Source of the DNA: an uncultured Roseicyclus sp.
GTDB lineage: Bacteria > Pseudomonadota > Alphaproteobacteria > Rhodobacterales > Rhodobacteraceae
Assembly: GCA_947494975.1 (NCBI GenBank)
Contig: CANLXA010000001.1
Location: forward strand, 620,001 to 684,000
DNA length: 64,000 nucleotides
Reading direction: 5' to 3'
Shown here: one piece after another, positions 1 to 64,000 of the stretch
How the letters are laid out: every line of letters begins with the position of its first letter
Position numbering within the stretch: position 1 is the stretch's first letter
The notes under the pieces: model-generated
Told to the model about the DNA's origin: nothing
The model's database searches: none
The model's input: only the letters and a program-made list of their open reading frames with translations
Program-made: the position numbers and the translations under genes

Positions 1-637
1 AGGATAGAAATCCCGCGGACGCCGCCATTCGTCGTGTCGGTGAGATCGGTTTAATATGGCTCTCAGCGGCCTATTACACACATGCAGAGACAGGAAGCGT
101 GATACGGAGCATTAGCGGTACTGACATCGAACAGTTCTCGTTCACGATGTAAGGCATCCTCGAACGCAGCGAAATGTTTACGATCCTCCGCGCGATCAAC
201 GAGGAATAAGTTGGCACTCGTCACCGCTTTAGGACTGTCACACGCGACGCTCCCAAAGCGGTCACATGTTTACTCTGTACCAACGGCAGCAACGTCCGCT
301 GAGCGGACCACCAGACCGGCAAAGATGCTACAACCTGAACCTATAACTCCTTTCGGAAGGCTGCATCTTAGCGGAGCTTTTCTTGGTCGATATATACGAA
401 GGGGCAGAAGCCGCCCTTGCGATCCCGTATTCGGGGCTCATCGCATCGCGGCCTCAGGCACCGAGTACCGAACGGGCATGGATTGGTGCATATGCTGGCG
501 GACGTCATGACACACCAAAGGGTCAAACATCTGAAGAACAGCCATTTGTCCCACATCAATGGTGCGGGTGACAGGAAAGGCCTAGAACCCGCATCCCGGC
601 CTCAAGTAGCCCGAAGGGCGGTAGGCCAAGGATATGA
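1..637. other. gene-poor, lower-GC stretch next to tRNA-Leu
   Basis: I recognise no gene here. One frame is open from the window edge to a TAA at 150-152 (reading from base 3, 49 codons) and could be the tail of a gene lying outside the window, but nothing in it is diagnostic. The remaining short frames overlap one another in both directions and look non-coding. Base composition is visibly less GC-rich than the rest of the window. The stretch lies on the 3' side of a minus-strand tRNA-Leu, a common integration position, so it may be the edge of an old island; no integrase or repeated tRNA end is seen. Confidence 0.4.
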
Positions 638-724
638 TGGTGCGCTCGGCGAGACTCGAACTCGCACGGGAGTTACCCCACAGCGACCTCAACGCTGCGC
701 GTCTACCAATTCCGCCACGAGCGC
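638..724 (-). tRNA. tRNA-Leu (anticodon GAG)
   Basis: On the minus strand the sequence folds as a class II tRNA of 87 nt with an encoded CCA end (638-640). The acceptor stem pairs GCGCTCG (718-724) with CGAGCGC (642-648). The D arm carries GGTAGAC. The anticodon stem CAGCG/CGCTG encloses the loop TTGAGGT, giving anticodon GAG, which reads leucine CUC/CUU codons. A long variable arm and the T arm GCGAG-TTCGAGT-CTCGC complete it. The long variable arm is as expected for leucine. Confidence 0.96.
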
Positions 725-746
725 ACGTGATCAGGTAGTGGGGCGG

Positions 747-775
747 TCTCTAGCCGGTCGATTGCGGCTTGTGAA
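747..775 (-). promoter_or_regulatory. sigma70-like promoter of tRNA-Leu
   Basis: On the minus strand TTCACA (770-775) is followed by a 17-nt spacer and TAGAGA (747-752), placing a start site roughly 15 nt before the mature tRNA 5' end at 724. Spacing and position fit a stable-RNA promoter. It lies between the tRNA and the end of the next minus-strand gene. Confidence 0.5.
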
Positions 776-877
776 GGGGTTTGGTGAGGGTTGAGGCGAT
801 ATTTTCCGCTCGCATCCGACCCACGAAAAAGGCGGATCCCGCAGGACCCGCCGGAACTCGTTACTCAACTCGTTCGA

Positions 878-2509
878 TTAGCGCGACAACGGAACGATCG
901 TCACTTCTTCGGGATCCGCTTCGATATTCGGCTGGCTCGTCTGGAAGCTTGGCAAGACAGCATTGGGCTGAATGTTGATCGGCTCGGGGTTGACCGCGAC
1001 GGGGGCCGGGCGGACCGGTTGTGGCTGAAGCTGCGGCTGTGGCTGCGGGATGACCACGTTTTGCGGCGCGAACGTGGCCGCACCGGGGATCACCGGCACC
1101 GTTACGGCGGCGGGGACGGGCGTGGTTGGCTGTCCGCCGCCCAGGGTGATGGCAACGGCCTGCCGGATCAGCGGCAGACGACCGGCATCTGCCGGGCTGA
1201 ACACCGCAGGCGCACCGGCCTGGACCGCGGCGAGGCTGGCCTCGTACCACGCATGGGCGCGGTAATCGTCCTGCTCCACTCCAACGCCTTCGCGCAGGTG
1301 GTGGCCCAGAAGCTCACCATAGGCGGGCTCACCGGAGGCAACGAGCATCAGAGCGGAGCCAAGCGCCATCTCCATGTTGTCGTCGCCATATCCCACGCCG
1401 AGGCAGACCCGCGCGGTGCCTGCAAGTTCGGCCTGCGGGATACCGGTGGAATAGGCGAAGCCCTGGGCCGCGGCCACGGTCTGGCCCGGCACGGTCGTGC
1501 CGATCAAGGCGGTCTGGCTGGCCACTGCGTTGGAGAAGCTGATGCATTGCTCGTGGATCTGGGTATAGCTGAGGCCCGGGATCGCTTCGGTCAGGTCGTG
1601 GCCCTGGTTCACGGCGCTGGCCCGCGCGGTGCAGAACTGCTCGGACAGGGCAAAGGCCGGGTTCGTCAGGTTGCCGAGGGTCATCATTCCGCCATTGGCC
1701 TGGCCCTGAAGTGCGACGGCATCGCAGCGCGAGGACAGGATCGGCGACGTCCCGGAATTGGCGAAGAGGTTGGGCACAGCGCCACCGGGCGCCGCTGCCG
1801 TTGTGACCGGTGCACCGGTTCCGGGCGCGGGCACGACGGTGGTGGTGCCCGGGTTCACGACGATCGTGGTGTTGGAGCCAGGCTGGCCGTTATACCCTGC
1901 GGTTGCGGCCGGCGTGGTGCCGTTCAGAACACCGCGATAGGCCGCCAGAAGCGGTGTGCCGCTCAGGCCCGTCTGGCCCTGGCCGCCATTGGTGGCCCAG
2001 AGGTAGGCGCCGATCAGGTATTGCGCCTGCGGCTCGGGGAAGTTGTTGCCATCCACCGGATAGCCCAGCGCGGCCTGATAGCGCTGCACGGCGGCGCGGG
2101 TGGCCGGGCCGACCTGTCCGTCGACATAACCGGCATCGAACCCGAAATAGTTCAGCGCGGTCTGGACCTGACGGCCTGCCTCGGTGGCGGGGATCGCCGG
2201 GCGCACAACGCGGCGCGGCGGATTGTAGGGGGCGGGGCCGGCCTGCGGCGGCGGCGCCGGGCGGGCGCCGGGGGGCGGGGCGGGGCGATTGCCGTAGTTC
2301 GGATCATATTGCGGATGGCGCGGATCGTTGGGCTGAATGATCGTCGTGCGGGGCTGTTGCGATTGGGCAATGCCATAGCCGATCAATCCGCCCAGAAGGG
2401 CGCCGCCAATCACGTCACCGGCATCCTGGGCTTGGGCCGGGCTTACGGTAACGGGGCTCAGGGCGACGGCGGCGACCAATGATGTCGTGGCCAAATATTT
2501 GATAAACAT
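878..2509 (-). CDS. secreted peptidoglycan-binding-domain protein
   Basis: 543 residues. The ATG at 2509 is chosen because GGAG lies 9 nt upstream and the protein then begins with a clean signal peptide ending PAQAQ (about residue 28). A glycine-rich hydrophobic stretch follows (about 29-49, IGGALLGGLIG, glycine-zipper like), then a Pro-rich linker, then a PG_binding_1 type domain (about 108-160; GYVDGQVGPATRAAVQRYQ). The C-terminal half has three cysteines in a helical region and ends in a Pro/Gln-rich tail. Probable periplasmic or envelope role through cell-wall contact; no catalytic domain was recognised. The gene stands alone, with only the tRNA downstream. Confidence 0.8.
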   Translation of the reverse strand: MFIKYLATTSLVAAVALSPVTVSPAQAQDAGDVIGGALLGGLIGYGIAQSQQPRTTIIQPNDPRHPQYDPNYGNRPAPPPGARPAPPPQAGPAPYNPPRRVVRPAIPATEAGRQVQTALNYFGFDAGYVDGQVGPATRAAVQRYQAALGYPVDGNNFPEPQAQYLIGAYLWATNGGQGQTGLSGTPLLAAYRGVLNGTTPAATAGYNGQPGSNTTIVVNPGTTTVVPAPGTGAPVTTAAAPGGAVPNLFANSGTSPILSSRCDAVALQGQANGGMMTLGNLTNPAFALSEQFCTARASAVNQGHDLTEAIPGLSYTQIHEQCISFSNAVASQTALIGTTVPGQTVAAAQGFAYSTGIPQAELAGTARVCLGVGYGDDNMEMALGSALMLVASGEPAYGELLGHHLREGVGVEQDDYRAHAWYEASLAAVQAGAPAVFSPADAGRLPLIRQAVAITLGGGQPTTPVPAAVTVPVIPGAATFAPQNVVIPQPQPQLQPQPVRPAPVAVNPEPINIQPNAVLPSFQTSQPNIEADPEEVTIVPLSR

Positions 2510-2604
2510 TAAAAAAATCTCCGCAGACAAGAAGGGGTACTCTCTCTGCGACTCACCCTAGCAGAAGTTTTGCTTAATCCAGAGGCGGGATTCCCCTACC
2601 CCGT

Positions 2605-3099
2605 TCACAATATGGGCTTTTGCGCCCGCCGCCGGACCCAAAGAAGGGCCGCCAGAAGGCCGATCCCTCCGATCACCCAATAGGCGGCGGTTTCTGCCGG
2701 CCCGAAGATCAGCGCGTTCAACCGGCGCCCCGGCAGCAAGGTGAGCAGCCCGGCAAATGTCAGACCCTGCCAATAGAGGCTGCGCATGGTTGCCTGATGC
2801 TGCGCCACGCGCCGATGCAGGATCGCCCGCACCCCCCAGATCAGGTTCAGCAGGACCCAGATCGACAGCAGATGGATCACCCCGAAGCTGCCGATGATCG
2901 GCAATACAACCGCCGGGATGATCAGGCCCGACAGGGCCAGAACCGCCATCGCTGCAACCCAGAGGCGGCCGAACCAGCGGTGCCACCGGTGACGCCGCCG
3001 CCGGTAGATCGCCAAGGGCCCGATCGCCAGCGCCAGCAGACCGGCGCCGAGATGAACGAGGATCGCGGGTGGAGCGTTCAGAATGGCGTCAAATGTCAT
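2605..3099 (-). CDS. DUF2306-like inner-membrane protein
   Basis: 164 residues with about four membrane helices (near residues 10-28, 42-62, 66-88, 135-152) and positive loops such as YRRRRHRWHRW. The layout and the conserved H..G...R pattern resemble DUF2306 membrane proteins, whose function is unknown to me. The start at 3099 gives MTFDAIL and has AAGG 7 nt upstream. It is divergent from the LytTR regulator at 3204, with only about 100 bp between start codons, so the two probably share a control region. Confidence 0.7.
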   Translation of the reverse strand: MTFDAILNAPPAILVHLGAGLLALAIGPLAIYRRRRHRWHRWFGRLWVAAMAVLALSGLIIPAVVLPIIGSFGVIHLLSIWVLLNLIWGVRAILHRRVAQHQATMRSLYWQGLTFAGLLTLLPGRRLNALIFGPAETAAYWVIGGIGLLAALLWVRRRAQKPIL

Positions 3100-3203
3100 G
3101 GCGGGCCTTTCGCTGCAGCGTTGGGTTGAGATCACCCCGCCCCTCTGGCACGCTCTGCCGGACCCGGCGCAACCGCGCCTTCGTGACCGACCCGGAGCAC
3201 GTC

Positions 3204-3962
3204 GTGGCCCACCCGTCCCCGTCATCCGCGCTTCGTGAAGTGCGGGCCCATCTGGCGCAGCGCAACGTGGCTCTGGCGCTTCTGGGCATCGGCGTGTTGC
3301 TGGCGCTGGTCGGGCCCTTCGGCACGTCGCAGGATCTGGGCTGGCCGGGCCGCATCGCCTATTGGCTCCTTGTCCCGGCGGCGACCTATGCAATGGGTTA
3401 TCTGGTTCACGCCGTCCTGATCCCCCGCCTGTCCCCACCGCTGCACCGCCTTGCGGCGCAGGCCTGTGCCGGGATCGTCACGGGGCTTCTGGTGGCCGGG
3501 GGCATCCTCGGGCTCAACGGGGTCTTGTTCGGGGCGCGACCGGGCTGGGATGACGCCGCGCTGATCGTGGGGATGACGGTGCTGATCTCGCTGCTCCTGA
3601 CGCTCCTGCCCGGCGACACGCCGTCCGGGGAGAGCGGCCCGCCGCCGATCCTCGACCGTCTGCCGCTCGACAAACGCGGGCCGCTCGTCGCGCTGAGTGT
3701 GGAGGATCACTACGTCCGGGTCCGCACCACAAGGGGGGAGGAGATGATCCTGATGCGGCTCACCGATGCGATCCGCGAAACCGGCCCGGCGGCGGGCCTG
3801 CGCGTGCACCGCTCCCACTGGGTGGCACTCGATCAGGTCACGGCGGCCACGCGGAAGGGTGACGGCGCGCTCCTCAGCATGGCGCTGGGGGGTGACATCC
3901 CCGTCAGCCGGTCGCATATGCCACAGGTGAAGGAGGCCGGGCTTCTGCCCCGGCAAGGATGA
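3204..3962 (+). CDS. membrane-bound LytTR-family transcription regulator
   Basis: 252 residues from a GTG at 3204, chosen because GGAG lies 6 nt upstream; an in-frame GTG at 3183 is the alternative. The N-terminal half has four hydrophobic helices (near residues 22-130). The C-terminal part (about 160-245) is a LytTR DNA-binding domain, visible in [23 protein letters not shown] and VHRSHWVAL. Such membrane-tethered LytTR proteins act as one-component regulators, often of a neighbouring membrane gene; the divergent DUF2306 gene is the obvious candidate (inference). The stop is 4 nt before lipB. Confidence 0.82.
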
Positions 3963-3966
3963 TCCG

Positions 3967-4617
3967 ATGGTCGAATGGCTGACATCCCGGGCGCCCGTAC
4001 CCTACGACACCGCCGTGGCCGAGATGGAGGCGCGCGCGGGCGCCATCGCGCGGGGCGAGGCCGGTGAGGCGATCTGGCTTCTGGAGCATCCGCCGCTCTA
4101 TACTGCTGGGACGTCGGCCAGGCGCGAAGACCTGAAGGATCCCGACCGCTTTCCGGTCCATGACACAAGGCGCGGCGGGCAATACACCTATCACGGCCCC
4201 GGCCAGCGCGTGGCCTATGTGATGCTCGATCTCAACACCCGCGGCCGCGACGTGCGCGCCTATGTTCAGAAGCTGGAGGCCTGGGTGATTGCGGCGCTGG
4301 ACGAGTTCAACGTGAAGGGTGAGATCCGCGAGGGCCGCGTTGGCGTCTGGGTGGCCCGGCCGGAAAAGGCCCCCCTGCCCGATGGCAGCCCCCGTGAAGA
4401 CAAGATTGCCGCCATCGGGGTACGCCTCCGCAAATGGGTGAGCTTTCACGGGATCTCCGTGAATGTGGAACCGGACCTGAGCCATTTCGACGGCATCGTG
4501 CCCTGCGGCATCGAAGGCCACGGCGTGACCAGCCTCGTCGATCTGGGGCTGCCGGTGACGCTGCCCGATATCGACGTGGCCCTAAAACGCAGCTTCGACG
4601 CCGTCTTCGCGCGGTAG
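3967..4617 (+). CDS. lipB: octanoyl-[acyl-carrier-protein]:protein octanoyltransferase LipB
   Basis: 216 residues, normal for the family. LipB moves octanoate from acyl carrier protein to the lipoyl domains of 2-oxoacid dehydrogenases and the glycine cleavage H protein, the first step of endogenous lipoate synthesis in the cytoplasm. Diagnostic segments are [11 protein letters not shown] (70-80), the substrate-binding KIAAIGVR with Lys146, and the catalytic cysteine in IVPCGI (Cys180). LipA is not in the window. It starts 4 nt after the LytTR gene and ends 5 nt before the ExoD-like gene. Confidence 0.97.
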
Positions 4618-4622
4618 CCCCG

Positions 4623-5237
4623 ATGTCTGAGCCCGACACGCCGGACACGACCCCCCCCGCCGAACCCCGCGCCCTGACGGAGGTGGTCGACGAGATGGCC
4701 GCCACGGCTGAGGCCGGGTCTGCCGATGTCGACACGCTGGTGCGCGTGGCAGGCGGGCGGGGCGTGCTCCCGATCATGACATTCACGGCGCTCCTGATCG
4801 TCTCACCGCTCTCGGGCATTCCCTTCGTGTCGTCTATCTGCGGCACGATCATCGCGCTGTGCGCGTTGCAGGCGGCGATCGGGCGGCGGCAGCTCTGGCT
4901 GCCGGGTTTTCTGAAACGCCGCCAGATCAATCCGCGCCGTCTCGTGGCCGCGATGGCGCGAATCCGCCGCGTCGCGCGCTGGCTGGAGCGGCGCGCCACC
5001 CGGCGCCTCGGTTGGCTCAGCCTGCCCCCGGTATCACAGGTTTTCCTTGTCTTCGCCGCAAGTTACGGCGCGGTGATGCCGTTTCTCGAATTGGTGCCGA
5101 TGTCCTCATCGCTTTTGGCGCTGGCGGTTGTCCTGACCGGCCTTGGCCTGATGCTGCGCGATGGCGTCCTGCTCCTTATCTCGCTCCTCCCTCCGATCCT
5201 CGCCGCATTCTTCGTCTGGTCGATCTGGTTCAGCTAG
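4623..5237 (+). CDS. ExoD-family membrane protein
   Basis: 204 residues. The N-terminal 45 residues are polar and acidic; the rest contains about four membrane helices, with the ExoD signature area ILPIMTFT-like (VLPIMTFTALLIVSPLSGIPFVS) and the paired hydrophobic C-terminal helices. ExoD was named for an effect on exopolysaccharide in rhizobia; its biochemical function is unsettled. The ATG at 4623 lies 5 nt after the lipB stop, so co-transcription with lipB is likely, though the pairing has no evident functional meaning. Confidence 0.85.
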   Translation: MSEPDTPDTTPPAEPRALTEVVDEMAATAEAGSADVDTLVRVAGGRGVLPIMTFTALLIVSPLSGIPFVSSICGTIIALCALQAAIGRRQLWLPGFLKRRQINPRRLVAAMARIRRVARWLERRATRRLGWLSLPPVSQVFLVFAASYGAVMPFLELVPMSSSLLALAVVLTGLGLMLRDGVLLLISLLPPILAAFFVWSIWFS

Positions 5238-5529
5238 AGGACCGCCCTCACCCGCGCGCAGACCGCCCCCCCCCGCCCTGACAATCGTGCACGATACTGC
5301 ACCTCGCCCCACCGACACACAGCGCCCGGCCCCAACTGCGCCAAAATAACCCACCCCAACACCACGCGCGCGCGAGTTGTCGCGTTGATCCGCACCGACC
5401 GTCGCACTACACCGTCAGGAAGAATTCAGACCAGCCAGGTTGCCCGTGCCGGTAACCTGTCGCGCTGGAGGCGTGATATCGATCTTCCGCGCCACCGCCG
5501 CGCGAGCAAGACGCGAACAGGAGACGACC

Positions 5530-7431
5530 ATGGCAGACGCCACCCTTACGGGACACGATCACCACGATGATCGCGGGTTCTTCACCCGCTGGTTCATGTC
5601 CACGAACCACAAGGATATCGGCATCCTCTATCTGTTCACCGCAGGCCTCGTGGGCCTCGTGTCGGTGGCCTTCACCGTTTACATGCGGATGGAGCTGATG
5701 GAGCCCGGCGTCCAGTACATGTACGAGGCGTTTGCCGCCGGTCCCGATGGCATTCAGGGCATTTTCGCGCGTCTGGGCGAGGCTTTGGCCGCCGCGGGTG
5801 GCGGCACAAACGCCTTTGCCGATCAGTTATCCGGGCTTGAGGGGCAAATCCTTGCCGCCGTCGACGGCACCGGTGAGGCCGCGATGGTGTCGATCGAGGG
5901 TGGTCTGCGGGCCGATATGGTCGATCAGTTCGAGGCGATGATCGCATCGGCCAATCCCGCCGAAGCCCAGGCTTTGCTGGGTACGATGGATCAACTCGAC
6001 GGCAACCCCGACGGTCACACCTGGAACGTCTACATCACCGGCCACGGCGTCTTGATGATGTTCTTTGTCGTCATCCCCGCCCTTTTCGGCGGCTTCGGCA
6101 ACTACTTCATGCCGCTGATGATCGGCGCGCCTGACATGGCGTTTCCGCGCCTGAACAACCTCAGCTATTGGATGTATGTGGCGGGCACCACGCTGGCCTT
6201 CTGCTCCGTCTTCATCGATGGCGGGGCCGGTCCGGGCTGGACCTTCTATCCGCCGATTTCGGCCCAGGGGGTCGAAACCTCCCGTGCGGTGGACTTCGCG
6301 ATCTTCGCCGTCCACGTCTCGGGCGCGTCCTCGATCCTCGGCTCTATCAACTTCATCACGACATTCCTGAACATGCGCGCGCCGGGCATGACGCTGCACA
6401 AGGTGCCGCTGTTCGCCTGGTCGATCTTCGTGACCGCATGGCTGCTGCTGCTGTCGCTGCCGGTTCTGGCGGGCGCCATCACCATGCTGCTGACCGACCG
6501 GAATTTCGGGACAACCTTCTTCGATCCCGCCGGGGGCGGGGACCCGATCCTGTTCCAGCACATCTTCTGGTTCTTCGGTCACCCTGAGGTCTACATCGTG
6601 ATCCTGCCGGCCTTCGGCGTGATCTCCCACGTGGTATCGACCTTCTCCAAGAAGCCGATCTTCGGGTATCTGCCGATGGTCTACGCGCTGGTGGCCATCG
6701 GGGGTCTGGGCTTCGTGGTCTGGGCGCACCACATGTACACGGTGGGTATGACGTTGACGCAGCAGGCCTACTTCATGGTGGCCACGATGGTGATCGCGGT
6801 GCCCACGGGCATCAAGATCTTCTCGTGGATCGCAACGATGTGGATGGGTTCGATCAGCTTCAAGACACCGATGATGTTCGCGCTTGGCTTCATCTTCCTC
6901 TTCACGCTCGGCGGCACGACGGGCATCATTCTGTCCCAGGCTGGTGTGGACCGCGCCTATCATGACACCTACTACGTCGTGGCGCATTTCCACTACGTGA
7001 TGAGCCTGGGCGCCGTCTTCGGTATCTTCGCGGCCGTCTACTACTGGCTGGCCAAGATGTCCGGGCGGCAATACCCCGAATGGGCCGGTCAGGTGCATTT
7101 CTGGGTGTTCTTCATCGGCGCAAACCTGACGTTCTTCCCCCAGCACTTCCTGGGCCGTCAGGGCATGCCGCGCCGCTACATCGACTACCCGGAGGCGTTT
7201 GCGCTCTGGAACTATGTCTCCTCGATTGGCGCGTTCATCTCGTTTGCCTCGTTCATCTTCTTCATCGGCATCGTGTTCTACACGCTGGCCGCAGGCCGCC
7301 GTGTGACCGAGCCCGCCTATTGGGGCGAGCATGCCGACACGCTGGAATGGACCCTGCCCAACCCACCGCCGGAGCACACCTTCGAGGAGCTTCCGACGCG
7401 CGAGATGTGGGACAAGCAACCGCATCACTAA
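5530..7431 (+). CDS. ctaD: cytochrome c oxidase subunit I (aa3 type) with extended loop
   Basis: 633 residues from the ATG at 5530 (CAGGAG upstream); aa3 subunit I is usually about 555. It holds heme a, heme a3 and CuB and reduces O2 while pumping protons. Visible landmarks: heme a ligand His172 in [11 protein letters not shown]-channel segment [14 protein letters not shown], CuB and cross-link segment [22 protein letters not shown]-channel region, [12 protein letters not shown], and the conserved end [19 protein letters not shown]. The extra length lies between helices I and II (about residues 65-160), an Ala/Gly/acidic segment about 75 residues longer than I recall for Paracoccus. The 292 bp upstream contain no gene. 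Confidence 0.96.
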
Positions 7432-7437
7432 GCACCG

Positions 7438-7908
7438 ATGCGCTGGTACGAGATATTTTCAATCGTAACGCTAGGCGCCCTCATCTTGGGCGCCTTCGTT
7501 GTTTTGGTGGGGAGTGTGGCAGACGGGGGGTTCTTCGTGGGTCTGATCTTGGGCCTCTGGGTTGTGCTGACGGTCTTCATGCTCCCGACGGTGGTTTTCG
7601 GTCTTACACAATTGCTCTATTTTTTCATCTTTCGGCCAACCAACAGTTGGATCCGAGCAAGCGGCGCCTCGCTTTCGTTTCTGCTCTTTGTTTGCGTACT
7701 GATCACGTCTCTGCACGCGGCGCTACCAAACATTCGGCTACCTATTCTGGGATACGTGCGTCCGGATGATGACCCTGATCTATACGCCCGGCTAACCGAA
7801 ATTTCAGACTACGCGGAGTCGCTGGCCTTTCTGTGCGTCCCATTTCTTATCGGACTGTTTTCGGTCGCCCTTTATCTGCAAAATGAGAACAAAAAGCGGA
7901 AGCGTTAA
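7438..7908 (+). CDS. four-helix membrane protein of unknown function
   Basis: 156 residues, starting 6 nt after the ctaD stop. Four hydrophobic segments are evident (near 8-28, 32-60, 78-95, 128-148) and the protein ends in a basic tail (NENKKRKR). I recognise no family. Base composition is visibly lower in GC than ctaD, which suggests a recently acquired or weakly constrained gene. Its position behind ctaD could mean co-transcription, but no oxidase-assembly motif (Cys pair, His cluster) is present, so a role in the oxidase should not be assumed. Confidence 0.6.
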   Translation: MRWYEIFSIVTLGALILGAFVVLVGSVADGGFFVGLILGLWVVLTVFMLPTVVFGLTQLLYFFIFRPTNSWIRASGASLSFLLFVCVLITSLHAALPNIRLPILGYVRPDDDPDLYARLTEISDYAESLAFLCVPFLIGLFSVALYLQNENKKRKR

Positions 7909-8131
7909 GGGCTGCGTCGCAGCGCTCACAGCAGCCAACACAAACGCTTGACTTCGTGCCAGCCCAACGCCCTGACATAGTCTCTGTCGTCTGGCTCGCC
8001 CTGCGTCCGCAATCAAAGTGATTTCTAAGCTCAACTTGTCCCTCAGCGCGCTGACGAAAAATTGCAAAACCCGCCCACCCGCGACCGTTTTGCCGCTTGT
8101 CACGCGCGCCCAGTGCCACACAATACAGGCC

Positions 8132-8641
8132 ATGCCCATTGAGCCCGCCACGCCTGACCCCACCCCCAAAGGCCCCCCGCGCCTGCACCTTGTGCTGACC
8201 CCGTACAAGTCCCTCACGCCAGAGGGGTTCGTCTGGTTCATCGGCGCCACGGCCGCGCTGATCTCGGTGCCCTTGTTCTCGATTCTTGGCACATCCGTCT
8301 TCTGGGCGCTTCTGCCGTTCCTGATCGCCGCGATCTGGGGCGTCTGGTCGGCGCTGAAACGGTCTTGGCGCGACATGGACCTCTACGAGGAAGTCACCGT
8401 CTGGGATGACCTGATCCGCATTGAGCGGCACGAACCCAAGCGCGACGTGAAGGATTGGGAGGCGAACCCCTATTGGGTGCGTGCGACGTTGCACGCCAAG
8501 GGAGGCCCGGTGCCGAATTACCTGACCCTCAAGGGCGGCGCGCGCGAGGTGGAATTGGGCGCATTCCTGACCCCGCTTGAACGGGTGGAGTTGAAGGAAA
8601 TCCTCGAACGCAGCCTCGGATCCGCAACGCCCGTCACCTGA
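8132..8641 (+). CDS. DUF2244 membrane protein
   Basis: 169 residues. The internal ATG at 8132 is preferred over an upstream one at 8018 because the upstream stretch is not protein-like. Two membrane helices (about 33-52 and 55-75) follow a Pro-rich N-terminus, and the soluble C-terminal half has the DUF2244 pattern (LYEEVTVWDDLIRIER, WVRATLH, LTLKGGAREVELG, FLTPLERVEL). The family is common in alphaproteobacteria and often lies near respiratory genes; its function is unknown to me. Its upstream 220 bp carry no recognisable gene. Confidence 0.8.
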   Translation: MPIEPATPDPTPKGPPRLHLVLTPYKSLTPEGFVWFIGATAALISVPLFSILGTSVFWALLPFLIAAIWGVWSALKRSWRDMDLYEEVTVWDDLIRIERHEPKRDVKDWEANPYWVRATLHAKGGPVPNYLTLKGGAREVELGAFLTPLERVELKEILERSLGSATPVT

Positions 8642-9015
8642 CCCGTCGGGCAAATTTTTCCCGATCCGCTAATCCATTATTAACCCAACCGGCGGATAAA
8701 GCCCTTGGTCGACCAGGCAGGTCCCGGGGTAAAGCCCGCATCTGCCATCCAGGATCTTTGAGCGTTTGCACCCGATCCGCGCCCCCAAAGGCCAAGATCG
8801 GGTTGGACATTCCCTCGCGCATTCTGTGCCATCGGGGTCGTTGACACCGACCTCTTGCAAACCGGTCCGCCCCTGGCGGCGCCGCCTCTTTTACAGAGAA
8901 ACCCACGCCGATTCCTGCAAATCGGCGGGATTTCGAAAAATCGGTGCGCCAGCCGCGCACCCATGCAATAAGCTGCTTCCCAACCGATGTGGACGTCTAC
9001 AAGGGGAAGGCCGCG
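8642..9015. other. 374-bp control region upstream of the AraC-type gene
   Basis: No gene. It holds a 38-bp operator-like element (8907-8944), a weaker related half-site near 8846-8868 (CCGACCTCTTGCAAACCGG), an inverted repeat CCCGATC...GATCGGG (8769-8801), and a CtrA-like CTAA-N7-TTAA at 8669-8683. A TTGACA at 8841 has no convincing -10 partner. Confidence 0.5.
8907..8944 (+). promoter_or_regulatory. operator-like element, copy A
   Basis: Reads GCCGATTCC-TGCAAATC then, after an 8-nt variable part, GATTT...AAATCGG. It matches the element at 10068-10105 over 38 bp with the same distance between the GCAAATC and AAATCGG blocks. It ends 71 bp before the AraC-type gene start. Two copies framing a regulator gene and preceding both it and its neighbour are the expected arrangement for binding sites of that regulator (inference). 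Confidence 0.55.
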
Positions 9016-10092
9016 ATGGAGTTTCTCGATCTTGCCATGCGCGGGGCCTCGATCAGCCTCCTGATGCTGCTCGCGGGCCTGCTCTGGCGTGCGCCCATCG
9101 GGTGGGAGGGCCGGATCTCGATCGTCGCAGTCGCCGTCACGAAATCCGCAATGCTCCTGAGCTACGCTGCCCTGCCCCTCGATCTGTCGCCCCTGGTCAC
9201 CGCCAACCTGATCCTGTTCTCCAGCCTCGTGCCCAACGCGATCACCTGGCTGATCGTGACGATCTTCCTCGACCCGCCGGGCCGACGCTGGCCGTGGCTC
9301 GTCGCGTCCTCCATCGTGTCGGCGCATTTCTATCTGCATCAGACCGCACCGGATTGGGTGGCGCTTGTGCCCTGCGCGGCCACCGCGACGCTCCTGTACG
9401 GCGCGCTGTTCGGCTTGGCGCTCTGGTCCTCCCGCGATGATCTGGTGGAGTGCCGCTGCCGCGCGCGGCCCGGTTTCGCGGTGGCCATCGCGGGGCTTGG
9501 GCTGGTTCTGACCGGCGTGCAGGCACTTGGCGTAATGGATCCGGGGTCTGTCTCCTTCGCGCTTCTGCAATCCGCGGGCGTTCTGGCCGTGACCACGGCA
9601 TTCGCGGTGTGGATCCTTGCGCCAAATATCGATCTCTGGCCCGGTGCGCCGGATCACCCCGCCCCTGCCCCGCGCCCAAGCACCAGCCATCCAGATGCCG
9701 CCCTGATTGCGCGCGTGCGGGCCGCCATGGCCGAAGGCATCTGGCGGGAAGAGGGGCTGACCATCGGCGCGCTCGCCGCCCGGCTCAGCGTGCCGGAGCA
9801 TCGCCTGCGCCGTGCGATCAATGGCGGGCTGGGGCATCGCAACTTCTCAAGCTTCATCAACGCCCATCGCATCGCTGCCGCCAAGGCGCAGCTCGGCGAT
9901 CCGGAGGCAGAGGGCACGACGGTTCTGGAGATTGCCTATGATGTGGGCTTTGCCTCCCTCGGGCCGTTCAACCGTGCCTTCCGGGCGGAGACCGGGCAAA
10001 GCCCGACGGAGTTCCGGCGCGCGGCCCTGTCGCCCCCGACACACCGCGCCGATTCCGAACATCCCGCGCCGATCCCGGCAAATCTGCACTGA
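9016..10092 (+). CDS. AraC-family regulator with N-terminal membrane domain
   Basis: 358 residues from the ATG at 9016 (AAGG 5 nt upstream). The first ~205 residues form about six or seven hydrophobic helices; a Pro/Ala linker (PAPAPRPSTSHP) leads to a C-terminal AraC double helix-turn-helix (about 240-345; LTIGALAARLSVPEHRLRRAI, INAHRIAAAKAQL, VLEIAYDVGFASLGPFNRAFR, TGQSPTEFRR). This is the 7TM-AraC one-component sensor layout: a membrane signal changes DNA binding. Flanked by two copies of a shared 38-bp element, one upstream of itself and one overlapping its stop and preceding a small secreted peptide gene. Confidence 0.88.
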   Translation: MEFLDLAMRGASISLLMLLAGLLWRAPIGWEGRISIVAVAVTKSAMLLSYAALPLDLSPLVTANLILFSSLVPNAITWLIVTIFLDPPGRRWPWLVASSIVSAHFYLHQTAPDWVALVPCAATATLLYGALFGLALWSSRDDLVECRCRARPGFAVAIAGLGLVLTGVQALGVMDPGSVSFALLQSAGVLAVTTAFAVWILAPNIDLWPGAPDHPAPAPRPSTSHPDAALIARVRAAMAEGIWREEGLTIGALAARLSVPEHRLRRAINGGLGHRNFSSFINAHRIAAAKAQLGDPEAEGTTVLEIAYDVGFASLGPFNRAFRAETGQSPTEFRRAALSPPTHRADSEHPAPIPANLH

Positions 10093-10105
10093 TTTCTGAA
10101 ATCGG
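10068..10105 (+). promoter_or_regulatory. operator-like element, copy B
   Basis: Second copy of the 38-bp element, overlapping the stop codon of the AraC-type gene and lying 62 bp before the small secreted-peptide gene. It reads GCCGATCCCGGCAAATC, then GATTTCTGAAATC, which is a perfect palindrome around the central T, then GG. An extra GCCGATTCC half lies just upstream at 10048-10056. Confidence 0.55.
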
Positions 10106-10167
10106 ACGGATCGTGCGGCGCGGGCATCCCATCCTGATGGCATCACGCAACCATCAGGAGATCTTCC

Positions 10168-10323
10168 ATGCGTCCTCTCATCCTGGCCGCCCTTGCAGCC
10201 ACCGCGCTCAGCGCGCCACTTGCGGCTCAGAGCATCGCGTTTCCGTCACTCACATTCCCCGAGCCGGGCACGTTTTGCGGCCCGCTGCAACTCTGCACAC
10301 CGGAGGTGACCCGCGGCAATTAA
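10168..10323 (+). CDS. 51-residue secreted peptide
   Basis: An ATG at 10168 is preceded by AGGAG with a 7-nt gap and opens a 51-codon frame. It encodes MRPLILAALAATALSAPLAAQ, a textbook signal peptide with an AAQ cleavage end, and a mature part of about 30 residues rich in Pro and Phe with two cysteines seven residues apart (FCGPLQLC) that could form a disulfide. I know no family. Its position directly behind a membrane AraC regulator, with a shared operator in front, suggests it is that regulator's target. A palindromic hairpin follows at 10393-10418. Confidence 0.7.
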   Translation: MRPLILAALAATALSAPLAAQSIAFPSLTFPEPGTFCGPLQLCTPEVTRGN

Positions 10324-10392
10324 GGCTGTGTCATGGTGCCGGACCTGGCCCGGCGGGCAGGACGTTGTCCGCCCACCATACCCGACTTTGGC

Positions 10393-10418
10393 AAGACCGG
10401 CTCAGCTGAGCCGGTCTT
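10393..10418. terminator. 26-bp perfect palindrome, probable bidirectional terminator
   Basis: The sequence reads the same on both strands: AAGACCGGCTCAG in each half. As RNA it gives an 11-bp stem with an AGCU loop, followed on the plus strand by UUC. It includes the last four codons and stop of the convergent yqeY gene, so one hairpin could end both that gene and the small secreted-peptide transcript. No long U tract, so efficiency is uncertain. Confidence 0.5.
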
Positions 10419-10860
10419 TCACCATCGGCCCGACGAGGCCGAAATCCATCTGGCCGGCATATTTGCCCTTCAGCGCACCCATCACGCGGCCCATGTCGCG
10501 GATGCTTTCGGCACCGGCCTCGGTAATCGCCGCCTCAACCGCGGCGGCGGTTTCCTTCTCAGACAATTGGCGCGGCAGGAATTCCTCGATCACCGCGATC
10601 TCCGCCTGTTCCTGCTCGGCCAGTTCCAGCCGCCCGCCCTCTTCATAGGCGCGCGCGCTTTCCTGGCGTTGTTTGACCATCTTGGCCAGGATCGCCAGCA
10701 CCTCGGCCTCGCCGACGCCATCGGCATTGCCCTTGGCGCGCGCCGCGATGTCCTGATCCTTCACCGCCGCATTGATCAGGCGCAGCGTCGACAGGCGCAC
10801 GCTGTCCTTCTCGCGCATCGCGCTTTTGATCCCGTCGGTGATTTTTGTCCGCAAACCCAT
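10402..10860 (-). CDS. GatB/YqeY domain protein
   Basis: 152 residues, start at the ATG at 10860. This is the stand-alone YqeY family, homologous to the C-terminal tRNA-binding tail of GatB. Visible family segments: DSVRLSTLRLINAAVKDQDI, AILAKMVKQRQESARAYEEGGR, EIAVIEEFLPRQLSE, and MGRVMGALKGKYAGQMD near the end. The role is thought to concern tRNA-dependent amidation or tRNA handling but is not settled. It is divergent from carA with 140 bp between starts, a pairing common in this order. Confidence 0.93.
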   Translation of the reverse strand: MGLRTKITDGIKSAMREKDSVRLSTLRLINAAVKDQDIAARAKGNADGVGEAEVLAILAKMVKQRQESARAYEEGGRLELAEQEQAEIAVIEEFLPRQLSEKETAAAVEAAITEAGAESIRDMGRVMGALKGKYAGQMDFGLVGPMVKDRLS

Positions 10861-11000
10861 GGTCACACCCGCTGCGTTGATCCGTTGAGCCCCGGCAGAT
10901 AAGGGAAAGAACGCCCGGCAACAAGGCGCAGCTTGACCTGCGCGCACCCGGGCCATACACCGCGGGAAGTTTGCCCGGACCCTGCCAACGGAGCTGCCCC

Positions 11001-12155
11001 ATGAGCGATCGTCCCACCGCCTGCCTCGTCCTTGCCGATGGCACTATTTTCTACGGAAAGGGGTTTGGGGCGACAGGGCTGCGCGTGGCAGAGCTCTGCT
11101 TCAACACGGCGATGACGGGATATCAGGAGATCATGACCGACCCCTCCTATGCGGGCCAGATCGTGACCTTTACCTTCCCCCATATCGGCAATACCGGCAC
11201 CAATATCGAGGATGACGAAACCGCCGATCCCGTGGCCGAGGCGATGGTGGTGAAATGGGATGTGACGGAGCCGTCGAACTGGCGGGCGCAAGGCCACCTC
11301 GTGGATTGGCTGGCCCGCACCGGACGCGTGGGCATCGGCGGCGTCGATACCCGCCGGCTGACCCGCGCGATCCGGCAACAGGGCGCCCCCCATGTGGCGC
11401 TGGCCCATGACCCCAACGGCAATTTCGATATCGAGGCGATGGTCGCCGCGGCGCGAGCGTTTTCCGGGCTTGAAGGGCTTGATCTGGCCAAGGATGTGAC
11501 CTGCGCGCAGAGCTATCGCTGGGATGAGATGCGGTGGGCCTGGCCGGACGGCTATCCCAAGCGCGAAGGCCCCGCGCCGAAGGTTGTCGCTCTGGATTAC
11601 GGCGCGAAACGCAATATCCTGCGCTGCCTCGCCTCGGCCGGGCTGGACGTCACCGTGATGCCCGCAACCGCCACGGCGGACGAGGTTCTGGCGCAATCGC
11701 CCGACGGCGTGTTTCTGTCCAACGGCCCCGGCGATCCGGCGGCAACGGGCGCATATGCCGTGCCCATGATCAAGGGTGTGCTGGAGGCCGGCATCCCCAC
11801 CTTCGGCATTTGCCTGGGCCACCAGATGCTCGCCCTCGCTCTGGGCGCAAAAACCATCAAGATGAACCACGGCCACCACGGCGCCAACCATCCGGTGAAG
11901 GACCTGACCACCGGCAAGGTCGAGATCACGTCGATGAATCACGGCTTCACGGTCGACAGCCAAACCCTGCCCGCAGGGGTGAATGAGACCCATGTGAGCC
12001 TGTTCGACGGGTCCAATTGCGGGATCGCCGTGGACGGCAAACCGATCTTCTCCGTCCAGTACCACCCCGAGGCCAGCCCTGGCCCGCAAGACAGCTTCTA
12101 CCTGTTCGAGCGTTTCGCGGACGCCGTTCGCGCCGGGGCCAAGATGCCTGCCTGA
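11001..12155 (+). CDS. carA: carbamoyl-phosphate synthase small (glutaminase) subunit
   Basis: 384 residues, normal length. CarA hydrolyses glutamine and channels ammonia to CarB for carbamoyl phosphate, feeding pyrimidine and arginine synthesis. The N-terminal domain begins ACLVLADGTIFYGKGFG and contains FNTAMTGYQEI; the C-terminal class I glutamine amidotransferase domain shows the nucleophile in FGICLGHQ, the HHGANHPV segment and the His/Glu pair in YHPEASPGP. The ATG at 11001 follows GGAG. carB is not in the window, so carA and carB are unlinked here. Confidence 0.97.
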   Translation: MSDRPTACLVLADGTIFYGKGFGATGLRVAELCFNTAMTGYQEIMTDPSYAGQIVTFTFPHIGNTGTNIEDDETADPVAEAMVVKWDVTEPSNWRAQGHLVDWLARTGRVGIGGVDTRRLTRAIRQQGAPHVALAHDPNGNFDIEAMVAAARAFSGLEGLDLAKDVTCAQSYRWDEMRWAWPDGYPKREGPAPKVVALDYGAKRNILRCLASAGLDVTVMPATATADEVLAQSPDGVFLSNGPGDPAATGAYAVPMIKGVLEAGIPTFGICLGHQMLALALGAKTIKMNHGHHGANHPVKDLTTGKVEITSMNHGFTVDSQTLPAGVNETHVSLFDGSNCGIAVDGKPIFSVQYHPEASPGPQDSFYLFERFADAVRAGAKMPA

Positions 12156-12297
12156 CCGTTCCGAAACGCCGGAACCGTGGTCCGCGCGATGCCGTCAGCC
12201 AGCGGCCGAACCCGTTGTCTTTACCAATTATTAACCACTCCGCCCGAAGGTCGCATTAGACGGCATTTGAAATAAAACCCAGCGAAAGGCGCAGGTT

Positions 12298-14277
12298 TTG
12301 GACGGGGAAAAATCCCAAGGTCGCTCAGGGCCCGGCCGTGGCCCATCGGGCGCGCTTCTGGCGCGTGCGGCGAACCGCGTTGACACCTGGCAGTTTCCCC
12401 CGGATCGAACCGAGACACCCACTCAGGCCGAAGCGACGCGGCTGTCCTCGCTTCTGGTCTCGCGCGGGGTCGTGTCCCCGGCAGAGGTGTCCGCCGCACT
12501 GACAGCGATGCGTGGGGCCACCCTGTCACTGGGTCAGGTCTTGTTGGCCCAACGGGCGCTGGACGAGGCCGAGCTTCTGTCGGCTCTCGCCGAGATCAAC
12601 CGTTGCGGCATCGCCGATCTGGCCGGGATGCCGGCCGATCCGGGCCTCGCCCACCTTCTGCCAGCCCGCCATTCCATCGCCTGCGAAGCAGTGATCTGGC
12701 ACAGGGCGGGCTCCCGCCTTGTCATCGCGACCAGCCGACCGGACCGGCTGGACGACCTGCGCGCCGCCCTTCCGCCGGGCACCCGCGTGATTACCGCGCT
12801 GGCCTGCCGCGCCCAGATCACCTACGCGCAGAAGGCGCTTTACGGGCCGGAGCTGGCGCGCCGCGCCGAAGGACGCGCACCGGAGGCGCGCTCCTGCCGC
12901 ACGTGGCGTGGCGATGCGATGGGGCGTGTCGCAATCGGCATGGCGCTTGCGGGTCTATGCCTTCTTGTTGCGGCGCCCATTGCGCTCCTTGTCGTCCTCT
13001 TTGCCGTTGCTCTGGCTGTCTTCATTGCAAATTGCGTTCTGAAATTCTCGGCCTTCGCGCAATCCCTGCGCTTTCCGACCCCGACGGAACCGTCCCCGCC
13101 CGACAGCCAATTCCTGCACTTGCCCACCGTCTCGATCCTCGTGCCGCTTTTGCGAGAACCCGAAATTGCCGGCGCCCTTGTCGAACGGCTGCGGCGCTTG
13201 AATTACCCCCGTGAGCGGCTCGATGTCATTCTGGCGGTCGAAGAAGACGATCCCACCACCCTTGCCGCGTTGCGCGCCGGGCATCTGCCGCCCTGGATGC
13301 GGGCCATCATCGTGCCGCGAGGCCATCCGCAGACCAAACCCCGAGCGCTCAACTACGTGTTGAACTACGCGCGGGGCGACATTGTGGGCATCTACGACGC
13401 GGAAGATCGCCCCGAGCCCGATCAGATCGCGCGCGTGGTGCAGCGCTTTGCCGAAGTGCCCGGAGATGTGGCCTGCCTGCAGGGGCAGCTTGATTACTAC
13501 AATTCGCGGCACAACTGGCTGAGCCGGATGTTCACGGTGGAATATGCCGCCTGGTTCCGGGTCCTGCTGCCCGGCGTGCAACGGATGGGCCTTGTCGTGC
13601 CCCTGGGCGGAACCACCGTCTTCCTGCGCCGCAACGTGTTGGAAGAGCTCGGCGCCTGGGACGCCCATAATGTCACCGAGGATGCCGAACTGGGCCTGCG
13701 TCTGGCGCGGGCGGGTTATCAGACGGAAATCGTCGACACGACCACCTTCGAGGAGGCCAACGCAGCCCTTTTCCCGTGGATCCGGCAACGCTCCCGCTGG
13801 TTGAAGGGCTACCTGATCACCTGGGGCGTGGCGATGCGACGGCCGGGGATGCTGTGGCGGGATCTTGGGCCATGGCGGTTTGTCGGCCTGCAGGTGCAGA
13901 TGTTCGGAGGCGTCCTGGGCTTCCTGACCGCGCCGCTGCTCTGGACCTTCATGCTCAAGCCGTTTGGCGTCTGGCACCCGCTTGATACCGTCCTGTCGCC
14001 GCTTGGCTACGGCATTCTGGCGGTGGTGATGATAACCGGGCTGGTCGGGTCCATCGCAATCTCGATCTATGCCTGCCGGGCCAAACACCTGCGCCATCTG
14101 CGCCCGATTACACCACTGGTGGAGCCGTACTATCTGTTCGGCACAATCGCGGCGTGGATCGGTGTGTTCGAATTGATAGCTCGCCCATTCTTCTGGGCCA
14201 AGACGGCCCATGGAAACTTCGGCGCCGCGCAAGTGGACGAGCCCGCGCCTGCGCCACCGATGCACATCGCGGAATAG
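12298..14277 (+). CDS. membrane family 2 glycosyltransferase with N-terminal MshEN-like domain
   Basis: 659 residues from a TTG at 12298 (AAAGG upstream; start uncertain). Residues about 45-190 resemble the MshEN / T2SSE_N fold (repeated L..LL...G..S..E...AL and LGQVLLAQRALDEAELLSAL), a type known in other proteins to bind cyclic di-GMP. Two helices follow (about 205-245), then a GT2 catalytic domain with DAEDRPE, TEDAELGLR and the QRSRWLKGY motif of processive cellulose-synthase-like enzymes, and about four C-terminal helices. Likely makes an exopolysaccharide; no export or modifying partners lie nearby. A CtrA-like site lies about 65 bp upstream. Confidence 0.85.
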   Translation: MDGEKSQGRSGPGRGPSGALLARAANRVDTWQFPPDRTETPTQAEATRLSSLLVSRGVVSPAEVSAALTAMRGATLSLGQVLLAQRALDEAELLSALAEINRCGIADLAGMPADPGLAHLLPARHSIACEAVIWHRAGSRLVIATSRPDRLDDLRAALPPGTRVITALACRAQITYAQKALYGPELARRAEGRAPEARSCRTWRGDAMGRVAIGMALAGLCLLVAAPIALLVVLFAVALAVFIANCVLKFSAFAQSLRFPTPTEPSPPDSQFLHLPTVSILVPLLREPEIAGALVERLRRLNYPRERLDVILAVEEDDPTTLAALRAGHLPPWMRAIIVPRGHPQTKPRALNYVLNYARGDIVGIYDAEDRPEPDQIARVVQRFAEVPGDVACLQGQLDYYNSRHNWLSRMFTVEYAAWFRVLLPGVQRMGLVVPLGGTTVFLRRNVLEELGAWDAHNVTEDAELGLRLARAGYQTEIVDTTTFEEANAALFPWIRQRSRWLKGYLITWGVAMRRPGMLWRDLGPWRFVGLQVQMFGGVLGFLTAPLLWTFMLKPFGVWHPLDTVLSPLGYGILAVVMITGLVGSIAISIYACRAKHLRHLRPITPLVEPYYLFGTIAAWIGVFELIARPFFWAKTAHGNFGAAQVDEPAPAPPMHIAE

Positions 14278-14282
14278 CCGGC

Positions 14283-14918
14283 TCAGCCGCGCTGCGCCTC
14301 CTCTTTCAGGCGCACCTTGAAGGCGGTCGAAAGATGGGCCTTCAACGCATCGGCCGCCCTGTCCCCGTCGCGGGCCGAGATCGCATCCACGATGGCATCA
14401 TGCTCGGCCAGCGCGTCCTCGCCCCGTCCGGCGGCGGCCAACGACGTGCGCGCCATCAGGGCCATGGAGCGATAGACAAGATCCAGTTGCTGGACGAGGT
14501 AGCGGTTGTGCGACGCCAGGTGGATCTGGTGGTGGAACCGCCGGTTGGCCCGTGCGAGTGCCTCCGGATCGCCCAGAAGGGTGCGATCCTGCTCCACCAT
14601 GTCCCGCAGCACGGCGATCTCTTCCTCCGCCGCGTGCTTGGCGGCAAGACGCGCGGCCAGCCCCTCCAGTTCCTGGCGGACCGCATAAAGCTCGGCCATT
14701 TGCGCATGATCCAGCGACGCCACGATCAACGACCGCCCGTCGCGGGTGAGCAGGGATTGCGTCTCAAGCCGCTGCAGCGCTTCGCGGATCGGCGTTCTGC
14801 TGACCCCGAACCGGTCGGCCAGCTCGCTTTCGACCAGACGGGACCCGGGGCGATACACGCCGCCATCGATCGCATCGAGGATCAGCCCGTAGGCGTCCTT
14901 ATGGCCGATCTCGCTCAT
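14283..14918 (-). CDS. GntR-family (FadR/FCD subfamily) transcription regulator
   Basis: 211 residues; ATG at 14918 with AAGGGG upstream. An N-terminal winged helix (about 8-70; YRPGSRLVESELADRFGVSRTPIREAL) is followed by an all-helical FCD ligand domain (about 80-205) with the metal-site pattern E/D..N..FH..I (ALARANRRFHHQIH) and EHDAIVDAI. Such regulators respond to small carboxylates and repress adjacent catabolic genes; none is adjacent here, so the target is unknown. It converges on the glycosyltransferase gene with only 5 nt between stops. Confidence 0.92.
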   Translation of the reverse strand: MSEIGHKDAYGLILDAIDGGVYRPGSRLVESELADRFGVSRTPIREALQRLETQSLLTRDGRSLIVASLDHAQMAELYAVRQELEGLAARLAAKHAAEEEIAVLRDMVEQDRTLLGDPEALARANRRFHHQIHLASHNRYLVQQLDLVYRSMALMARTSLAAAGRGEDALAEHDAIVDAISARDGDRAADALKAHLSTAFKVRLKEEAQRG

Positions 14919-15016
14919 GGCAATTGCCCCTTCTCTCAAGGCCTTGGACGCTAATCCCGGCCCCACGCCCTGTCCAGTGCCTTGCACCGGGGCGACCGGG
15001 CGGATAGGCGCGCCCC

Positions 15017-15658
15017 ATGGCGCAGCTGACCGATATCGAAACCTGGGTGTTTGACCTCGACAACACGCTTTATCCGCCGTCGATGGCGCTTTTCCCGCAA
15101 GTGAATGCAAAGATGACGGCGTATGTGATGGACATGCTTGGCCTGCCGCGGGCCGAGGCGGATGCCTTGCGCCACCGGTATTATGAGGACCATGGCACGA
15201 CCCTTGCAGGGCTTATGGAGCACCATGGGGTGGAGCCCGATCCCTATCTTGTCGCCGTCCACGATATCGATTTCTCGGTACTCTCCCCGGACCCGGCGCT
15301 GGCCCACGCCATCGCCGCCCTGCCGGGGCGGAAGATCATCTACACCAACGGAAGCGCGCCCTATGCGGCAGAGGTGGCCAAGGCGCGGGGCCTCGATGGT
15401 CTGTTCGATGCGATCTATGGCGTCGAACATGCGGCCTACCACCCGAAACCGTCGGCCCGGGCCTTTGAAACCGTGTTCGGAGCCGAGGCGCTGACCCCCG
15501 CCAAGGCGGCCATGTTCGAAGACGAGGCCCGCAACCTGCGTGTCCCCCATGAGATGGGCCTGACAACGATCCACGTCGCCACGACCTCCGCCCCCGAGGA
15601 CCATATCCACCATCACACGTCGGACCTGACCCGCTTCCTGCAAACTCTTTTGGCCTAG
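15017..15658 (+). CDS. HAD-family pyrimidine 5'-nucleotidase-like hydrolase
   Basis: 213 residues. HAD motif I FDLDNTLY (nucleophile Asp and acid Asp), motif II YTNGS, the lysine region around HPKPS, and motif IV FEDEARN are all present, with a helical cap between motifs I and II. This matches the HAD subclass annotated as pyrimidine 5'-nucleotidase (yeast SDT1/PHM8-like), dephosphorylating UMP/CMP-type substrates; exact substrate is inferred. The ATG at 15017 is divergent from the GntR gene by about 98 bp. Confidence 0.88.
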   Translation: MAQLTDIETWVFDLDNTLYPPSMALFPQVNAKMTAYVMDMLGLPRAEADALRHRYYEDHGTTLAGLMEHHGVEPDPYLVAVHDIDFSVLSPDPALAHAIAALPGRKIIYTNGSAPYAAEVAKARGLDGLFDAIYGVEHAAYHPKPSARAFETVFGAEALTPAKAAMFEDEARNLRVPHEMGLTTIHVATTSAPEDHIHHHTSDLTRFLQTLLA

Positions 15659-15744
15659 ACAATCCCGCCAGCATCATCGCGCGTTCCAAGAACCGGGACA
15701 GAAGGTCGCTTTCCCCCGGCCCGCCAGGGGATTACCTAAGGGGC

Positions 15745-16950
15745 ATGACCGAGCCACACGATATCGATATCTTCGTTTCCGGCGGTGGCGTCGCAGGCCT
15801 TGCCGCGACCATCGCATTCGCCCAGGCGGGTTTTACGACGCTTTGTGCCGATCCGGCCCCGCCTGTGACGGAGCGGGAGGCCGATGGCGCGGACCTGCGA
15901 ACCACCGCCTTTTTGCAACCGGCACAGGCCTTCCTTGACCGGATCGGGCTTTGGTCCAGTTTCGCGCCTCACGCGACGCCCCTGCAGGTCATGCGGATCG
16001 TGGATGCGGGCGGCGAATTGCCCGAGGCGCGTGCAACCCATGATTTCGACGCCGCCGACATCTCCGACGCCCCCTTCGGGTGGAACCTGCCTAATTGGCT
16101 GCTGCGCGGCGAGATGGTTGCCCATCTGGAGAACCTGCCGAACGCGACGTTCAGACCGGGCACGGGCACGGCCCATGTCCTGACCCGCCAGCGCGAGGCT
16201 CTCGTGACGCTTAGCGATGGAACCCGCCTGCGCGCCAAGTTGGTCATCGCCGCCGATGGCCGCACGTCGCCGGTGCGCGAAGCCGTCGATATCCCGGTGC
16301 GAACCACGCGATACGGACAGAAGGCATTGGCCTTTGCCGTGACCCATGACGCGCCGCATGGAAACATCTCAACCGAGATCCATCGCTCCGGCGGGCCATT
16401 CACCCTGGTGCCGCTGCCGGATCATGACGGCCGACCCTGTTCCGCGATTGTCTGGATGGAGCGCGGCCCCGAGGCGCAACGGCTGGCCGCATTGTCCACC
16501 GAGGCCTTCGAGAGCGAGATGACTGAGCGGTCCGCAGGGCTATACGGTCCGTTGCGGCTGGCGTCCCGCCGGACGGTCTGGCCGATCATCAGCCAGGTGG
16601 CGGCGCGGATGAACGCCGAGCGCACGGCACTGGTGGCCGAGGCGGCGCATGTGGTTCCGCCGATCGGGGCGCAGGGCCTGAACATGAGCCTTGCGGACAT
16701 CGCCGCGCTTCTGGAGATCGCGACCTCCAATCGTGACGATCCCGGCGCAGCGGCGGGGCTGGCCCGGTATCATCGGGCGCGTCATCCCGAAATCCTTGCC
16801 AGGGTCGCCGGAGTGGACGCGCTGAACCGCGCCTCCATGGCGCAGGCGCAGGGGGTTCGCGATTTGCGCCTGAAGGCGTTGAATGCGCTTTATTCCGTCA
16901 CGCCCGTTCGCAAGACCCTGATGCGGGCCGGGCTTGGGGCCAGCGGCTAA
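15745..16950 (+). CDS. UbiH/UbiF/COQ6-family FAD monooxygenase
   Basis: 401 residues; ATG at 15745. An FAD-binding Rossmann motif (VSGGGVAGLAATIAFAQAG) starts the protein, LVIAADGRTSPVRE is the middle DG motif, and AEAAHVVPPIGAQGLN is the second FAD motif, in which Glu replaces the more usual Asp of GDAAH. The family hydroxylates the ubiquinone ring at the inner membrane. Probable ubiquinone biosynthesis hydroxylase; which ring position cannot be told. It lies alone, converging on a class V aminotransferase gene. Confidence 0.9.
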   Translation: MTEPHDIDIFVSGGGVAGLAATIAFAQAGFTTLCADPAPPVTEREADGADLRTTAFLQPAQAFLDRIGLWSSFAPHATPLQVMRIVDAGGELPEARATHDFDAADISDAPFGWNLPNWLLRGEMVAHLENLPNATFRPGTGTAHVLTRQREALVTLSDGTRLRAKLVIAADGRTSPVREAVDIPVRTTRYGQKALAFAVTHDAPHGNISTEIHRSGGPFTLVPLPDHDGRPCSAIVWMERGPEAQRLAALSTEAFESEMTERSAGLYGPLRLASRRTVWPIISQVAARMNAERTALVAEAAHVVPPIGAQGLNMSLADIAALLEIATSNRDDPGAAAGLARYHRARHPEILARVAGVDALNRASMAQAQGVRDLRLKALNALYSVTPVRKTLMRAGLGASG

Positions 16951-16964
16951 AGGGGCGCTGCCCC

Positions 16965-17000
16965 CGGCACCTGACGGTGCCGCCCCCCGGGATATTTTTG
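16965..17000 (+). terminator. hairpin plus ATTTTT between convergent genes
   Basis: CGGCACC (16965-16971) pairs with GGTGCCG (16976-16982) across a TGAC loop; a C-rich run and GGATATTTTTG follow. It lies 15 nt after the ubiH-type stop and merges into the dispersed repeat at 16984-17016. Confidence 0.6.
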
Positions 17001-17016
17001 AAACAAGGAAGGGGCG
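16984..17016 (+). repeat. dispersed Rhodobacterales intergenic motif, copy 1
   Basis: Reads CCCCCGGGATATTTTTGAAA then CAAGGAAGGGGCG. Two related copies occur at 32424-32458 (minus) and 37104-37140. All lie beyond or before stop codons. From memory, such CCGGGATATTTTTGAAACAAG-type strings are abundant between genes in Rhodobacterales genomes; they may act as terminator tails. Confidence 0.6.
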
Positions 17017-17071
17017 CGGCCCGGTCAACGCATGCGGTGCGGTGTGATTGCGGGTTGGCCTTGAGCGCCGG

Positions 17072-18202
17072 TTACGGGAAGACCTTGTCGAGCACGGTCT
17101 TCAGGCGCGCCAGCGCGGCGTCGACATCGTAGAGCTTGTCGAGGCCGAAGAGGCCGACGCGGAACGTCATGAAGCCTTCGGGCTCGTCCACCTGCAAGGG
17201 CACACCGGCGGCAATCTGCATGCCATGGGCCGCGAATTTTGCGCCGGACTTGATCTCGGGATCATCTGTGTAGCTGACGACGACGCCGGGCGCGCCGAAG
17301 CCTTCGGCGGCGACGGATGTGATGCCCTTCGCGGTGAGCATGGCGCGGACACCATTGCCGAGCGCCCATTGCGCCTCTTTCAGCTTGTCGAAGCCGTAAT
17401 CGCGGGTCTCGATCATCGTGTCGCGGAACACGCGCAGGGCGTCCGTGGGCATGGTCGCGTGGTAGGCGTGGCCGCCATTTTCGTAGGTTTTCATGATGTT
17501 GGACCAGGCCTTCAGGTCCCCCGCGAAGGAGTTGGATTGCGTCTGATCCATCCGGCCCACGGCCCTGTCGGACATCATCACGAGGCCCGCGCAAGGCTGC
17601 GCCGACCAGCCCTTTTGCGGTGCGGAGATCAGGACATCGACGCCCGTCGCCTTCATATCGACCCAGGCGCAGCCCGAGGCGATGCAATCGAGCACCATCA
17701 GCGCGCCGACCTGATGCGCAGCCTCGGCCAAAGCGGCGATGTAATCGTCCGGCAAGATCACCCCGGCGGAGGTTTCAACATGGGGGGCGAAAACGATGCC
17801 GGGTTTGACCTCGAGGATCTTCTGCGTCACTTCTTCAATGGGCGCGGGCGCATAGGGCGATTGCGGGGCGTTGCCGCTGGGGCGCGCCTTCATCACCGTG
17901 ACGTCCCCCGCAAAGCCACCGGCATCGAGGATCTGCGACCAGCGGAAGGAGAACCAGCCGTTGCGGACCACGAGCACGTCGGTGCCTTGTGCAAATTGGC
18001 GCGCTACGGCTTCCATCGCGAAAGACCCGCCCCCGGGGATCACCGCCACCGCATCGGCGGTGTAGACCTGTTTCAGCATGGCGGAGATGTCGTTCATCAC
18101 GCCCTGGAACGCGCCCGACATGTGGTTGAGCGACCGGTCGGTGAAAACCACGGAATATTCGAGAAGGCCGTCGGGGTCGACGTGATCGAGCAGGGCGGTC
18201 AT
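17072..18202 (-). CDS. class V aminotransferase (PLP)
   Basis: 376 residues. The ATG at 18202 is chosen because GGAG lies 7 nt upstream; a GTG two codons earlier is too close to it. Fold-type I, class V features: VIPGGGSFAMEAVARQ, HVETSAGVILPDDY, the PLP aspartate in LMVLDCIASG and the Schiff-base lysine in ISAPQKGWSAQPC. Relatives include alanine-glyoxylate and serine-glyoxylate/pyruvate aminotransferases; substrate not determined. It follows two Lrp/AsnC regulator genes by 62 nt on the same strand, so amino-acid-responsive control is likely. Confidence 0.9.
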   Translation of the reverse strand: MTALLDHVDPDGLLEYSVVFTDRSLNHMSGAFQGVMNDISAMLKQVYTADAVAVIPGGGSFAMEAVARQFAQGTDVLVVRNGWFSFRWSQILDAGGFAGDVTVMKARPSGNAPQSPYAPAPIEEVTQKILEVKPGIVFAPHVETSAGVILPDDYIAALAEAAHQVGALMVLDCIASGCAWVDMKATGVDVLISAPQKGWSAQPCAGLVMMSDRAVGRMDQTQSNSFAGDLKAWSNIMKTYENGGHAYHATMPTDALRVFRDTMIETRDYGFDKLKEAQWALGNGVRAMLTAKGITSVAAEGFGAPGVVVSYTDDPEIKSGAKFAAHGMQIAAGVPLQVDEPEGFMTFRVGLFGLDKLYDVDAALARLKTVLDKVFP

Positions 18203-18264
18203 GGGCACTCTCCTTTGTACCGGCCTTGGATAGGACCCACGCCGCGGCGGGACAAGCCCCGCGC

Positions 18265-18720
18265 TCAGAGCGGGCCGGGGCGCTGCTCCTCCGAAAGCAG
18301 TACGTTGGCCTCGACATTGCCGACGGACGGCAACGTCATGATGCGTCGCCGGAGCACCCGTTCGAAATCGGCCAGATCGCGGGCAACGACCCGCAAGCGA
18401 TAATCGTAGAGGCCCAACACATGTTCGACGGTTTGCACCTCGGGGATCGCGGTGATGGCGCGTTCGAAATCATCGAGGGAGACGCGGGATTTGGCCGACA
18501 GCTTCACACCAAGGAACACGGTGACGCCAAAGCCCAAGGCGGCGGCATCAAGATCAAGGCGACGCCCCGCAAGGATGCCGGCCTCGGTCAGGCGTTTGAT
18601 GCGTCGCCATGTGGCGGGCTGAGACAGGCCCACCCGGCGCCCGATCTCGGAGGCTTTGAGCGTCGCGTCGCGGGCAAGCAGGCGCAGGATCGCGCGGTCG
18701 GTCGCATCGGTGTCGATCAC
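18265..18720 (-). CDS. Lrp/AsnC-family regulator, distal of two
   Basis: 151 residues. N-terminal helix-turn-helix (about 1-60; DRAILRLLARDATLKASEIGRRVG and PATWRRIKRL) and C-terminal RAM ligand-binding domain (about 70-145; VTVFLGVKL, VEHVLGLYDYRLRVVARDL). Such proteins form octamers whose DNA binding is changed by amino acids. It overlaps the next regulator's stop by 4 nt, so the two are translationally coupled. Sequence identity between the two is moderate (PxATxxRIxRLxxxGI pattern in both), so they are paralogues rather than recent duplicates. Confidence 0.93.
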   Translation of the reverse strand: MIDTDATDRAILRLLARDATLKASEIGRRVGLSQPATWRRIKRLTEAGILAGRRLDLDAAALGFGVTVFLGVKLSAKSRVSLDDFERAITAIPEVQTVEHVLGLYDYRLRVVARDLADFERVLRRRIMTLPSVGNVEANVLLSEEQRPGPL

Positions 18721-19172
18721 AGTGGTAACGCCCGGCTGTTCTTGATCGCCGCCACATGCATCAGGGCTTCGATATCGGCGATGTGCGGCAGGGTCAGGAT
18801 GCGGTCCCGGTAGATCTGCTGATACGCGACCAGATCACGGGCGATGATCTTGAGGCGGGCGTCAACCCGGCCGAGGAAGGTCTGGATCTCGATCACGTCC
18901 GGAACATCGCGGGCGGCCTCGAGGAAGTCGTCGAAGGCGCGTGGATTGGTCTTGTCGAGCGTGATGCGGAGGCTGACTTCAACGGTATAGCCAAGTGCCT
19001 GCCAGTCGATGATCGCATGTTGGCCGCGCAGCACGCCACTGGCCTGCAATTTGTCGAGCCGTTTATACGCCGTGGCGAGCGGCAGCCGAGCGGCTTCGGC
19101 CAGTTGCCCGATGGGTTGGGCCGGGTCCGCCTGCAAGTGGCGCAGGAGGCGGCGATCACTGTCATCGAGCAT
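18717..19172 (-). CDS. Lrp/AsnC-family regulator, proximal of two
   Basis: 151 residues, identical in length to its neighbour. Begins MLDDSDRRLLRHLQADPAQP; the helix-turn-helix region continues QLAEAARLPLATAYKRLDKL, and the RAM domain shows VEVSLRITLD and IQTFLGRVDARLKIIARDL. Divergent from ilvC across 133 bp, which suggests it may control branched-chain synthesis, its own operon, or both (inference). A good sigma70-like promoter for this gene lies at 19212-19240. Confidence 0.93.
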   Translation of the reverse strand: MLDDSDRRLLRHLQADPAQPIGQLAEAARLPLATAYKRLDKLQASGVLRGQHAIIDWQALGYTVEVSLRITLDKTNPRAFDDFLEAARDVPDVIEIQTFLGRVDARLKIIARDLVAYQQIYRDRILTLPHIADIEALMHVAAIKNSRALPL

Positions 19173-19191
19173 GTTATTCTAGTATTTCTGA

Positions 19192-20328
<1,137 letters not shown>

Positions 20329-20351
20329 AGCACGACAGATGTTGAGTTCTA

Positions 20352-20381
20352 AAGGCGGTGCCGTGACCGGCTCCGCCTTTT
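20352..20381 (+). terminator. intrinsic terminator of ilvC
   Basis: AAGGCGG (20352-20358) pairs with CCGCCTT, with an inner GCCG/CGGC stem around a TGAC loop; the 3' arm runs into TTTT. It lies 24 nt after the ilvC stop and just before the convergent small gene's stop. Confidence 0.85.
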
Positions 20382-20387
20382 CCGCAT

Positions 20388-20588
20388 TCAACTCTTGGGG
20401 AATTCCGGATCGCCCAATCGGGGTGCTGTTGCCGGGTTCGGGCCGGGGCCGTCCTTGGCGAGCGACGATTTCGGGGCATTCGGGTCGTCCAGCTTGTTCT
20501 CTGTCCGCAGCTTCGACAATCCGGCCCAGGCCAGCCATGCGATCATCGTGAACAGAAATAGACCGGCCAGAAAATACCAGGTTTCCAT
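20388..20588 (-). CDS. 66-residue single-pass membrane protein
   Basis: Starts METWYFLAGLFLFTMIAWLAWAG as one membrane helix (about 4-23), followed by a polar Pro/Asn/Asp-rich tail. A strong RBS (AAAGGAG, 8 nt before the ATG) supports expression. No family recognised. Convergent with ilvC and separated from it by the terminator. Confidence 0.65.
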   Translation of the reverse strand: METWYFLAGLFLFTMIAWLAWAGLSKLRTENKLDDPNAPKSSLAKDGPGPNPATAPRLGDPEFPKS

Positions 20589-20719
20589 CGTATCTCTCCT
20601 TTAATACTCATGTTGTGTCAGGAGAGAAACGGCCCGATCGCCGTGCGGGTTCCGTGGTTTTGCTAGGGTTGAGCGGGTTTTCGCTGTAGCTTGCCTGGGA
20701 TCAGACGGAGGATCACGCT

Positions 20720-21181
20720 ATGGAATTCACCCGCAAGACGCAGCCTGAGCAGCCCTATATCTACGTCGATCGCGAATGTGGGTACGGGCCGGAAATCGCC
20801 GAGGCCATGGGATCCGCTTTTGGCGATGTCTTTGGTTTCGTGGGACAATTCAACGTCACACCGTTGTCGATGCCGATGTCCCTTTATCTTGGAATGGATC
20901 CCGAGGTGCTCCGCTTTCGGGGCGGCGTGATGGTCTCAGCCGAGGATGCGGCCAAGGCCCGCGAACCGATCAAGGCCGACACATTGCCCGCAGGCGACGT
21001 GATGATGACCACGCATGTCGGGCCGTATGACAGCATGAACCAGACTCATCAGGCCCTGTGGCGCCACATGGAAACCGAAGGTATTCCTGGTGCCTTCCCG
21101 ATCTGGGAGATCTATGTCGATGATCCCGACAACACCGCACCCGAAGCGCTTCGCACTGAGATCTACCGCGCCATTGGCTAG
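20720..21181 (+). CDS. GyrI-like / effector-binding-domain protein
   Basis: 153 residues with a good RBS (GGAG, 8 nt before the ATG). The stand-alone SOUL/GyrI-like small-molecule-binding fold is indicated by the repeated pattern G...........M.LY and GGVMV, HVGPYDSMNQTHQALWRHM, and WEIYVDDPDNTAPEALRTEIY at the end, matching AraC-type effector domains without the DNA-binding part. Possible ligand-binding or sequestration role; exact function unknown. It precedes the frameshifted acetyltransferase by 35 nt. Confidence 0.82.
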   Translation: MEFTRKTQPEQPYIYVDRECGYGPEIAEAMGSAFGDVFGFVGQFNVTPLSMPMSLYLGMDPEVLRFRGGVMVSAEDAAKAREPIKADTLPAGDVMMTTHVGPYDSMNQTHQALWRHMETEGIPGAFPIWEIYVDDPDNTAPEALRTEIYRAIG

Positions 21182-21216
21182 TTGACGGCCCCTGCCCCGC
21201 GCGCCATGTCTGGGCG

Positions 21217-21827
21217 ATGAAAGCCACGAGCCGCCCCGCCGAAGAGGCCGACCGCGCCACGATCCTGGAGGCAAGCGAGGCGAGGTGGGAGGAACACCGC
21301 CAGCGCCAGCCGGATGCATTTTCCGAGACCGGATGGGAGATGCGGGCGGCACGTGACCATGGTGTTGCTTTTCTTGACAAAACGGGCAACGCGTGGCGGC
21401 GTCCGAGAACGTGTTCGTGGCCGACGCTGAGGGGCGGGTTGTGGGATTTACTCTGCTCAGTGGGCATTTACGCGCGGATGCCGGCGCCTGTCACAAGGTG
21501 TGCATCGATGATATCCGGGTCCAACCCGATTGGCACAGCAAGGGAATCGCGAGGGAGATGGTGAATTTCGCCAAAGAACGCGCAGAGCCCCGCGGATGGG
21601 ACGACCTGACAGCACAGGTCTGGCAAGGCGCGGCCTCATCCCACCTGTTTGTCGAGGCCGGGTTCGCGCCGTGGTCCACCATTTGGCGATACGGGCCGGA
21701 TCAACCCGCCCGGCCGTTGACAGCGCGCGCGAAGGGACCCGCTCCGCAAGACGACCGCTGGTGGAAAGGGGCGGTTATGGCCACCATCATCGCGTGTTTC
21801 ATTACCATCATGATGACCGTGCAATGA
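21217..21827 (+). pseudogene. GNAT acetyltransferase split by a frameshift
   Basis: The first part reads in one frame from the ATG at 21217 (MKATSRPAEEADRATILEA..., to about 21385) and then turns to nonsense-like residues. From about 21390 a different frame continues the domain: VFVADAEGRVVGF, KVCIDDIRVQPDWHSKGIA (acetyl-CoA loop region) and VEAGF, ending with an apparent C-terminal hydrophobic helix (MATIIACFITIMM). Together they make one GNAT of about 200 residues. A one-base loss, a two-base gain or a sequencing error would explain it. The second part overlaps the following transporter gene as ATGA. Confidence 0.7.
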
Positions 21828-22744
21828 GCGCCTCTCCAACCGCCCCCGGCATGAAGAATTGGGCTTTGATCCTGTCGCTTGGCGTGATCTGGGGCACCGC
21901 CTTCATGGGCACATCGACGGCGCTGACGGGGATGAGCCTGTGGTGGGTCGCGGCGGGGCGGGTGGCGCTGGCCGCCCTGATCCTGGTGCCGTTGGGCATG
22001 GTGATGGGCCAGGGATTGGGCACGATCAAGGGGCCCCGGTCCTGGGGGTTTGTAGCCGTCATCGGCGTGGGAAGCCTGGCCCTCCCGCTGACCTTGCTGG
22101 CCTGGGGGCTCACGCAAGTTCCCTCGGCCTTTGCCGGCGTCGCCATGGGCGCTGTTCCGCTGATCGTCTTGCCCCTGGTTGCGATGTTCTCACCCGAAGA
22201 AGGTATCGGGCCGCGCCGGATCATCGGGGTAGGGTTGGGCTTCATTGGCCTAGTTTTACTGGTCGGGCAGGGCGCATTGGGCGACGGCACCATGGTGGGC
22301 CGCATCGCCTGCATTGGGACGGCCGCCTGTTACGCCATCGGTTCCGTCCTGACCCGGCGCGCGCCCAAGATCCCGCCGGTGGCCTTTGCCGCAGGGACCA
22401 TGGCCGCCGCCGCCGTGGCCATGGTGCCGCTGGCCTTCATCCTCGACGGCCCGCCCACAATCACCCGACCGCTGGCGGGATGGGCGCTTCTCTACACGGC
22501 GATCTTCCCGACCGGGCTGGCTGCAATCATGCGGGTGCGCGTTATCACAACCGCAGGTTCGCTTTTCATGTCGCTGACAAGCTACATGGTCCCGGTCTGG
22601 GCAGTGATCTTCGGCGTCACCTTGATGGGCGAGGCGCTGCCGCCGCAATTGTTCTGGGCGCTCGGCCTGATCCTTGCGGGGATCGGGATCAGCCAATCAC
22701 GCGCGTTGTTTCAGCACGTCCGGCCCATCACCAAAACCGAATAG
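21824..22744 (+). CDS. DMT-superfamily (EamA) transporter
   Basis: 306 residues with about ten membrane helices in two EamA repeats; the first begins NWALILSLGVIWGTAFMGTS and the second near GRIACIGTAACYAIGSVL. Probable small-molecule or amino-acid exporter in the inner membrane; substrate not inferable. Start ATG overlaps the upstream acetyltransferase stop (ATGA), so the two were translationally coupled. Its last 34 nt overlap the 3' end of the convergent CAP-domain gene. Confidence 0.9.
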   Translation: MSASPTAPGMKNWALILSLGVIWGTAFMGTSTALTGMSLWWVAAGRVALAALILVPLGMVMGQGLGTIKGPRSWGFVAVIGVGSLALPLTLLAWGLTQVPSAFAGVAMGAVPLIVLPLVAMFSPEEGIGPRRIIGVGLGFIGLVLLVGQGALGDGTMVGRIACIGTAACYAIGSVLTRRAPKIPPVAFAAGTMAAAAVAMVPLAFILDGPPTITRPLAGWALLYTAIFPTGLAAIMRVRVITTAGSLFMSLTSYMVPVWAVIFGVTLMGEALPPQLFWALGLILAGIGISQSRALFQHVRPITKTE

Positions 22745-23202
22745 CTGCCATTGCGCGCAAAGCCGAATTGCGTGGCCTGGGGTGAGAGGATGTTGGTTCT
22801 GTGCCCGCTGGAGGCCATCCAATCGCTGAACACATTGGCAATCGTCGATTGCCCGGCCGCGATGTTTTCAGCCGTGTAGCAGGCATTGTAGCCCGCGGCG
22901 CGGACGCGGCTCTGGGCCGTACTGCCGTTCGAGCCGCGATGCCCGAAATTGCCGGTGCGGGCCATGTCGTCCGCGTGGGCCTGCGCGGCGGCCTGAAGGG
23001 CCGCGGAATGGCCAACCGGGCGCAGAATGCCATTGCCCGCGCGTAACGCAGACAAACGCGTGCCGACCGCGGCGATATCCACGCTAGATCCAAGGCTCAG
23101 CTGCTGGGGTTGGCCGACGCCATCGCGGCTGCTGACGGAGGGTGTGCACCCAGCAATGGCAAGTGTCACGATGGCCACTAGACCTGAAAGACGGATCATC
23201 AT
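22711..23202 (-). CDS. CAP (SCP/PR-1) domain lipoprotein
   Basis: 163 residues. A lipoprotein signal with lipobox LAIAGC (Cys at about 18) precedes a CAP domain (about 45-163): AALQAAAQAHADDMARTGNFGH, YTAENIAAGQ, DWMASSGHRTNIL, and FGFARNGSY. Bacterial CAP proteins are extracytoplasmic, of poorly known function. Two start codons are adjacent (23202, 23199); AAAGGA lies upstream. It is preceded by a distinctive AT-rich tract with DnaA-box-like sequence. Confidence 0.92.
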   Translation of the reverse strand: MMIRLSGLVAIVTLAIAGCTPSVSSRDGVGQPQQLSLGSSVDIAAVGTRLSALRAGNGILRPVGHSAALQAAAQAHADDMARTGNFGHRGSNGSTAQSRVRAAGYNACYTAENIAAGQSTIANVFSDWMASSGHRTNILSPQATQFGFARNGSYSVLVMGRTC

Positions 23203-23295
23203 TTGTCGGATCCTTTGATAGTTTGCTCGATGAGATCAACAATGCCTGAGCTCGAGCACCACAACAAGCCCATGCAGGGCCCGTTTGATCGATAT

Positions 23296-23316
23296 TGTGG
23301 ATAAGTCTTTGGATAA
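23296..23316 (-). promoter_or_regulatory. DnaA-box-like pair in AT-rich tract
   Basis: On the minus strand TTATCCACA (23296-23304) is an exact DnaA-box consensus and TTATCCAAA (23308-23316) a near match, 12 bp apart in the same orientation. An AT-rich run extends to about 23348. Located between the CAP-domain gene and the deaminase gene. Role not established; chance or DnaA-controlled transcription are both possible. Confidence 0.35.
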
Positions 23317-23397
23317 ATTTGCGGATTATTTGATTAATATATTTTTCGGGTCGCGGCAGGGCCCGTTGTCGCCATCCGGAGCGCAAAAGTGCAACCG

Positions 23398-24738
23398 CTA
23401 CTGTCCGGCAAGCTCCCGCGCAAGGTGGCGTTGGCGCTCCAGATGAGGGCTAAGATCGGTGGAGGTGATCGTGCCGTCCCGAACCACCGGCTGACCTTCG
23501 ATGATCAGGTCCCGCACCCGGCGCGGACCGGCGAGGAGGAGGGCGGCCGCATCCCACGACCCGGCGGCCTCAACGCCCGACATATCCCAGATGGCCAGAT
23601 CCGCGCGGAAGCCGGGGGCGATCTGCCCAATCTCCGTGCCACGCCCCAAAACCTCCGCCCCGCCGCGTGTCGCAATGCGCAACGCCTCGCGCGCGGACAT
23701 GGCGGAGGGACCGTTCGCGACCCGTTGCAACAGCATGGTCTGGCGCGCCTCATCCACGAGCGAACCCGCGTCGTTCGAGGCCGATCCGTCCACCCCAAGC
23801 CCCACATTCACCCCGGCATCGCGCATGGCACGGATCGGCGCGATGCCAGAGGCCAAACGGCAGTTGGAACACGGGCAATGGGCTACACCGGTGCCGGAGC
23901 GGGCGAAGAGATCGATCTCCGCCCCGTCCAGCTTCACACAATGGGCATGCCAGACATCACCACCGATCCAACCGAGATCCTCGGCATATTGCCCGGGGCG
24001 GCAGCCGAACTGCGCCAGGGAATAGGCGATATCTTCATCGTTTTCAGCCAGATGGGTGTGCAGCATCACCCCCTTGTCCCGCGCCAGAAGGGCAGTGTCG
24101 CGCATCAATTCGCGGCTGACGGAAAACGGCGAACATGGTGCCACGCCGACGCGGCACATGGAGCCCGGCGATGGATCGTGAAAAGCGTCGATCACGCGGA
24201 TGCAATCCTCAAGGATCGCGGATTCGGCTTCCACCAGGGCATCCGGCGGCAACCCGCCCTGCGACACGCCGATGGACATCGCGCCGCGCGTCGGTTGGAA
24301 CCGCATCCCCACCTCGGAGGCCGCCGCGATGGTCTCGTCCAGCCGCGATCCGTTGGGGAACAGATACATGTGGTCAGACGACGTGGTACAGCCGGACAAG
24401 GCGAGCTCCGCCAACCCCACCACGGCGGAGCAATGCATGTGATCCGGCGTGAAACGGGACCAGATCGGGTAGAGCGTCTGCAGCCAGCCGAACAGGGCCG
24501 CATCCTGCGCGCCCGGCACCGCGCGGGTGAGCGTCTGAAACAGATGGTGATGCGTGTTCACGAGCCCCGGCGTGACAAGGCACCCCGCGCAATCGAGCCC
24601 CTCCGCGTCACTCACGAGGCCCCAGCCAACTTCCGAAATCTGTCCGCCTTTCAACAGGATATCGACATCCGCGTGCTCCGCGCCCGCGTCGTCCATAGTC
24701 AAACACAAGGACGCGTTGCGCAGGATCAGGTCAGCCAC
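23398..24738 (-). CDS. 8-oxoguanine deaminase-like amidohydrolase
   Basis: 446 residues from a GTG at 24738 that overlaps the upstream stop by 8 nt. A metal-dependent TIM-barrel amidohydrolase: TPGLVNTHHHLFQTLTRA with the HxH motif, HTHLAEN, HAHCVKL and the catalytic Asp in GLGVDGSASND. SNCRLASGIAPI and the overall pattern fit the subgroup containing 8-oxoguanine and related aromatic deaminases (also annotated as hydroxyatrazine ethylaminohydrolase). Likely scavenges oxidised guanine; the substrate is inferred from family. Coupled to the phosphatase gene before it. Confidence 0.88.
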   Translation of the reverse strand: MADLILRNASLCLTMDDAGAEHADVDILLKGGQISEVGWGLVSDAEGLDCAGCLVTPGLVNTHHHLFQTLTRAVPGAQDAALFGWLQTLYPIWSRFTPDHMHCSAVVGLAELALSGCTTSSDHMYLFPNGSRLDETIAAASEVGMRFQPTRGAMSIGVSQGGLPPDALVEAESAILEDCIRVIDAFHDPSPGSMCRVGVAPCSPFSVSRELMRDTALLARDKGVMLHTHLAENDEDIAYSLAQFGCRPGQYAEDLGWIGGDVWHAHCVKLDGAEIDLFARSGTGVAHCPCSNCRLASGIAPIRAMRDAGVNVGLGVDGSASNDAGSLVDEARQTMLLQRVANGPSAMSAREALRIATRGGAEVLGRGTEIGQIAPGFRADLAIWDMSGVEAAGSWDAAALLLAGPRRVRDLIIEGQPVVRDGTITSTDLSPHLERQRHLARELAGQ

Positions 24739-25537
24739 GGATCGCCCCGTGCACCAGCGCCATGGCGGCCCCGTGCAGTTCGGCAGACGCGGCCGCAATG
24801 GCGCGCCCGCCGTTATGAACCGGGCCACCCTCCCAATCCGTGACGACACCTCCCGCCGCTTCGATCACCGCAATCGGCGCGGCGATATCATAGCTGTTCA
24901 GCCCCGCCTCGATCACCAAATCGATCTGCCCGGCGGCCAGCAGCGCATAGGCGTAACAGTCGCAGCCATAGCGCACCAGCTGCACCGCATCGCGCACGGC
25001 CTCGAAGCCGAGGCGATCTTCGTCGCTGCCGACCTCCGGAAATGTCGTGAAGAGGGTCGCTTGCGTCAGATCCGCGGACGGTGCGACGCGCAAAGGCGCC
25101 TCGCCCATAGGCCCGACCAGACGCGCCCGGCCAAAGCCGCCCTCGAAGCGTTCCCCGATGTAGGGCTGGTCGATAATGCCGTAAAGTGGACCCGTCGCAT
25201 CATTCAGCGCGATCAGGACACCCCATGTGGGCGTGCCGGAGACGAACCCGCGCGTCCCGTCGATCGGATCGATCACCCAGGTCAGGCCGCTTGTGCCTTC
25301 GGTCGCGCCCTCCTCTTCGCCCAGGATCGCATCGTCGGGCCGGTGCTCGGCCAGCACGGCGCGCATCGCCGCCTCCGCCGCGCGGTCGGCCACGGTGACG
25401 GGATCATAGCGATCGGTGTCCTTGGAGATCGTACCGAGGGCACGCCCTCGAAAATGCGGCAGGATTGCCGCACGGGCCGCGTCGGCCATGGCATGGGCCG
25501 TGGCGACCAGTTCATCAACCGGACTCGGATCGGCCAT
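24731..25537 (-). CDS. inositol-monophosphatase-family phosphatase
   Basis: 268 residues; ATG at 25537. Family metal-site motifs: GEEEGATEG, WVIDPIDGTRGF and the late YDIAAPIAVIEAAGG. In alphaproteobacteria close relatives serve as histidinol-phosphatase (HisN), others as inositol or 3'-phosphoadenosine phosphatases; I cannot choose with certainty, though DPIDGTRGF favours the HisN-like group. Last codons overlap the GTG start of the deaminase gene. Confidence 0.85.
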   Translation of the reverse strand: MADPSPVDELVATAHAMADAARAAILPHFRGRALGTISKDTDRYDPVTVADRAAEAAMRAVLAEHRPDDAILGEEEGATEGTSGLTWVIDPIDGTRGFVSGTPTWGVLIALNDATGPLYGIIDQPYIGERFEGGFGRARLVGPMGEAPLRVAPSADLTQATLFTTFPEVGSDEDRLGFEAVRDAVQLVRYGCDCYAYALLAAGQIDLVIEAGLNSYDIAAPIAVIEAAGGVVTDWEGGPVHNGGRAIAAASAELHGAAMALVHGAIRG

Positions 25538-25648
25538 GGAGGATGCACCCTTGCCGTGAATACCCTGCGCCGATTGCGCGGCACATATCGGCTGGGGTGG
25601 CATGGGGGCAAGCCCCGGGTCAAGCAGCACACCGCCACAGTGCGAAAA

Positions 25649-26029
25649 TCAGGCGGCGGTTTCCGAGAGCACGCGGGCCAGTTCGAACAGGCGACGGCGC
25701 TGGTTTTCGGGGATCGCGTAGTAGGAGCGGACAAGCTCCAGCGCTTCCCTGTCGGCCAGAAGATCACCGGGCAGCGCCGTGTCCACTTCAACGTCGTCCG
25801 AGGTTCGATCCCCCTCGACACCTTCGAAGAAATAGCCGACCGGCACACTCAGTGTTTCGCCGATGTCCCAAAGCCGCGATGCGGAGACGCGGTTCATCCC
25901 GGTCTCGTATTTCTGGATCTGCTGGAACTTGATGCCGACCTGTTCCGCAAGCTGTTGCTGCGTCATGCCGATCATCCAGCGCCGGTGGCGAATGCGCTTG
26001 CCAACATGAACGTCCACGGGGTGTTTCAC
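25649..26029 (-). CDS. XRE-family (HTH_3) transcription regulator
   Basis: 126 residues. A helix-turn-helix of cI/XRE type occupies about 8-65 (RIRHRRWMIGMTQQQLAEQVGIKFQQIQKYETG). The remainder is a short acidic linker and a helical end (ALELVRSYYAIPENQRRRLFELARVL). This small XRE form is widespread in Rhodobacterales as I recall it, with unknown target. It is divergent from the quinone oxidoreductase gene by 215 bp. Confidence 0.92.
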   Translation of the reverse strand: MKHPVDVHVGKRIRHRRWMIGMTQQQLAEQVGIKFQQIQKYETGMNRVSASRLWDIGETLSVPVGYFFEGVEGDRTSDDVEVDTALPGDLLADREALELVRSYYAIPENQRRRLFELARVLSETAA

Positions 26030-26244
26030 ACGCGTTCTCCCTCAAAAAACGGAGCCTTCGGTCGTATGGTCGTGGTCGTGTGCCCCGCCGAACTGTCTGG
26101 AACGTTCAGGGCCTCATAGGCTGCAAGTAGAGTGCCTGTATACCAGTTCAATGGCCGGTTGTGCAGTTTTTCTGCCCTCTGGTGATTGTGCCGTCGGATC
26201 GATACGACTGCGCCCCAGGATGTTTCGTGGAACGGGAGCACATC

Positions 26245-27204
26245 ATGCGGGCCTTTGTAGTTGAAGATCATGGCGCTGCGCCCGAGATCCGCCACGTGCC
26301 GGAACCGCAGCCCGGGCCCGGGCAGGTGCGCGTCCGGATCAGGGCCTGCGGGCTGAATTTCGCGGATCTTCTGATGGCCAAAGGCACGTATCAGGACACG
26401 CCCGCCCTGCCCTTCACCCTGGGTATGGAAATTGCAGGTGTTGTCGACGCGCAGGGCGATGGCGTCACAACGCCGGAGATCGGCGCGCGGGTGGCCGTGT
26501 TCGAGGGCTCCGGCGGGCTGGCGGAGGCCGGTCTCTTCTCCGCCACGCGCTGCGTTCCGATCCCGGACACGATGCCATTCGAAGACGCGGCGGGCTTTAT
26601 CGTGGCGTATGGCACCTCGCATCTGGCCCTGACGGATCGGGCGCGCCTGAATGTGGGAGAGCGCCTGCTGGTGCTTGGCGCCGCGGGCGGTGTTGGCCTG
26701 ACGGCGGTGGAGCTGGGTGCCGCCATGGGGGCGGAGGTGATCGCCGTGGCCCGCGGGGCGGAGAAGCTCGCCGTTGCGAAGGCCGCGGGGGCGGCCCATT
26801 GCCTTGACAGCGAGGCGGTTGATCTCAGGGCCGAGGTCAAGGCGCTCGGCGGGGCGGATGTGGTTTATGACGCGGTTGGCGGCGAGGGGTTCAAGGCCGC
26901 GATGCGGGCCACGAATCCCGGCGGGCGGATCATCGTGATCGGCTTTGCCAGCGGGGATATCCCGCAAATCCCGGCCAATCACCTTCTGGTCAAGAATATC
27001 GACGCCATCGGGTTCTACTGGGGTGGCTATATGAAATGGGCGCCGGATCGATTGGCCAAAAGCCTGGGCGAATTGATGCACATGTACGGCGACGGACAGA
27101 TCAAGCCCCATATCGGCGCAATCCGCCCGCTGGATCAGGCCGGCGAGGCGCTGGCGCTCCTGCGCGACCGAAAGGTTGCGGGCAAGGTCGTGGTGACGAT
27201 GTAG
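26245..27204 (+). CDS. NAD(P)H:quinone oxidoreductase (zinc-free MDR family)
   Basis: 319 residues from the ATG at 26245 (GGGAG 6 nt upstream); an earlier in-frame start lacks protein-like sequence. Quinone-reductase-type medium-chain dehydrogenase: N-terminal GroES-like domain (ACGLNFADLLMAKGTY), Rossmann LGAAGGVGLTAVELGAAMGA, and VVYDAVGG, with no zinc ligands. Reduces quinones or enones with NADPH; substrate unknown. Ends 6 nt before the convergent LysR gene. Confidence 0.93.
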   Translation: MRAFVVEDHGAAPEIRHVPEPQPGPGQVRVRIRACGLNFADLLMAKGTYQDTPALPFTLGMEIAGVVDAQGDGVTTPEIGARVAVFEGSGGLAEAGLFSATRCVPIPDTMPFEDAAGFIVAYGTSHLALTDRARLNVGERLLVLGAAGGVGLTAVELGAAMGAEVIAVARGAEKLAVAKAAGAAHCLDSEAVDLRAEVKALGGADVVYDAVGGEGFKAAMRATNPGGRIIVIGFASGDIPQIPANHLLVKNIDAIGFYWGGYMKWAPDRLAKSLGELMHMYGDGQIKPHIGAIRPLDQAGEALALLRDRKVAGKVVVTM

Positions 27205-27210
27205 CAGCGG

Positions 27211-28065
27211 CTAGATGGCCCGGTAGGCCTGCCGGATCAGATCGGTCAGCGCATCCACCGGTTCGGACCGCGACAGATCGGACCGGTACATGTTGATCCG
27301 GATCCGCGGCAGGGACGGCAACGCGCCGCCATGGGCGATCTGCTGGGTGTGGGGCGATTCCGTGCCCTCGATCACCGAATGCACCGCCAGATCGGCACTG
27401 ACCGACGCCTCCACGGTGCGGATAGAATCCGCCTCGACCGCGATCTCCCAGGAAATGCCTGCCGCATCGAGCGCCGCCAGGGCCGGGCCCCGGAAAATGC
27501 AGGCATCTTCCAGCGCCAGCCGCAGCGGGCGCTGCTTCCACATCTGTCCGTCCTTGGCCCCGACCCAGACCATCGGCCGCTCCAGAAGCGTCTCGCCACC
27601 CCGATCCACGTCTTCCTCCGTGGTCAGGATCACGTCGACCTCGCCGCGCGCGAAGGCGGCCTTGAGGTTGATCGTACCCATCGACAGAAGCTGCACCCGC
27701 ATCCGCGGATAGGCCTTGTTGAACCGTTGCAGCACCTCCGGGATGGCCGGGTAGACGACATCATGGGGTACGCCCAACAGAATCTCGCCCTCGAACTCCT
27801 TGGCGGTCAACCGGCCCAGAACCTCATCGTTCAGTTCCAGCATCCGGCGTGCATATCCCAGCATCTGTTCCCCCGCGCCAGTCAGGTTCAGCTTGCGCGT
27901 GGCGCGGTCGAACAAGGACACATCAAGCGCCTCCTCCAAACGCTTGAGCTGCATCGAGACCGCCGATTGCGTGAGGTTCAGGAAGCCAGAGGCCTTGGTG
28001 ACCCCGCCCGCATCAACGACGGTGACAAAGGCGCGCAAGGCGGTGAGATCGAGGTTGCGGGGCAT
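27211..28065 (-). CDS. LysR-family transcription regulator
   Basis: 284 residues. N-terminal winged helix (about 5-65; LTALRAFVTVVDAGGVTKASG, SAVSMQLKRLEEALDVSLFDR), then a substrate-binding domain (about 90-280; GEILLGVPHDVVYPAIPEVL). LysR regulators usually act on a divergent neighbour; here that is the small DUF1127 gene 123 bp away, which makes it the first candidate target. Convergent with the quinone oxidoreductase. Confidence 0.93.
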   Translation of the reverse strand: MPRNLDLTALRAFVTVVDAGGVTKASGFLNLTQSAVSMQLKRLEEALDVSLFDRATRKLNLTGAGEQMLGYARRMLELNDEVLGRLTAKEFEGEILLGVPHDVVYPAIPEVLQRFNKAYPRMRVQLLSMGTINLKAAFARGEVDVILTTEEDVDRGGETLLERPMVWVGAKDGQMWKQRPLRLALEDACIFRGPALAALDAAGISWEIAVEADSIRTVEASVSADLAVHSVIEGTESPHTQQIAHGGALPSLPRIRINMYRSDLSRSEPVDALTDLIRQAYRAI

Positions 28066-28188
28066 TCATCAATTCCTGTGATGACTATCTTCAAGAACAT
28101 TCGTTATCAAAATATCAACTGCCGGTCCATATATCACGTATCGGAATGTCGTTACCCAATTTCGTCACAAACGCTGAAAGGAAAACCA

Positions 28189-28413
28189 ATGGCTGATTTG
28201 TCTCTGACTTGCACCTCCCCCCGTCCGCAGGTTCAGACCGCGCCGAAGGTCGACCTTGGCATTGCGTCCCGGATCTTCGGCGTGTGGCGCCAACGCCAGC
28301 ACCTGTCGCGTCTTCCGGCCCATATGCGGCGTGATATCGGCCTCTCGGACATCGAAATCGATCGGGAAACGGCCCGTCCGATCTGGGATGTGCCACAAAC
28401 CTGGCGCCTCTGA
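28189..28413 (+). CDS. DUF1127 (YjiS-like) small protein
   Basis: 74 residues; AAAGGA 8 nt before the ATG. The C-terminal half carries the DUF1127 pattern: W..R.....L..LP.H.RRDIGLSD.EI. Such small Arg-rich proteins are common in alphaproteobacteria; some have been tied to RNA-related and phosphate/carbon regulation in Rhodobacter and Agrobacterium (from memory). Divergent from the LysR gene and closed by a terminator. Confidence 0.85.
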   Translation: MADLSLTCTSPRPQVQTAPKVDLGIASRIFGVWRQRQHLSRLPAHMRRDIGLSDIEIDRETARPIWDVPQTWRL

Positions 28414-28447
28414 CTGTCTCCCGATCGCGTCAATAGGAAAAAACTAT

Positions 28448-28477
28448 CGCCCCTTGCAGTGTCTGCGAGGGGCGTTT
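28448..28477 (+). terminator. intrinsic terminator of the DUF1127 gene
   Basis: CGCCCCT (28448-28454) pairs with AGGGGCG (28468-28474), with an inner GCAG/CTGC pair, followed by TTTGCTT. The U tract is short. Confidence 0.7.
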
Positions 28478-28560
28478 GCTTGAAAAAGCCTTCTTCCTCA
28501 CCGATATTCAGACACAATAGGCCCCAAATGGGGTCACTTGGATTTTCTTGGAGGACACCC

Positions 28561-29340
28561 ATGGCTCAATACCAGACTATGCGCGCCCAAGGCATCGGCG
28601 TCTCCGCTGCGGAGATCGACGCAGGCCTGCGCGCTCATATGAACAAGGTCTACGCGACGATGTCGATCGGCATGCTGATCACATTCGCTGCAGCGTGGGC
28701 GATCTCGAACCTCGCCGTCACCGCGCTGCCCAATGAGGCCGCGGATGCCTTGGGCAACGGTCTGTTCCTCACCGATCTGGGTGCGCTGCTCTACACGACG
28801 CCGCTCTCCTACGTCATCATGTTCGCGCCGCTGATCTTCATCTTCGGCTTCTCCGCGATGATGAACCGGATGTCCGCAGCCACCGCGCAGGTTGTGTTCT
28901 ACGCGTTCGCCGCCGTGATGGGCCTGTCGATCAGCTCGATCTTCCTGGTCTTCACCGGGGTCTCGATCATCCAGACCTTCCTGGTGACCGCCATCGCCTT
29001 CGCGGGCCTGTCGCTTTACGGCTACACGACCAAGAAGGATCTGTCGGGTTGGGGCACATTCCTGATCATGGGTGTGATCGGCCTGATCGTTGCATCGATC
29101 GTGAACCTCTTCATCGGCTCGGGCATCATGACGCTGGCGATCTCCGCCATCGGCGTGCTGATCTTTGCAGGCCTCACCGCCTACGACACGCAGTCGATCA
29201 AGCAGGAATACATCGACCACGCACAGCATGGCGACACCGAGTGGTTGGGCAAGTCGGTCATCATGGGCGCTCTGCGTCTGTATCTCGACTTCATCAACAT
29301 GTTCATGTTCCTGCTGCAGTTCCTCGGCAACCGCGAGTAA
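28561..29340 (+). CDS. Bax inhibitor-1 / YccA family membrane protein
   Basis: 259 residues; GGAGG lies 6 nt before the ATG. Seven membrane helices, with a polar N-terminal ~25 residues. Family features: VYATMSIGMLITFAAAWAIS, the internal helix with FGFSAMMNRMS and the conserved acidic last helix region LTAYDTQSIKQEY and LYLDFINMFMFLLQFLG. BI-1 proteins act as pH-dependent calcium leak channels in a bacterial homologue; role here not known. Flanked by terminators on both sides, so a single-gene unit. Confidence 0.95.
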   Translation: MAQYQTMRAQGIGVSAAEIDAGLRAHMNKVYATMSIGMLITFAAAWAISNLAVTALPNEAADALGNGLFLTDLGALLYTTPLSYVIMFAPLIFIFGFSAMMNRMSAATAQVVFYAFAAVMGLSISSIFLVFTGVSIIQTFLVTAIAFAGLSLYGYTTKKDLSGWGTFLIMGVIGLIVASIVNLFIGSGIMTLAISAIGVLIFAGLTAYDTQSIKQEYIDHAQHGDTEWLGKSVIMGALRLYLDFINMFMFLLQFLGNRE

Positions 29341-29363
29341 ACGCCGGAACATCGGAGTAACAG

Positions 29364-29392
29364 AAAGGCCGGGGTGATCCCCGGCCTTTTTT
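29364..29392 (+). terminator. intrinsic terminator of the BI-1 gene
   Basis: AAAGGCCGGGG pairs with CCCCGGCCTTT across a TGAT loop and ends in TTTTTT, 24 nt after the stop codon. A strong canonical terminator. Confidence 0.93.
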
Positions 29393-29505
29393 GTTGCGCC
29401 CGTCGCCGCCCTGCGCCACCCTGGCATCAGGGGAACCGGCTCCCCTTCAGGCTGATGCCCAAGCTCCGACATTGCGAAGCTGTGCACGCCTGAAAGGACC
29501 GCCCG

Positions 29506-30216
29506 ATGCAAACCACCTTCCCCGACATCTCCCCCCATGGGCTGATCTACGCGCTGGCCGATGCCCGCGCACCCGCTTTACTCGACATCCGGCTGGACGA
29601 GGACGTTGCCGCGCTGCCCGGCCTGATCCCCGCCGCGCAGCCCATTGCCTTCACGGACCTGGAGACCCAAATCGCCCTTGCCCGCCCGAATGGGGCAATC
29701 GTGATCTGCCACAAGGGCCTGAAACTCAGCGCTGGGGTCACGGCTCGTTTGCGCGCCCATGGCGTGGCCGCGTGCCGTCTCACTGGTGGACAAGCGGCGT
29801 GGGATGCGGCACGCCTTCCCGTCCTGCACGATCCCGCCCCGATCCGCATGGCCCTGCCCCTCCACCCTGCACCGGACGAAGCCGCGGCCGCTTGGGCTAT
29901 CTGCCGGTTCATCGCTCCACGCGCCGAAGCACTCCAGGTGCCGCGCGACGATTTGCCAGGTGTGCTGGAACGCTTCGATGCGGTGCAACCCGCCCTCGGC
30001 GACGCGCCAGCCCTGCCAGGCCTCTCCGCGCTGGTGTACGACGTCACGCAACCCGGCAGCCTCTTCGCCGACCAACTTGCCGGCGCGCCGATTGACGTGG
30101 CCTTCGCCTGCCTCGACGCCGCCTATCGCGGTGCGCTCCTGCGGACCTGTCATAAAAGCTTCACTCAAGGCACGGCGTCGCTGGCTATATCCCTGCAGCA
30201 GGAGGCGCGCCCATGA
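29506..30216 (+). CDS. rhodanese / ChrB-like chromate resistance protein
   Basis: 236 residues. Residues about 10-105 form a rhodanese domain with an active-site loop ICHKGLKLSAG whose cysteine should be functional. Residues about 115-225 resemble the C-terminal domain of ChrB (AWAICRFIAPRAEALQVP matches the family pattern RRFIDPxAEFLxVP), though the usual D-R-I-A-C-P motif is not kept. ChrB proteins regulate or assist chromate efflux. The stop overlaps the ChrA start (ATGA), so a two-gene operon. Upstream 165 bp hold no gene. Confidence 0.8.
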   Translation: MQTTFPDISPHGLIYALADARAPALLDIRLDEDVAALPGLIPAAQPIAFTDLETQIALARPNGAIVICHKGLKLSAGVTARLRAHGVAACRLTGGQAAWDAARLPVLHDPAPIRMALPLHPAPDEAAAAWAICRFIAPRAEALQVPRDDLPGVLERFDAVQPALGDAPALPGLSALVYDVTQPGSLFADQLAGAPIDVAFACLDAAYRGALLRTCHKSFTQGTASLAISLQQEARP

Positions 30217-31484
30217 CATCCGACCCGCAGCCCATGCCGTCCATGGCCGACCTTGTCCGCGTGTTTGGGCGGATTGGCCTGTTGTCTTTCGGCGGCCCGG
30301 CGGCCCAGATCGCCCTGATGCACCGGGAACTGGTGGAACAGCGCCCTTGGCTCAGCGAGCAGCAATACCTCAACGCCCTCAGCTTCTGCATGCTTTTGCC
30401 GGGCCCGGAGGCGATGCAGCTTGCCACCTATGCCGGCTGGCGCCTGCGCGGCACGCCCGGCGGCCTGATCGCGGGGCTTCTGTTCGTTCTTCCCGGCGCT
30501 GCCGTGATCCTCGCCCTGGCCAGCCTCTACGCCGCCTATGGCAACGTCCCTCTGGTCGAAGCGGTGTTTCTGGGCATCAAGGCCACCGTGATCGTCATCG
30601 TCCTGCAGGCGCTTCTGAAGGTCTCGAAAAAGGCCCTGAAGGGTCCCGTCGCTGTCACGCTTGCCCTCGCCGCCTTCGGCGCGATCTTCGTCTTTCAGGT
30701 GCCATTCCCGCTGATCATCGCCGCTGCTGCCGCGATCGGGGCCGTCGCAATGCGGACGGCGGTTGTGCCCGCCCCGGATCTTAAGATCTCCATCACGCGG
30801 ACGATCACCACGATCGCCATCTGGGCCACCCTGTGGCTGCTCCCGCTTGCCCTGCTGCACCTCTTCGCCCCGACGGTGCTGGCGGAGGTCGGCACGTTCT
30901 TCTCCACGCTGGCCATTGTCACATTCGGCGGGGCCTATGCCGTTCTGGCCTACATGGTGCAGGAGGTCGTGGCGAGTTACGGCTGGCTGACCACGGGCCA
31001 GATGATGGACGCGCTGGGGCTGGCGGAAACCACACCCGGCCCGCTGATCCTGGTGACGCAATTCGTAGGCTTCATGGCGGGCCATCAGGCGGGCGGCCGG
31101 GGCATGGGCCTTCTCGCCGCGCTCGTCACGCTCTGGGTCACCTTCACGCCCTGCTTCCTGTGGATCTTCGCCGGTGCGCCCTACGTCGAATGGATCGCGA
31201 CCCGCCCGCGCCTGACCGGCGCGCTCAGGGGGATTACGGCCGCGGTCGTGGGCGTGATTGCCAACCTGTCGGTCTGGTTCGCCCTCCATGTCTGGTTCAC
31301 GAGCGTGGAGCGACATGGCCTCGGCCTTTGGGTCCCGGATCCCGCCTCGCTCAGCCTCTCCGCCATGGCGCTTTCCGTTCTGGCCGCCGCCCTTCTGATC
31401 TGGCGCAAACTGGATCTTCTGATCGTCCTGCCGCTCATGGGGCTTGCCGGGATGGCCGCCAGCGCCGCCTCGTCAGGCATTTGA
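30213..31484 (+). CDS. chrA: chromate transporter, long-chain CHR family
   Basis: 423 residues with about ten to twelve helices in two homologous CHR halves: the first shows RIGLLSFGGPAAQIALMH and LPGPEAMQLATYAGW, the second TFGGAYAVLAYMVQEVV and LGLAETTPGPLILVTQF. This is the two-domain ChrA, which exports chromate across the inner membrane (some members act on related oxyanions such as sulfate). Coupled to the rhodanese-ChrB gene. Substrate is inferred from family and partner. Confidence 0.93.
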   Translation: MTSDPQPMPSMADLVRVFGRIGLLSFGGPAAQIALMHRELVEQRPWLSEQQYLNALSFCMLLPGPEAMQLATYAGWRLRGTPGGLIAGLLFVLPGAAVILALASLYAAYGNVPLVEAVFLGIKATVIVIVLQALLKVSKKALKGPVAVTLALAAFGAIFVFQVPFPLIIAAAAAIGAVAMRTAVVPAPDLKISITRTITTIAIWATLWLLPLALLHLFAPTVLAEVGTFFSTLAIVTFGGAYAVLAYMVQEVVASYGWLTTGQMMDALGLAETTPGPLILVTQFVGFMAGHQAGGRGMGLLAALVTLWVTFTPCFLWIFAGAPYVEWIATRPRLTGALRGITAAVVGVIANLSVWFALHVWFTSVERHGLGLWVPDPASLSLSAMALSVLAAALLIWRKLDLLIVLPLMGLAGMAASAASSGI

Positions 31485-31488
31485 GGTG

Positions 31489-31516
31489 TTGACACCATCC
31501 CACGCCCCGGTAAAAG
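31489..31516 (+). promoter_or_regulatory. sigma70-like promoter of rpmG
   Basis: TTGACA (31489-31494), a 16-nt spacer, then TAAAAG (31511-31516), in the gap after chrA and about 72 bp before the rpmG start. An exact -35 consensus suits a strongly expressed ribosomal protein gene. Confidence 0.55.
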
Positions 31517-31588
31517 GCGCGTCTCTACCCGAATGACGCGTGAGCGGCCGATGCCCTCCGCCCCGACCTAAGTTCAGGAGCCCGACCC

Positions 31589-31756
31589 ATGGCGAAGCCG
31601 ACCACCATCAAGATCCGCCTCAACTCATCCGCAGGCACGGGCCACTTCTACGTGACCAAGAAAAACGCGCGCACGATGACAGAGAAAATGGTCGTACGAA
31701 AGTACGATCCCGTGGCGCGCAAGCATGTCGAATACAAGGAAGGCAAGATCAAGTAA
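31589..31756 (+). CDS. rpmG: 50S ribosomal protein L33
   Basis: 55 residues. Begins [16 protein letters not shown] and contains [13 protein letters not shown] and [14 protein letters not shown], the standard bacterial L33 sequence. It lacks the four zinc-binding cysteines, so it is the zinc-free form. CAGGAG lies 8 nt before the ATG. It is a single-gene unit with its own promoter and terminator. Confidence 0.97.
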
Positions 31757-31778
31757 GATCGCCGACCAGAACCGAGAC

Positions 31779-31813
31779 AAGGGCCGCGCCGAGCAATCGA
31801 CGCGGCCCTTTTT
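31779..31813 (+). terminator. intrinsic terminator of rpmG
   Basis: AAGGGCCGCG (31779-31788) pairs with CGCGGCCCTT (31801-31810) and is followed by TTT and CTTT, 23 nt after the stop. Confidence 0.9.
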
Positions 31814-31872
31814 CTTTGCCCAAACGGAATAGTCCCGGCGGGCGACACGCATGGCAAACGGAGGATCACGCC

Positions 31873-32379
31873 ATGGTTGAGGACATAACTCTCAGGGCCA
31901 CCAATGCGGGCGACCTGCCCGCCGTCGATGCCTTGCTGGCGGCCAGCTACCCCACACTCCTCAAGCCCGATTACCCGCCCTCTGTCCTCGTCACATGCCT
32001 GCCGCTGATCACCCGGGCGCAGCCGGGCCTGCTGCGATCGGGCAGCTACTACCTCGCGGAAGATGCGGATGGCCGCGCCATTGCGGCGGGCGGCTGGACC
32101 CATTCCGCCCCCCAGGGCGGCGTCGGCCCACGCGATGTCGGCCATATCCGCCACGTGGTGACTCACCCCGATGCCACGCGGCGCGGCCTCGCACGTGCCA
32201 TCCTGCAACGCTGCTTCGCGGCGGCGCGCAACTCCGGCATCCGCTGGATGATGTGCCAATCCACCCGCACGGCCGAGCCGTTCTATTCGGCCATGGGGTT
32301 CCAGCGCCGCGGTGAGATCGAGATTATGCTGCGCCCCGGGATCGGCTTTCCCGCCGTCGAAATGATCCGGGCGCTCTGA
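31873..32379 (+). CDS. GNAT-family N-acetyltransferase
   Basis: 168 residues; GGAGG lies 8 nt before the ATG at 31873. GNAT motif A is visible in DVGHIRHVVTHPDATRRGLARAILQRCF (acetyl-CoA pyrophosphate loop) and motif B in MGFQRRGEI. N-terminal LRATNAGDLPAVDALL is typical of the family. Substrate unknown. A single-gene unit between the rpmG terminator and a convergent hydrolase. Confidence 0.9.
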   Translation: MVEDITLRATNAGDLPAVDALLAASYPTLLKPDYPPSVLVTCLPLITRAQPGLLRSGSYYLAEDADGRAIAAGGWTHSAPQGGVGPRDVGHIRHVVTHPDATRRGLARAILQRCFAAARNSGIRWMMCQSTRTAEPFYSAMGFQRRGEIEIMLRPGIGFPAVEMIRAL

Positions 32380-32423
32380 TCCCGACCTACCAGCGCGCGC
32401 CCAGTCAAAGGGCGCGCGCGACA

Positions 32424-32458
32424 CGCCCCTTCCACTGGTTTCAAATACCCAAGAAACA
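32424..32458 (-). repeat. dispersed Rhodobacterales intergenic motif, copy 2
   Basis: On the minus strand reads GGTGTTTCTTGGGTATTTGA then AACCAGTGGAAGGGGCG. It shares the GGGNATTT...GAAAC...GGAAGGGGCG core with 16984-17016. It lies in the gap between convergent genes. Confidence 0.5.
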
Positions 32459-32498
32459 CCCTCCCCCTCCAAACTCGCCCGTGCCGGTGCCAGACCAA

Positions 32499-32547
32499 GG
32501 GGCGGGAGAGCGACGGGGCGGGTGGGTGGGCGGCGCTCTCCCGCCCC
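32499..32547. terminator. 14-bp inverted repeat between convergent genes
   Basis: GGGGCGGGAGAGCG (32499-32512) pairs perfectly with CGCTCTCCCGCCCC (32534-32547) across a 21-nt loop. It lies just beyond the stop of the UPF0173 gene and could end transcription from either side, though no U tract follows. Confidence 0.5.
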
Positions 32548-32552
32548 GCTCC

Positions 32553-33257
32553 CTAGAGTTCGATCCGCTCCATCACCTCGGGGTCCAGCACCCTCACACC
32601 CGGCAAACCCGCCTTCAGGTCGTCCGCCGATTGCTCCAGCAGCGGGAAAGTCTTGTAGTGGACCGGGATCACGGTGCTGAACTGAAACAGCTTCGACGCC
32701 GCATAGGCCGCCCGTTTCATATCCATGGTGAAATGCCCGCCCGCACACAGGATGCCGATCTCGGGCTGATGCAAATCCTGCAAAACGCCCATATCCGCCA
32801 TCACATCCGTATCACCCGAGACATAGATGCAGCGACCCTCCCCCTCGATCATGAAACCCGCCTCGGCGCCCGCATAACGCGGCCCTGTGTCGGTCACCAT
32901 CGAAGACGAATGCACCGCATTCACCATCGTCACCGCAACCTCCCCAATCCGCACCGTGCCGCCCTTGTTGAACCCGACAACCTCGATCCCCTCAGACGTC
33001 TCCCAGTAAGACATCAGATCATAGATCCCATGGACGGCCACGTCTGTCTCCCTGGCCACGTCCACCACGCTCGCGGCGTGGTCGAAATGCCCATGGGTCA
33101 GCAGGATCGCCGTTGCGCCCTCGATTGCCTCGGCCCGCCGCTCTTCGGGGAACACCGGGTTTCCGTCCAGCCACGGATCGATCAGCAAGACCTCGCCGCC
33201 GATCTCCAACCGAATGCCCGAATGGCCCAACCAAGTGTAGTGCATCTTCCCCTCCAT
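32553..33257 (-). CDS. UPF0173-type metal-dependent hydrolase (metallo-beta-lactamase fold)
   Basis: 234 residues. Metallo-beta-lactamase fold with LTHGHFDHA, DPWLDGNP near the start, YVSGDTDVM and the late PVHYKTFPLL histidine. This is the small stand-alone YtkL/UPF0173 group of unknown physiological substrate. MEGKMHYTWLGHSGI begins it; a second Met four residues in is an alternative start. It is divergent from gatC with 113 bp between starts. Confidence 0.93.
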   Translation of the reverse strand: MEGKMHYTWLGHSGIRLEIGGEVLLIDPWLDGNPVFPEERRAEAIEGATAILLTHGHFDHAASVVDVARETDVAVHGIYDLMSYWETSEGIEVVGFNKGGTVRIGEVAVTMVNAVHSSSMVTDTGPRYAGAEAGFMIEGEGRCIYVSGDTDVMADMGVLQDLHQPEIGILCAGGHFTMDMKRAAYAASKLFQFSTVIPVHYKTFPLLEQSADDLKAGLPGVRVLDPEVMERIEL

Positions 33258-33370
33258 CGCTGCTGTCGGCGCCAGATTAGCCGCAAGCGGCCTGATTTCC
33301 CAAGCCGCACCGCTTGCGGGGCTTGCGCCGCGCGGCTAAACCGCCTGCGAAGCTCCGCAGGGAAACGCAA

Positions 33371-33658
33371 ATGTCCATCGATATCGCCACCGCCGCCAAG
33401 GTTGCCAAACTCGCGCGCATCAAGGTCGAAAACCACGACCTGCCCGCACTGGCCGAGGAATTCAACGCCATCCTCGGCTTTATCGAGCAGCTCGAAGAGG
33501 TGGATGTCGAGGGTGTCGAGCCGATGGTATCGGTCACGCCCATGCCCCTGCCGCGCCGCGAGGACGTGGTGACCGACGGAAATCAGCCACAAAAGGTGCT
33601 GTCCAACGCGCCCGACGCGCGCGAAGGCTTTTTCTCGGTTCCGAAGGTGGTGGAATAA
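33371..33658 (+). CDS. gatC: Asp-tRNA(Asn)/Glu-tRNA(Gln) amidotransferase subunit C
   Basis: 95 residues. GatC stabilises GatA in the GatCAB complex that amidates mischarged Glu-tRNA(Gln) and Asp-tRNA(Asn). Typical features: [38 protein letters not shown] and the C-terminal [16 protein letters not shown]. The TAA stop shares its last base with the ATG of gatA (TAATG), so translation is coupled. GatB is not in the window. Confidence 0.97.
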
Positions 33659-35148
33659 TGTCCGATACGGCCCTGACCAAGCTCACCATCGCCGATGCCC
33701 GCGACGCGCTGCGCATGGGTGAGGTCTCCTCCACCGAACTGACGGAGGCCTGCCTGTCGGCGATCGACGCTGCCGATGCGCTCGGCGCTTTCGTGCACAA
33801 GACGCCCGAGATTGCCATGGATCGCGCCAAGGCCGCCGATGCGCGGATCAAGGCCGGAGATGCACCCGATATGTGCGGCATCCCGGTGGGCATCAAGGAT
33901 CTCTTCTGCACCGAAGGTGTCGCGTCTCAGGCAGCCTCGAAAATCCTCGAAGGGTTCCGGCCGGAATACGAATCGACCGTTTCGGGCCAGCTGAAAGATG
34001 CCGGCGCGGTGATGCTCGGCAAGCTGAACATGGACGAATTTGCCATGGGCTCGTCCAACGAAACCTCAATCTATGGCAATGCAGTAAATCCCTGGCGCAA
34101 GGGCAATTCCGATGCCGCGCTCACTCCGGGTGGCTCGTCGGGTGGTTCGGCTTCCGCCGTCGCCGCCGATCTTTGCCTTGCGGCCACCGGCACCGATACC
34201 GGCGGTTCAATCCGCCAACCGGCGGCGTTTACCGGAATCGTGGGCCTGAAACCCACCTATGGCCGCTGTTCGCGCTGGGGCGTGGTGGCCTTTGCCTCGT
34301 CCCTCGATCAGGCCGGGCCGATGACGAAAACCGTCCGTGACGCGGCGATCATGGGCCGGGCGATGATGGGCCATGATCCCAAGGACAGCACATCGGCGAA
34401 CCAGGCGGTGCCGGATTTCGAGGCCATGCTGACGGGCGACGTTCGCGGCAAGGTCATCGGGATTCCCAAGGAATACCGCATGGATGGCATGCCCGATGAG
34501 ATCGAGACGCTATGGTCCGAGGGCACCGCGATGCTCAAGGAGGCCGGCGCGGAGATCCGCGATATCACCCTGCCCCACACCAAATATGCCCTGCCCGCCT
34601 ATTACGTGATTGCGCCCGCCGAGGCGTCCTCGAACCTGGCCCGTTATGACGGCGTGCGTTTTGGCTACCGGGCCAAGCTGTCCCAAGGCGATGGCATCAC
34701 CGAGATGTACGAAAAGACCCGCGCCGAGGGCTTTGGGCCCGAGGTGAAACGCCGGGTGATGATTGGAACCTACGTGCTGTCGGCAGGGTTCTACGACGCC
34801 TATTACAATCGCGCCCGCCGCGTTCGCGCCCTGATCGCGCGGGATTTCGAGACCGTCTTTGCCGACGGCATCGACGCCATCCTGACCCCCGCAACACCCT
34901 CTGCCGCGTTCGAACTGGGCCAGGATGTCAGCGACCCGGTGCAGATGTACCTCAACGACGTCTTCACCGTGACTGTGAACCTTGCCGGCCTGCCCGGCAT
35001 CGCGGTGCCTGCCGGTATGGACCGCACCGGATTGCCCCTTGGCCTGCAACTGATCGGCAAGCCGTGGGAGGAGGGCGAATTGCTGAACACCGCCTACGCA
35101 TTGGAGCAGGCGGCGGGTTTTGTGGAAAAGCCCGCGCGGTGGTGGTAG
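33658..35148 (+). CDS. gatA: Asp-tRNA(Asn)/Glu-tRNA(Gln) amidotransferase subunit A
   Basis: 496 residues. An amidase-signature enzyme that releases ammonia from glutamine for the GatB reaction. The catalytic Ser-cisSer-Lys triad lies in the Lys-containing [10 protein letters not shown] and the Ser region [45 protein letters not shown] and the C-terminal [13 protein letters not shown] are family-conserved. Normal length, tightly coupled to gatC. Its presence indicates the indirect route to Gln-tRNA or Asn-tRNA. Confidence 0.97.
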
Positions 35149-35183
35149 GCTGCGCTGCAAAGAAACGTCTCGAGGCTCGAGCT

Positions 35184-35846
35184 ATGCGTTCCCAACTCCT
35201 GATTGCCGCCGCCCTTCTGGGCCTTTCGGCCTGTGCAACCGCGCCCAGTGACGTGAACCCGGATCAGCAGGCGATGGACCAGCTTTTGCTGGATGCACGC
35301 CAAGCCCGCCTGAACGGCGTGCCCGCGCCGGGCGTGACCAATGCGGCCAATGGCCAGATTTCCACCACGGCGACGGCGGGCGGCGTTCCGGTCAATGCGG
35401 GCGCCACGGGGGATGTGACATTCCTTGATCCCAATGACATCGGCTCCATCGCGGCAGGCGCCATTGCCGAGGCGGAGGCCCAAAATGCCGGGCCGACCGG
35501 CGGAGTCTTTGATAACCTCCAGCCTCAACAGGCCTCCGATGTATTGCCCGCGCCGCTGATCCCGCGCGTGGCGGCCTTCGCGATCCGCACGACGCATCAG
35601 CCGGGCCAACGTCAGTGGCGTCGCAACCCGTTTCGCCGGGACGGTGCCGCCGCCTGCAGCCAATTCGAAAGCCGCGATCTGGCGCAGGACCGGTTCCTTG
35701 CCGAGGGCGGGCCGGAACGCGATCCGCTCGGCCTCGACCCCGATGGCGACGGGTTCGTCTGTGGCTTCGATCCGCGTGAATTGCGCGCGCAGGCCGCCGC
35801 GCCCGCGGCCGCGCCGGTCGACGTGTTGCCGCCGATCGACGGGTAA
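35184..35846 (+). CDS. lipoprotein with excalibur-like calcium-binding end
   Basis: 220 residues; start ATG at 35184. A lipoprotein signal (LLIAAALLGLSAC, Cys at about 17) leads into an Ala/Gly/Asn-rich low-complexity region. A C-terminal segment (about 155-200) with CSQF, DRFLAEGGPERDPLGLDPDGDGFVCGFDP has the D-x-D-x-D-G-x-x-C excalibur-like pattern with two cysteines, an extracellular Ca2+-binding fold. It lies in the cell envelope. It precedes the amidase by 7 nt, so both may act on the wall. Confidence 0.82.
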   Translation: MRSQLLIAAALLGLSACATAPSDVNPDQQAMDQLLLDARQARLNGVPAPGVTNAANGQISTTATAGGVPVNAGATGDVTFLDPNDIGSIAAGAIAEAEAQNAGPTGGVFDNLQPQQASDVLPAPLIPRVAAFAIRTTHQPGQRQWRRNPFRRDGAAACSQFESRDLAQDRFLAEGGPERDPLGLDPDGDGFVCGFDPRELRAQAAAPAAAPVDVLPPIDG

Positions 35847-35853
35847 GATCCCG

Positions 35854-36522
35854 ATGAAAAGTCCGAATTTCGGGGAACGCAGGAACGGTCTGCGCCCCGA
35901 ACTTGTGGTGTTGCATTACACCGCTATGGCCGATTGCGCCTCCGCCGCGCGCGCGCTGTGTGATCCTGAGCGCGAGGTCTCGGCCCATTACCTGATCGGT
36001 CGCGACGGCGAGGTTCTGGCGCTGGTCGATGAGCCGATGCGCGCCTGGCATGCCGGGTCGGGGGAATGGCGTGGGGCCGATGATGTCAATTCCCGATCCA
36101 TCGGCGTGGAGTTGGACAATGACGGGGCGACACCGTTTTCCGAACCGTTGATGGCCGCGCTGGAGGCGCTCCTGCCCGGGATCCTGGCCCGGTGGGGTAT
36201 CACGCCCGAGGGGGTCATCGGGCATTCCGACATGGCGCCGGGCCGCAAGATTGATCCGGGTCGGCGGTTCGATTGGAAGCGCCTTGCGCGGCAGGGGCTG
36301 GCGGTGTGGTCGGATGCCCGTGACGGTACGCCGGATTCAGTACAGTTTCGGACCGATGCGACGGCGTTTGGGTATGGAGCCATGGACGACGACCTACTCC
36401 TGGATATGGTGCGGCTGCGGTTCCGGCCCTGGGCGAGGGGACCGCTGGATGGCGTGGATTGCGCGGTGATGGCCGATCTCGCCGCCCGCTATGGGCTTGA
36501 CCGGGCGGACGCGGGCGCATAG
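35854..36522 (+). CDS. N-acetylmuramoyl-L-alanine amidase (Amidase_2, AmpD-like)
   Basis: 222 residues. Zinc amidase fold: VVLHYTA (first ligand), SAHYLIGRDGEVLALVDE, WHAGSG, SIGVELDN, and GHSDMAPGRKIDPG (third ligand region) are present. AmpD-type enzymes cleave the stem peptide from anhydro-muropeptides during wall recycling in the cytoplasm; no signal peptide is visible here, which agrees. Immediately follows a lipoprotein gene; its last ~25 nt contain a probable promoter of the RNase P RNA gene. Confidence 0.94.
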   Translation: MKSPNFGERRNGLRPELVVLHYTAMADCASAARALCDPEREVSAHYLIGRDGEVLALVDEPMRAWHAGSGEWRGADDVNSRSIGVELDNDGATPFSEPLMAALEALLPGILARWGITPEGVIGHSDMAPGRKIDPGRRFDWKRLARQGLAVWSDARDGTPDSVQFRTDATAFGYGAMDDDLLLDMVRLRFRPWARGPLDGVDCAVMADLAARYGLDRADAGA

Positions 36523-36525
36523 CTG
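36497..36525 (+). promoter_or_regulatory. sigma70-like promoter of the RNase P RNA gene
   Basis: TTGACC (36497-36502), a 17-nt spacer, TAGCTG (36520-36525). It lies inside the 3' end of the amidase gene; the -10 includes the amidase TAG stop. The expected start lies at about 36531, where the RNA P1 stem begins. Confidence 0.55.
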
Positions 36526-36529
36526 CGTC

Positions 36530-36967
36530 GGGCGCGGAGGGCTGGATGGCCGCTGGGGCGCATTTTGCGAATGAGAGACATCTAGACCCTTCGTGGGTTC
36601 GGGGCGTCTCTCGCATTCGCCAGAAACGCCCTGGAGGAAAGTCCGGACTCCCTGAAGTGACGGTGCCGGGTAATGCCCGGGCGGAGCAATCCGACGGAAA
36701 GCGCCACAGAAATGATACCGCTCCTGCGTGCAGGAGAAAGGGTGAAACGGTGGGGTAAGAGCCCACCGGGGGGCTGGCAACAGCGCCCGCATGGCAAGCC
36801 CCACCAGGGAGCAATGCCGAATAGGGACCGCATCATGGGGTACTTCACCCCGCGGTCCGGGTTGGCAGCTAGAGCGGTCCGGTAACGGCCCGCCGAGAGG
36901 AATGGTCATCGATCTGGCGGGGAAACCCGCCGGGGAACAGGATCCGGCTTACAGGCCCTCCGCGCGT
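36530..36967 (+). ncRNA. rnpB: RNase P RNA (class A, alphaproteobacterial)
   Basis: The catalytic RNA that trims tRNA 5' leaders. Diagnostic conserved blocks: GAGGAAAGTCCGGACTCC at about 36634-36652 and, late in the gene, GAGAGGAATGGTCATCG and ACAGGATCCGGCTTACAGGC. P1 can be drawn between GCGCGGAGGGC (about 36532-36542) and GCCCTCCGCGC (about 36955-36965), which sets the ends within a few bases. Length about 438 nt. The promoter lies in the preceding gene and a weak terminator follows. Confidence 0.95.
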
Positions 36968-36980
36968 CTTCATCAACCTA

Positions 36981-37009
36981 GAATGTGCGCCTCCGGCGCA
37001 TTCCCTTTT
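36981..37009 (+). terminator. probable terminator of the RNase P RNA gene
   Basis: TGCGCC (36986-36991) pairs with GGCGCA (36995-37000) across TCC, extended by GAA/TTC after a bulge, followed by CCCTTTTCC, 14 nt after the RNA 3' end. Confidence 0.5.
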
Positions 37010-37103
37010 CCTCGCTTGATCCCCTTTCGGAGACGCTCAGGCCGGGACTTGAGGCACGGGAGGTGTCTTGGGTCATACCGGCACGCGGATTGCCGATGTC
37101 GGA

Positions 37104-37140
37104 GCCTCCGGCGGGAGTTTTCTGACCAAGATGAATGGGG
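37104..37140 (+). repeat. dispersed Rhodobacterales intergenic motif, copy 3
   Basis: Reads GCCTCCGGCGGGAGTTTTCT then GACCAAGATGAATGGGG. It lies just beyond the tadA stop on the opposite strand. It is the GCCTCCGGCGGGAGT-type variant of the motif family and is the most diverged of the three copies. Confidence 0.5.
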
Positions 37141-37144
37141 GCCG

Positions 37145-37594
37145 TCAGCGACGGGCGGCGAAGAACCGGCGCAGGAGGTCAGCCGATCGGGCTTCGAGAA
37201 GACCCGCGTAGATTTCGGGTTTATGGTGGGCCTGGGGATGGTCGAAGATGCGCGGGCCCTGGGCGATGCCACCGGATTTGGGATCGGGCGCCGCGTAGTA
37301 GAGGCGTTTGAGGCGGGCGGCGGCGATGGCGCCGGCACAGGCGGGGCATGGTTCCAGCGTGACCCAGAGGTCGCACTCCGTCAGGCGGTCGGTACCGAGC
37401 GCCGCGCAAGCGGCGCGGATAACGAGCATTTCGGCATGGGCCGTAGGGTCAAGCGCTTCGCGCATCCGGTTTCCGGCCCGTGCGATGATCTCGCCCTGCC
37501 GTACCACAACCGCCCCCACGGGAACTTCGCCCCGCTCTGCAGCAGCCCGTGCCTCTTCCAGCGCCGCTTCCATATAATCTGTGAATTGAGCCAT
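37145..37594 (-). CDS. tadA: tRNA-specific adenosine-34 deaminase TadA
   Basis: 149 residues. Converts adenosine to inosine at wobble position 34 of tRNA-Arg(ACG). Zinc site: His and Glu in TAHAEMLVI and the cysteines in LEPCPACAGA. Starts MAQFTDYMEAALEEARAAAE and contains VPVGAVVV, both typical. Divergent from the pseudouridine synthase gene with 52 bp between starts; both modify RNA. Confidence 0.95.
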   Translation of the reverse strand: MAQFTDYMEAALEEARAAAERGEVPVGAVVVRQGEIIARAGNRMREALDPTAHAEMLVIRAACAALGTDRLTECDLWVTLEPCPACAGAIAAARLKRLYYAAPDPKSGGIAQGPRIFDHPQAHHKPEIYAGLLEARSADLLRRFFAARR

Positions 37595-37646
37595 GGGGGT
37601 TCAAAGCCGCTTTCCCCGACGCTGTCAAACCGCTAGGCCGTTGGGC

Positions 37647-38507
37647 ATGGTTGAGGGTGAACGCATAGCGAAGCGGTTGAGCCGGGCGGGGGTGGCCTCG
37701 CGCCGGGAGGCGGAGCGCATGATCGAGGCCGGTCGGGTAACCGTGAACGGCGCGGTCATCCAGAGCCCGGCGCTCAATGTCACGGATACCGATGTGATCA
37801 CCGTGGACGATGCGCCCCTGCCACAGGCTGAGCGCCCACGGGTTTGGCTGTATCACAAGCCCCCGGGGCTGGTGACGAGCAATTCCGATGAGAAGGGCCG
37901 TAAGACCGTCTTTGATGCCCTGCCCGACACGTTGCCGCGGGTGATGTCCGTCGGGCGGTTGGATATCAATTCCGAAGGTCTGTTGCTGCTCACCAACGAT
38001 GGAGGTGTGAAGCGCAAGCTGGAACTTCCCTCGACGGGCTGGTTGCGGAAGTATCGGGTGCGGATGAAGGGCACTCCGAAGGATGAGGATTTTGCCCCGC
38101 TGCGCCGAGGGATCGTGGCCGATGGCGAACGGTTTCAGCCGATGGAGATCAGACTGGATCGGCAGCAGGGTGCCAATGCCTGGATCACGGTGGGCCTGCG
38201 GGAGGGCAAGAACCGCGAGATCAGGCGCGCCATGGCGGAGCTTGGATTTGACGTGAACCGCCTGATCCGGATCTCTTACGGGCCGTTCCGGTTGGGGGAG
38301 CTGAAGGCCGGAGAGGTTGAGGAAGTCCGCCCCCGCGTCCTTCGCGATCAACTGGGTCTGGAAGCCGCCACAGAAGGCCATGCAGAGCCGAAGCCACTGG
38401 CGAAACGCAAGAAGCGGCCGGGCAAGCCGGTGCCACAATCAGGGCCTAAGTCTGATCGCCGCCCCCTGCGTCCGGGCGCTCGTCCGTCTCGCCTTCGTCG
38501 AGGCTGA
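37647..38507 (+). CDS. RsuA/RluB-family rRNA pseudouridine synthase
   Basis: 286 residues from the ATG at 37647. An N-terminal S4 RNA-binding domain (about 5-55; RIAKRLSRAGVASRREAERMIEAGRV) is followed by the synthase domain with catalytic Asp in VGRLDINSEGLLLLTNDG and the family end RLIRISYGPFRLGEL. This group (RluB/RluE/RsuA) makes one pseudouridine in rRNA; RluB-like is most probable. A basic Pro/Lys/Arg tail (last ~45 residues, KRKKRPGKP) overlaps the 3' end of the convergent yciB gene by 62 nt. Confidence 0.92.
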   Translation: MVEGERIAKRLSRAGVASRREAERMIEAGRVTVNGAVIQSPALNVTDTDVITVDDAPLPQAERPRVWLYHKPPGLVTSNSDEKGRKTVFDALPDTLPRVMSVGRLDINSEGLLLLTNDGGVKRKLELPSTGWLRKYRVRMKGTPKDEDFAPLRRGIVADGERFQPMEIRLDRQQGANAWITVGLREGKNREIRRAMAELGFDVNRLIRISYGPFRLGELKAGEVEEVRPRVLRDQLGLEAATEGHAEPKPLAKRKKRPGKPVPQSGPKSDRRPLRPGARPSRLRRG

Positions 38508-39084
38508 ACCGTTCGATCAATGGGGCCTGCGCCATGAAAACGGCGAACAGGAAGACGGGCAGCGCGAAGGTCTCGAACGTCACCCAGAATTGATCGGATT
38601 GCGTGCGCCAGACGATCTCATTGGCCACGCCCATGCCTGCAAAGGCCAGCGCGAGGCGCTTGGTCATGATCATCCAGCCCTCATCTGCCATCGGCAACTT
38701 GTCCCCCATCAGGAACTTGAGCCAGCTTTGGCCGCGCGCGAGGCCAATCCCCAGCGTGATCGCGAAGAAGGCATAGACGATCGTGGTCTTCATCTTGAAG
38801 AAGCGATCATCATTGAACCAGATCGTGAGCGCGCCGAAGAACACCACCAGAATTGCCGTAAACACCTGAATACGAGATATTTTTCCGGTCAGCTTCCAGA
38901 GGATCGCGGTGGAGGCCAGAAGGATCGGCACAAACACGGCGGTCGCCAAAATGAAGCCATCATATTCAGTGCCGCCGACCGTCACGACGCGGTCTTGCAG
39001 CCGCAGATAGGCGACGAAGAACAAGATGGGCGGGCCCAGTTCGAGGCCGTTCTTCAGCCAGGGATTGATCTCACGTTCCGCCAT
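38446..39084 (-). CDS. YciB/IspZ-family inner-membrane septation protein
   Basis: 212 residues with about six helices. Family features: LELGPPILFFVAYL, TAVFVPILLASTAILWKLTGK, WFNDDRFFKMKTTIVYAFFAITL and NEIVWRT followed by FALPVFLFAVFMAQ. YciB (septation protein A) acts in cell-envelope and division integrity in enterobacteria. The C-terminal ~20 residues are acidic and encoded in the overlap with the pseudouridine synthase gene. Probably co-transcribed with the DMT gene that precedes it by 8 nt. Confidence 0.93.
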   Translation of the reverse strand: MAEREINPWLKNGLELGPPILFFVAYLRLQDRVVTVGGTEYDGFILATAVFVPILLASTAILWKLTGKISRIQVFTAILVVFFGALTIWFNDDRFFKMKTTIVYAFFAITLGIGLARGQSWLKFLMGDKLPMADEGWMIMTKRLALAFAGMGVANEIVWRTQSDQFWVTFETFALPVFLFAVFMAQAPLIERFSLDEGETDERPDAGGGDQT

Positions 39085-39092
39085 GTCCGCTC

Positions 39093-39995
39093 CTATCCGC
39101 CTGCCTCAACTATCACCGCACCGGCTGCGATCAACCCCATCAATGCGATGCGGACCGGTCCGACCGGCTCTCGCAGGATCAGCCAGCCGATCAGCGCCGC
39201 GAAGACGGTGGAGGTTTCGCGCAGCACCGCCGCCTCCCCCACCTGATCCAGCCGTGTGGCCAGCATGATCGATCCGAAAGACGCGAACGCCACGAAGCCG
39301 CCGATGATGCCGCGCAGGGCCAGCGGGCCGAGCGTGGGTGGGTTGTCCATCCGGCCGTAGAACCGTGCGGCGAGCACCGGGAACAGCAATCCGTCGATGA
39401 AGAAGAACCATGCCAGGAAGGTGAACGGATCGGCCGTCGCGCGGATGCCGTAGGCGTCATAGGTCGTGTAGACAGCCACGAAGAGGCCGGTCAAAACCGC
39501 GAGCCAGAGCGCTGGGATCAGCGTATCGCGAGCCAGGGTCACCCGTGCCATGTTGTAGGCAGCCAACCCGTAGAGGCCAGCCAGCAACACCGCGACCCCA
39601 AGCCATTGGATGCCGTTGAACGTCTCGCCAAAGATCAGCCATGCGCCGATCACGGTGAAAAGCGGCCCGGTGCCCCGCATGATCGGGTATACCACCGTGA
39701 AGGCGCCGCGTCGGTAGGCACCAAGGGTAGCGAGTTTATAGCCTGCGTGGATTACGAAGGCGCCCGCGAAGATCGGCCACATATGTGGCTCGGGCCACGG
39801 CACAACGAAGAACGCGACCGGGGCGGCCATCAGGCCGTAAGAGGCATCGATGGCCCCGCGCGACAGAAGCGGATCATGGCGGCCCTTCTGGAGCGCCCCG
39901 AAGACGGCGTGCAGGAATGCCGCGGTCAGTGCAAGGATCAGGGCAACGCGTGCACCCTGGTCGGTTCCCTCAATACTCGTGATCCACTCGCCCAC
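39093..39995 (-). CDS. EamA-type DMT transporter
   Basis: 300 residues with about ten helices in two EamA halves (first near ALILALTAAFLHAVFGALQKG, second near LIPALWLAVLTGLFVAVYTTYD). Translation starts at a GTG at 39995 that directly follows the stop of the gene before it (TGA GTG), so it is coupled. Distinctive IMRGTGPLFTVIGAWLIFGE and LRETSTVFAALIGWLIL segments are EamA-typical. Substrate unknown. Confidence 0.9.
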   Translation of the reverse strand: MGEWITSIEGTDQGARVALILALTAAFLHAVFGALQKGRHDPLLSRGAIDASYGLMAAPVAFFVVPWPEPHMWPIFAGAFVIHAGYKLATLGAYRRGAFTVVYPIMRGTGPLFTVIGAWLIFGETFNGIQWLGVAVLLAGLYGLAAYNMARVTLARDTLIPALWLAVLTGLFVAVYTTYDAYGIRATADPFTFLAWFFFIDGLLFPVLAARFYGRMDNPPTLGPLALRGIIGGFVAFASFGSIMLATRLDQVGEAAVLRETSTVFAALIGWLILREPVGPVRIALMGLIAAGAVIVEAGG

Positions 39996-40913
39996 TCAGT
40001 TCGCAGGCGTCCATTGCGCGTCGAGGCTCAGACCATCGGGCACCGCGGTGTCAAAGGCGATGCCGCTGCCCAGATCCTCGGCGATGCGTGCGATCATTGC
40101 GGGTGTGCGGCTGCTCAGCGACAGGGCAAGATCGCCCCGCGGCTCTGGCAGGCTGCGGGCGAAATCGGTGATCGCAGCCGCTGACGCGCGCGGCAGGAAC
40201 CGTTCCGGCGCAGAGGCGGTCAGCCCCTCGATGCCTGCGGCAATGAACGCCATGGAATCGCCCGACATATCGATACCATTTGCCCTCAGCGGCGCCGCGA
40301 CGGCCTGCTCGAACAGCCCATCGAACGCGATGTCGATTGCGGCGGAGCTGATTCCCAAATCGGCCCACGGCGTTTCATGGGGCCGCCACCCATTGGCTTG
40401 GCCGGTAAGCCGGGCCGCGACGCTGTTGTCACCATCGAAATCGACGTTCAGTTCGTCGATCCTCAAGCGCTGATGCGCATCGTCCCATTGCCAGGACAAT
40501 TCTATCTGCACCGGGGCGTCCGGCCCCATCAGGTCGCGGATCCACGCATGATCGGGCGACGGCCTGAACTGATCCGTCAAGAAGATCCCCTCGATGCGGA
40601 GATCCAATTCAGAGGGCAAGACAACCTCGCCGCGCACCCAGCCCAAGAGATCGGCGCCGCTGAAGCGGACCATCTCCACGCGGAACATCAGCCCAAGCGA
40701 TCCCGCATAGATGTCGAGGTCGGTTGAAGTGCACCCCCCCGGGAATCCCCGCGCGGTCGATGCAGGGCTTTGGGTAATTTCCAGATCGAAATGAAAATCG
40801 AGCAGGGTCATCACCTGCCCCTCGATCTCGCCGCATTGCGCGCTGTCCAGCGCCTGAGCAGCCGGGGCCGAAAGGGAGAGGACCAAGGCCATAACTAGAA
40901 CTGATCTGCGCAT
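39996..40913 (-). CDS. secreted protein of unknown function, AsmA/DUF-like beta-rich
   Basis: 305 residues. Signal peptide MRRSVLVMALVLSLSAPAAQA (cleaved about residue 21), two cysteines in the first 40 residues of the mature part, then alternating hydrophobic/polar stretches suggesting beta structure (RVEMVRFSGADLLGWV, LDLRIEGIFLTDQF). I recognise no catalytic motif; it could be a periplasmic or lipid-contacting protein. Coupled to the downstream EamA transporter (TGAGTG). Confidence 0.7.
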   Translation of the reverse strand: MRRSVLVMALVLSLSAPAAQALDSAQCGEIEGQVMTLLDFHFDLEITQSPASTARGFPGGCTSTDLDIYAGSLGLMFRVEMVRFSGADLLGWVRGEVVLPSELDLRIEGIFLTDQFRPSPDHAWIRDLMGPDAPVQIELSWQWDDAHQRLRIDELNVDFDGDNSVAARLTGQANGWRPHETPWADLGISSAAIDIAFDGLFEQAVAAPLRANGIDMSGDSMAFIAAGIEGLTASAPERFLPRASAAAITDFARSLPEPRGDLALSLSSRTPAMIARIAEDLGSGIAFDTAVPDGLSLDAQWTPAN

Positions 40914-40928
40914 CTTGCCTCTTTCACT

Positions 40929-40949
40929 TTATCCACAGGCATTGTGGAT
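40929..40949. promoter_or_regulatory. inverted DnaA-box-like pair upstream of a secreted-protein gene
   Basis: TTATCCACA (40929-40937), an exact DnaA-box consensus, then a second, inverted TGTGGAT (40943-40949), so that ATCCACA and TGTGGAT form a perfect 7-bp inverted repeat with a 5-nt gap. It sits in the 41-bp gap between ftsY and the gene at 39996-40913. May equally be a small hairpin ending ftsY. Confidence 0.35.
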
Positions 40950-40954
40950 GGATG

Positions 40955-42175
40955 TCATGGACGGTCAATTCCAACCAAGGCATCCGCGAATTCCTGTGGG
41001 TCAAACGGTTGGAGATCGTCAATCTGCTCACCCACGCCAATCGCGTGGATCGGCAGGCCGAACTTGTCGGCCAGAGCCACGAGCACCCCGCCCTTCGCCG
41101 TTCCGTCCAGTTTGGTCATCACAAGGCCCGAGACATCGGCCATCTTGCCAAACAGCTCCACCTGGCTCAGCGCGTTCTGGCCGGTTGTGGCATCGAGGAC
41201 CAGAAGCGTGTTGTGCGGCGCGTCAGGATCCTTCTTGCGGATCACGCGAACGATTTTGGCCAGTTCCTCCATCAGATCGGAGCGGTTTTGCAACCGGCCC
41301 GCCGTGTCGATCATCAGAAGATCTGCGCCGTCAGCTTCGGCTTTGACCATGGCATCATAGGCAAGCGCCGCCGGGTCTGAGCCTTCGGGTGCCGTCAGCA
41401 CAGGCACGCCTGCGCGTTCCCCCCAGACCTGCAATTGCTCCACCGCAGCCGCGCGGAACGTATCGCCCGCCGCAATCACCACTGTCTTGCCCGCCGCACG
41501 AAACTGGCTGGCCAGTTTGCCGATTGTGGTGGTTTTGCCTGAGCCGTTGACGCCCACCACCAGCACGACTTGCGGTGTCTTGGGATAGATCGGCAGCGGA
41601 CGGGCGACCGGCTCCATCACCGAGGCGATTTCGGCGGCCAAGACCTCCTTGATCTCCCGCGCCGACATCAGCTTGCCGAACCGCCCCTCAGCCATGTTGG
41701 CCGTGACCCGCAACGCGATCTCCACGCCCATATCCGACGTGATCAGCAGTTCTTCCAACTGCTCCAGCATGTCGTCATCAAGTGCCCGGCGCGGCTCCGC
41801 GCTGCGGCCCATCAACCGGCCCAAAAGCCCGGGTCTTGCGGGCGCAGGGGCCGGATCCGGCGGCACGGCGGGTTCCAAAGCTCGATCCGCTATCGGCGCT
41901 GAGTCCGGTTCAAGCTTGGGTGCAGGATCGGGCAGCGGCTCCTGCTCGGAGACTGGCTCGGGGACGGCGATCTGCTCAGGCGCAGGCTCAGCTTCCTGTA
42001 TCCGCTCCGGTTCGGGCTCCGGTTCCGGTTCCGGCGCAGGCACAACAGCCGGCTCAACCGTCACGTCCTCTAGCTCCGCTTCGGCCGCACCTTCTTCAAT
42101 GATCGCGTCAAGCCCCTCATCGAGTTTCGATGAGGATTTGAACATCCGATCCTTCAATTTCTTGAAAAAGGACAT
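40955..42175 (-). CDS. ftsY: signal recognition particle receptor FtsY
   Basis: 406 residues. The SRP receptor GTPase that hands ribosome-nascent chains to the membrane. The N-terminal ~110 residues are an acidic Glu/Pro-rich A domain (EPEPEPEPE runs). The NG domain shows VGVNGSGKTTTIGKL (G1), DTFRAAAVEQL, IDTAGRLQNRSDLM (G3) and TKLDGTAKGG (G4). The start MSFFKKLKDRMFKSSSK is a typical membrane-associating amphipathic lead. Lies head to head with the AlkB-like gene. Confidence 0.97.
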   Translation of the reverse strand: MSFFKKLKDRMFKSSSKLDEGLDAIIEEGAAEAELEDVTVEPAVVPAPEPEPEPEPERIQEAEPAPEQIAVPEPVSEQEPLPDPAPKLEPDSAPIADRALEPAVPPDPAPAPARPGLLGRLMGRSAEPRRALDDDMLEQLEELLITSDMGVEIALRVTANMAEGRFGKLMSAREIKEVLAAEIASVMEPVARPLPIYPKTPQVVLVVGVNGSGKTTTIGKLASQFRAAGKTVVIAAGDTFRAAAVEQLQVWGERAGVPVLTAPEGSDPAALAYDAMVKAEADGADLLMIDTAGRLQNRSDLMEELAKIVRVIRKKDPDAPHNTLLVLDATTGQNALSQVELFGKMADVSGLVMTKLDGTAKGGVLVALADKFGLPIHAIGVGEQIDDLQPFDPQEFADALVGIDRP

Positions 42176-42347
42176 GCGAAAACTTCCCTACCTGCCGTCC
42201 AAACTGACCTAATGCCTGCGCCCGCCCTTGGAAAGGCCTGCCGACCGCGCCATTCTTTTGCCAGATTTTCGTGCTATCTATGACATCAAGTTGAAATTCG
42301 GCGCTGCCACTCCGATCAAGGCCCATCGACCAAGGACACGAGGAAAG

Positions 42348-43592
42348 TTGCAGATCCCCGTCATCGCCCGATACGCCGCCGCGACGGTGCCCCCCATGCT
42401 GCTTTTGATTCTGGCCGGAACGGCTTGGGGAGGGTTTGCGTGGATTGCACTTCTGTGGCTGACCCTGATCGCGGCTATCGCCGACCAAGTGCTTGAGCCG
42501 CCCCGCGCCACCGGCGCGGACGAAGAGACGGCCCCATGGTCCGACGTCTTGTCGATCGGCCTGGCCGTGGGCCACCTCCTTGTCCTGATCTCCACCACCT
42601 CCGCGCTCGCTGCCGCCCAGATGACCTTCGGGCAGGGCCTCGCCCTTTTCGTTGCCACCGCGTCGTTCTTCGGGCAGGTCAGCCACCCCAATGCCCATGA
42701 ACTGATCCACCGCAGCCATCCGGCGCTGCGCGCCCTGGGGGCCACCATCTATACAACGATCGGATTCGGTCATCACGTCTCGGCTCACCGGCTGGTGCAT
42801 CACCGCAATGTCGGCACATATGAGGATCCCAACACGCCCCAACCGGGCGAAGGATTCTGGGATTACCTGCCGCGGGCCTGGCGTGGATCCTTCGAGGCAG
42901 GTCTGGCCGCCGAGATGGAAAAACTGGAGCGCCGCGGGCGCCCCTATACCCATATGACCAACCCCTATTGGCTGTGGGTCGGCGGCGCGCTTCTGACGTT
43001 CATCGTGATCCTGAACATATCGGGGCTTGGCGGCGCGCTGATGCTCATCAGCCTCGCGACGCTGGCCGGACTCCAGATCCTGATGTCCGACTACGTGCAG
43101 CATTACGGATTGCAGCGCCTGATCCTGCCCAACGGACGGGTGGAGCCGGTCGGCCTGCACCATTCGTGGAATGCCCCGCGCGGGTTCTCCTCCTACCTGA
43201 TGATGAATGCCCCCGCCCACTCGGAACATCACCTGCACCCCGATCGCCCGTATGAGCGCCTGGACCCGCAGGCCACCATGCCCGTCCTGCCCTATTCCAT
43301 GCCGATCATGGCGATGATCGCGATGGTGCCGTCGGCGTGGCAGCGGATCATGGATAAACGGGCCGTCAACGTGATGGAGGCCGCCGAAGCCGCGCGCCTT
43401 GCCCCAAAACCGGCCCCGACACCGCAAGCCGCGCCTGCTCCGGCGGCACCGACAACACCTGCGGCTCTCCCAGCGGACGTCCCATCGGCCAAAGCTCCGG
43501 CCGCGCCGTCCCCGCCTCCCGTGGACCAGTTTGTCGCCGATGATCCGGAAACAGCCGCGCTCCTCGCGCAGATCCGGGCGGCGACCAACTAA
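42348..43592 (+). CDS. AlkB-family membrane non-heme di-iron hydroxylase
   Basis: 414 residues from a TTG at 42348 (GAGG 4 nt before); the start is inferred from alignment by eye to the family N-terminus. Membrane di-iron fold with the alkane-monooxygenase histidine boxes HELIHR, HRLVHHRNVGTYEDP and HSEHHLHP, and LMSDYVQHYGLQR. Related enzymes hydroxylate alkanes, xylene or fatty acids using rubredoxin electrons. An Ala/Pro-rich tail of about 70 residues follows the last box. No rubredoxin gene is nearby, so the substrate is open. Confidence 0.85.
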   Translation: MQIPVIARYAAATVPPMLLLILAGTAWGGFAWIALLWLTLIAAIADQVLEPPRATGADEETAPWSDVLSIGLAVGHLLVLISTTSALAAAQMTFGQGLALFVATASFFGQVSHPNAHELIHRSHPALRALGATIYTTIGFGHHVSAHRLVHHRNVGTYEDPNTPQPGEGFWDYLPRAWRGSFEAGLAAEMEKLERRGRPYTHMTNPYWLWVGGALLTFIVILNISGLGGALMLISLATLAGLQILMSDYVQHYGLQRLILPNGRVEPVGLHHSWNAPRGFSSYLMMNAPAHSEHHLHPDRPYERLDPQATMPVLPYSMPIMAMIAMVPSAWQRIMDKRAVNVMEAAEAARLAPKPAPTPQAAPAPAAPTTPAALPADVPSAKAPAAPSPPPVDQFVADDPETAALLAQIRAATN

Positions 43593-43635
43593 GCTGCTCG
43601 AGGTTTTCGAAAGCAATCAACCCGGACGCAGGGGA

Positions 43636-44478
43636 TCAAAAGAGGCGTAGCCCTCTCCGCCCCGCCAGATCGGTGAAGAACTGCCACGCCACACGCCCGG
43701 ACCGCGCCCCACGGGTCGCCTGCCATTCCAGAGCCTCAGCACGTAGCTCATCCTCCGGCATCAACAGCCCGAACGCATCGCAATACCCGCGCACCATCGT
43801 CAGATACGCGTCCTGATCGCAGGCATGGAACCCGAGCCACAGGCCGAACCGGTCGGACAGGGATACTTTCTCTTCCACGGCCTCGGACGGATTGATCGCC
43901 GATCCCCTCTCATTCTCGATCATGTCGCGGGGCATCAGGTGGCGCCGGTTCGACGTGGCATAGAACACAACGTTTTCGGGGCGCCCGGACACGCCCCCAT
44001 CCAGCACCGCCTTCAGGCTCTTGTAGTGCTGGTCATCATGGGAAAACGACAAATCATCACAAAACAGGATCACCCGCACATCCGCGCCACGCAGATGGGT
44101 CAGCAGCCGACCGATGCTCGGCAGGTCCTCGCGCTGGATCTCTACCAGTTTCAGGCCGGGCGCCTCGTCCACCACGGCCCCATGGACCGCCTTGACCAGC
44201 GAGGATTTCCCCATCCCCCGCGCGCCCCAAAGCAGCGCGTTGTTGGCGGGCAGGCCGCGGGCGAACTGCCCGGTATTGGCCATCAGCGTATCGCGCGCGC
44301 GATCAATACCGTGCAGCAATTCCAGCGGTATCCGATTGACGTCCGTCACCGGCTCCAGATGGTCGGGCTCCGTATGCCAGACAAAGGCATCCGCCGTGGT
44401 CCAGTCCGGGGGGGCCGCAGCGGTCGGCGACAGGCGCTCCAGCGCCTCCGCGATGCGGGTCAATGCCTCATCGGACAC
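43636..44478 (-). CDS. DUF815 AAA-type ATPase
   Basis: 280 residues from a GTG at 44478, 2 nt beyond the tatC stop. Walker A in WGARGMGKSSLVKA, Walker B-like hhhDD in VILFCDDLSF, sensor-type Asn/Arg in YATSNRRHLMPRD. DUF815 proteins are predicted AAA-like ATPases common in proteobacteria, function unknown. It follows tatABC in the same direction and is probably co-transcribed with them. Confidence 0.93.
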   Translation of the reverse strand: MSDEALTRIAEALERLSPTAAAPPDWTTADAFVWHTEPDHLEPVTDVNRIPLELLHGIDRARDTLMANTGQFARGLPANNALLWGARGMGKSSLVKAVHGAVVDEAPGLKLVEIQREDLPSIGRLLTHLRGADVRVILFCDDLSFSHDDQHYKSLKAVLDGGVSGRPENVVFYATSNRRHLMPRDMIENERGSAINPSEAVEEKVSLSDRFGLWLGFHACDQDAYLTMVRGYCDAFGLLMPEDELRAEALEWQATRGARSGRVAWQFFTDLAGRRGLRLF

Positions 44479-44480
44479 GC

Positions 44481-45362
44481 CTACAGTTCCTCACCCTCAT
44501 CCAGAATGCCCTCGGCGCGCAGGCGGCGATTGCGCTGCGCCTCCACCAATCGCACAAGTTGGATGGAGATCTCGTAAAGACCATAGACCACGGTGAAGAG
44601 GATCACCTGCGTGATCACATCAGGTGGGGTGACAAGGGCCGCCAGCGTCAGAATGCCCACAACCGCCCATTTACGCACGTTGCCAAGGCCCTCTGCCGTC
44701 ACCAGCCCCGCCTTGCCCATCAGCGTCAAAAGGACCGGCAGTTGGAAGCAGAGGCCAAAGGCGAAGATGAACTTCAGCGCCAGATCCAGAGATTCCTTCA
44801 CGGAGCCGAGGAACACTGTCTGCAGTTCCGTATCAGCATTCGGGTTCTCGAACGTGCCCTCCCCCGCGATCAGGTTCGCAAGCGCAGGGATCGCATCCGA
44901 AAAGCCGATGAAAAAGTTCATCGCCAGCGGCGTTACCACATAATGCGCGAAGGACGCACCGATCAGGAACAGGACCGGAGAGGCCACCAGGAACGGCAAT
45001 ATGGCGTTCTTTTCCGAGCTATAGAGGCCCGGTGCCACGAAGCGCCATAGTTGATGCGCGATGACCGGGAAGGAGACCGCGAAGCCCATGATGATGGAGA
45101 TCCGGATCAGGACGAAAAATTTCTCCTGCGGCGCCGTGAAGATCAGGCGGGCGTCTTCGCCCCGGTCCCGCAATACATCGGCCAGTGGTTGAGAAATGAA
45201 GTTCAGCATCGGCTCGGCCACGGTGAACATGGCCACCATGCCGATCACAAAGGCGAGGACCGACCGGATCAGCCGCGTGCGCAGTTCCGCCAGATGCTCC
45301 ACCAAAGGCGCGGCACTGTCATCAAGTTCGTCTTCGGGCAGTTCCTGATCCGTTTGGCTCAT
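44481..45362 (-). CDS. tatC: Sec-independent protein translocase TatC
   Basis: 293 residues, six membrane helices. TatC forms the receptor core of the twin-arginine translocase for folded proteins. Family features: LVEHLAELRTRLIRS, PQEKFFVLIRISIIMGF, YQLWRFVAPGLYSSEKNAI-like (HQLWRFVAPGLYSSEKN), and the last helices PDVITQVILFTVVYGLYEISI. ATGA overlap with the tatB stop shows coupling. Confidence 0.97.
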   Translation of the reverse strand: MSQTDQELPEDELDDSAAPLVEHLAELRTRLIRSVLAFVIGMVAMFTVAEPMLNFISQPLADVLRDRGEDARLIFTAPQEKFFVLIRISIIMGFAVSFPVIAHQLWRFVAPGLYSSEKNAILPFLVASPVLFLIGASFAHYVVTPLAMNFFIGFSDAIPALANLIAGEGTFENPNADTELQTVFLGSVKESLDLALKFIFAFGLCFQLPVLLTLMGKAGLVTAEGLGNVRKWAVVGILTLAALVTPPDVITQVILFTVVYGLYEISIQLVRLVEAQRNRRLRAEGILDEGEEL

Positions 45363-45877
45363 CGGCGCTCTGCCTGCGGTTCGGGCTCGTCGACGGGCTC
45401 GATACTGGCCGGGCCGGGATCTTCCGGTGCGATCACCGGCTCTGCCGGCTCCAGCGGTTCTTCAGGCTCTTCGCTTTGCTCGGCGGCCGCCGCGGCGGCT
45501 TTTTCTGCGCGGATCGCTGCGGCATGGGCGCGGGCCTCTGCCTTCGCCTGCACGTGCTTTTCGGCCATGATCCGCGTTTCGCTGCCCTCTTCGAACTTGG
45601 TGGGGTCGATGTCGTCCATGACGTCACCCATCAGGTCCTTGGCCATACCCTTGGGGTTGGTGAATTTCGCTGCCGCCCGCAAGTCGCGGTTCAACTCGGT
45701 CATCCCGGTCTCATTGGCGGCCTCGTTCATCGCGTTCGAGAAGTCCTTGGCCATGGCGCGCACGCGGCCTGTCATCTGCCCCAACTTCTGGAACAGTTTC
45801 GGCAGATCTTTCGGGCCCACGACGATCAACGCCACGATCCCGATGACCATCAATTCCATCCAGCCGATATCAGGCAT
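45359..45877 (-). CDS. tatB: Sec-independent protein translocase TatB
   Basis: 172 residues. One N-terminal helix (MPDIGWMELMVIGIVALIVV) followed by an amphipathic helix (PKDLPKLFQKLGQMTGRVRAMAKDF) and a long acidic Ala/Glu/Pro-rich tail rich in EPEEPLEPAEP. TatB partners TatC in substrate recognition. Overlaps tatC by ATGA. Confidence 0.95.
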   Translation of the reverse strand: MPDIGWMELMVIGIVALIVVGPKDLPKLFQKLGQMTGRVRAMAKDFSNAMNEAANETGMTELNRDLRAAAKFTNPKGMAKDLMGDVMDDIDPTKFEEGSETRIMAEKHVQAKAEARAHAAAIRAEKAAAAAAEQSEEPEEPLEPAEPVIAPEDPGPASIEPVDEPEPQAERR

Positions 45878-45912
45878 CCGCGATCAGCCCCTTGCCGTCG
45901 TCAAATAGGGGA

Positions 45913-46149
45913 TCAGGCGTTGTCGCGCTCGGCACGCTCTTCCGGCGTCACGTCGCGGGCGGCAGACCCGTCTGCGGTGGTGGTCGAGGCGTCCTCGATC
46001 TCGGCGTCCGGCGATTTCACGCCGTTCTTGAAGGCGGTGATGCCTTTGCCGACCTCGCCCATCAGGCCCGCGATCTTGCCGCGGCCAAACAGAACCAGGA
46101 CCACAACGGCGATCAGGATAAGACCGGCTGGTCCGATATTGTTGAGCAT
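45913..46149 (-). CDS. tatA: Sec-independent protein translocase TatA
   Basis: 78 residues from the ATG at 46149. One helix (MLNNIGPAGLILIAVVVLVLF), the FGRGKIAGLMGEVGKGI hinge and an amphipathic helix, ending in an acidic Thr/Ser-rich stretch. TatA polymers open the translocation pore. First gene of tatABC; about 35 nt before tatB. Confidence 0.95.
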   Translation of the reverse strand: MLNNIGPAGLILIAVVVLVLFGRGKIAGLMGEVGKGITAFKNGVKSPDAEIEDASTTTADGSAARDVTPEERAERDNA

Positions 46150-46269
46150 GTTTTCTCCCTCCGGCTGGCCCGGGCGATCTGCGCCGCAGGCTCCGCTTGT
46201 CGTAATTACTGGTGCATAGGTATGGTCTCGGGGCCGCAGATCAAAGCCCAAAAACGCAAAACAGGGCCG

Positions 46270-47364
46270 TCAGCCCCGCTTTGCAAACACAAAACAGCGA
46301 TCCCGGCGGATGGTGAGCCATAGGGGCGTGCCCGGTTTTGGCAAAAACACCGCCGGAACGGTGGCTTTGACCACGCCGCCGTCGAAATCCATAACGAACT
46401 CCACAAGGCTCTCATGGCCCATGAAGCGCGCGCGTTTCACGACGCCTCGGGCAGGCACGCCATCGCTTGGCGTCGGGTTCGGTCCGCGCCCGCCGCGGTC
46501 AAAGTCGATCTTCACATGTTGCGGGCGAAACGCAATCTCGACCGATGTGCCATCGGGCACGCCGGGCGCGAGGAACTGGCCAAATGCAGTATCCGTGAGC
46601 GCGCCGTGCACTTTCCCCGGTATCACGTTGATATCGCTGAAAAATGCGGCCGCGTCGCGATCACAGGGCGCATGGTAGATGTTGTAGGGCGCGCCCTTCT
46701 GCACGACTTCCCCGTCGCGCATCAGCGCAATCTGGTCTGCCATACGCATGGCTTCCTCGGGCTCGTGGGTGACCAGCACCACCGCCGTGCCTTCGTCCTT
46801 CAGAAGCTGGAGCGTTTCGTCCCGGATCCCGTCGCGGAGGCGGTTGTCGAGGCCCGAAAACGGCTCGTCCATCAGCATGATGCGGGGGCGCGGTGCCAAA
46901 GCGCGGGCCAGGGCCACGCGCTGCTGTTCCCCGCCCGACAGCATATGCGGCGCCTTGTCGCCGTAGCCGTCCAGATCCACCCGCGTCAACAATTCGTCCA
47001 CCCGCGCCCTGGTCTCGGCCCTGGGTCCACGCAGGCCGAAGCCCACATTTTGCGCCACGCTCAGGTGCGGGAACAGCGCGAAATCCTGAAAGATCAGGCC
47101 GACGCCCCGCGCTTCGGGCGGCATATGGGTTTCCGCATCCGACAGCACCTCCCCATCGGCCCGGATCGCGCCCGCGCTTTGCCGCTCGATCCCCGCAATC
47201 ACCCGCAGCGTCGTGGATTTCCCGCAGCCAGACGGACCCAGAAGGCACAGCACCTCACCCGCCCGCACGGTCAGCGACACGTCGCGCACCACCTCGCGCC
47301 CATCAAACCGGCACGAGATGTGGTCAAGCTCCAGGCGGGGGGGGGCAGGGGCAGTCACAGGCAT
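46270..47364 (-). CDS. ABC transporter ATP-binding protein (FbpC/PotA type), orphan
   Basis: 364 residues. N-terminal ABC ATPase: Walker A LLGPSGCGKSTT, signature LSGGEQQRVALARAL, Walker B IMLMDEPFSGLDN, followed by a C-terminal TOBE-like regulatory domain (about 250-364). It belongs to the ferric iron / spermidine / sulfate importer class. No permease or solute-binding gene adjoins it, so it must serve a transporter encoded elsewhere. Confidence 0.94.
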   Translation of the reverse strand: MPVTAPAPPRLELDHISCRFDGREVVRDVSLTVRAGEVLCLLGPSGCGKSTTLRVIAGIERQSAGAIRADGEVLSDAETHMPPEARGVGLIFQDFALFPHLSVAQNVGFGLRGPRAETRARVDELLTRVDLDGYGDKAPHMLSGGEQQRVALARALAPRPRIMLMDEPFSGLDNRLRDGIRDETLQLLKDEGTAVVLVTHEPEEAMRMADQIALMRDGEVVQKGAPYNIYHAPCDRDAAAFFSDINVIPGKVHGALTDTAFGQFLAPGVPDGTSVEIAFRPQHVKIDFDRGGRGPNPTPSDGVPARGVVKRARFMGHESLVEFVMDFDGGVVKATVPAVFLPKPGTPLWLTIRRDRCFVFAKRG

Positions 47365-47401
47365 TCCCGATTAAATCAATCGGATAAGGCAGCTATCAGG
47401 T

Positions 47402-48532
47402 TCACGCCGCAGGGCCAAGATCGAAGTCCAACATGGCGCGCACCACCCCATTGACCATCAGCGACAGGCGATGCGGCCCGGGTACCAGCGCATAGGTGGT
47501 CGCGTTGCCCTTGAACACTTGCGTTTTCTTGAGCACCAGCGGCGTGCCGGGCGTGATCACCCCCTGTTTCACCTTGAACACCTTCTCACTCTCGGCGCCG
47601 GACGGCCGGGTGAAGCGGATCGCGTAATCCACCAGAACCGGCGTTTCCACCTCTGCGCTCAGGGCGATCTCCACCACCGCCTTGTCGCCGATTTTCGGCC
47701 GGGCTGGCGTGATGCTCAGCCGATCGACTGATACGGTTGCCCCGGCATCATATCCGAGCATCTCCATCGCGCCGGGATGCCCCTGCTTGATCAGTGTCCG
47801 CAGCGCGTGGCTTGTCATCCACGCCAATTCCCTGGCGTCTTGCCGCCCGGCCTCCCGCCACTCCCCCAACATCCTCAAGACCAGATCGGCATCGACGCGG
47901 CTCAGATCGTTCACGTGGTTCGCGACGGATCGGGTCACGTAGCGCGTCGGATCTGCGTGCAGCCGGTCGAGGAACGGCACGGGTACGCGCGGTTCAATCT
48001 CAATGTTCCTCGCCCAAGGCAGGCGGGGACGCGTGCCTTCGCTCACCAACCGGCGGACGTGATAATTCTCGTGCCCGGCCCAGTCGGAAAGGCGCGCCAA
48101 GGTCTCGTCGGGCCAGCGGTTCAGAAAGGGGCGGATGTAGAACTCCATCGAAAACCGCTGCGTGGCAGCTTCCAGCAGGTCGAGCGCCCGGTTGCGGTGC
48201 GCTTCCATCCCATGCCGCACCGCCAAAATGCCCGGCACCGCATGGATGAATTGCCCGAAATCGTCGTCGCGCAGGGTCGGATCGAGCGGCGCTGGCATCG
48301 CCGCCTCCAACTGCGCGGCCATTTTGGGGAAGTCCTTCGCCAACCGCCTTTCCGCGCAATCGGCGATCCACTCCAACCGCTCCAGAAGCTCGCGCCCCTG
48401 CAACCCGCCCATCACATCCCCGAAGAAGCCATCCCCATCGAAACCCTTGATCCCGCTGGCATATTCACCGGCAAGCTGCCTGATCGTATCCCCGTTGAAC
48501 AGGTGATCCTTGAGCGAGAATTTTTCCGCCAT
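47402..48532 (-). CDS. AlkC-like DNA alkylation repair protein
   Basis: 376 residues. N-terminal MAEKFSLKDHLFNGDTIRQLAGEY and a helical repeat body with HENYHVRRLVSEGTRPRLPW and YVTRSVANHVNDLSR match the AlkC (COG4335) DNA glycosylase-like family, relatives of AlkD that remove alkylated bases through HEAT-like repeats. The C-terminal ~110 residues are a beta-rich extension (VSVDRLSITPARPKIGD). DNA repair function is inferred. Next to, and in the same orientation as, an SDR gene. Confidence 0.85.
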   Translation of the reverse strand: MAEKFSLKDHLFNGDTIRQLAGEYASGIKGFDGDGFFGDVMGGLQGRELLERLEWIADCAERRLAKDFPKMAAQLEAAMPAPLDPTLRDDDFGQFIHAVPGILAVRHGMEAHRNRALDLLEAATQRFSMEFYIRPFLNRWPDETLARLSDWAGHENYHVRRLVSEGTRPRLPWARNIEIEPRVPVPFLDRLHADPTRYVTRSVANHVNDLSRVDADLVLRMLGEWREAGRQDARELAWMTSHALRTLIKQGHPGAMEMLGYDAGATVSVDRLSITPARPKIGDKAVVEIALSAEVETPVLVDYAIRFTRPSGAESEKVFKVKQGVITPGTPLVLKKTQVFKGNATTYALVPGPHRLSLMVNGVVRAMLDFDLGPAA

Positions 48533-48544
48533 CAGGCGCGCCTA

Positions 48545-49324
48545 TCAGATCGTGGCATTGGTTCCGCCGCCATCGAGCAAGATGTTCTGTCCCACAATGA
48601 ACCCTGCCCGCTCCGAACACAGAAACGCACACATCGCGCCGAACTCCTCGGCCGTGCCATAGCGCCGGGCGGGGATCGTGGCGGCCCGGTTCGCCCGGGC
48701 CTGCTCAATCGAAATCCCCTCCTTTTGCGACACGCCGCCATCAAGCGCATCGGCGCGATCGGTCGCATGGATGCCCGGCAGCAGGTTGTTCACGATCACC
48801 CCGAACGGTGCCACCTGCCGCGCGGTTCCGGCCACGTAGCCCGTCAGGCCCGTGCGCGCCGCGTTTGACAGGCCCAATTGCGGGATTGGCGCCTTCACCG
48901 ATTGCGACGTGATGTTCACAACCCGGCCCCAGCCGCGATCGATCATCTTCGGCATCAGCGCCGTCATCAGGGCGATGGGCGTCAGCATGTTGGCGTCCAG
49001 AGCGGCGATGAAATCCTCCCGCCCCCAATCTGACCACAGGCCCGGCGGCGGGCCTCCCGCATTGGTCACCAGAATGTCCAGATCACCCGCCGCATCCAGT
49101 ACGGTGTCTCGCCCGGCCTCTGTCGTGATGTCGCTGGCCACCGCCGTGACGGACACGCCGTGGGCCGATTGGATCGCCGCGGCCGTGGCCTCCAACGCCT
49201 CTGCGCCGCGCGCGTTTATCACCAGATCGACGCCGGCCTCGGCCAGGGCTTCGGCGCATCCGCGACCCAATCCCTTGCTTGACGCACAAACCAACGCGCG
49301 CCGCCCCTTGATGCCCAGATCCAT
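48545..49324 (-). CDS. SDR-family protein without the usual catalytic Tyr/Lys
   Basis: 259 residues, ATG at 49324. The Rossmann fold has ASSKGLGRGCAEALA, a variant of the TGxxxGIG dinucleotide motif, and NAGGPPPG in the usual NAG position. At the catalytic site, where YxxxK is expected, the sequence reads LGLSNAARTGL, so both the Tyr and Lys are replaced. This matches the BKR-like SDR_like subgroup, reported to miss the tetrad. May be a noncatalytic or differently catalytic member. Other end shows GQNILLDGGGT, the normal C-terminal segment. Confidence 0.8.
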   Translation of the reverse strand: MDLGIKGRRALVCASSKGLGRGCAEALAEAGVDLVINARGAEALEATAAAIQSAHGVSVTAVASDITTEAGRDTVLDAAGDLDILVTNAGGPPPGLWSDWGREDFIAALDANMLTPIALMTALMPKMIDRGWGRVVNITSQSVKAPIPQLGLSNAARTGLTGYVAGTARQVAPFGVIVNNLLPGIHATDRADALDGGVSQKEGISIEQARANRAATIPARRYGTAEEFGAMCAFLCSERAGFIVGQNILLDGGGTNATI

Positions 49325-49509
49325 TGAACACTCCCCTATCCAAAGTTGCGCCAAGGCATAACAGCCGTCCTAGCCCCTCGCCAGCCTCGACCGAACCGGC
49401 CCGCGGTTGAGCTTGGCGACCATTCAGGCGTCGAATATTGTCGACCGCCTTTCTCAATCGCCGAAAGGACAGATCTGCGACTAAGTCCGGGGCCAGGCCC
49501 GCTTGGCCG

Positions 49510-49878
49510 TCACGTGGTTCCGAAGAATTCTTCGCGCACGATCTTGCCGTCCGCCACGTGATAGACAGCCACTTCCTTCATCTTCGTACGCTCGCCGCTT
49601 TGCTTGTGGGTCGCGTCGATCTCGAAAATCACGGCGAAGCGATCATCCCCGTGGAGATACGGGCCCTGCACATCTCCGCCATGGACCTCGAAATTTTCGG
49701 CCCACCAGGCGTGTTTGCCCCTGATGCCGTCGACCCCTTTAACCTCGCGCCCCATCCCGGAAAAATCCGCCGCTTCTACCGAAGTCGCATCCGGGTGGTA
49801 GTGATCTTCCAGCAATTGCGCCTCCCCCTGGTTGCGGCAGGCCTCGACCAAGGTGTTGGCAATCTGTTCGAGGGTCAT
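49510..49878 (-). CDS. SnoaL-like (NTF2 superfamily) domain protein
   Basis: 122 residues; AGGGAG 7 nt before the ATG. A cone-like NTF2 fold suggested by ANTLVEACRNQGEAQLLEDHYHPDATSVE, KGVDGIRGKHAWWAENF and FAVIFEIDAT, ending AVYHVADGKIVREEFF, the typical SnoaL pattern. Such proteins include cyclases, isomerases and ketosteroid-type enzymes; substrate unknown. It lies alone between the SDR gene and a gap. Confidence 0.85.
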   Translation of the reverse strand: MTLEQIANTLVEACRNQGEAQLLEDHYHPDATSVEAADFSGMGREVKGVDGIRGKHAWWAENFEVHGGDVQGPYLHGDDRFAVIFEIDATHKQSGERTKMKEVAVYHVADGKIVREEFFGTT

Positions 49879-50275
49879 GTGATGTCTCCCTGATTTGTTC
49901 TTGCAATGTTCTCATTTTGCCTGAGTCGTCGGGAAAAGTCACGTCCACCAAATGGGGGGCAGAGCGCCCATCGGGAAGCCAAACATAGCAGTAACCGAAA
50001 AACGCAAGTTAAGCGCGAATGCACCGAATGCGGACCGCACCGCGCTCATCGTGCACCATCGCAGGGCTAACAACTCTCACCTCAAAAGGCGCAACCGCCT
50101 CATCAACCGCCAAAATCCCGGCTGCACACCCAAGAAAACAAGGCGTCGCTCGTAGAAAACTCCCATCGGCGCACTCCCGCTGACCAGTCCGGAAACCCTG
50201 CCTCGCGCATCTGCTCAATCGCACTCATCCTTCAAGTGGGAACCGGGGTTCATCGCAACCAAAGGAGTATTTTCG
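49879..50275. other. 397-bp gap with first repeat copy
   Basis: No gene is convincing here. Small open frames on both strands lack RBS and family features. The one notable thing is an imperfect 49-bp repeat (50160-50208), repeated after the following gene. Confidence 0.5.
50160..50208 (+). repeat. 49-bp imperfect direct repeat, copy 1
   Basis: Begins CTCCCATCGGC and contains the invariant CCGCTGACCAGTC core, ending CCTCGCGC. About 39 of 49 positions match the copy at 50679-50727. It lies 68 bp before a small secreted-protein gene. Confidence 0.65.
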
Positions 50276-50581
50276 ATGACCCGCCTACTGAAACTGACCG
50301 CAACGACCCTTCTGGCCATGGCACCGCTCGTGGCCTCGGCTCAAGCCGTCTTTATCGATCCCGACGCCCTCAACCCGGCTGATCTCCTGATCGATCCGCC
50401 CCGGCTGATCGAGATCGAGATCCCGACGCCGGGCCCCGGGCTGCAAGTGCGCGGCGCAGGTGCCACGCAGGCCGCCGACAATACCCCGTTCTGCGGCATT
50501 CACGATGTCTTCTACTGGTACGAGGAAGATGCAAACGGCAATGAGATCCCCGGCACGCGCCAATATGGCTGCACCGATTGA
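50276..50581 (+). CDS. 101-residue small secreted protein
   Basis: Starts MTRLLKLTATTLLAMAPLVASAQ, a signal peptide ending at about residue 23. The mature part is acidic and Pro-rich, with the segment CGIHDVFYWYEEDANGNEIPG and two cysteines 28 residues apart near the end. AGGAG lies 8 nt before the ATG. No family recognised. Flanked by a 49-bp repeat on both sides, and closed by a hairpin. Confidence 0.7.
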   Translation: MTRLLKLTATTLLAMAPLVASAQAVFIDPDALNPADLLIDPPRLIEIEIPTPGPGLQVRGAGATQAADNTPFCGIHDVFYWYEEDANGNEIPGTRQYGCTD

Positions 50582-50628
50582 TCTCACGGCCACCCGGCGG
50601 TTGTTCTCCCCCCAAACCGCCGCCCCTC

Positions 50629-50660
50629 AAGACCCATCGCCCCAAAGCGATGGGTCTGTT
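50629..50660 (+). terminator. hairpin after the small secreted-protein gene
   Basis: AGACCCATCGC (50630-50640) pairs with GCGATGGGTCT (50647-50657) across CCCAAA. The following sequence (GTTGTGTTG) has few consecutive T. An intrinsic terminator, though a modest one. Confidence 0.65.
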
Positions 50661-50678
50661 GTGTTGTCAGGCCCTACG

Positions 50679-50727
50679 CTCCAATCGGCACCTGCCCGCT
50701 GACCAGTCGGGACACGCTACCTCGTGC
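50679..50727 (+). repeat. 49-bp imperfect direct repeat, copy 2
   Basis: Begins CTCCAATCGGC and carries the same CCGCTGACCAGTC core, ending CCTCGTGC. Located beyond the terminator of the secreted-protein gene and 240 bp before prfC. Confidence 0.65.
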
Positions 50728-50968
50728 CACCGACTCCAATGGCGCATGCTGATCGCCGGCCAGGAAACACAATTTCTGCGAAGGCGCCCGCCGATAACCC
50801 ATTTGACCAGATCGCCCGCGTTACGCTCGTTGCCCGGAGCCCGCCCTCGTCTTCTGCGCAGTCGCTGATCCAGCGAAGACGACACCCGTCGCTGCGCGCA
50901 GAGACTCAGGATGCGGAAAAGCCCCGCGCTCTCTTCCAAATGCAGGTTTGGGCCCGTATATCGCGCCC

Positions 50969-52579
<1,611 letters not shown>

Positions 52580-52586
52580 GGGCGCC

Positions 52587-53330
52587 GTGACGACGGGGCC
52601 GTTTCTGGATAAGTGGATACACCTCCAGCAAGAAGCGGAGCGCCCGTTCAGCCGGTTCGGCGATGCGGTGCCATCGCCGGATTGCGATCTGGAGGCCGCA
52701 TGGCATGAACCGGTGATCGCACCGGACGGCCCGTTGGAAACCTGCCCTTTCGATGATTTTGCATGCAAGGCGCGGAACCTGGCGCGGCGGTTTGCCGGGC
52801 AACCTCGGGCGCTCTTGATCAATGCGAAACTTGTCACGCTTTTGCGTCGTCGTGACCCTCCGCCCCACATCGAGCGCCTGTTTCAGAGGCTTTGGACAAC
52901 ATATCACAGGCAGCTTTGCGACGCGTTGGATGCAAGATGGCTGATCTCGTCCGCGCAGTCCCTGTCCGATCACGGCGCCACCGAGGCGCAGCGGCGCGCG
53001 GGAGCTGAGTTGACGCTCCTGTGCGGCCTTATCAAGCTTTACGAAACCGACCGGCTGCATTCCGGCGCGCGGGATCCCAAACCCTTCGCGCCGACCCAGG
53101 TCAACCGCTCTCTGGTCCTCGATATGGAGCCGTTTGCCATTGGCCGCGGTGATCTTGACCGGGTGCTTGTCACGCGGATCTGGCGCGCGGCGCAGGGCGA
53201 TCCGGTTGCCGAAAGCCTGGTGCTTGCGCTCATTCCCGCCGTGCTGGCCGATGATCGCGGCATCTTTCGGCGGCTCCGCATCTTGCGCGACAAGAGGCGC
53301 GAACGTCGGGGTGCGGGGCCAAACCCATGA
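52587..53330 (+). CDS. unknown protein, first gene after prfC
   Basis: 247 residues from a GTG at 52587. Soluble, helical in appearance, with FDDFACKARNLARRFAGQPRALLINAKLVTLLRRR, a segment HRQLCDALDARWLISSAQSLSDHG and a basic C-terminus (KRRERRGAGPNP). I recognise no domain. The stop overlaps the next gene's ATG (ATGA), so the two are a coupled unit. Confidence 0.65.
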   Translation: MTTGPFLDKWIHLQQEAERPFSRFGDAVPSPDCDLEAAWHEPVIAPDGPLETCPFDDFACKARNLARRFAGQPRALLINAKLVTLLRRRDPPPHIERLFQRLWTTYHRQLCDALDARWLISSAQSLSDHGATEAQRRAGAELTLLCGLIKLYETDRLHSGARDPKPFAPTQVNRSLVLDMEPFAIGRGDLDRVLVTRIWRAAQGDPVAESLVLALIPAVLADDRGIFRRLRILRDKRRERRGAGPNP

Positions 53331-53950
53331 CACCAACGCCCCCTTCGCCGCGCCGCAACCGTGTCTTGCCCACCGGTGAAATCATCGCCCACCCCGCGCG
53401 CGGCACGTTCACGGGCAACAGGGGGATTCTGGTGGGGCGCGACGGGACGATGAGCAACCGCCAATGGGCCGCAAAAGCCTGGATTACATGTCTTATATCC
53501 TTCCGCGGTCGGCGCCGTCCGATCGCGCAACCGCATACATGGACGGAACTGTTCTTTCTTGACGAAGCCGTGGCCTTCGCCGCCGGTCACCGCCCCTGCG
53601 CCTATTGTCGGCGAGAGAGTTACAATCAATTCAAGGTATTATCGGGCGGGCTGAACGCCGTAGACATTGATATGCTGCTCCATACCGAGCGGCTGGAAAA
53701 CCGGCAAAAGCGATTGCATCCGGTGCGCCTCGATGATCTGCCGGACGGGGCCTTCGTCCTCCACGACGACACACCGCACCTCGTTCTGGGCGATAAGCTT
53801 CTCCCCTACGCACCCAACGGCTACGCGCCGCCTATCTCGCGCGTCAACGGCCCCGCCCAAGCCCTGACGCCGCCCAGTCTTCTCGCCGTTCTGAGCGCCG
53901 GTTACCACCCGCAGCTTCATCTCACCGCGGCCCCCTTAATGCCGCGTTAA
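53327..53950 (+). CDS. unknown protein with CxxC motif, second gene after prfC
   Basis: 207 residues. A central segment GHRPCAYCRRESYNQF has a CxxC pair preceded by His that looks like a treble-clef-type metal or nucleic-acid site. The N-terminus LPTGEIIAHPARGTFTGNRGIL is polar, and the C-terminus (LLPYAPNGYAPPISR) has aromatic and Pro residues. I do not recognise the family with confidence. Overlaps the previous gene by ATGA and is 23 nt before a lipoprotein gene. Confidence 0.65.
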   Translation: MTPTPPSPRRNRVLPTGEIIAHPARGTFTGNRGILVGRDGTMSNRQWAAKAWITCLISFRGRRRPIAQPHTWTELFFLDEAVAFAAGHRPCAYCRRESYNQFKVLSGGLNAVDIDMLLHTERLENRQKRLHPVRLDDLPDGAFVLHDDTPHLVLGDKLLPYAPNGYAPPISRVNGPAQALTPPSLLAVLSAGYHPQLHLTAAPLMPR

Positions 53951-53973
53951 CCAAGAGTCGCTAGAAGCGGGAC

Positions 53974-54456
53974 ATGCTCCGCCTTGCACTTGTCGTCCTG
54001 ATGTTTCTCGCCGGCTGCACCCCGCAATCGGGGGTGCTGAGCACGCAACAGACCGGGCTGACGGGAAGCTACTCGGAGCAGGTCGTGATCTCGGACCACC
54101 CCCGTTATGTGCTCCGCGGCCACCTCATTGACGTGATGCGCGATGGCGACCGCGTCCGCGCCTTGATCATCAGTCATCGCCGCGATGGCGTGAACCGGGT
54201 TTTCATGCGCGAAGCATGGTCCAACGGTGTGGAATTGCCGTTTCGTTCCACCACACGGTGGCTTGATGGTTGCACGCACGGCCATTGCCTCGACCATCCC
54301 GTCGGCGTGATCGCCCTGTCGGATCGCCTGTTTGCCCACGCGGCCATCCATGGCCTCGACGCTCGCCTGATCGGATATGGCGACGCGATCGACATTTACG
54401 TACCCCCCAGTCTGTTCGCTGCCTTGCCAGACGTTGCCACAGATCCGGACGACTGA
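53974..54456 (+). CDS. small lipoprotein of unknown function
   Basis: 160 residues. Lipoprotein signal MLRLALVVLMFLAGC (lipobox FLAGC at about 15). The rest has LRGHLIDVMRDGDRVRALIISHR and a two-cysteine motif CTHGHC (HxHxC-like) in the middle that may coordinate a metal or form a disulfide. No family recognised. About 150 bp before the DEAD-box gene. Confidence 0.7.
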   Translation: MLRLALVVLMFLAGCTPQSGVLSTQQTGLTGSYSEQVVISDHPRYVLRGHLIDVMRDGDRVRALIISHRRDGVNRVFMREAWSNGVELPFRSTTRWLDGCTHGHCLDHPVGVIALSDRLFAHAAIHGLDARLIGYGDAIDIYVPPSLFAALPDVATDPDD

Positions 54457-54603
54457 ACCCGTCTTGTTTGACGCCAAGCCCGCAATGGCCTATGTGCCCC
54501 CAAGGTTTGCGGTCCGCGCAAGCCGCCCTCGCGGAGCGCGCTGGCATATTTGCGCTCCATTACCCCCGCCGGGGCCTATGATCCCCGGCCTGATTGGACG
54601 CAA

Positions 54604-56460
54604 ATGACGACATTCTCTGAGCTTGAGCTTAATCCAAAGGTCCAAAAAGCCGTCGCCGAGGCGGGTTATGAGACCCCGACGCCGATTCAGGAAGGCGCGA
54701 TTCCCCCCGCCTTGGAAGGCCGCGATGTCCTTGGCATCGCGCAGACCGGCACCGGCAAGACCGCCTCCTTTACGCTGCCGATGATCACCATGCTGGCCCG
54801 TGGCCGGGCCCGCGCCCGGATGCCGCGCAGCCTCGTGCTGTGCCCGACACGCGAATTGGCTGCACAAGTTGCTGAAAACTTTGATATCTACGCCAAGCAC
54901 GTGAAGCTGACCAAGGCGCTTTTGATCGGCGGCGTGTCCTTCAAGGAACAGGAGACGCTGATCGACAAGGGCGTCGATGTCCTGATCGCGACGCCGGGCC
55001 GTCTGCTCGACCATTTCGAGCGCGGCAAACTGATCCTGAACGATGTGAAGGTCATGGTCGTCGACGAGGCCGACCGCATGCTAGACATGGGGTTCATCCC
55101 GGATATCGAGCGGATTTTCGGCCTTGTGCCCTTCACTCGCCAGACCCTGTTCTTCTCCGCCACCATGGCGCCCGAGATCGAGCGGATCACCAACACCTTC
55201 TTGTCGAATCCGGCCAAGATCGAGGTGGCTCGCCAATCCACGACATCCGATACGATTGAACAGCGCCTGATCGAATTCAGACCGACGCGCCGCGATATGG
55301 CCGCCAAGCAAAAGCGCGACATGCTGCGCGCGGCGATTACGGCAGAAGGCGATGCATTCACCAACGCAATCATCTTCTGCAACCGCAAGGTGGATGTGGA
55401 TATCGTCGCCAAGTCCATGAAAAAGCACGGTTTGAACGCCGAGCCGATCCATGGCGATCTGGATCAGTCGCACCGGATGCGCACGCTGGACGGCTTCCGC
55501 GATGGCTCCATCACCTTCCTTGTGGCGTCAGACGTGGCGGCGCGCGGGCTCGATATTCCGAACGTGTCCCATGTGATTAACTATGACGTGCCGTCGCACG
55601 CCGAGGATTACGTGCACCGTATCGGCCGCACAGGCCGGGCCGGGAAAACCGGTGTGTCAATCACGCTCAGCGTGCCTTCGGACGAGAAGTACCTGGCCGC
55701 CATCGAAAGCCTGATCAAAACGCCGATCCCGCGTGTAGACGCGCCGATGGACGTGCAGGACAATCGGCCGCCACGGGATGAGGCACCCACCGACGACGAC
55801 AGACCGCGCCGGTCGCGCCGCGGTGGCCGCCGGTCCGACGCACCGCGTGACGAAAAGCCGGAACATAAGGCCGAGGCTACGGTTCAGCCCCAGGAAACGG
55901 CACGAGAAGAGCAGTCAAGCCCCCCCGCCAATACACGTGATCGGGGTGAACGCCGCGACCGTGGCGGGCGCGGACGGGGACGGGACCGCGATCGCGGCCC
56001 GCGTGTGGTCGGCATGGGCGAATTCACCCCCGGCTTCATCGCCATGAGTTTCGACGAACGCCGTGGCGGCCCCGCCCGCGACATTGATTTGGATGAGGAA
56101 GAGGCAGCCCCGGCGGAAGCGCCAGCGGTTGAGGCCGAAGCGCCCGCGGAGCCGCCGAAGCGCCGCCGCACGCGCAAACCAAAGGTTGAGGCGGAAGCAG
56201 AAGCGGCCAACGACGCGCCGATCGAACCTCAGGCAAACGACGCCGCACTCGAGGTGGCTGCGGAAGAGCCTGCACCGGAAGAAAAACCAAAGCGCCGTCG
56301 GACCCGGAAAAAGCCTGAAGAGGCCGCCCCCACGGAAGCCGCGGCGGAGGTCGAGGCGACACCAGACGCCGAACCCGAGGAAAAGCCGAAGCGGCGGCGG
56401 ACCCGTAAAAAGACGGTGGAGGCCGAAACCGCGCCGGATGAACCGGCAGCACCGGAATAA
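54604..56460 (+). CDS. DEAD-box RNA helicase (RhlE-like) with charged disordered tail
   Basis: 618 residues from the ATG at 54604. Core motifs: Q-motif PTPIQEGAIPPAL, AQTGTGKT (I), PTRELAAQVAE (Ia), VDEADRMLDMGF (II, DEAD), SATMAPEI (III), and HRIGRTGRAGK (VI). It unwinds structured RNA. The C-terminal ~245 residues are disordered, charged and Ala/Pro/Glu-rich, with RGG-like RGRGRDRDRG and three KRRRTRK repeats separated by acidic spacers. The tail could bind RNA or partner enzymes. Lies convergent to the RNase J gene across a shared terminator. Confidence 0.95.
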   Translation: MTTFSELELNPKVQKAVAEAGYETPTPIQEGAIPPALEGRDVLGIAQTGTGKTASFTLPMITMLARGRARARMPRSLVLCPTRELAAQVAENFDIYAKHVKLTKALLIGGVSFKEQETLIDKGVDVLIATPGRLLDHFERGKLILNDVKVMVVDEADRMLDMGFIPDIERIFGLVPFTRQTLFFSATMAPEIERITNTFLSNPAKIEVARQSTTSDTIEQRLIEFRPTRRDMAAKQKRDMLRAAITAEGDAFTNAIIFCNRKVDVDIVAKSMKKHGLNAEPIHGDLDQSHRMRTLDGFRDGSITFLVASDVAARGLDIPNVSHVINYDVPSHAEDYVHRIGRTGRAGKTGVSITLSVPSDEKYLAAIESLIKTPIPRVDAPMDVQDNRPPRDEAPTDDDRPRRSRRGGRRSDAPRDEKPEHKAEATVQPQETAREEQSSPPANTRDRGERRDRGGRGRGRDRDRGPRVVGMGEFTPGFIAMSFDERRGGPARDIDLDEEEAAPAEAPAVEAEAPAEPPKRRRTRKPKVEAEAEAANDAPIEPQANDAALEVAAEEPAPEEKPKRRRTRKKPEEAAPTEAAAEVEATPDAEPEEKPKRRRTRKKTVEAETAPDEPAAPE

Positions 56461-56472
56461 GCCTGAAACAGA

Positions 56473-56507
56473 AAACGCCGCGCCGGGCCCGACCCAACGC
56501 GGCGTTT
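56473..56507. terminator. bidirectional terminator between helicase and RNase J genes
   Basis: AAACGCCGCG (56473-56482) pairs with CGCGGCGTTT (56498-56507) across a 15-nt loop. Each 3' arm ends in T-rich sequence (TTTCTG on the plus strand, TTTTCTG on the minus), so both convergent genes can use it. Confidence 0.85.
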
Positions 56508-56526
56508 CTGATTTCATGTCAAAAGG

Positions 56527-58203
56527 TTACTCCGCCATCAACCGGCTGACGAGTAGCGTCACTTCCGGTTTCTTGCCGATCTCCTGACCACAAACCTGCC
56601 GACAGACGCGTTTAACCGCCTCCTCCAGCTTGTCGTCATCATCGATCACCTTGGCATCCAGCCGGGGCAACATCCGCGCCAGATCATCCTCGATCAGGTC
56701 CTGCAACGGCGCGCCGGACGATCCGACCTCGGGCAAGCCCTTCACGGCCACCCACGCGTCTTCCAGCACCTCGTCGCTTTCATCCACGATCAGGGCCACA
56801 ACGATCATCCCGTTCAACGCCATTTTCATGCGTTCCCGGATCACCCCGTCATAGGCGCCGACAAAGGCCTCGCCGTCCAGATAGGTGCGGCCAACCTCGA
56901 TCTGCTCGACCACGCCCGGCGCATTGCCCGACAATTCCACCATCGCGCCATTGGCCGCGACAACGCCTGTCATGCCCTTCGACATCGCCAGCTTTGCATG
57001 TTCGCGCAAGTGGCGGAATTCACCGTGGCAGGGGATCAGGATCTGCGGTCGCAGGACATCATGCATCACCTCCAGATCCGGGCGGTTGGCGTGACCGGAC
57101 ACGTGGTAGAAGCCGGAATTGTCATCAACTACCTCCACCCCGATCTCCGCCAGCGCGTTCTGGATGTAGCCAACCGACACTTCGTTGCCGGGGATCGTCT
57201 TGGAAGAGAACAGGAACGTGTCCCCTTCCTTCAATTCGTGCCCCAGATATTTGCCACGCGAGAGTGACGCGGAGGCCGCACGGCGTTCGCCCTGACTCCC
57301 GGTGACCAGCAACATCAGGCTTTCGCGCGGGATATCGAGCGCGTCTTCGGGGCTGACGGTGGCTGGAAAATCGGTCAGCACACCGCCTTCGACCGCCGCG
57401 CGCACCATACGCTGCATGGCGCGGCCCATCAGGCAGATGGAGCGCCCCGCCGCAACGCCCGCATCGGCCAGGGTCTTCAACCGCGCCACATTGGACGCAA
57501 AGGTCGTGGCCACCACCATGCCCTTGGCATTGCGCACCAATTCGGTGATCTGCTCGGGCAATTCGGACTCGGATCGGCCCGGATGGCGGCTGAACACGTT
57601 TGTGCTGTCACAGACATAGGCGAGTACGCCATCGGCGGCGATCTGCGTCCACATCTCGTCATCGAACGCCTCGCCAACCACCGGATTGCGGTCGATCTTG
57701 AAATCGCCGGAATGCACAACCCGGCCCGCATCGGTATCGATCAGAAGCGCCGACGCTTCCGGGATGGAGTGGGAAACGGGCGCGAATTGCACCCGGAAGG
57801 GGCCCACCTCGACCATTTCGGGATAGGCCTCAACCACGTTCACCTGTTCGGGTTCATGGCCCGCCTCTTCCATCTTGCGCATGGCGTGGATGGCGGTGAA
57901 GCGGCGGCAATAGATCGGCGCGCGCAGGCGATTCCACAGATGCCCGACCGCGCCCACATGGTCTTCATGGGCATGGGTGATGAAGATACCGTCTATCCGG
58001 TCCTGGCGTTCCTCCAGCCAATCGACATCGGGCAGGATCAAGTCCACGCCCGGTTGTCCGTCCATATCCGGGAAGGCCACGCCCGTATCGACCACGATCA
58101 ACCGCTCCGCGCCTTCCGGACCATAGCCGTAGACGTAGCAATTCATCCCAATCTCCCCCGCACCGCCGATGGGGAGGTAGATGAGGCGGTTTCGATCACT
58201 CAT
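56527..58203 (-). CDS. rnj: ribonuclease J
   Basis: 558 residues. Metallo-beta-lactamase plus beta-CASP endo/5'-exoribonuclease: LPIGGAGEIGMN near the start, THAHEDHVGAV (motif 2), HSGDFKIDRNP, DSTNVFSRHPGRSE, and VSGHANRPDLEVM and PCHGEFRHLREHA of the beta-CASP motifs, followed by a C-terminal domain (about 470-558). It processes and degrades mRNA and rRNA. The ATG overlaps the coaX stop (ATGA). Confidence 0.95.
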   Translation of the reverse strand: MSDRNRLIYLPIGGAGEIGMNCYVYGYGPEGAERLIVVDTGVAFPDMDGQPGVDLILPDVDWLEERQDRIDGIFITHAHEDHVGAVGHLWNRLRAPIYCRRFTAIHAMRKMEEAGHEPEQVNVVEAYPEMVEVGPFRVQFAPVSHSIPEASALLIDTDAGRVVHSGDFKIDRNPVVGEAFDDEMWTQIAADGVLAYVCDSTNVFSRHPGRSESELPEQITELVRNAKGMVVATTFASNVARLKTLADAGVAAGRSICLMGRAMQRMVRAAVEGGVLTDFPATVSPEDALDIPRESLMLLVTGSQGERRAASASLSRGKYLGHELKEGDTFLFSSKTIPGNEVSVGYIQNALAEIGVEVVDDNSGFYHVSGHANRPDLEVMHDVLRPQILIPCHGEFRHLREHAKLAMSKGMTGVVAANGAMVELSGNAPGVVEQIEVGRTYLDGEAFVGAYDGVIRERMKMALNGMIVVALIVDESDEVLEDAWVAVKGLPEVGSSGAPLQDLIEDDLARMLPRLDAKVIDDDDKLEEAVKRVCRQVCGQEIGKKPEVTLLVSRLMAE

Positions 58204-58979
58204 GTGGGGTTTTTATCCTTGTTGTATTTGTGGATGACGGTCAGGCCGTACATCGTCAGATCTTCTTCGACAGTGTCAAATAACACCTCACCCTGTGCAA
58301 ACAAGGGGGCGAGGCCGCCGGTGCCGATGACCTTCATCGGTTTGCCGTATTCGACCTTGATCCGGGCCGTTATGCCTTCGATCAGGCCGACATAGCCCCA
58401 GAAGACGCCCGACTGAATGCAGGCAACCGTATTGGTGCCGATCACCTTTTCCGGCTGGGTGATGTCCACGTGCGGCAGGGCCGCGGCGCCAAGGGCCAGC
58501 GCCTCCAGGCTCAGGTTGACGCCCGGCGCGATCACTCCACCTACATAGGCGCCATCCTCGGCCACCACATCGAAATTGGTGGCGGTCCCGAAATCCACCA
58601 CCACGCAATCGCCACCATGGCGCGCAAAGGCACCGGCCGCATTGGCTAGACGGTCGGGCCCCACGCCGGTTCCGAAATCCACCCGCGGGTCGATCGGCAG
58701 CTCACAATCCGGTTTGCCCACGACCCAGGGCCGCAGGTTGAAGAACCGGTCGCAGAAGACGCGCAGGTTGAACACGACGCGCGGCACGGTGGACGAAATG
58801 ATCACATCGTCAATCTGTGGGTCGATGCCGTAGTGATTAAGAAGCGTCGAAAACCACGTGAAATAGGCATCTGCCGTCCGGGAATGATGGGTCGAGGTCC
58901 GCAAGGTGCACAGCCAGGCCTCTCCATCCCAGATCGAAAATACGGTGTTCGTGTTGCCACAATCAATGCAGAGGAGCAT
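58200..58979 (-). CDS. coaX: type III pantothenate kinase
   Basis: 259 residues. First step of coenzyme A synthesis, phosphorylating pantothenate. ASKHA fold: N-terminal IDCGNTNTVFSIWDG (P-loop-like DxGNT), GTGVGPDRLANAAGA, VVVDFGTATNFDVV and LEALALGAAALPHVDI are conserved. It is insensitive to CoA feedback in known members. Tightly coupled to RNase J; 18 nt after birA. Confidence 0.96.
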   Translation of the reverse strand: MLLCIDCGNTNTVFSIWDGEAWLCTLRTSTHHSRTADAYFTWFSTLLNHYGIDPQIDDVIISSTVPRVVFNLRVFCDRFFNLRPWVVGKPDCELPIDPRVDFGTGVGPDRLANAAGAFARHGGDCVVVDFGTATNFDVVAEDGAYVGGVIAPGVNLSLEALALGAAALPHVDITQPEKVIGTNTVACIQSGVFWGYVGLIEGITARIKVEYGKPMKVIGTGGLAPLFAQGEVLFDTVEEDLTMYGLTVIHKYNKDKNPT

Positions 58980-58997
58980 GACCGCGCCCTCCCTCTT

Positions 58998-59750
58998 CTA
59001 GAAAAAGATCTCGGCCGCCGCGATCGGGCGGCGACCTTTGGGTGTTTCAAGGATCAGGTTGCCGGTTTCATCGACATCCCGAAAGGTCCCCGTGATGGCT
59101 TCGTTCGGTAGGCGGGCCGTCACAACCTCGCCCAACCGCGCGGCGTGGGACAGCCATTCGGTGCGGGTCGGGCCGAACCCGTAGGTCACAAGGCTCTCTT
59201 CGCGGGCGGCGAAGGCCGGTGCAAGCGCGTCGAGGAATATCTCCGGCGACGTTGCGATGCCGATATCGGCAAGCGCCACGGGAGAGAGTGCATGGGCCTC
59301 CACCTGCGACGGTGCGGGCGCCGAGGCAAGGTTCACGCCGATCCCGATGATCAGATGGCTCACGCCGCCGCGCCCGTCTCCAAGGCTTTCCAGAAGGATG
59401 CCGGCGAGTTTCCCGCCATCCAGCAGCACATCATTGGGCCATTTCAGGGAGAGCCTTTCCGCTGTGCAGCCCACCGCCAGAACGGCGTCACGCAGGGCCA
59501 GGGCGGCCACAAAAGACCGCAGTGCCACCTGTTCGACGGGGCCCTTGGGTCGCAAAGTGAGGGAGGCGGCAAAGTTTCCAGCGGGCATCGACCAGGCGCG
59601 GCCTCGACGGCCGCGCGCGGCCGTCTGATCACGGGCCAATACCCATTCCGGCCCGGCAAGTTCCCGGGCCATACGGGCGGCTTCCGCCATCGTGCTATCG
59701 GTTTGAGCCAGAACGCGGCGGCCCACGCCCCGGGGCCAGGCCGCCGCCAT
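58998..59750 (-). CDS. birA: biotin-[acetyl-CoA-carboxylase] ligase (no DNA-binding domain)
   Basis: 250 residues. Attaches biotin to the acetyl-CoA carboxylase carrier. Motif GRRGRAWS (biotinyl-AMP site), LKWPNDVLLDGGKLAGILLE and IIGIGVNLASA are present. The protein starts with the ligase domain and lacks an N-terminal winged helix, so it is the monofunctional form and not a repressor. ATG follows the nuoN stop by a single base. Confidence 0.94.
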   Translation of the reverse strand: MAAAWPRGVGRRVLAQTDSTMAEAARMARELAGPEWVLARDQTAARGRRGRAWSMPAGNFAASLTLRPKGPVEQVALRSFVAALALRDAVLAVGCTAERLSLKWPNDVLLDGGKLAGILLESLGDGRGGVSHLIIGIGVNLASAPAPSQVEAHALSPVALADIGIATSPEIFLDALAPAFAAREESLVTYGFGPTRTEWLSHAARLGEVVTARLPNEAITGTFRDVDETGNLILETPKGRRPIAAAEIFF

Positions 59751-59751
59751 C

Positions 59752-61197
59752 TTAGCGGATCAGCATCGCCGCGGCGCTTTGCGCCGGCGCTTCGATCCCG
59801 AAAAGGTTGATGCCCGGCACCGCGCCCAGGATCAGGACGGCAGCCATCACCAGAAGCCCCGCATATTGCATCAGCCCCATGCGCCCATCGAGGCCCTCCC
59901 GAGCCTCACCGAAATACATCAGGTAAACAACGCGGATGTAGTAGAACGCGCCGATCACTGAGGCGATCACACCGGCCACCGCGAGCCAGATCAGGCCCGC
60001 ATCGACCGCCGCCAGCAAGACGGCGTATTTGCCGAAGAACCCCAGAAGCGGCGGCACACCGGCCAGGCTGAACATCAGGATCAGGATCGCCATCGCCTTG
60101 GTCGGTTCCTTAGACGCGAACGCACTGAGCGAGGAGATTTCCGTTACGTGCCGCCCGTCGCGTTCCATCGTCAGGATGAACGCAAAGGTGCCGATATTCA
60201 TCGCCACATAGATCGCCATGTAGATCAACATCGCCTCGACGCCTGCGGCTGTTCCGGCGGCCAGACCCATCAGGGCAAACCCCATATGGGAGATCGAGGA
60301 ATAGGCCATCAGGCGTTTGATATCCGTCTGCCCAATCGCCGCGATAGCGCCGAGGAACATCGACACGATCGACAGGAACACCACGATCTGCTGCCAATCG
60401 CCGATCACGCCGCCAAACGCATCATGGACGACCCGGGCAAAGAGCGCCATCGCGGCCACCTTGGGCGCAGTGGCAAAAAGCGCGGTGATCGGCGTGGGGG
60501 AGCCCTCATACACATCGGGCGTCCACATATGGAACGGCGCGGCAGAGACCTTGAAGGCCAGACCCGCAAGGATGAAGACGAGGCCGAAAAGCAGGCCCAA
60601 CGGCATCTCGCCCTGCGCGGCTTCGATGATCCCGCCGAATTGCGTTGTGCCCGCGAAGCCGTAGGTCAGCGAGGCACCGTAGAGTAGCAGGCCCGAGGAC
60701 AGCGCGCCGAGGACGAAGTATTTCAGCCCCGCCTCAGTCGACCGCACAGAGTCACGCCGGAGCGACGCCACGACATAAAGCGCCAGCGATTGCAGCTCCA
60801 ACCCCATGTAAAGCGCGATCAGGTCGCCCGCCGAAACCATGATCATCATGCCAACCACGGCCAGCACGATCAGCATCGGGAATTCGAAGCGGAGCAGGTC
60901 CGTCTTGACCATGTAATCCTGGCTGATCACCAGGATCGCCGCCGCCGAAAGCAGGATGGTGATCTTGGCAAAGCGGCTGAACGCGTCATCCACGAACATC
61001 CCATCGAACGCGATGCGGTTGCCTTCGCCCGTCACGCCGATGTAGAACGCCATGATCACGAACAGGATCGCCGTGCCCCAGGTCAGCGCGGGCGCAAGGC
61101 CGTCTTTGGTGGTGTAGACCGCGCCCATGAGGCCTGCCATCGCAAACAGCGACAGCACAATCTCAGGCGTCAGAATGGCAAGGTCAGCTCCGATCAT
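59752..61197 (-). CDS. nuoN: NADH-quinone oxidoreductase subunit N
   Basis: 481 residues from the ATG at 61197. A Mrp-type antiporter-like subunit of complex I with fourteen helices: [14 protein letters not shown] at the start, [18 protein letters not shown] (conserved Glu in MGLEL), [19 protein letters not shown], and [16 protein letters not shown]. Contributes to proton pumping. Starts 10 nt after nuoM. Confidence 0.97.
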
Positions 61198-61207
61198 ATC
61201 CGGGCCC

Positions 61208-62773
61208 TCAATGGTTCGCGGCGAAGTGGGTGTCGGGCACAAACGCCGCCACGGCCACGTCGTAGTTTTCGACAAGGGCACTGACCGAGGGGCCGATGAT
61301 ATCGGTCACCAGGCTCGGGTAGATACCCAGAAGGATCGTCATGACAACCAGCGGCGCAAAAATCGCGCGTTCGCGGCTCGTCATGTCGGTGATGGACTTG
61401 AGGCTTTCCTTGATCAGGTCGCCGAACACGACCCGGCGATAGAGCCAGAGCGCGTAGCAGGCGCTGAGGATCACACCCGTGGCGGCAAAAACGCCCACCC
61501 AGGTGTTGACCTGGAACACGCCGATCAGCGTCAGGAATTCACCCACGAAGCCCGATGTACCCGGCAGGCCGACATTCGCCATGGTGAAGAGCATGAAGAT
61601 CGCCGCATAGGCCGGCATCCGCACCACAAGCCCGCCATAAGCATCGATATCGCGGGTATGCATCCGGTCGTAGATCACGCCGACGCAAAGGAAGAGCGCG
61701 CCCGAGATGAAGCCGTGGCTGATCATCTGGAAAATCGCGCCATCCACGCCATTCTGGTTCGCCGCAAAAATCCCCATCGTCACGAAACCCATATGGGCGA
61801 CCGACGAATAGGCGATCAGCTTCTTCATATCCTCCTGCACCATCGCCACAAGCGAGGTGTAGACGATGGCAATCACACTTAGCCACAGAACCAGCGGCGC
61901 CATGATGTCGGACGCGACCGGGAACATCGGCAGCGAGAAGCGCAGGAAACCGTAACCACCCATCTTCAGCAGGATCGCCGCCAGCACGACCGACCCCGCC
62001 GTCGGCGCTTGCACGTGCGCGTCGGGCAGCCAGGTGTGGACGGGCCACATCGGCATCTTCACCGCAAAGCTGGCGAAGAACGCAAGGAACAGCATCGTCT
62101 GCAAGCCGCCCACAACCGAGAAGCCCAGAACATCAAACGTCTCGGTTCCGAAATTGTGGTCCAGCAGGGCGCGCACGCCCTCGCCGCAACCGCCGATACA
62201 GGTGGTGCCCGCATCCACATACATGGCCACCATGGCCACCAGCATCAGGACCGAGCCGAGGAAGGTGTAGAGGAAGAACTTGAAGCTGGCGTAGATGCGA
62301 TCCTTTCCGCCCCAGATGCCGATGATCAGGAACATCGGGATCAGGCCCGCTTCGAAGAACAGGTAGAACAGCACCAGATCCAGCGCCACGAAGACGCCGA
62401 TCATCAGCGTTTCCAGCACCAGAAGCGCGATCATGTATTCCTTCACCCGCACCTTCACGCCCCAGCACGAGGCAATGGTGATCGGCATCAGGAAGGTCGT
62501 CAGCATCACGAAAAGGATCGAGATGCCGTCCACACCCACGCGGTATTGCAGGCCAAAGAGCCACTCGGTTTCCTCAACCAACTGGAAGCCGGTGTTCTGT
62601 GCGTCGAACTGTACCAGAAGGAAGATCGACACCAGGAACGTGGCCAGCGTTGCCGCAAAGGCCAGCCGCTTGGCGTTGAGCTGCGCCGCCTCGTCCTCGC
62701 CGCGCAAAAATACGGCCATGATGATGGCGGCGACCAGCGGCAGGAAGGTGACGATGGAGATCAGGTTATCCAT
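61208..62773 (-). CDS. nuoM: NADH-quinone oxidoreductase subunit M
   Basis: 521 residues, fourteen helices. Complex I antiporter-like subunit: [19 protein letters not shown] (conserved Glu), [35 protein letters not shown] and [16 protein letters not shown]. Each matches bacterial NuoM. Six bases separate it from the nuoL stop. Confidence 0.97.
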
Positions 62774-62779
62774 GTGTGC

Positions 62780-64000
62780 TTACCCCGCGCTCAACGTGAC
62801 CCAGGTGACCAAGACAACAATCCCCAGCACCATGGCGAACGCGTAATGGAAGATGTAGCCGGATTGCGCCCGACCGGCGAGACGGGTGAAGAAGGGGATG
62901 ATCCCCATGGCCAGCCCGTTGATACCGCCGTCGATCACGGCCCCGTCGCCACCTTTCCAGAGGAACCGACCCAGCCACTTGGCGGGCCGCACGAAGAGGA
63001 AATCGTAGGCCTCGTCGAAGTACCATTTGTTGAGCAGGAAGTTGTAAAGCGGGCGCTGTTGTGCCGCCAGACGGCCGGGGATCGACGGGTTCACGATATA
63101 GAACAGGAACGCGGTGGCGAACCCGATCAGCATCGCCACGAACGGTGCGACCTTGACCCATTTCGGAACTTCATGGGCCTCACCCAGAATGTCGTTGCCG
63201 GGGGCCGCGTGAATCGCCCCTTCACCCGGCGCGCCGGTCAGGACGTAGTGATGCTCCCCCTCCCCGGCATGCTCGTCGGCCGCTTCGGAAGCATGCGCGT
63301 CGTCGGTGGCGTGCTCCTCGGCATCGGCCTCCTCGCCATGCGCGGCATCCGCATGTTCATCGCCGTGCTCACCGGCTTCCGCATACGGCACCCCAAAGAA
63401 CCGGCCCACATCATCCGTGTGGCCAAAGAACGAATTGTACCAGACCATGCCCGAGAAAACGGCCCCAAGCGCCAGCGCCCCAAGCGGCGCGATCATTGTC
63501 ATCGGGCTTTCATGGGCGTGGTCATGGGTGTGCTTGTTGCCCCGCGCCTCGCCGAAGAAGGTCAGGAACATCAGGCGCCAAGAATAGAAGCTGGTGAAAC
63601 AGGCGGCGATGACCAGAGCCCAGAAGGCGAACTCACCCAAGCCCGGCCCGAAGGCAAAGGCGCTCTCGATCACGGCGTCTTTCGACAGGAACCCCGCAAA
63701 GCCGATGGTTGTGAGCGGAATGCCAACCCCGGTGATCGCCAGCGTCCCGATCATCATCGCCCAGAACGTGTAGGGGATCTTCTTCCGCAGATCGCCATAG
63801 TTCCGCATGTCCTGCTCATGGTGCATTGCGTGGATCACGGAGCCCGCGCCCAAGAACAGCATCGCCTTGAAAAACGCGTGGGTAAAAAGGTGGAACATCG
63901 CCACCGAATAGACGCCCACACCGGCGGCCACGAACATGTAGCCAAGCTGAGAGCAGGTCGAATAGGCGATCACACGCTTGATGTCGTTCTGCACCAGGCC
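62780..64000 (-). CDS. nuoL: NADH-quinone oxidoreductase subunit L (5' end outside window)
   Basis: The window holds the C-terminal 406 residues; the gene continues past 64000. Complex I antiporter-like subunit with a long lateral helix. Visible: [41 protein letters not shown] and [11 protein letters not shown] His/Asp/Glu-rich insertion of about 50 residues lies between [10 protein letters not shown] and YVLTGA; I recall shorter loops in other alphaproteobacteria. Upstream nuo genes (nuoK etc.) would lie outside. Confidence 0.95.

Follow-up and report, generated by a model that had tools for sequence, protein, structure and literature searches.

A conserved gene pair of a predicted membrane AraC-type regulator and a small, predicted exported peptide in Rhodobacteraceae, with a candidate shared operator

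The window, by which we mean the whole 64-kb stretch of DNA that was analysed, comes from a marine-type bacterium and carries a gene for a predicted membrane AraC-type regulator, followed on the same strand by a gene for a small peptide that is predicted to be exported. A repeat array that we treat as a putative operator lies ahead of each of them (Table 1). A first-pass annotation, made from the letters, had described a membrane AraC-type gene, a 51-residue frame with a signal-peptide-like start and two cysteines, and two matching 38-bp elements (8907-8944 and 10068-10105); all of these are present. The next ORF downstream of the peptide gene lies on the other strand and is a YqeY-type gene, and no TetR gene was found there.

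Table 1. Features of the regulator-peptide locus, with coordinates in the window.
Feature	Coordinates	Strand	Basis
Putative operator 1, upstream of regulator	8907..8949	+	two direct repeats, then GTGCGC
Membrane AraC-type regulator (predicted), 358 aa	9016..10092	+	ORF, Pfam HTH_18 E=3.4e-16, orthologues
Sensor part, residues 1-201	9016..9618	+	AlphaFold2, mean pLDDT 79.4, pTM 0.56
Residues 139-154 SRDDLVECRCRARPGF, predicted cytoplasmic loop after helix 5, CxC pair	9430..9477	+	alignments
AraC-type DNA-binding domain, about residues 228-338	9697..10029	+	Pfam, AlphaFold2 model, Foldseek
Putative operator 2	10048..10105	+	three units 20 bp apart: 10048, 10068, 10088
Ribosome-binding-site-like AGGAGA ahead of peptide gene	10156..10161	+	sequence
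Exported (predicted) micropeptide gene, 51 aa	10168..10323	+	ORF, conservation, dN/dS

The ATG start of the regulator was set from the alignment, the ORF itself opening at GTG 8944. Besides HTH_18, Pfam matched HTH_AraC (E=7.5e-08), and no match to a receiver or kinase domain was obtained at E≤1. In a Foldseek search with the regulator, AraC structures stood at the top of the list (best E=1.4e-03). The sensor part gave only weak GPCR-like matches against PDB with Foldseek, none of them at E≤0.001. AlphaFold2 predicted sensor helices at residues 2-24, 30-49, 59-84, 92-110, 114-142, 150-170 and 179-201, seven in all when 59-70 and 72-84 are counted as one kinked helix, so the chain combines several predicted membrane helices with an AraC-type domain. 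The C-terminal tail was predicted to be disordered. Placing the DNA-binding domain inside puts the N-terminus outside, and in the window regulator arginines occur in the inner loops and none in the outer loops, which agrees with this predicted topology. If 59-70 and 72-84 each crossed the membrane on its own, this topology would be inverted.

As a measure of loop conservation we averaged, over the columns of each loop, how often the most common residue occurs among 19 dereplicated sequences. It was 0.80, 0.83 and 0.91 for the inner loops and 0.58, 0.40 and 0.42 for the outer loops (5-10 columns each), the latter being the least conserved helix-to-helix loops of the regulator. The highest conservation within the sensor part was found in the segment with the CxC pair. 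Because the inner loops and the CxC pair are conserved and the outer loops vary, a cue within the membrane or at its inner face is favoured. The CxC pair occurs in the branch whose peptides have cysteines and is absent in 11 of 11 relatives without C-x5-C peptides, and this co-occurrence may perhaps reflect a single ancestral event. At one locus (L079) only one of these two cysteines is present in the regulator, and the peptide still has its pair. L078, with three stops in its regulator frame, was left out of the regulator alignment and its peptide was retained, and alignments A3 and A4 were made without L082 (37% identity, no peptide).

The peptide has a predicted signal peptide at about residues 1-20 and a mature part of about 31 aa with a FPEPGTFCGPLQLC core; the signal peptide and cleavage site were judged by eye and with a crude screen instead of a trained predictor. 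Non-conservation of this frame had been named in the first-pass annotation as a reason to abandon its proposal. The frame is conserved, and selection on it was evident from dN/dS values of 0.04-0.23 in all eight gene pairs, compared without gaps, while four frame-shifted controls gave 0.98-3.7. A spurious small ORF is ruled out by the frame conservation and these dN/dS values. The fold model of the peptide was poor (pLDDT 66.8). Pfam gave nothing above chance for 25 peptide members (best E=0.062, two DUF models being hit by one member each), NCBIfam gave no match for four members, and neither did a PDB sequence search with the peptide.

The position of the peptide beside the regulator recurs among relatives. 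At all 25 distinct loci with a close regulator orthologue, a small exported (predicted) peptide with a C-x5-C motif was found 74-80 nt past the regulator stop. In this number, five loci of a wider search that repeat genus loci were counted once, as were L083 and L084, which look like L069 and L074, and L022, apparently a fragment of the L005 gene cut off at a contig end. Ten of the 13 genus genomes carry the regulator orthologue and all 10 carry the peptide; in G003 and G004 of this set neither was found. The other genome, G001, has kept an intact peptide frame, which opens about 200 nt beyond a gene that we read as DUF2244-like, and its regulator is missing (best match E=4.6e-4). Compared with two relatives, the G001 peptide had a dN/dS of 0.23-0.26, a value that stems partly from the time before the regulator was lost. 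The wider regulator search returned 21 loci, 20 of them in Rhodobacteraceae or Rhodobacterales at 56-97% identity and one distant (37%), and the peptide was present at all 20 closer loci and absent at the distant one. The closest named relative at the regulator locus was an uncultured Roseicyclus (97% identity), and a plasmid search gave a single distant match (37%). When the window and 19 pair loci were grouped by shared flanking genes (five of the 25 pair loci were left out), they fell into nine groups, with one weak link within a group, so the pair stays joined while its surroundings change. A functional tie to the neighbouring DUF2244, YqeY and ctaD-like genes (the last label being our own reading) was unsupported, and these neighbours differ in other genera. 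At L078 (3995-4987), in a metagenome-assembled genome, the regulator frame is broken and the peptide frame is open.

Further away the peptide changes. In a family sample of one genome per genus (394 genomes, E≤1e-30) 15 regulator matches were found. Four were orthologues with a C-x5-C peptide, two (L085 and L087) had a cysteine-free small exported (predicted) peptide with a proline core at 45 nt, and the remaining nine (L086, L088-L095) failed the crude signal-peptide screen. The regulator was found in four of six genomes of the L085 genus, and all four, L085 included, carry the cysteine-free peptide at 42-45 nt; five more distant loci in total have such a peptide at this distance. A profile comparison of the C-x5-C and cysteine-free groups gave a probability of 97. 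The idea that the peptide is defined by its cysteine chemistry is ruled out by this sister branch. Class-wide (385 genomes, E≤1e-30) only distant regulator relatives were recovered, with at most 180 bits outside the own genome. The crude screen was passed by 24 of the 25 pair loci (L004 fails) and by two of 38 more distant AraC-type loci, in unrelated frames; these 38 comprise 19 class-wide loci, one of which passes, and 19 from the genus search. A general rule that a membrane AraC regulator has a peptide neighbour is ruled out by this difference.

The two 38-bp elements have identical letters at 26 of 38 positions. Elsewhere in the window the best 38-mers had 24, 23 and 22 matches, the one with 24 being the reverse complement of the first element. 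We built a pattern from the letters common to both elements and allowed up to three mismatches. It matched twice in the window and not at all in 100 shuffles. In the 4.55-Mb genome G000 it matched exactly twice, both times at the pair locus, and the same was found in the close relative G011; the reversed pattern, used as a control, had no match in either genome. The elements are thus not scattered at random through the genome, and a chance repeat as their source is ruled out by the window shuffles together with the genome-wide scan. A separate pattern for the regulator's own promoter, scanned in the 13 genus genomes, gave one match each in eight of them, seven at the regulator promoter and the eighth a stray in G004, which has no regulator. 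The promoters of G005, G008 and G009 were not matched by it, and its reversed form matched in none of the 13.

Both elements are placed as the first-pass annotation gives them, the first upstream of the AraC-type gene and the second before the peptide gene. The second does not stand free between the genes: it overlaps the regulator stop and belongs to a longer array with an extra unit at about 10048-10059, 20 bp upstream. Units 1 and 2 of this array lie inside the C-terminal codons of the regulator and unit 3 lies across the stop codon (10090-10092). The array is written into the last regulator codons (10048-10092), where it is seen as unusual synonymous conservation. In 24 aligned regulator genes, codons for the same residue were identical at 71% in the operator-overlapping tail, against 44% in the gene body and 49% in the DNA-binding domain, and none of 274 runs of 13 columns in the gene body equalled the codon identity of the tail. 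As the protein tail is predicted to be disordered, this codon identity indicates that the constraint acts on the DNA, and a lag of 20 bp, no multiple of three, means that the repeat cannot derive from a protein repeat. The regulator tail is best read as carrying a putative operator embedded in its codons.

In operator 1 the repeats (8910-8925 and 8929-8944) are 19 bp apart and 12/16 identical, and a TANNNW -10-like site begins 19 nt beyond the array. Taken at this single locus, these repeats were equalled in score by 8 of 100 shuffles. We scored repeat lags of 15-30 bp at each locus, excluding L063 (contig end) and L078 (broken frame) from the upstream analyses. The best lag was 17-22 bp in 23 of 23 regulator upstream regions, and of the 25 peptide promoters, 14 had their best lag at exactly 20 bp and 11 at another value. 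Against shuffles (≤5 of 100), 12 of 23 upstream regions and four of 25 peptide promoters passed when taken singly. Because the repeats of single loci are often non-significant, the case lies in the agreement among loci. In 19 of the 23 regulator promoters, TANNNW begins exactly 19 nt past the promoter-proximal unit, against a background of 0.04 per position. Of the 25 peptide promoters, 14 have a [CT]AT-type site, likewise at 19 nt (against 0.03 per position); both patterns were picked after inspection of the sequences. TANNNW itself was found at 19 nt in only 3/25 peptide promoters, so the -10 there is poor. A second conserved [CT]AT-type site, for example GGCATC, was seen about 30 nt past the last repeat in 13 of 25 peptide promoters. 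A consensus sigma-70 scan of 8800-10500 found no promoter, and no Rfam family reached its gathering score for structured RNA in 8600-10500. In AraC-type class II activators the site stands in for the -35 element, and the equal spacing at both promoters, with a repeat apparently replacing -35, resembles this layout.

The first peptide search in the 394 genomes also gathered, at weak E-values, other short exported proteins. Among them was a second and more widespread set of exported (predicted) micropeptides with a PxLTFP core and usually two cysteines (L036, L040, L041, L042, L059, L139, L141, L145, L149, L153 and L159-L188). Several of the gathered peptides have the core PxLTFPEP, and mostly they lie between a divergent gene and a second gene that we take, by our own reading and with no family search behind it, to be mbfA-like and TetR-like respectively. 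Palindromes resembling TetR sites precede these peptides, e.g. GAACTGATCGGTTCA in L040. A model built from ten TetR-linked peptides, with up to 16 candidates scored per genome, matched at E≤1e-5 in at least 73 of the 394 sampled Rhodobacteraceae genomes, a number that includes the ten model genomes and the window's own. Among the matches listed (30 loci), 20 loci lay outside the model, and with strict text patterns a TetR-like motif was found downstream at 14 of these, an mbfA-like motif upstream at 13, and both at nine. The window peptide, itself outside the model, matched it with E=4.9e-7 over positions 1-52 of 56. A profile-profile comparison of the window peptide group with the TetR-linked peptides gave a probability of 94, most of the columns compared being signal peptide. 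NCBIfam gave no match for one TetR-linked PxLTFP member. By these sequence comparisons, the window peptide is assigned to a wider family found mostly beside TetR-like genes.

That one regulator acts through one type of operator on its own gene and on the peptide gene, as the first-pass annotation had proposed, is well supported by the comparison of loci, and we consider it very probable. On balance we also consider it probable that the two genes form a module in which a self-activating membrane regulator drives the exported peptide as its output. The first gene would then encode a one-component activator kept in the inner membrane by seven helices, with its N-terminus outside and its AraC-type DNA-binding domain at the inner face. 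It would bind repeats spaced by about 20 bp, which would replace the -35 element at its own promoter and at that of the peptide. A cue would be sensed in the membrane or at the inner face, the conserved CxC loop being the best candidate site, and upon this cue the regulator would raise its own level and turn on the peptide gene. The 51-residue precursor would leave the cytoplasm through the Sec pathway and be cut down to about 31 residues, and the mature peptide would act as the response output in the cell envelope or outside, and may also feed back.

The first-pass annotation had left it at signal or output, and the balance now leans to output. That the peptide is mainly an output and not the ligand of the regulator is moderately supported, since the peptide outlives the regulator in G001, relatives of the peptide adjoin genes of other regulators, and the regulator is not conserved on its outer face. 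The loss in G001 may be recent, so the retention of the peptide there is only moderate evidence. The alternative, in which the peptide, once exported, serves as a pheromone or feedback ligand that the regulator reads from the periplasmic side, closing a self-amplifying or self-limiting loop, would fit the adjacency at 25 of 25 loci and the operator common to both genes. It would also fit the finding that branches with differing peptides (C-x5-C or cysteine-free) differ in the sensor part too. With the DNA-binding domain corrected for, peptide distance was correlated with sensor-part distance in 19 sequences (partial r 0.27, permutation p 0.023), but the partial correlation with the DNA-binding domain was almost equal (0.24). 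The outer loops, through which such a ligand would be read, are short and variable, whereas the peptide core is constant. A peptide for which no regulator is found, as in G001, runs counter to what a pheromone and its receptor would lead one to expect, and related peptides accompany TetR-like genes. We regard this signalling reading as rather unlikely. A broader version of it seems unlikely as well: proline-rich, Sec-exported micropeptides of Rhodobacteraceae (core PxLTFPEP, often two cysteines) would be placed under unrelated self-controlled regulators, namely seven-helix AraC, TetR and perhaps LuxR-like, and the peptide of the AraC branch would talk back to its regulator. If it did so, the pair would form a circuit in which a peptide serves envelope or cell-cell signalling, of a build that we do not know from alphaproteobacteria.

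The regulator might also act on itself only, the second element being an old duplicate and the peptide gene an independent neighbour. The elements are just 26/38 identical and the peptide survives alone in G001, as this would predict; however, the second array is constrained as DNA inside the codons of 24 aligned genes, the spacing to the -10-like site is alike at both promoters, and the pair is intact across nine neighbourhood groups, which makes such independence very unlikely. Repression of both promoters, with the cue lifting the block, is likewise very unlikely: the sites do adjoin the presumed promoters, and autorepression is common among regulators, but the promoter-proximal unit appears to replace -35 and keeps a constant spacing to the -10-like site, and the layout, with no sigma-70 consensus promoter found, is like that of AraC-type class II activators.

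Turning from these alternatives to known systems, the proposed module of activator and exported output has several partial likenesses. In Rgg/SHP and similar Gram-positive pheromone pairs a regulator gene adjoins a short exported peptide gene; their receptors are cytoplasmic and of another fold, whereas the window regulator is predicted to be membrane-bound and a ligand action is unsupported. ToxR and TcpP are winged-helix regulators, unlike the AraC-type window regulator. ToxR/ToxS and TcpP/TcpH are similar in joining a membrane one-component activator to a small envelope protein, TcpH being described as a single-pass membrane protein, whereas the window peptide appears to be cleaved and to have no anchor. 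TfoS of Vibrio has a periplasmic sensor domain, and the outer loops of the window regulator are short by contrast; to our knowledge TfoS has no peptide partner. TfoS is listed as a transmembrane regulator of the AraC family and thus is, like the window regulator (here by prediction), an AraC-type membrane transcription activator, but it couples chitin sensing to competence genes, unlike the window module (PMC7564644). In Saccharophagus degradans 16 of 31 AraC-type regulators are membrane-bound, likewise with an AraC-type DNA-binding domain in a membrane protein, and detection of an outside cue was proposed for them; several lie near cellulose-degradation genes, and the part of that article drawn on here describes no exported peptide partner or operator (PMC2386152). 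Membrane-bound AraC-type regulators as such are already known (PMC2386152, PMC7564644). The TetR-linked PxLTFP peptides of Rhodobacteraceae have a like core and also are small exported (predicted) peptides beside a transcription regulator gene, but there the TetR-like gene is downstream of the peptide and the mbfA-like gene is upstream and divergent. We found no description of a membrane AraC regulator paired with an exported peptide in the open-licence literature, and the pair is apparently an undescribed small response system.

As far as we know, a target, cue or operator has been established for few of the membrane-bound regulators of AraC type. The module offers several handles: its putative operator is found only twice in the genome, its single target gene is very small, and it exists in many natural versions. 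The finding also points to a family of exported (predicted) micropeptides that has no family name.

Some further loci showed arrangements of their own. On the minus strand of L090, the operator-like GCGCCGATTTCGAAATCGGCGCGC and a lipoprotein-like frame of 47 residues come after a distant regulator relative. In L093 the operator-like GCGCCGATTTCGAAAACGGCGCGC was seen past the stop of a regulator fragment, with no clear peptide. Beside another membrane AraC-type regulator of the genus (L028), a lipoprotein-like frame of 90 residues that opens at GTG lies about 48 nt past the stop. In L035 (1432-1647) a peptide with the core VPTLSYPEPGT is divergent from a gene whose protein has what we read as a LuxR-like segment, possibly a third type of regulator paired with this peptide family.
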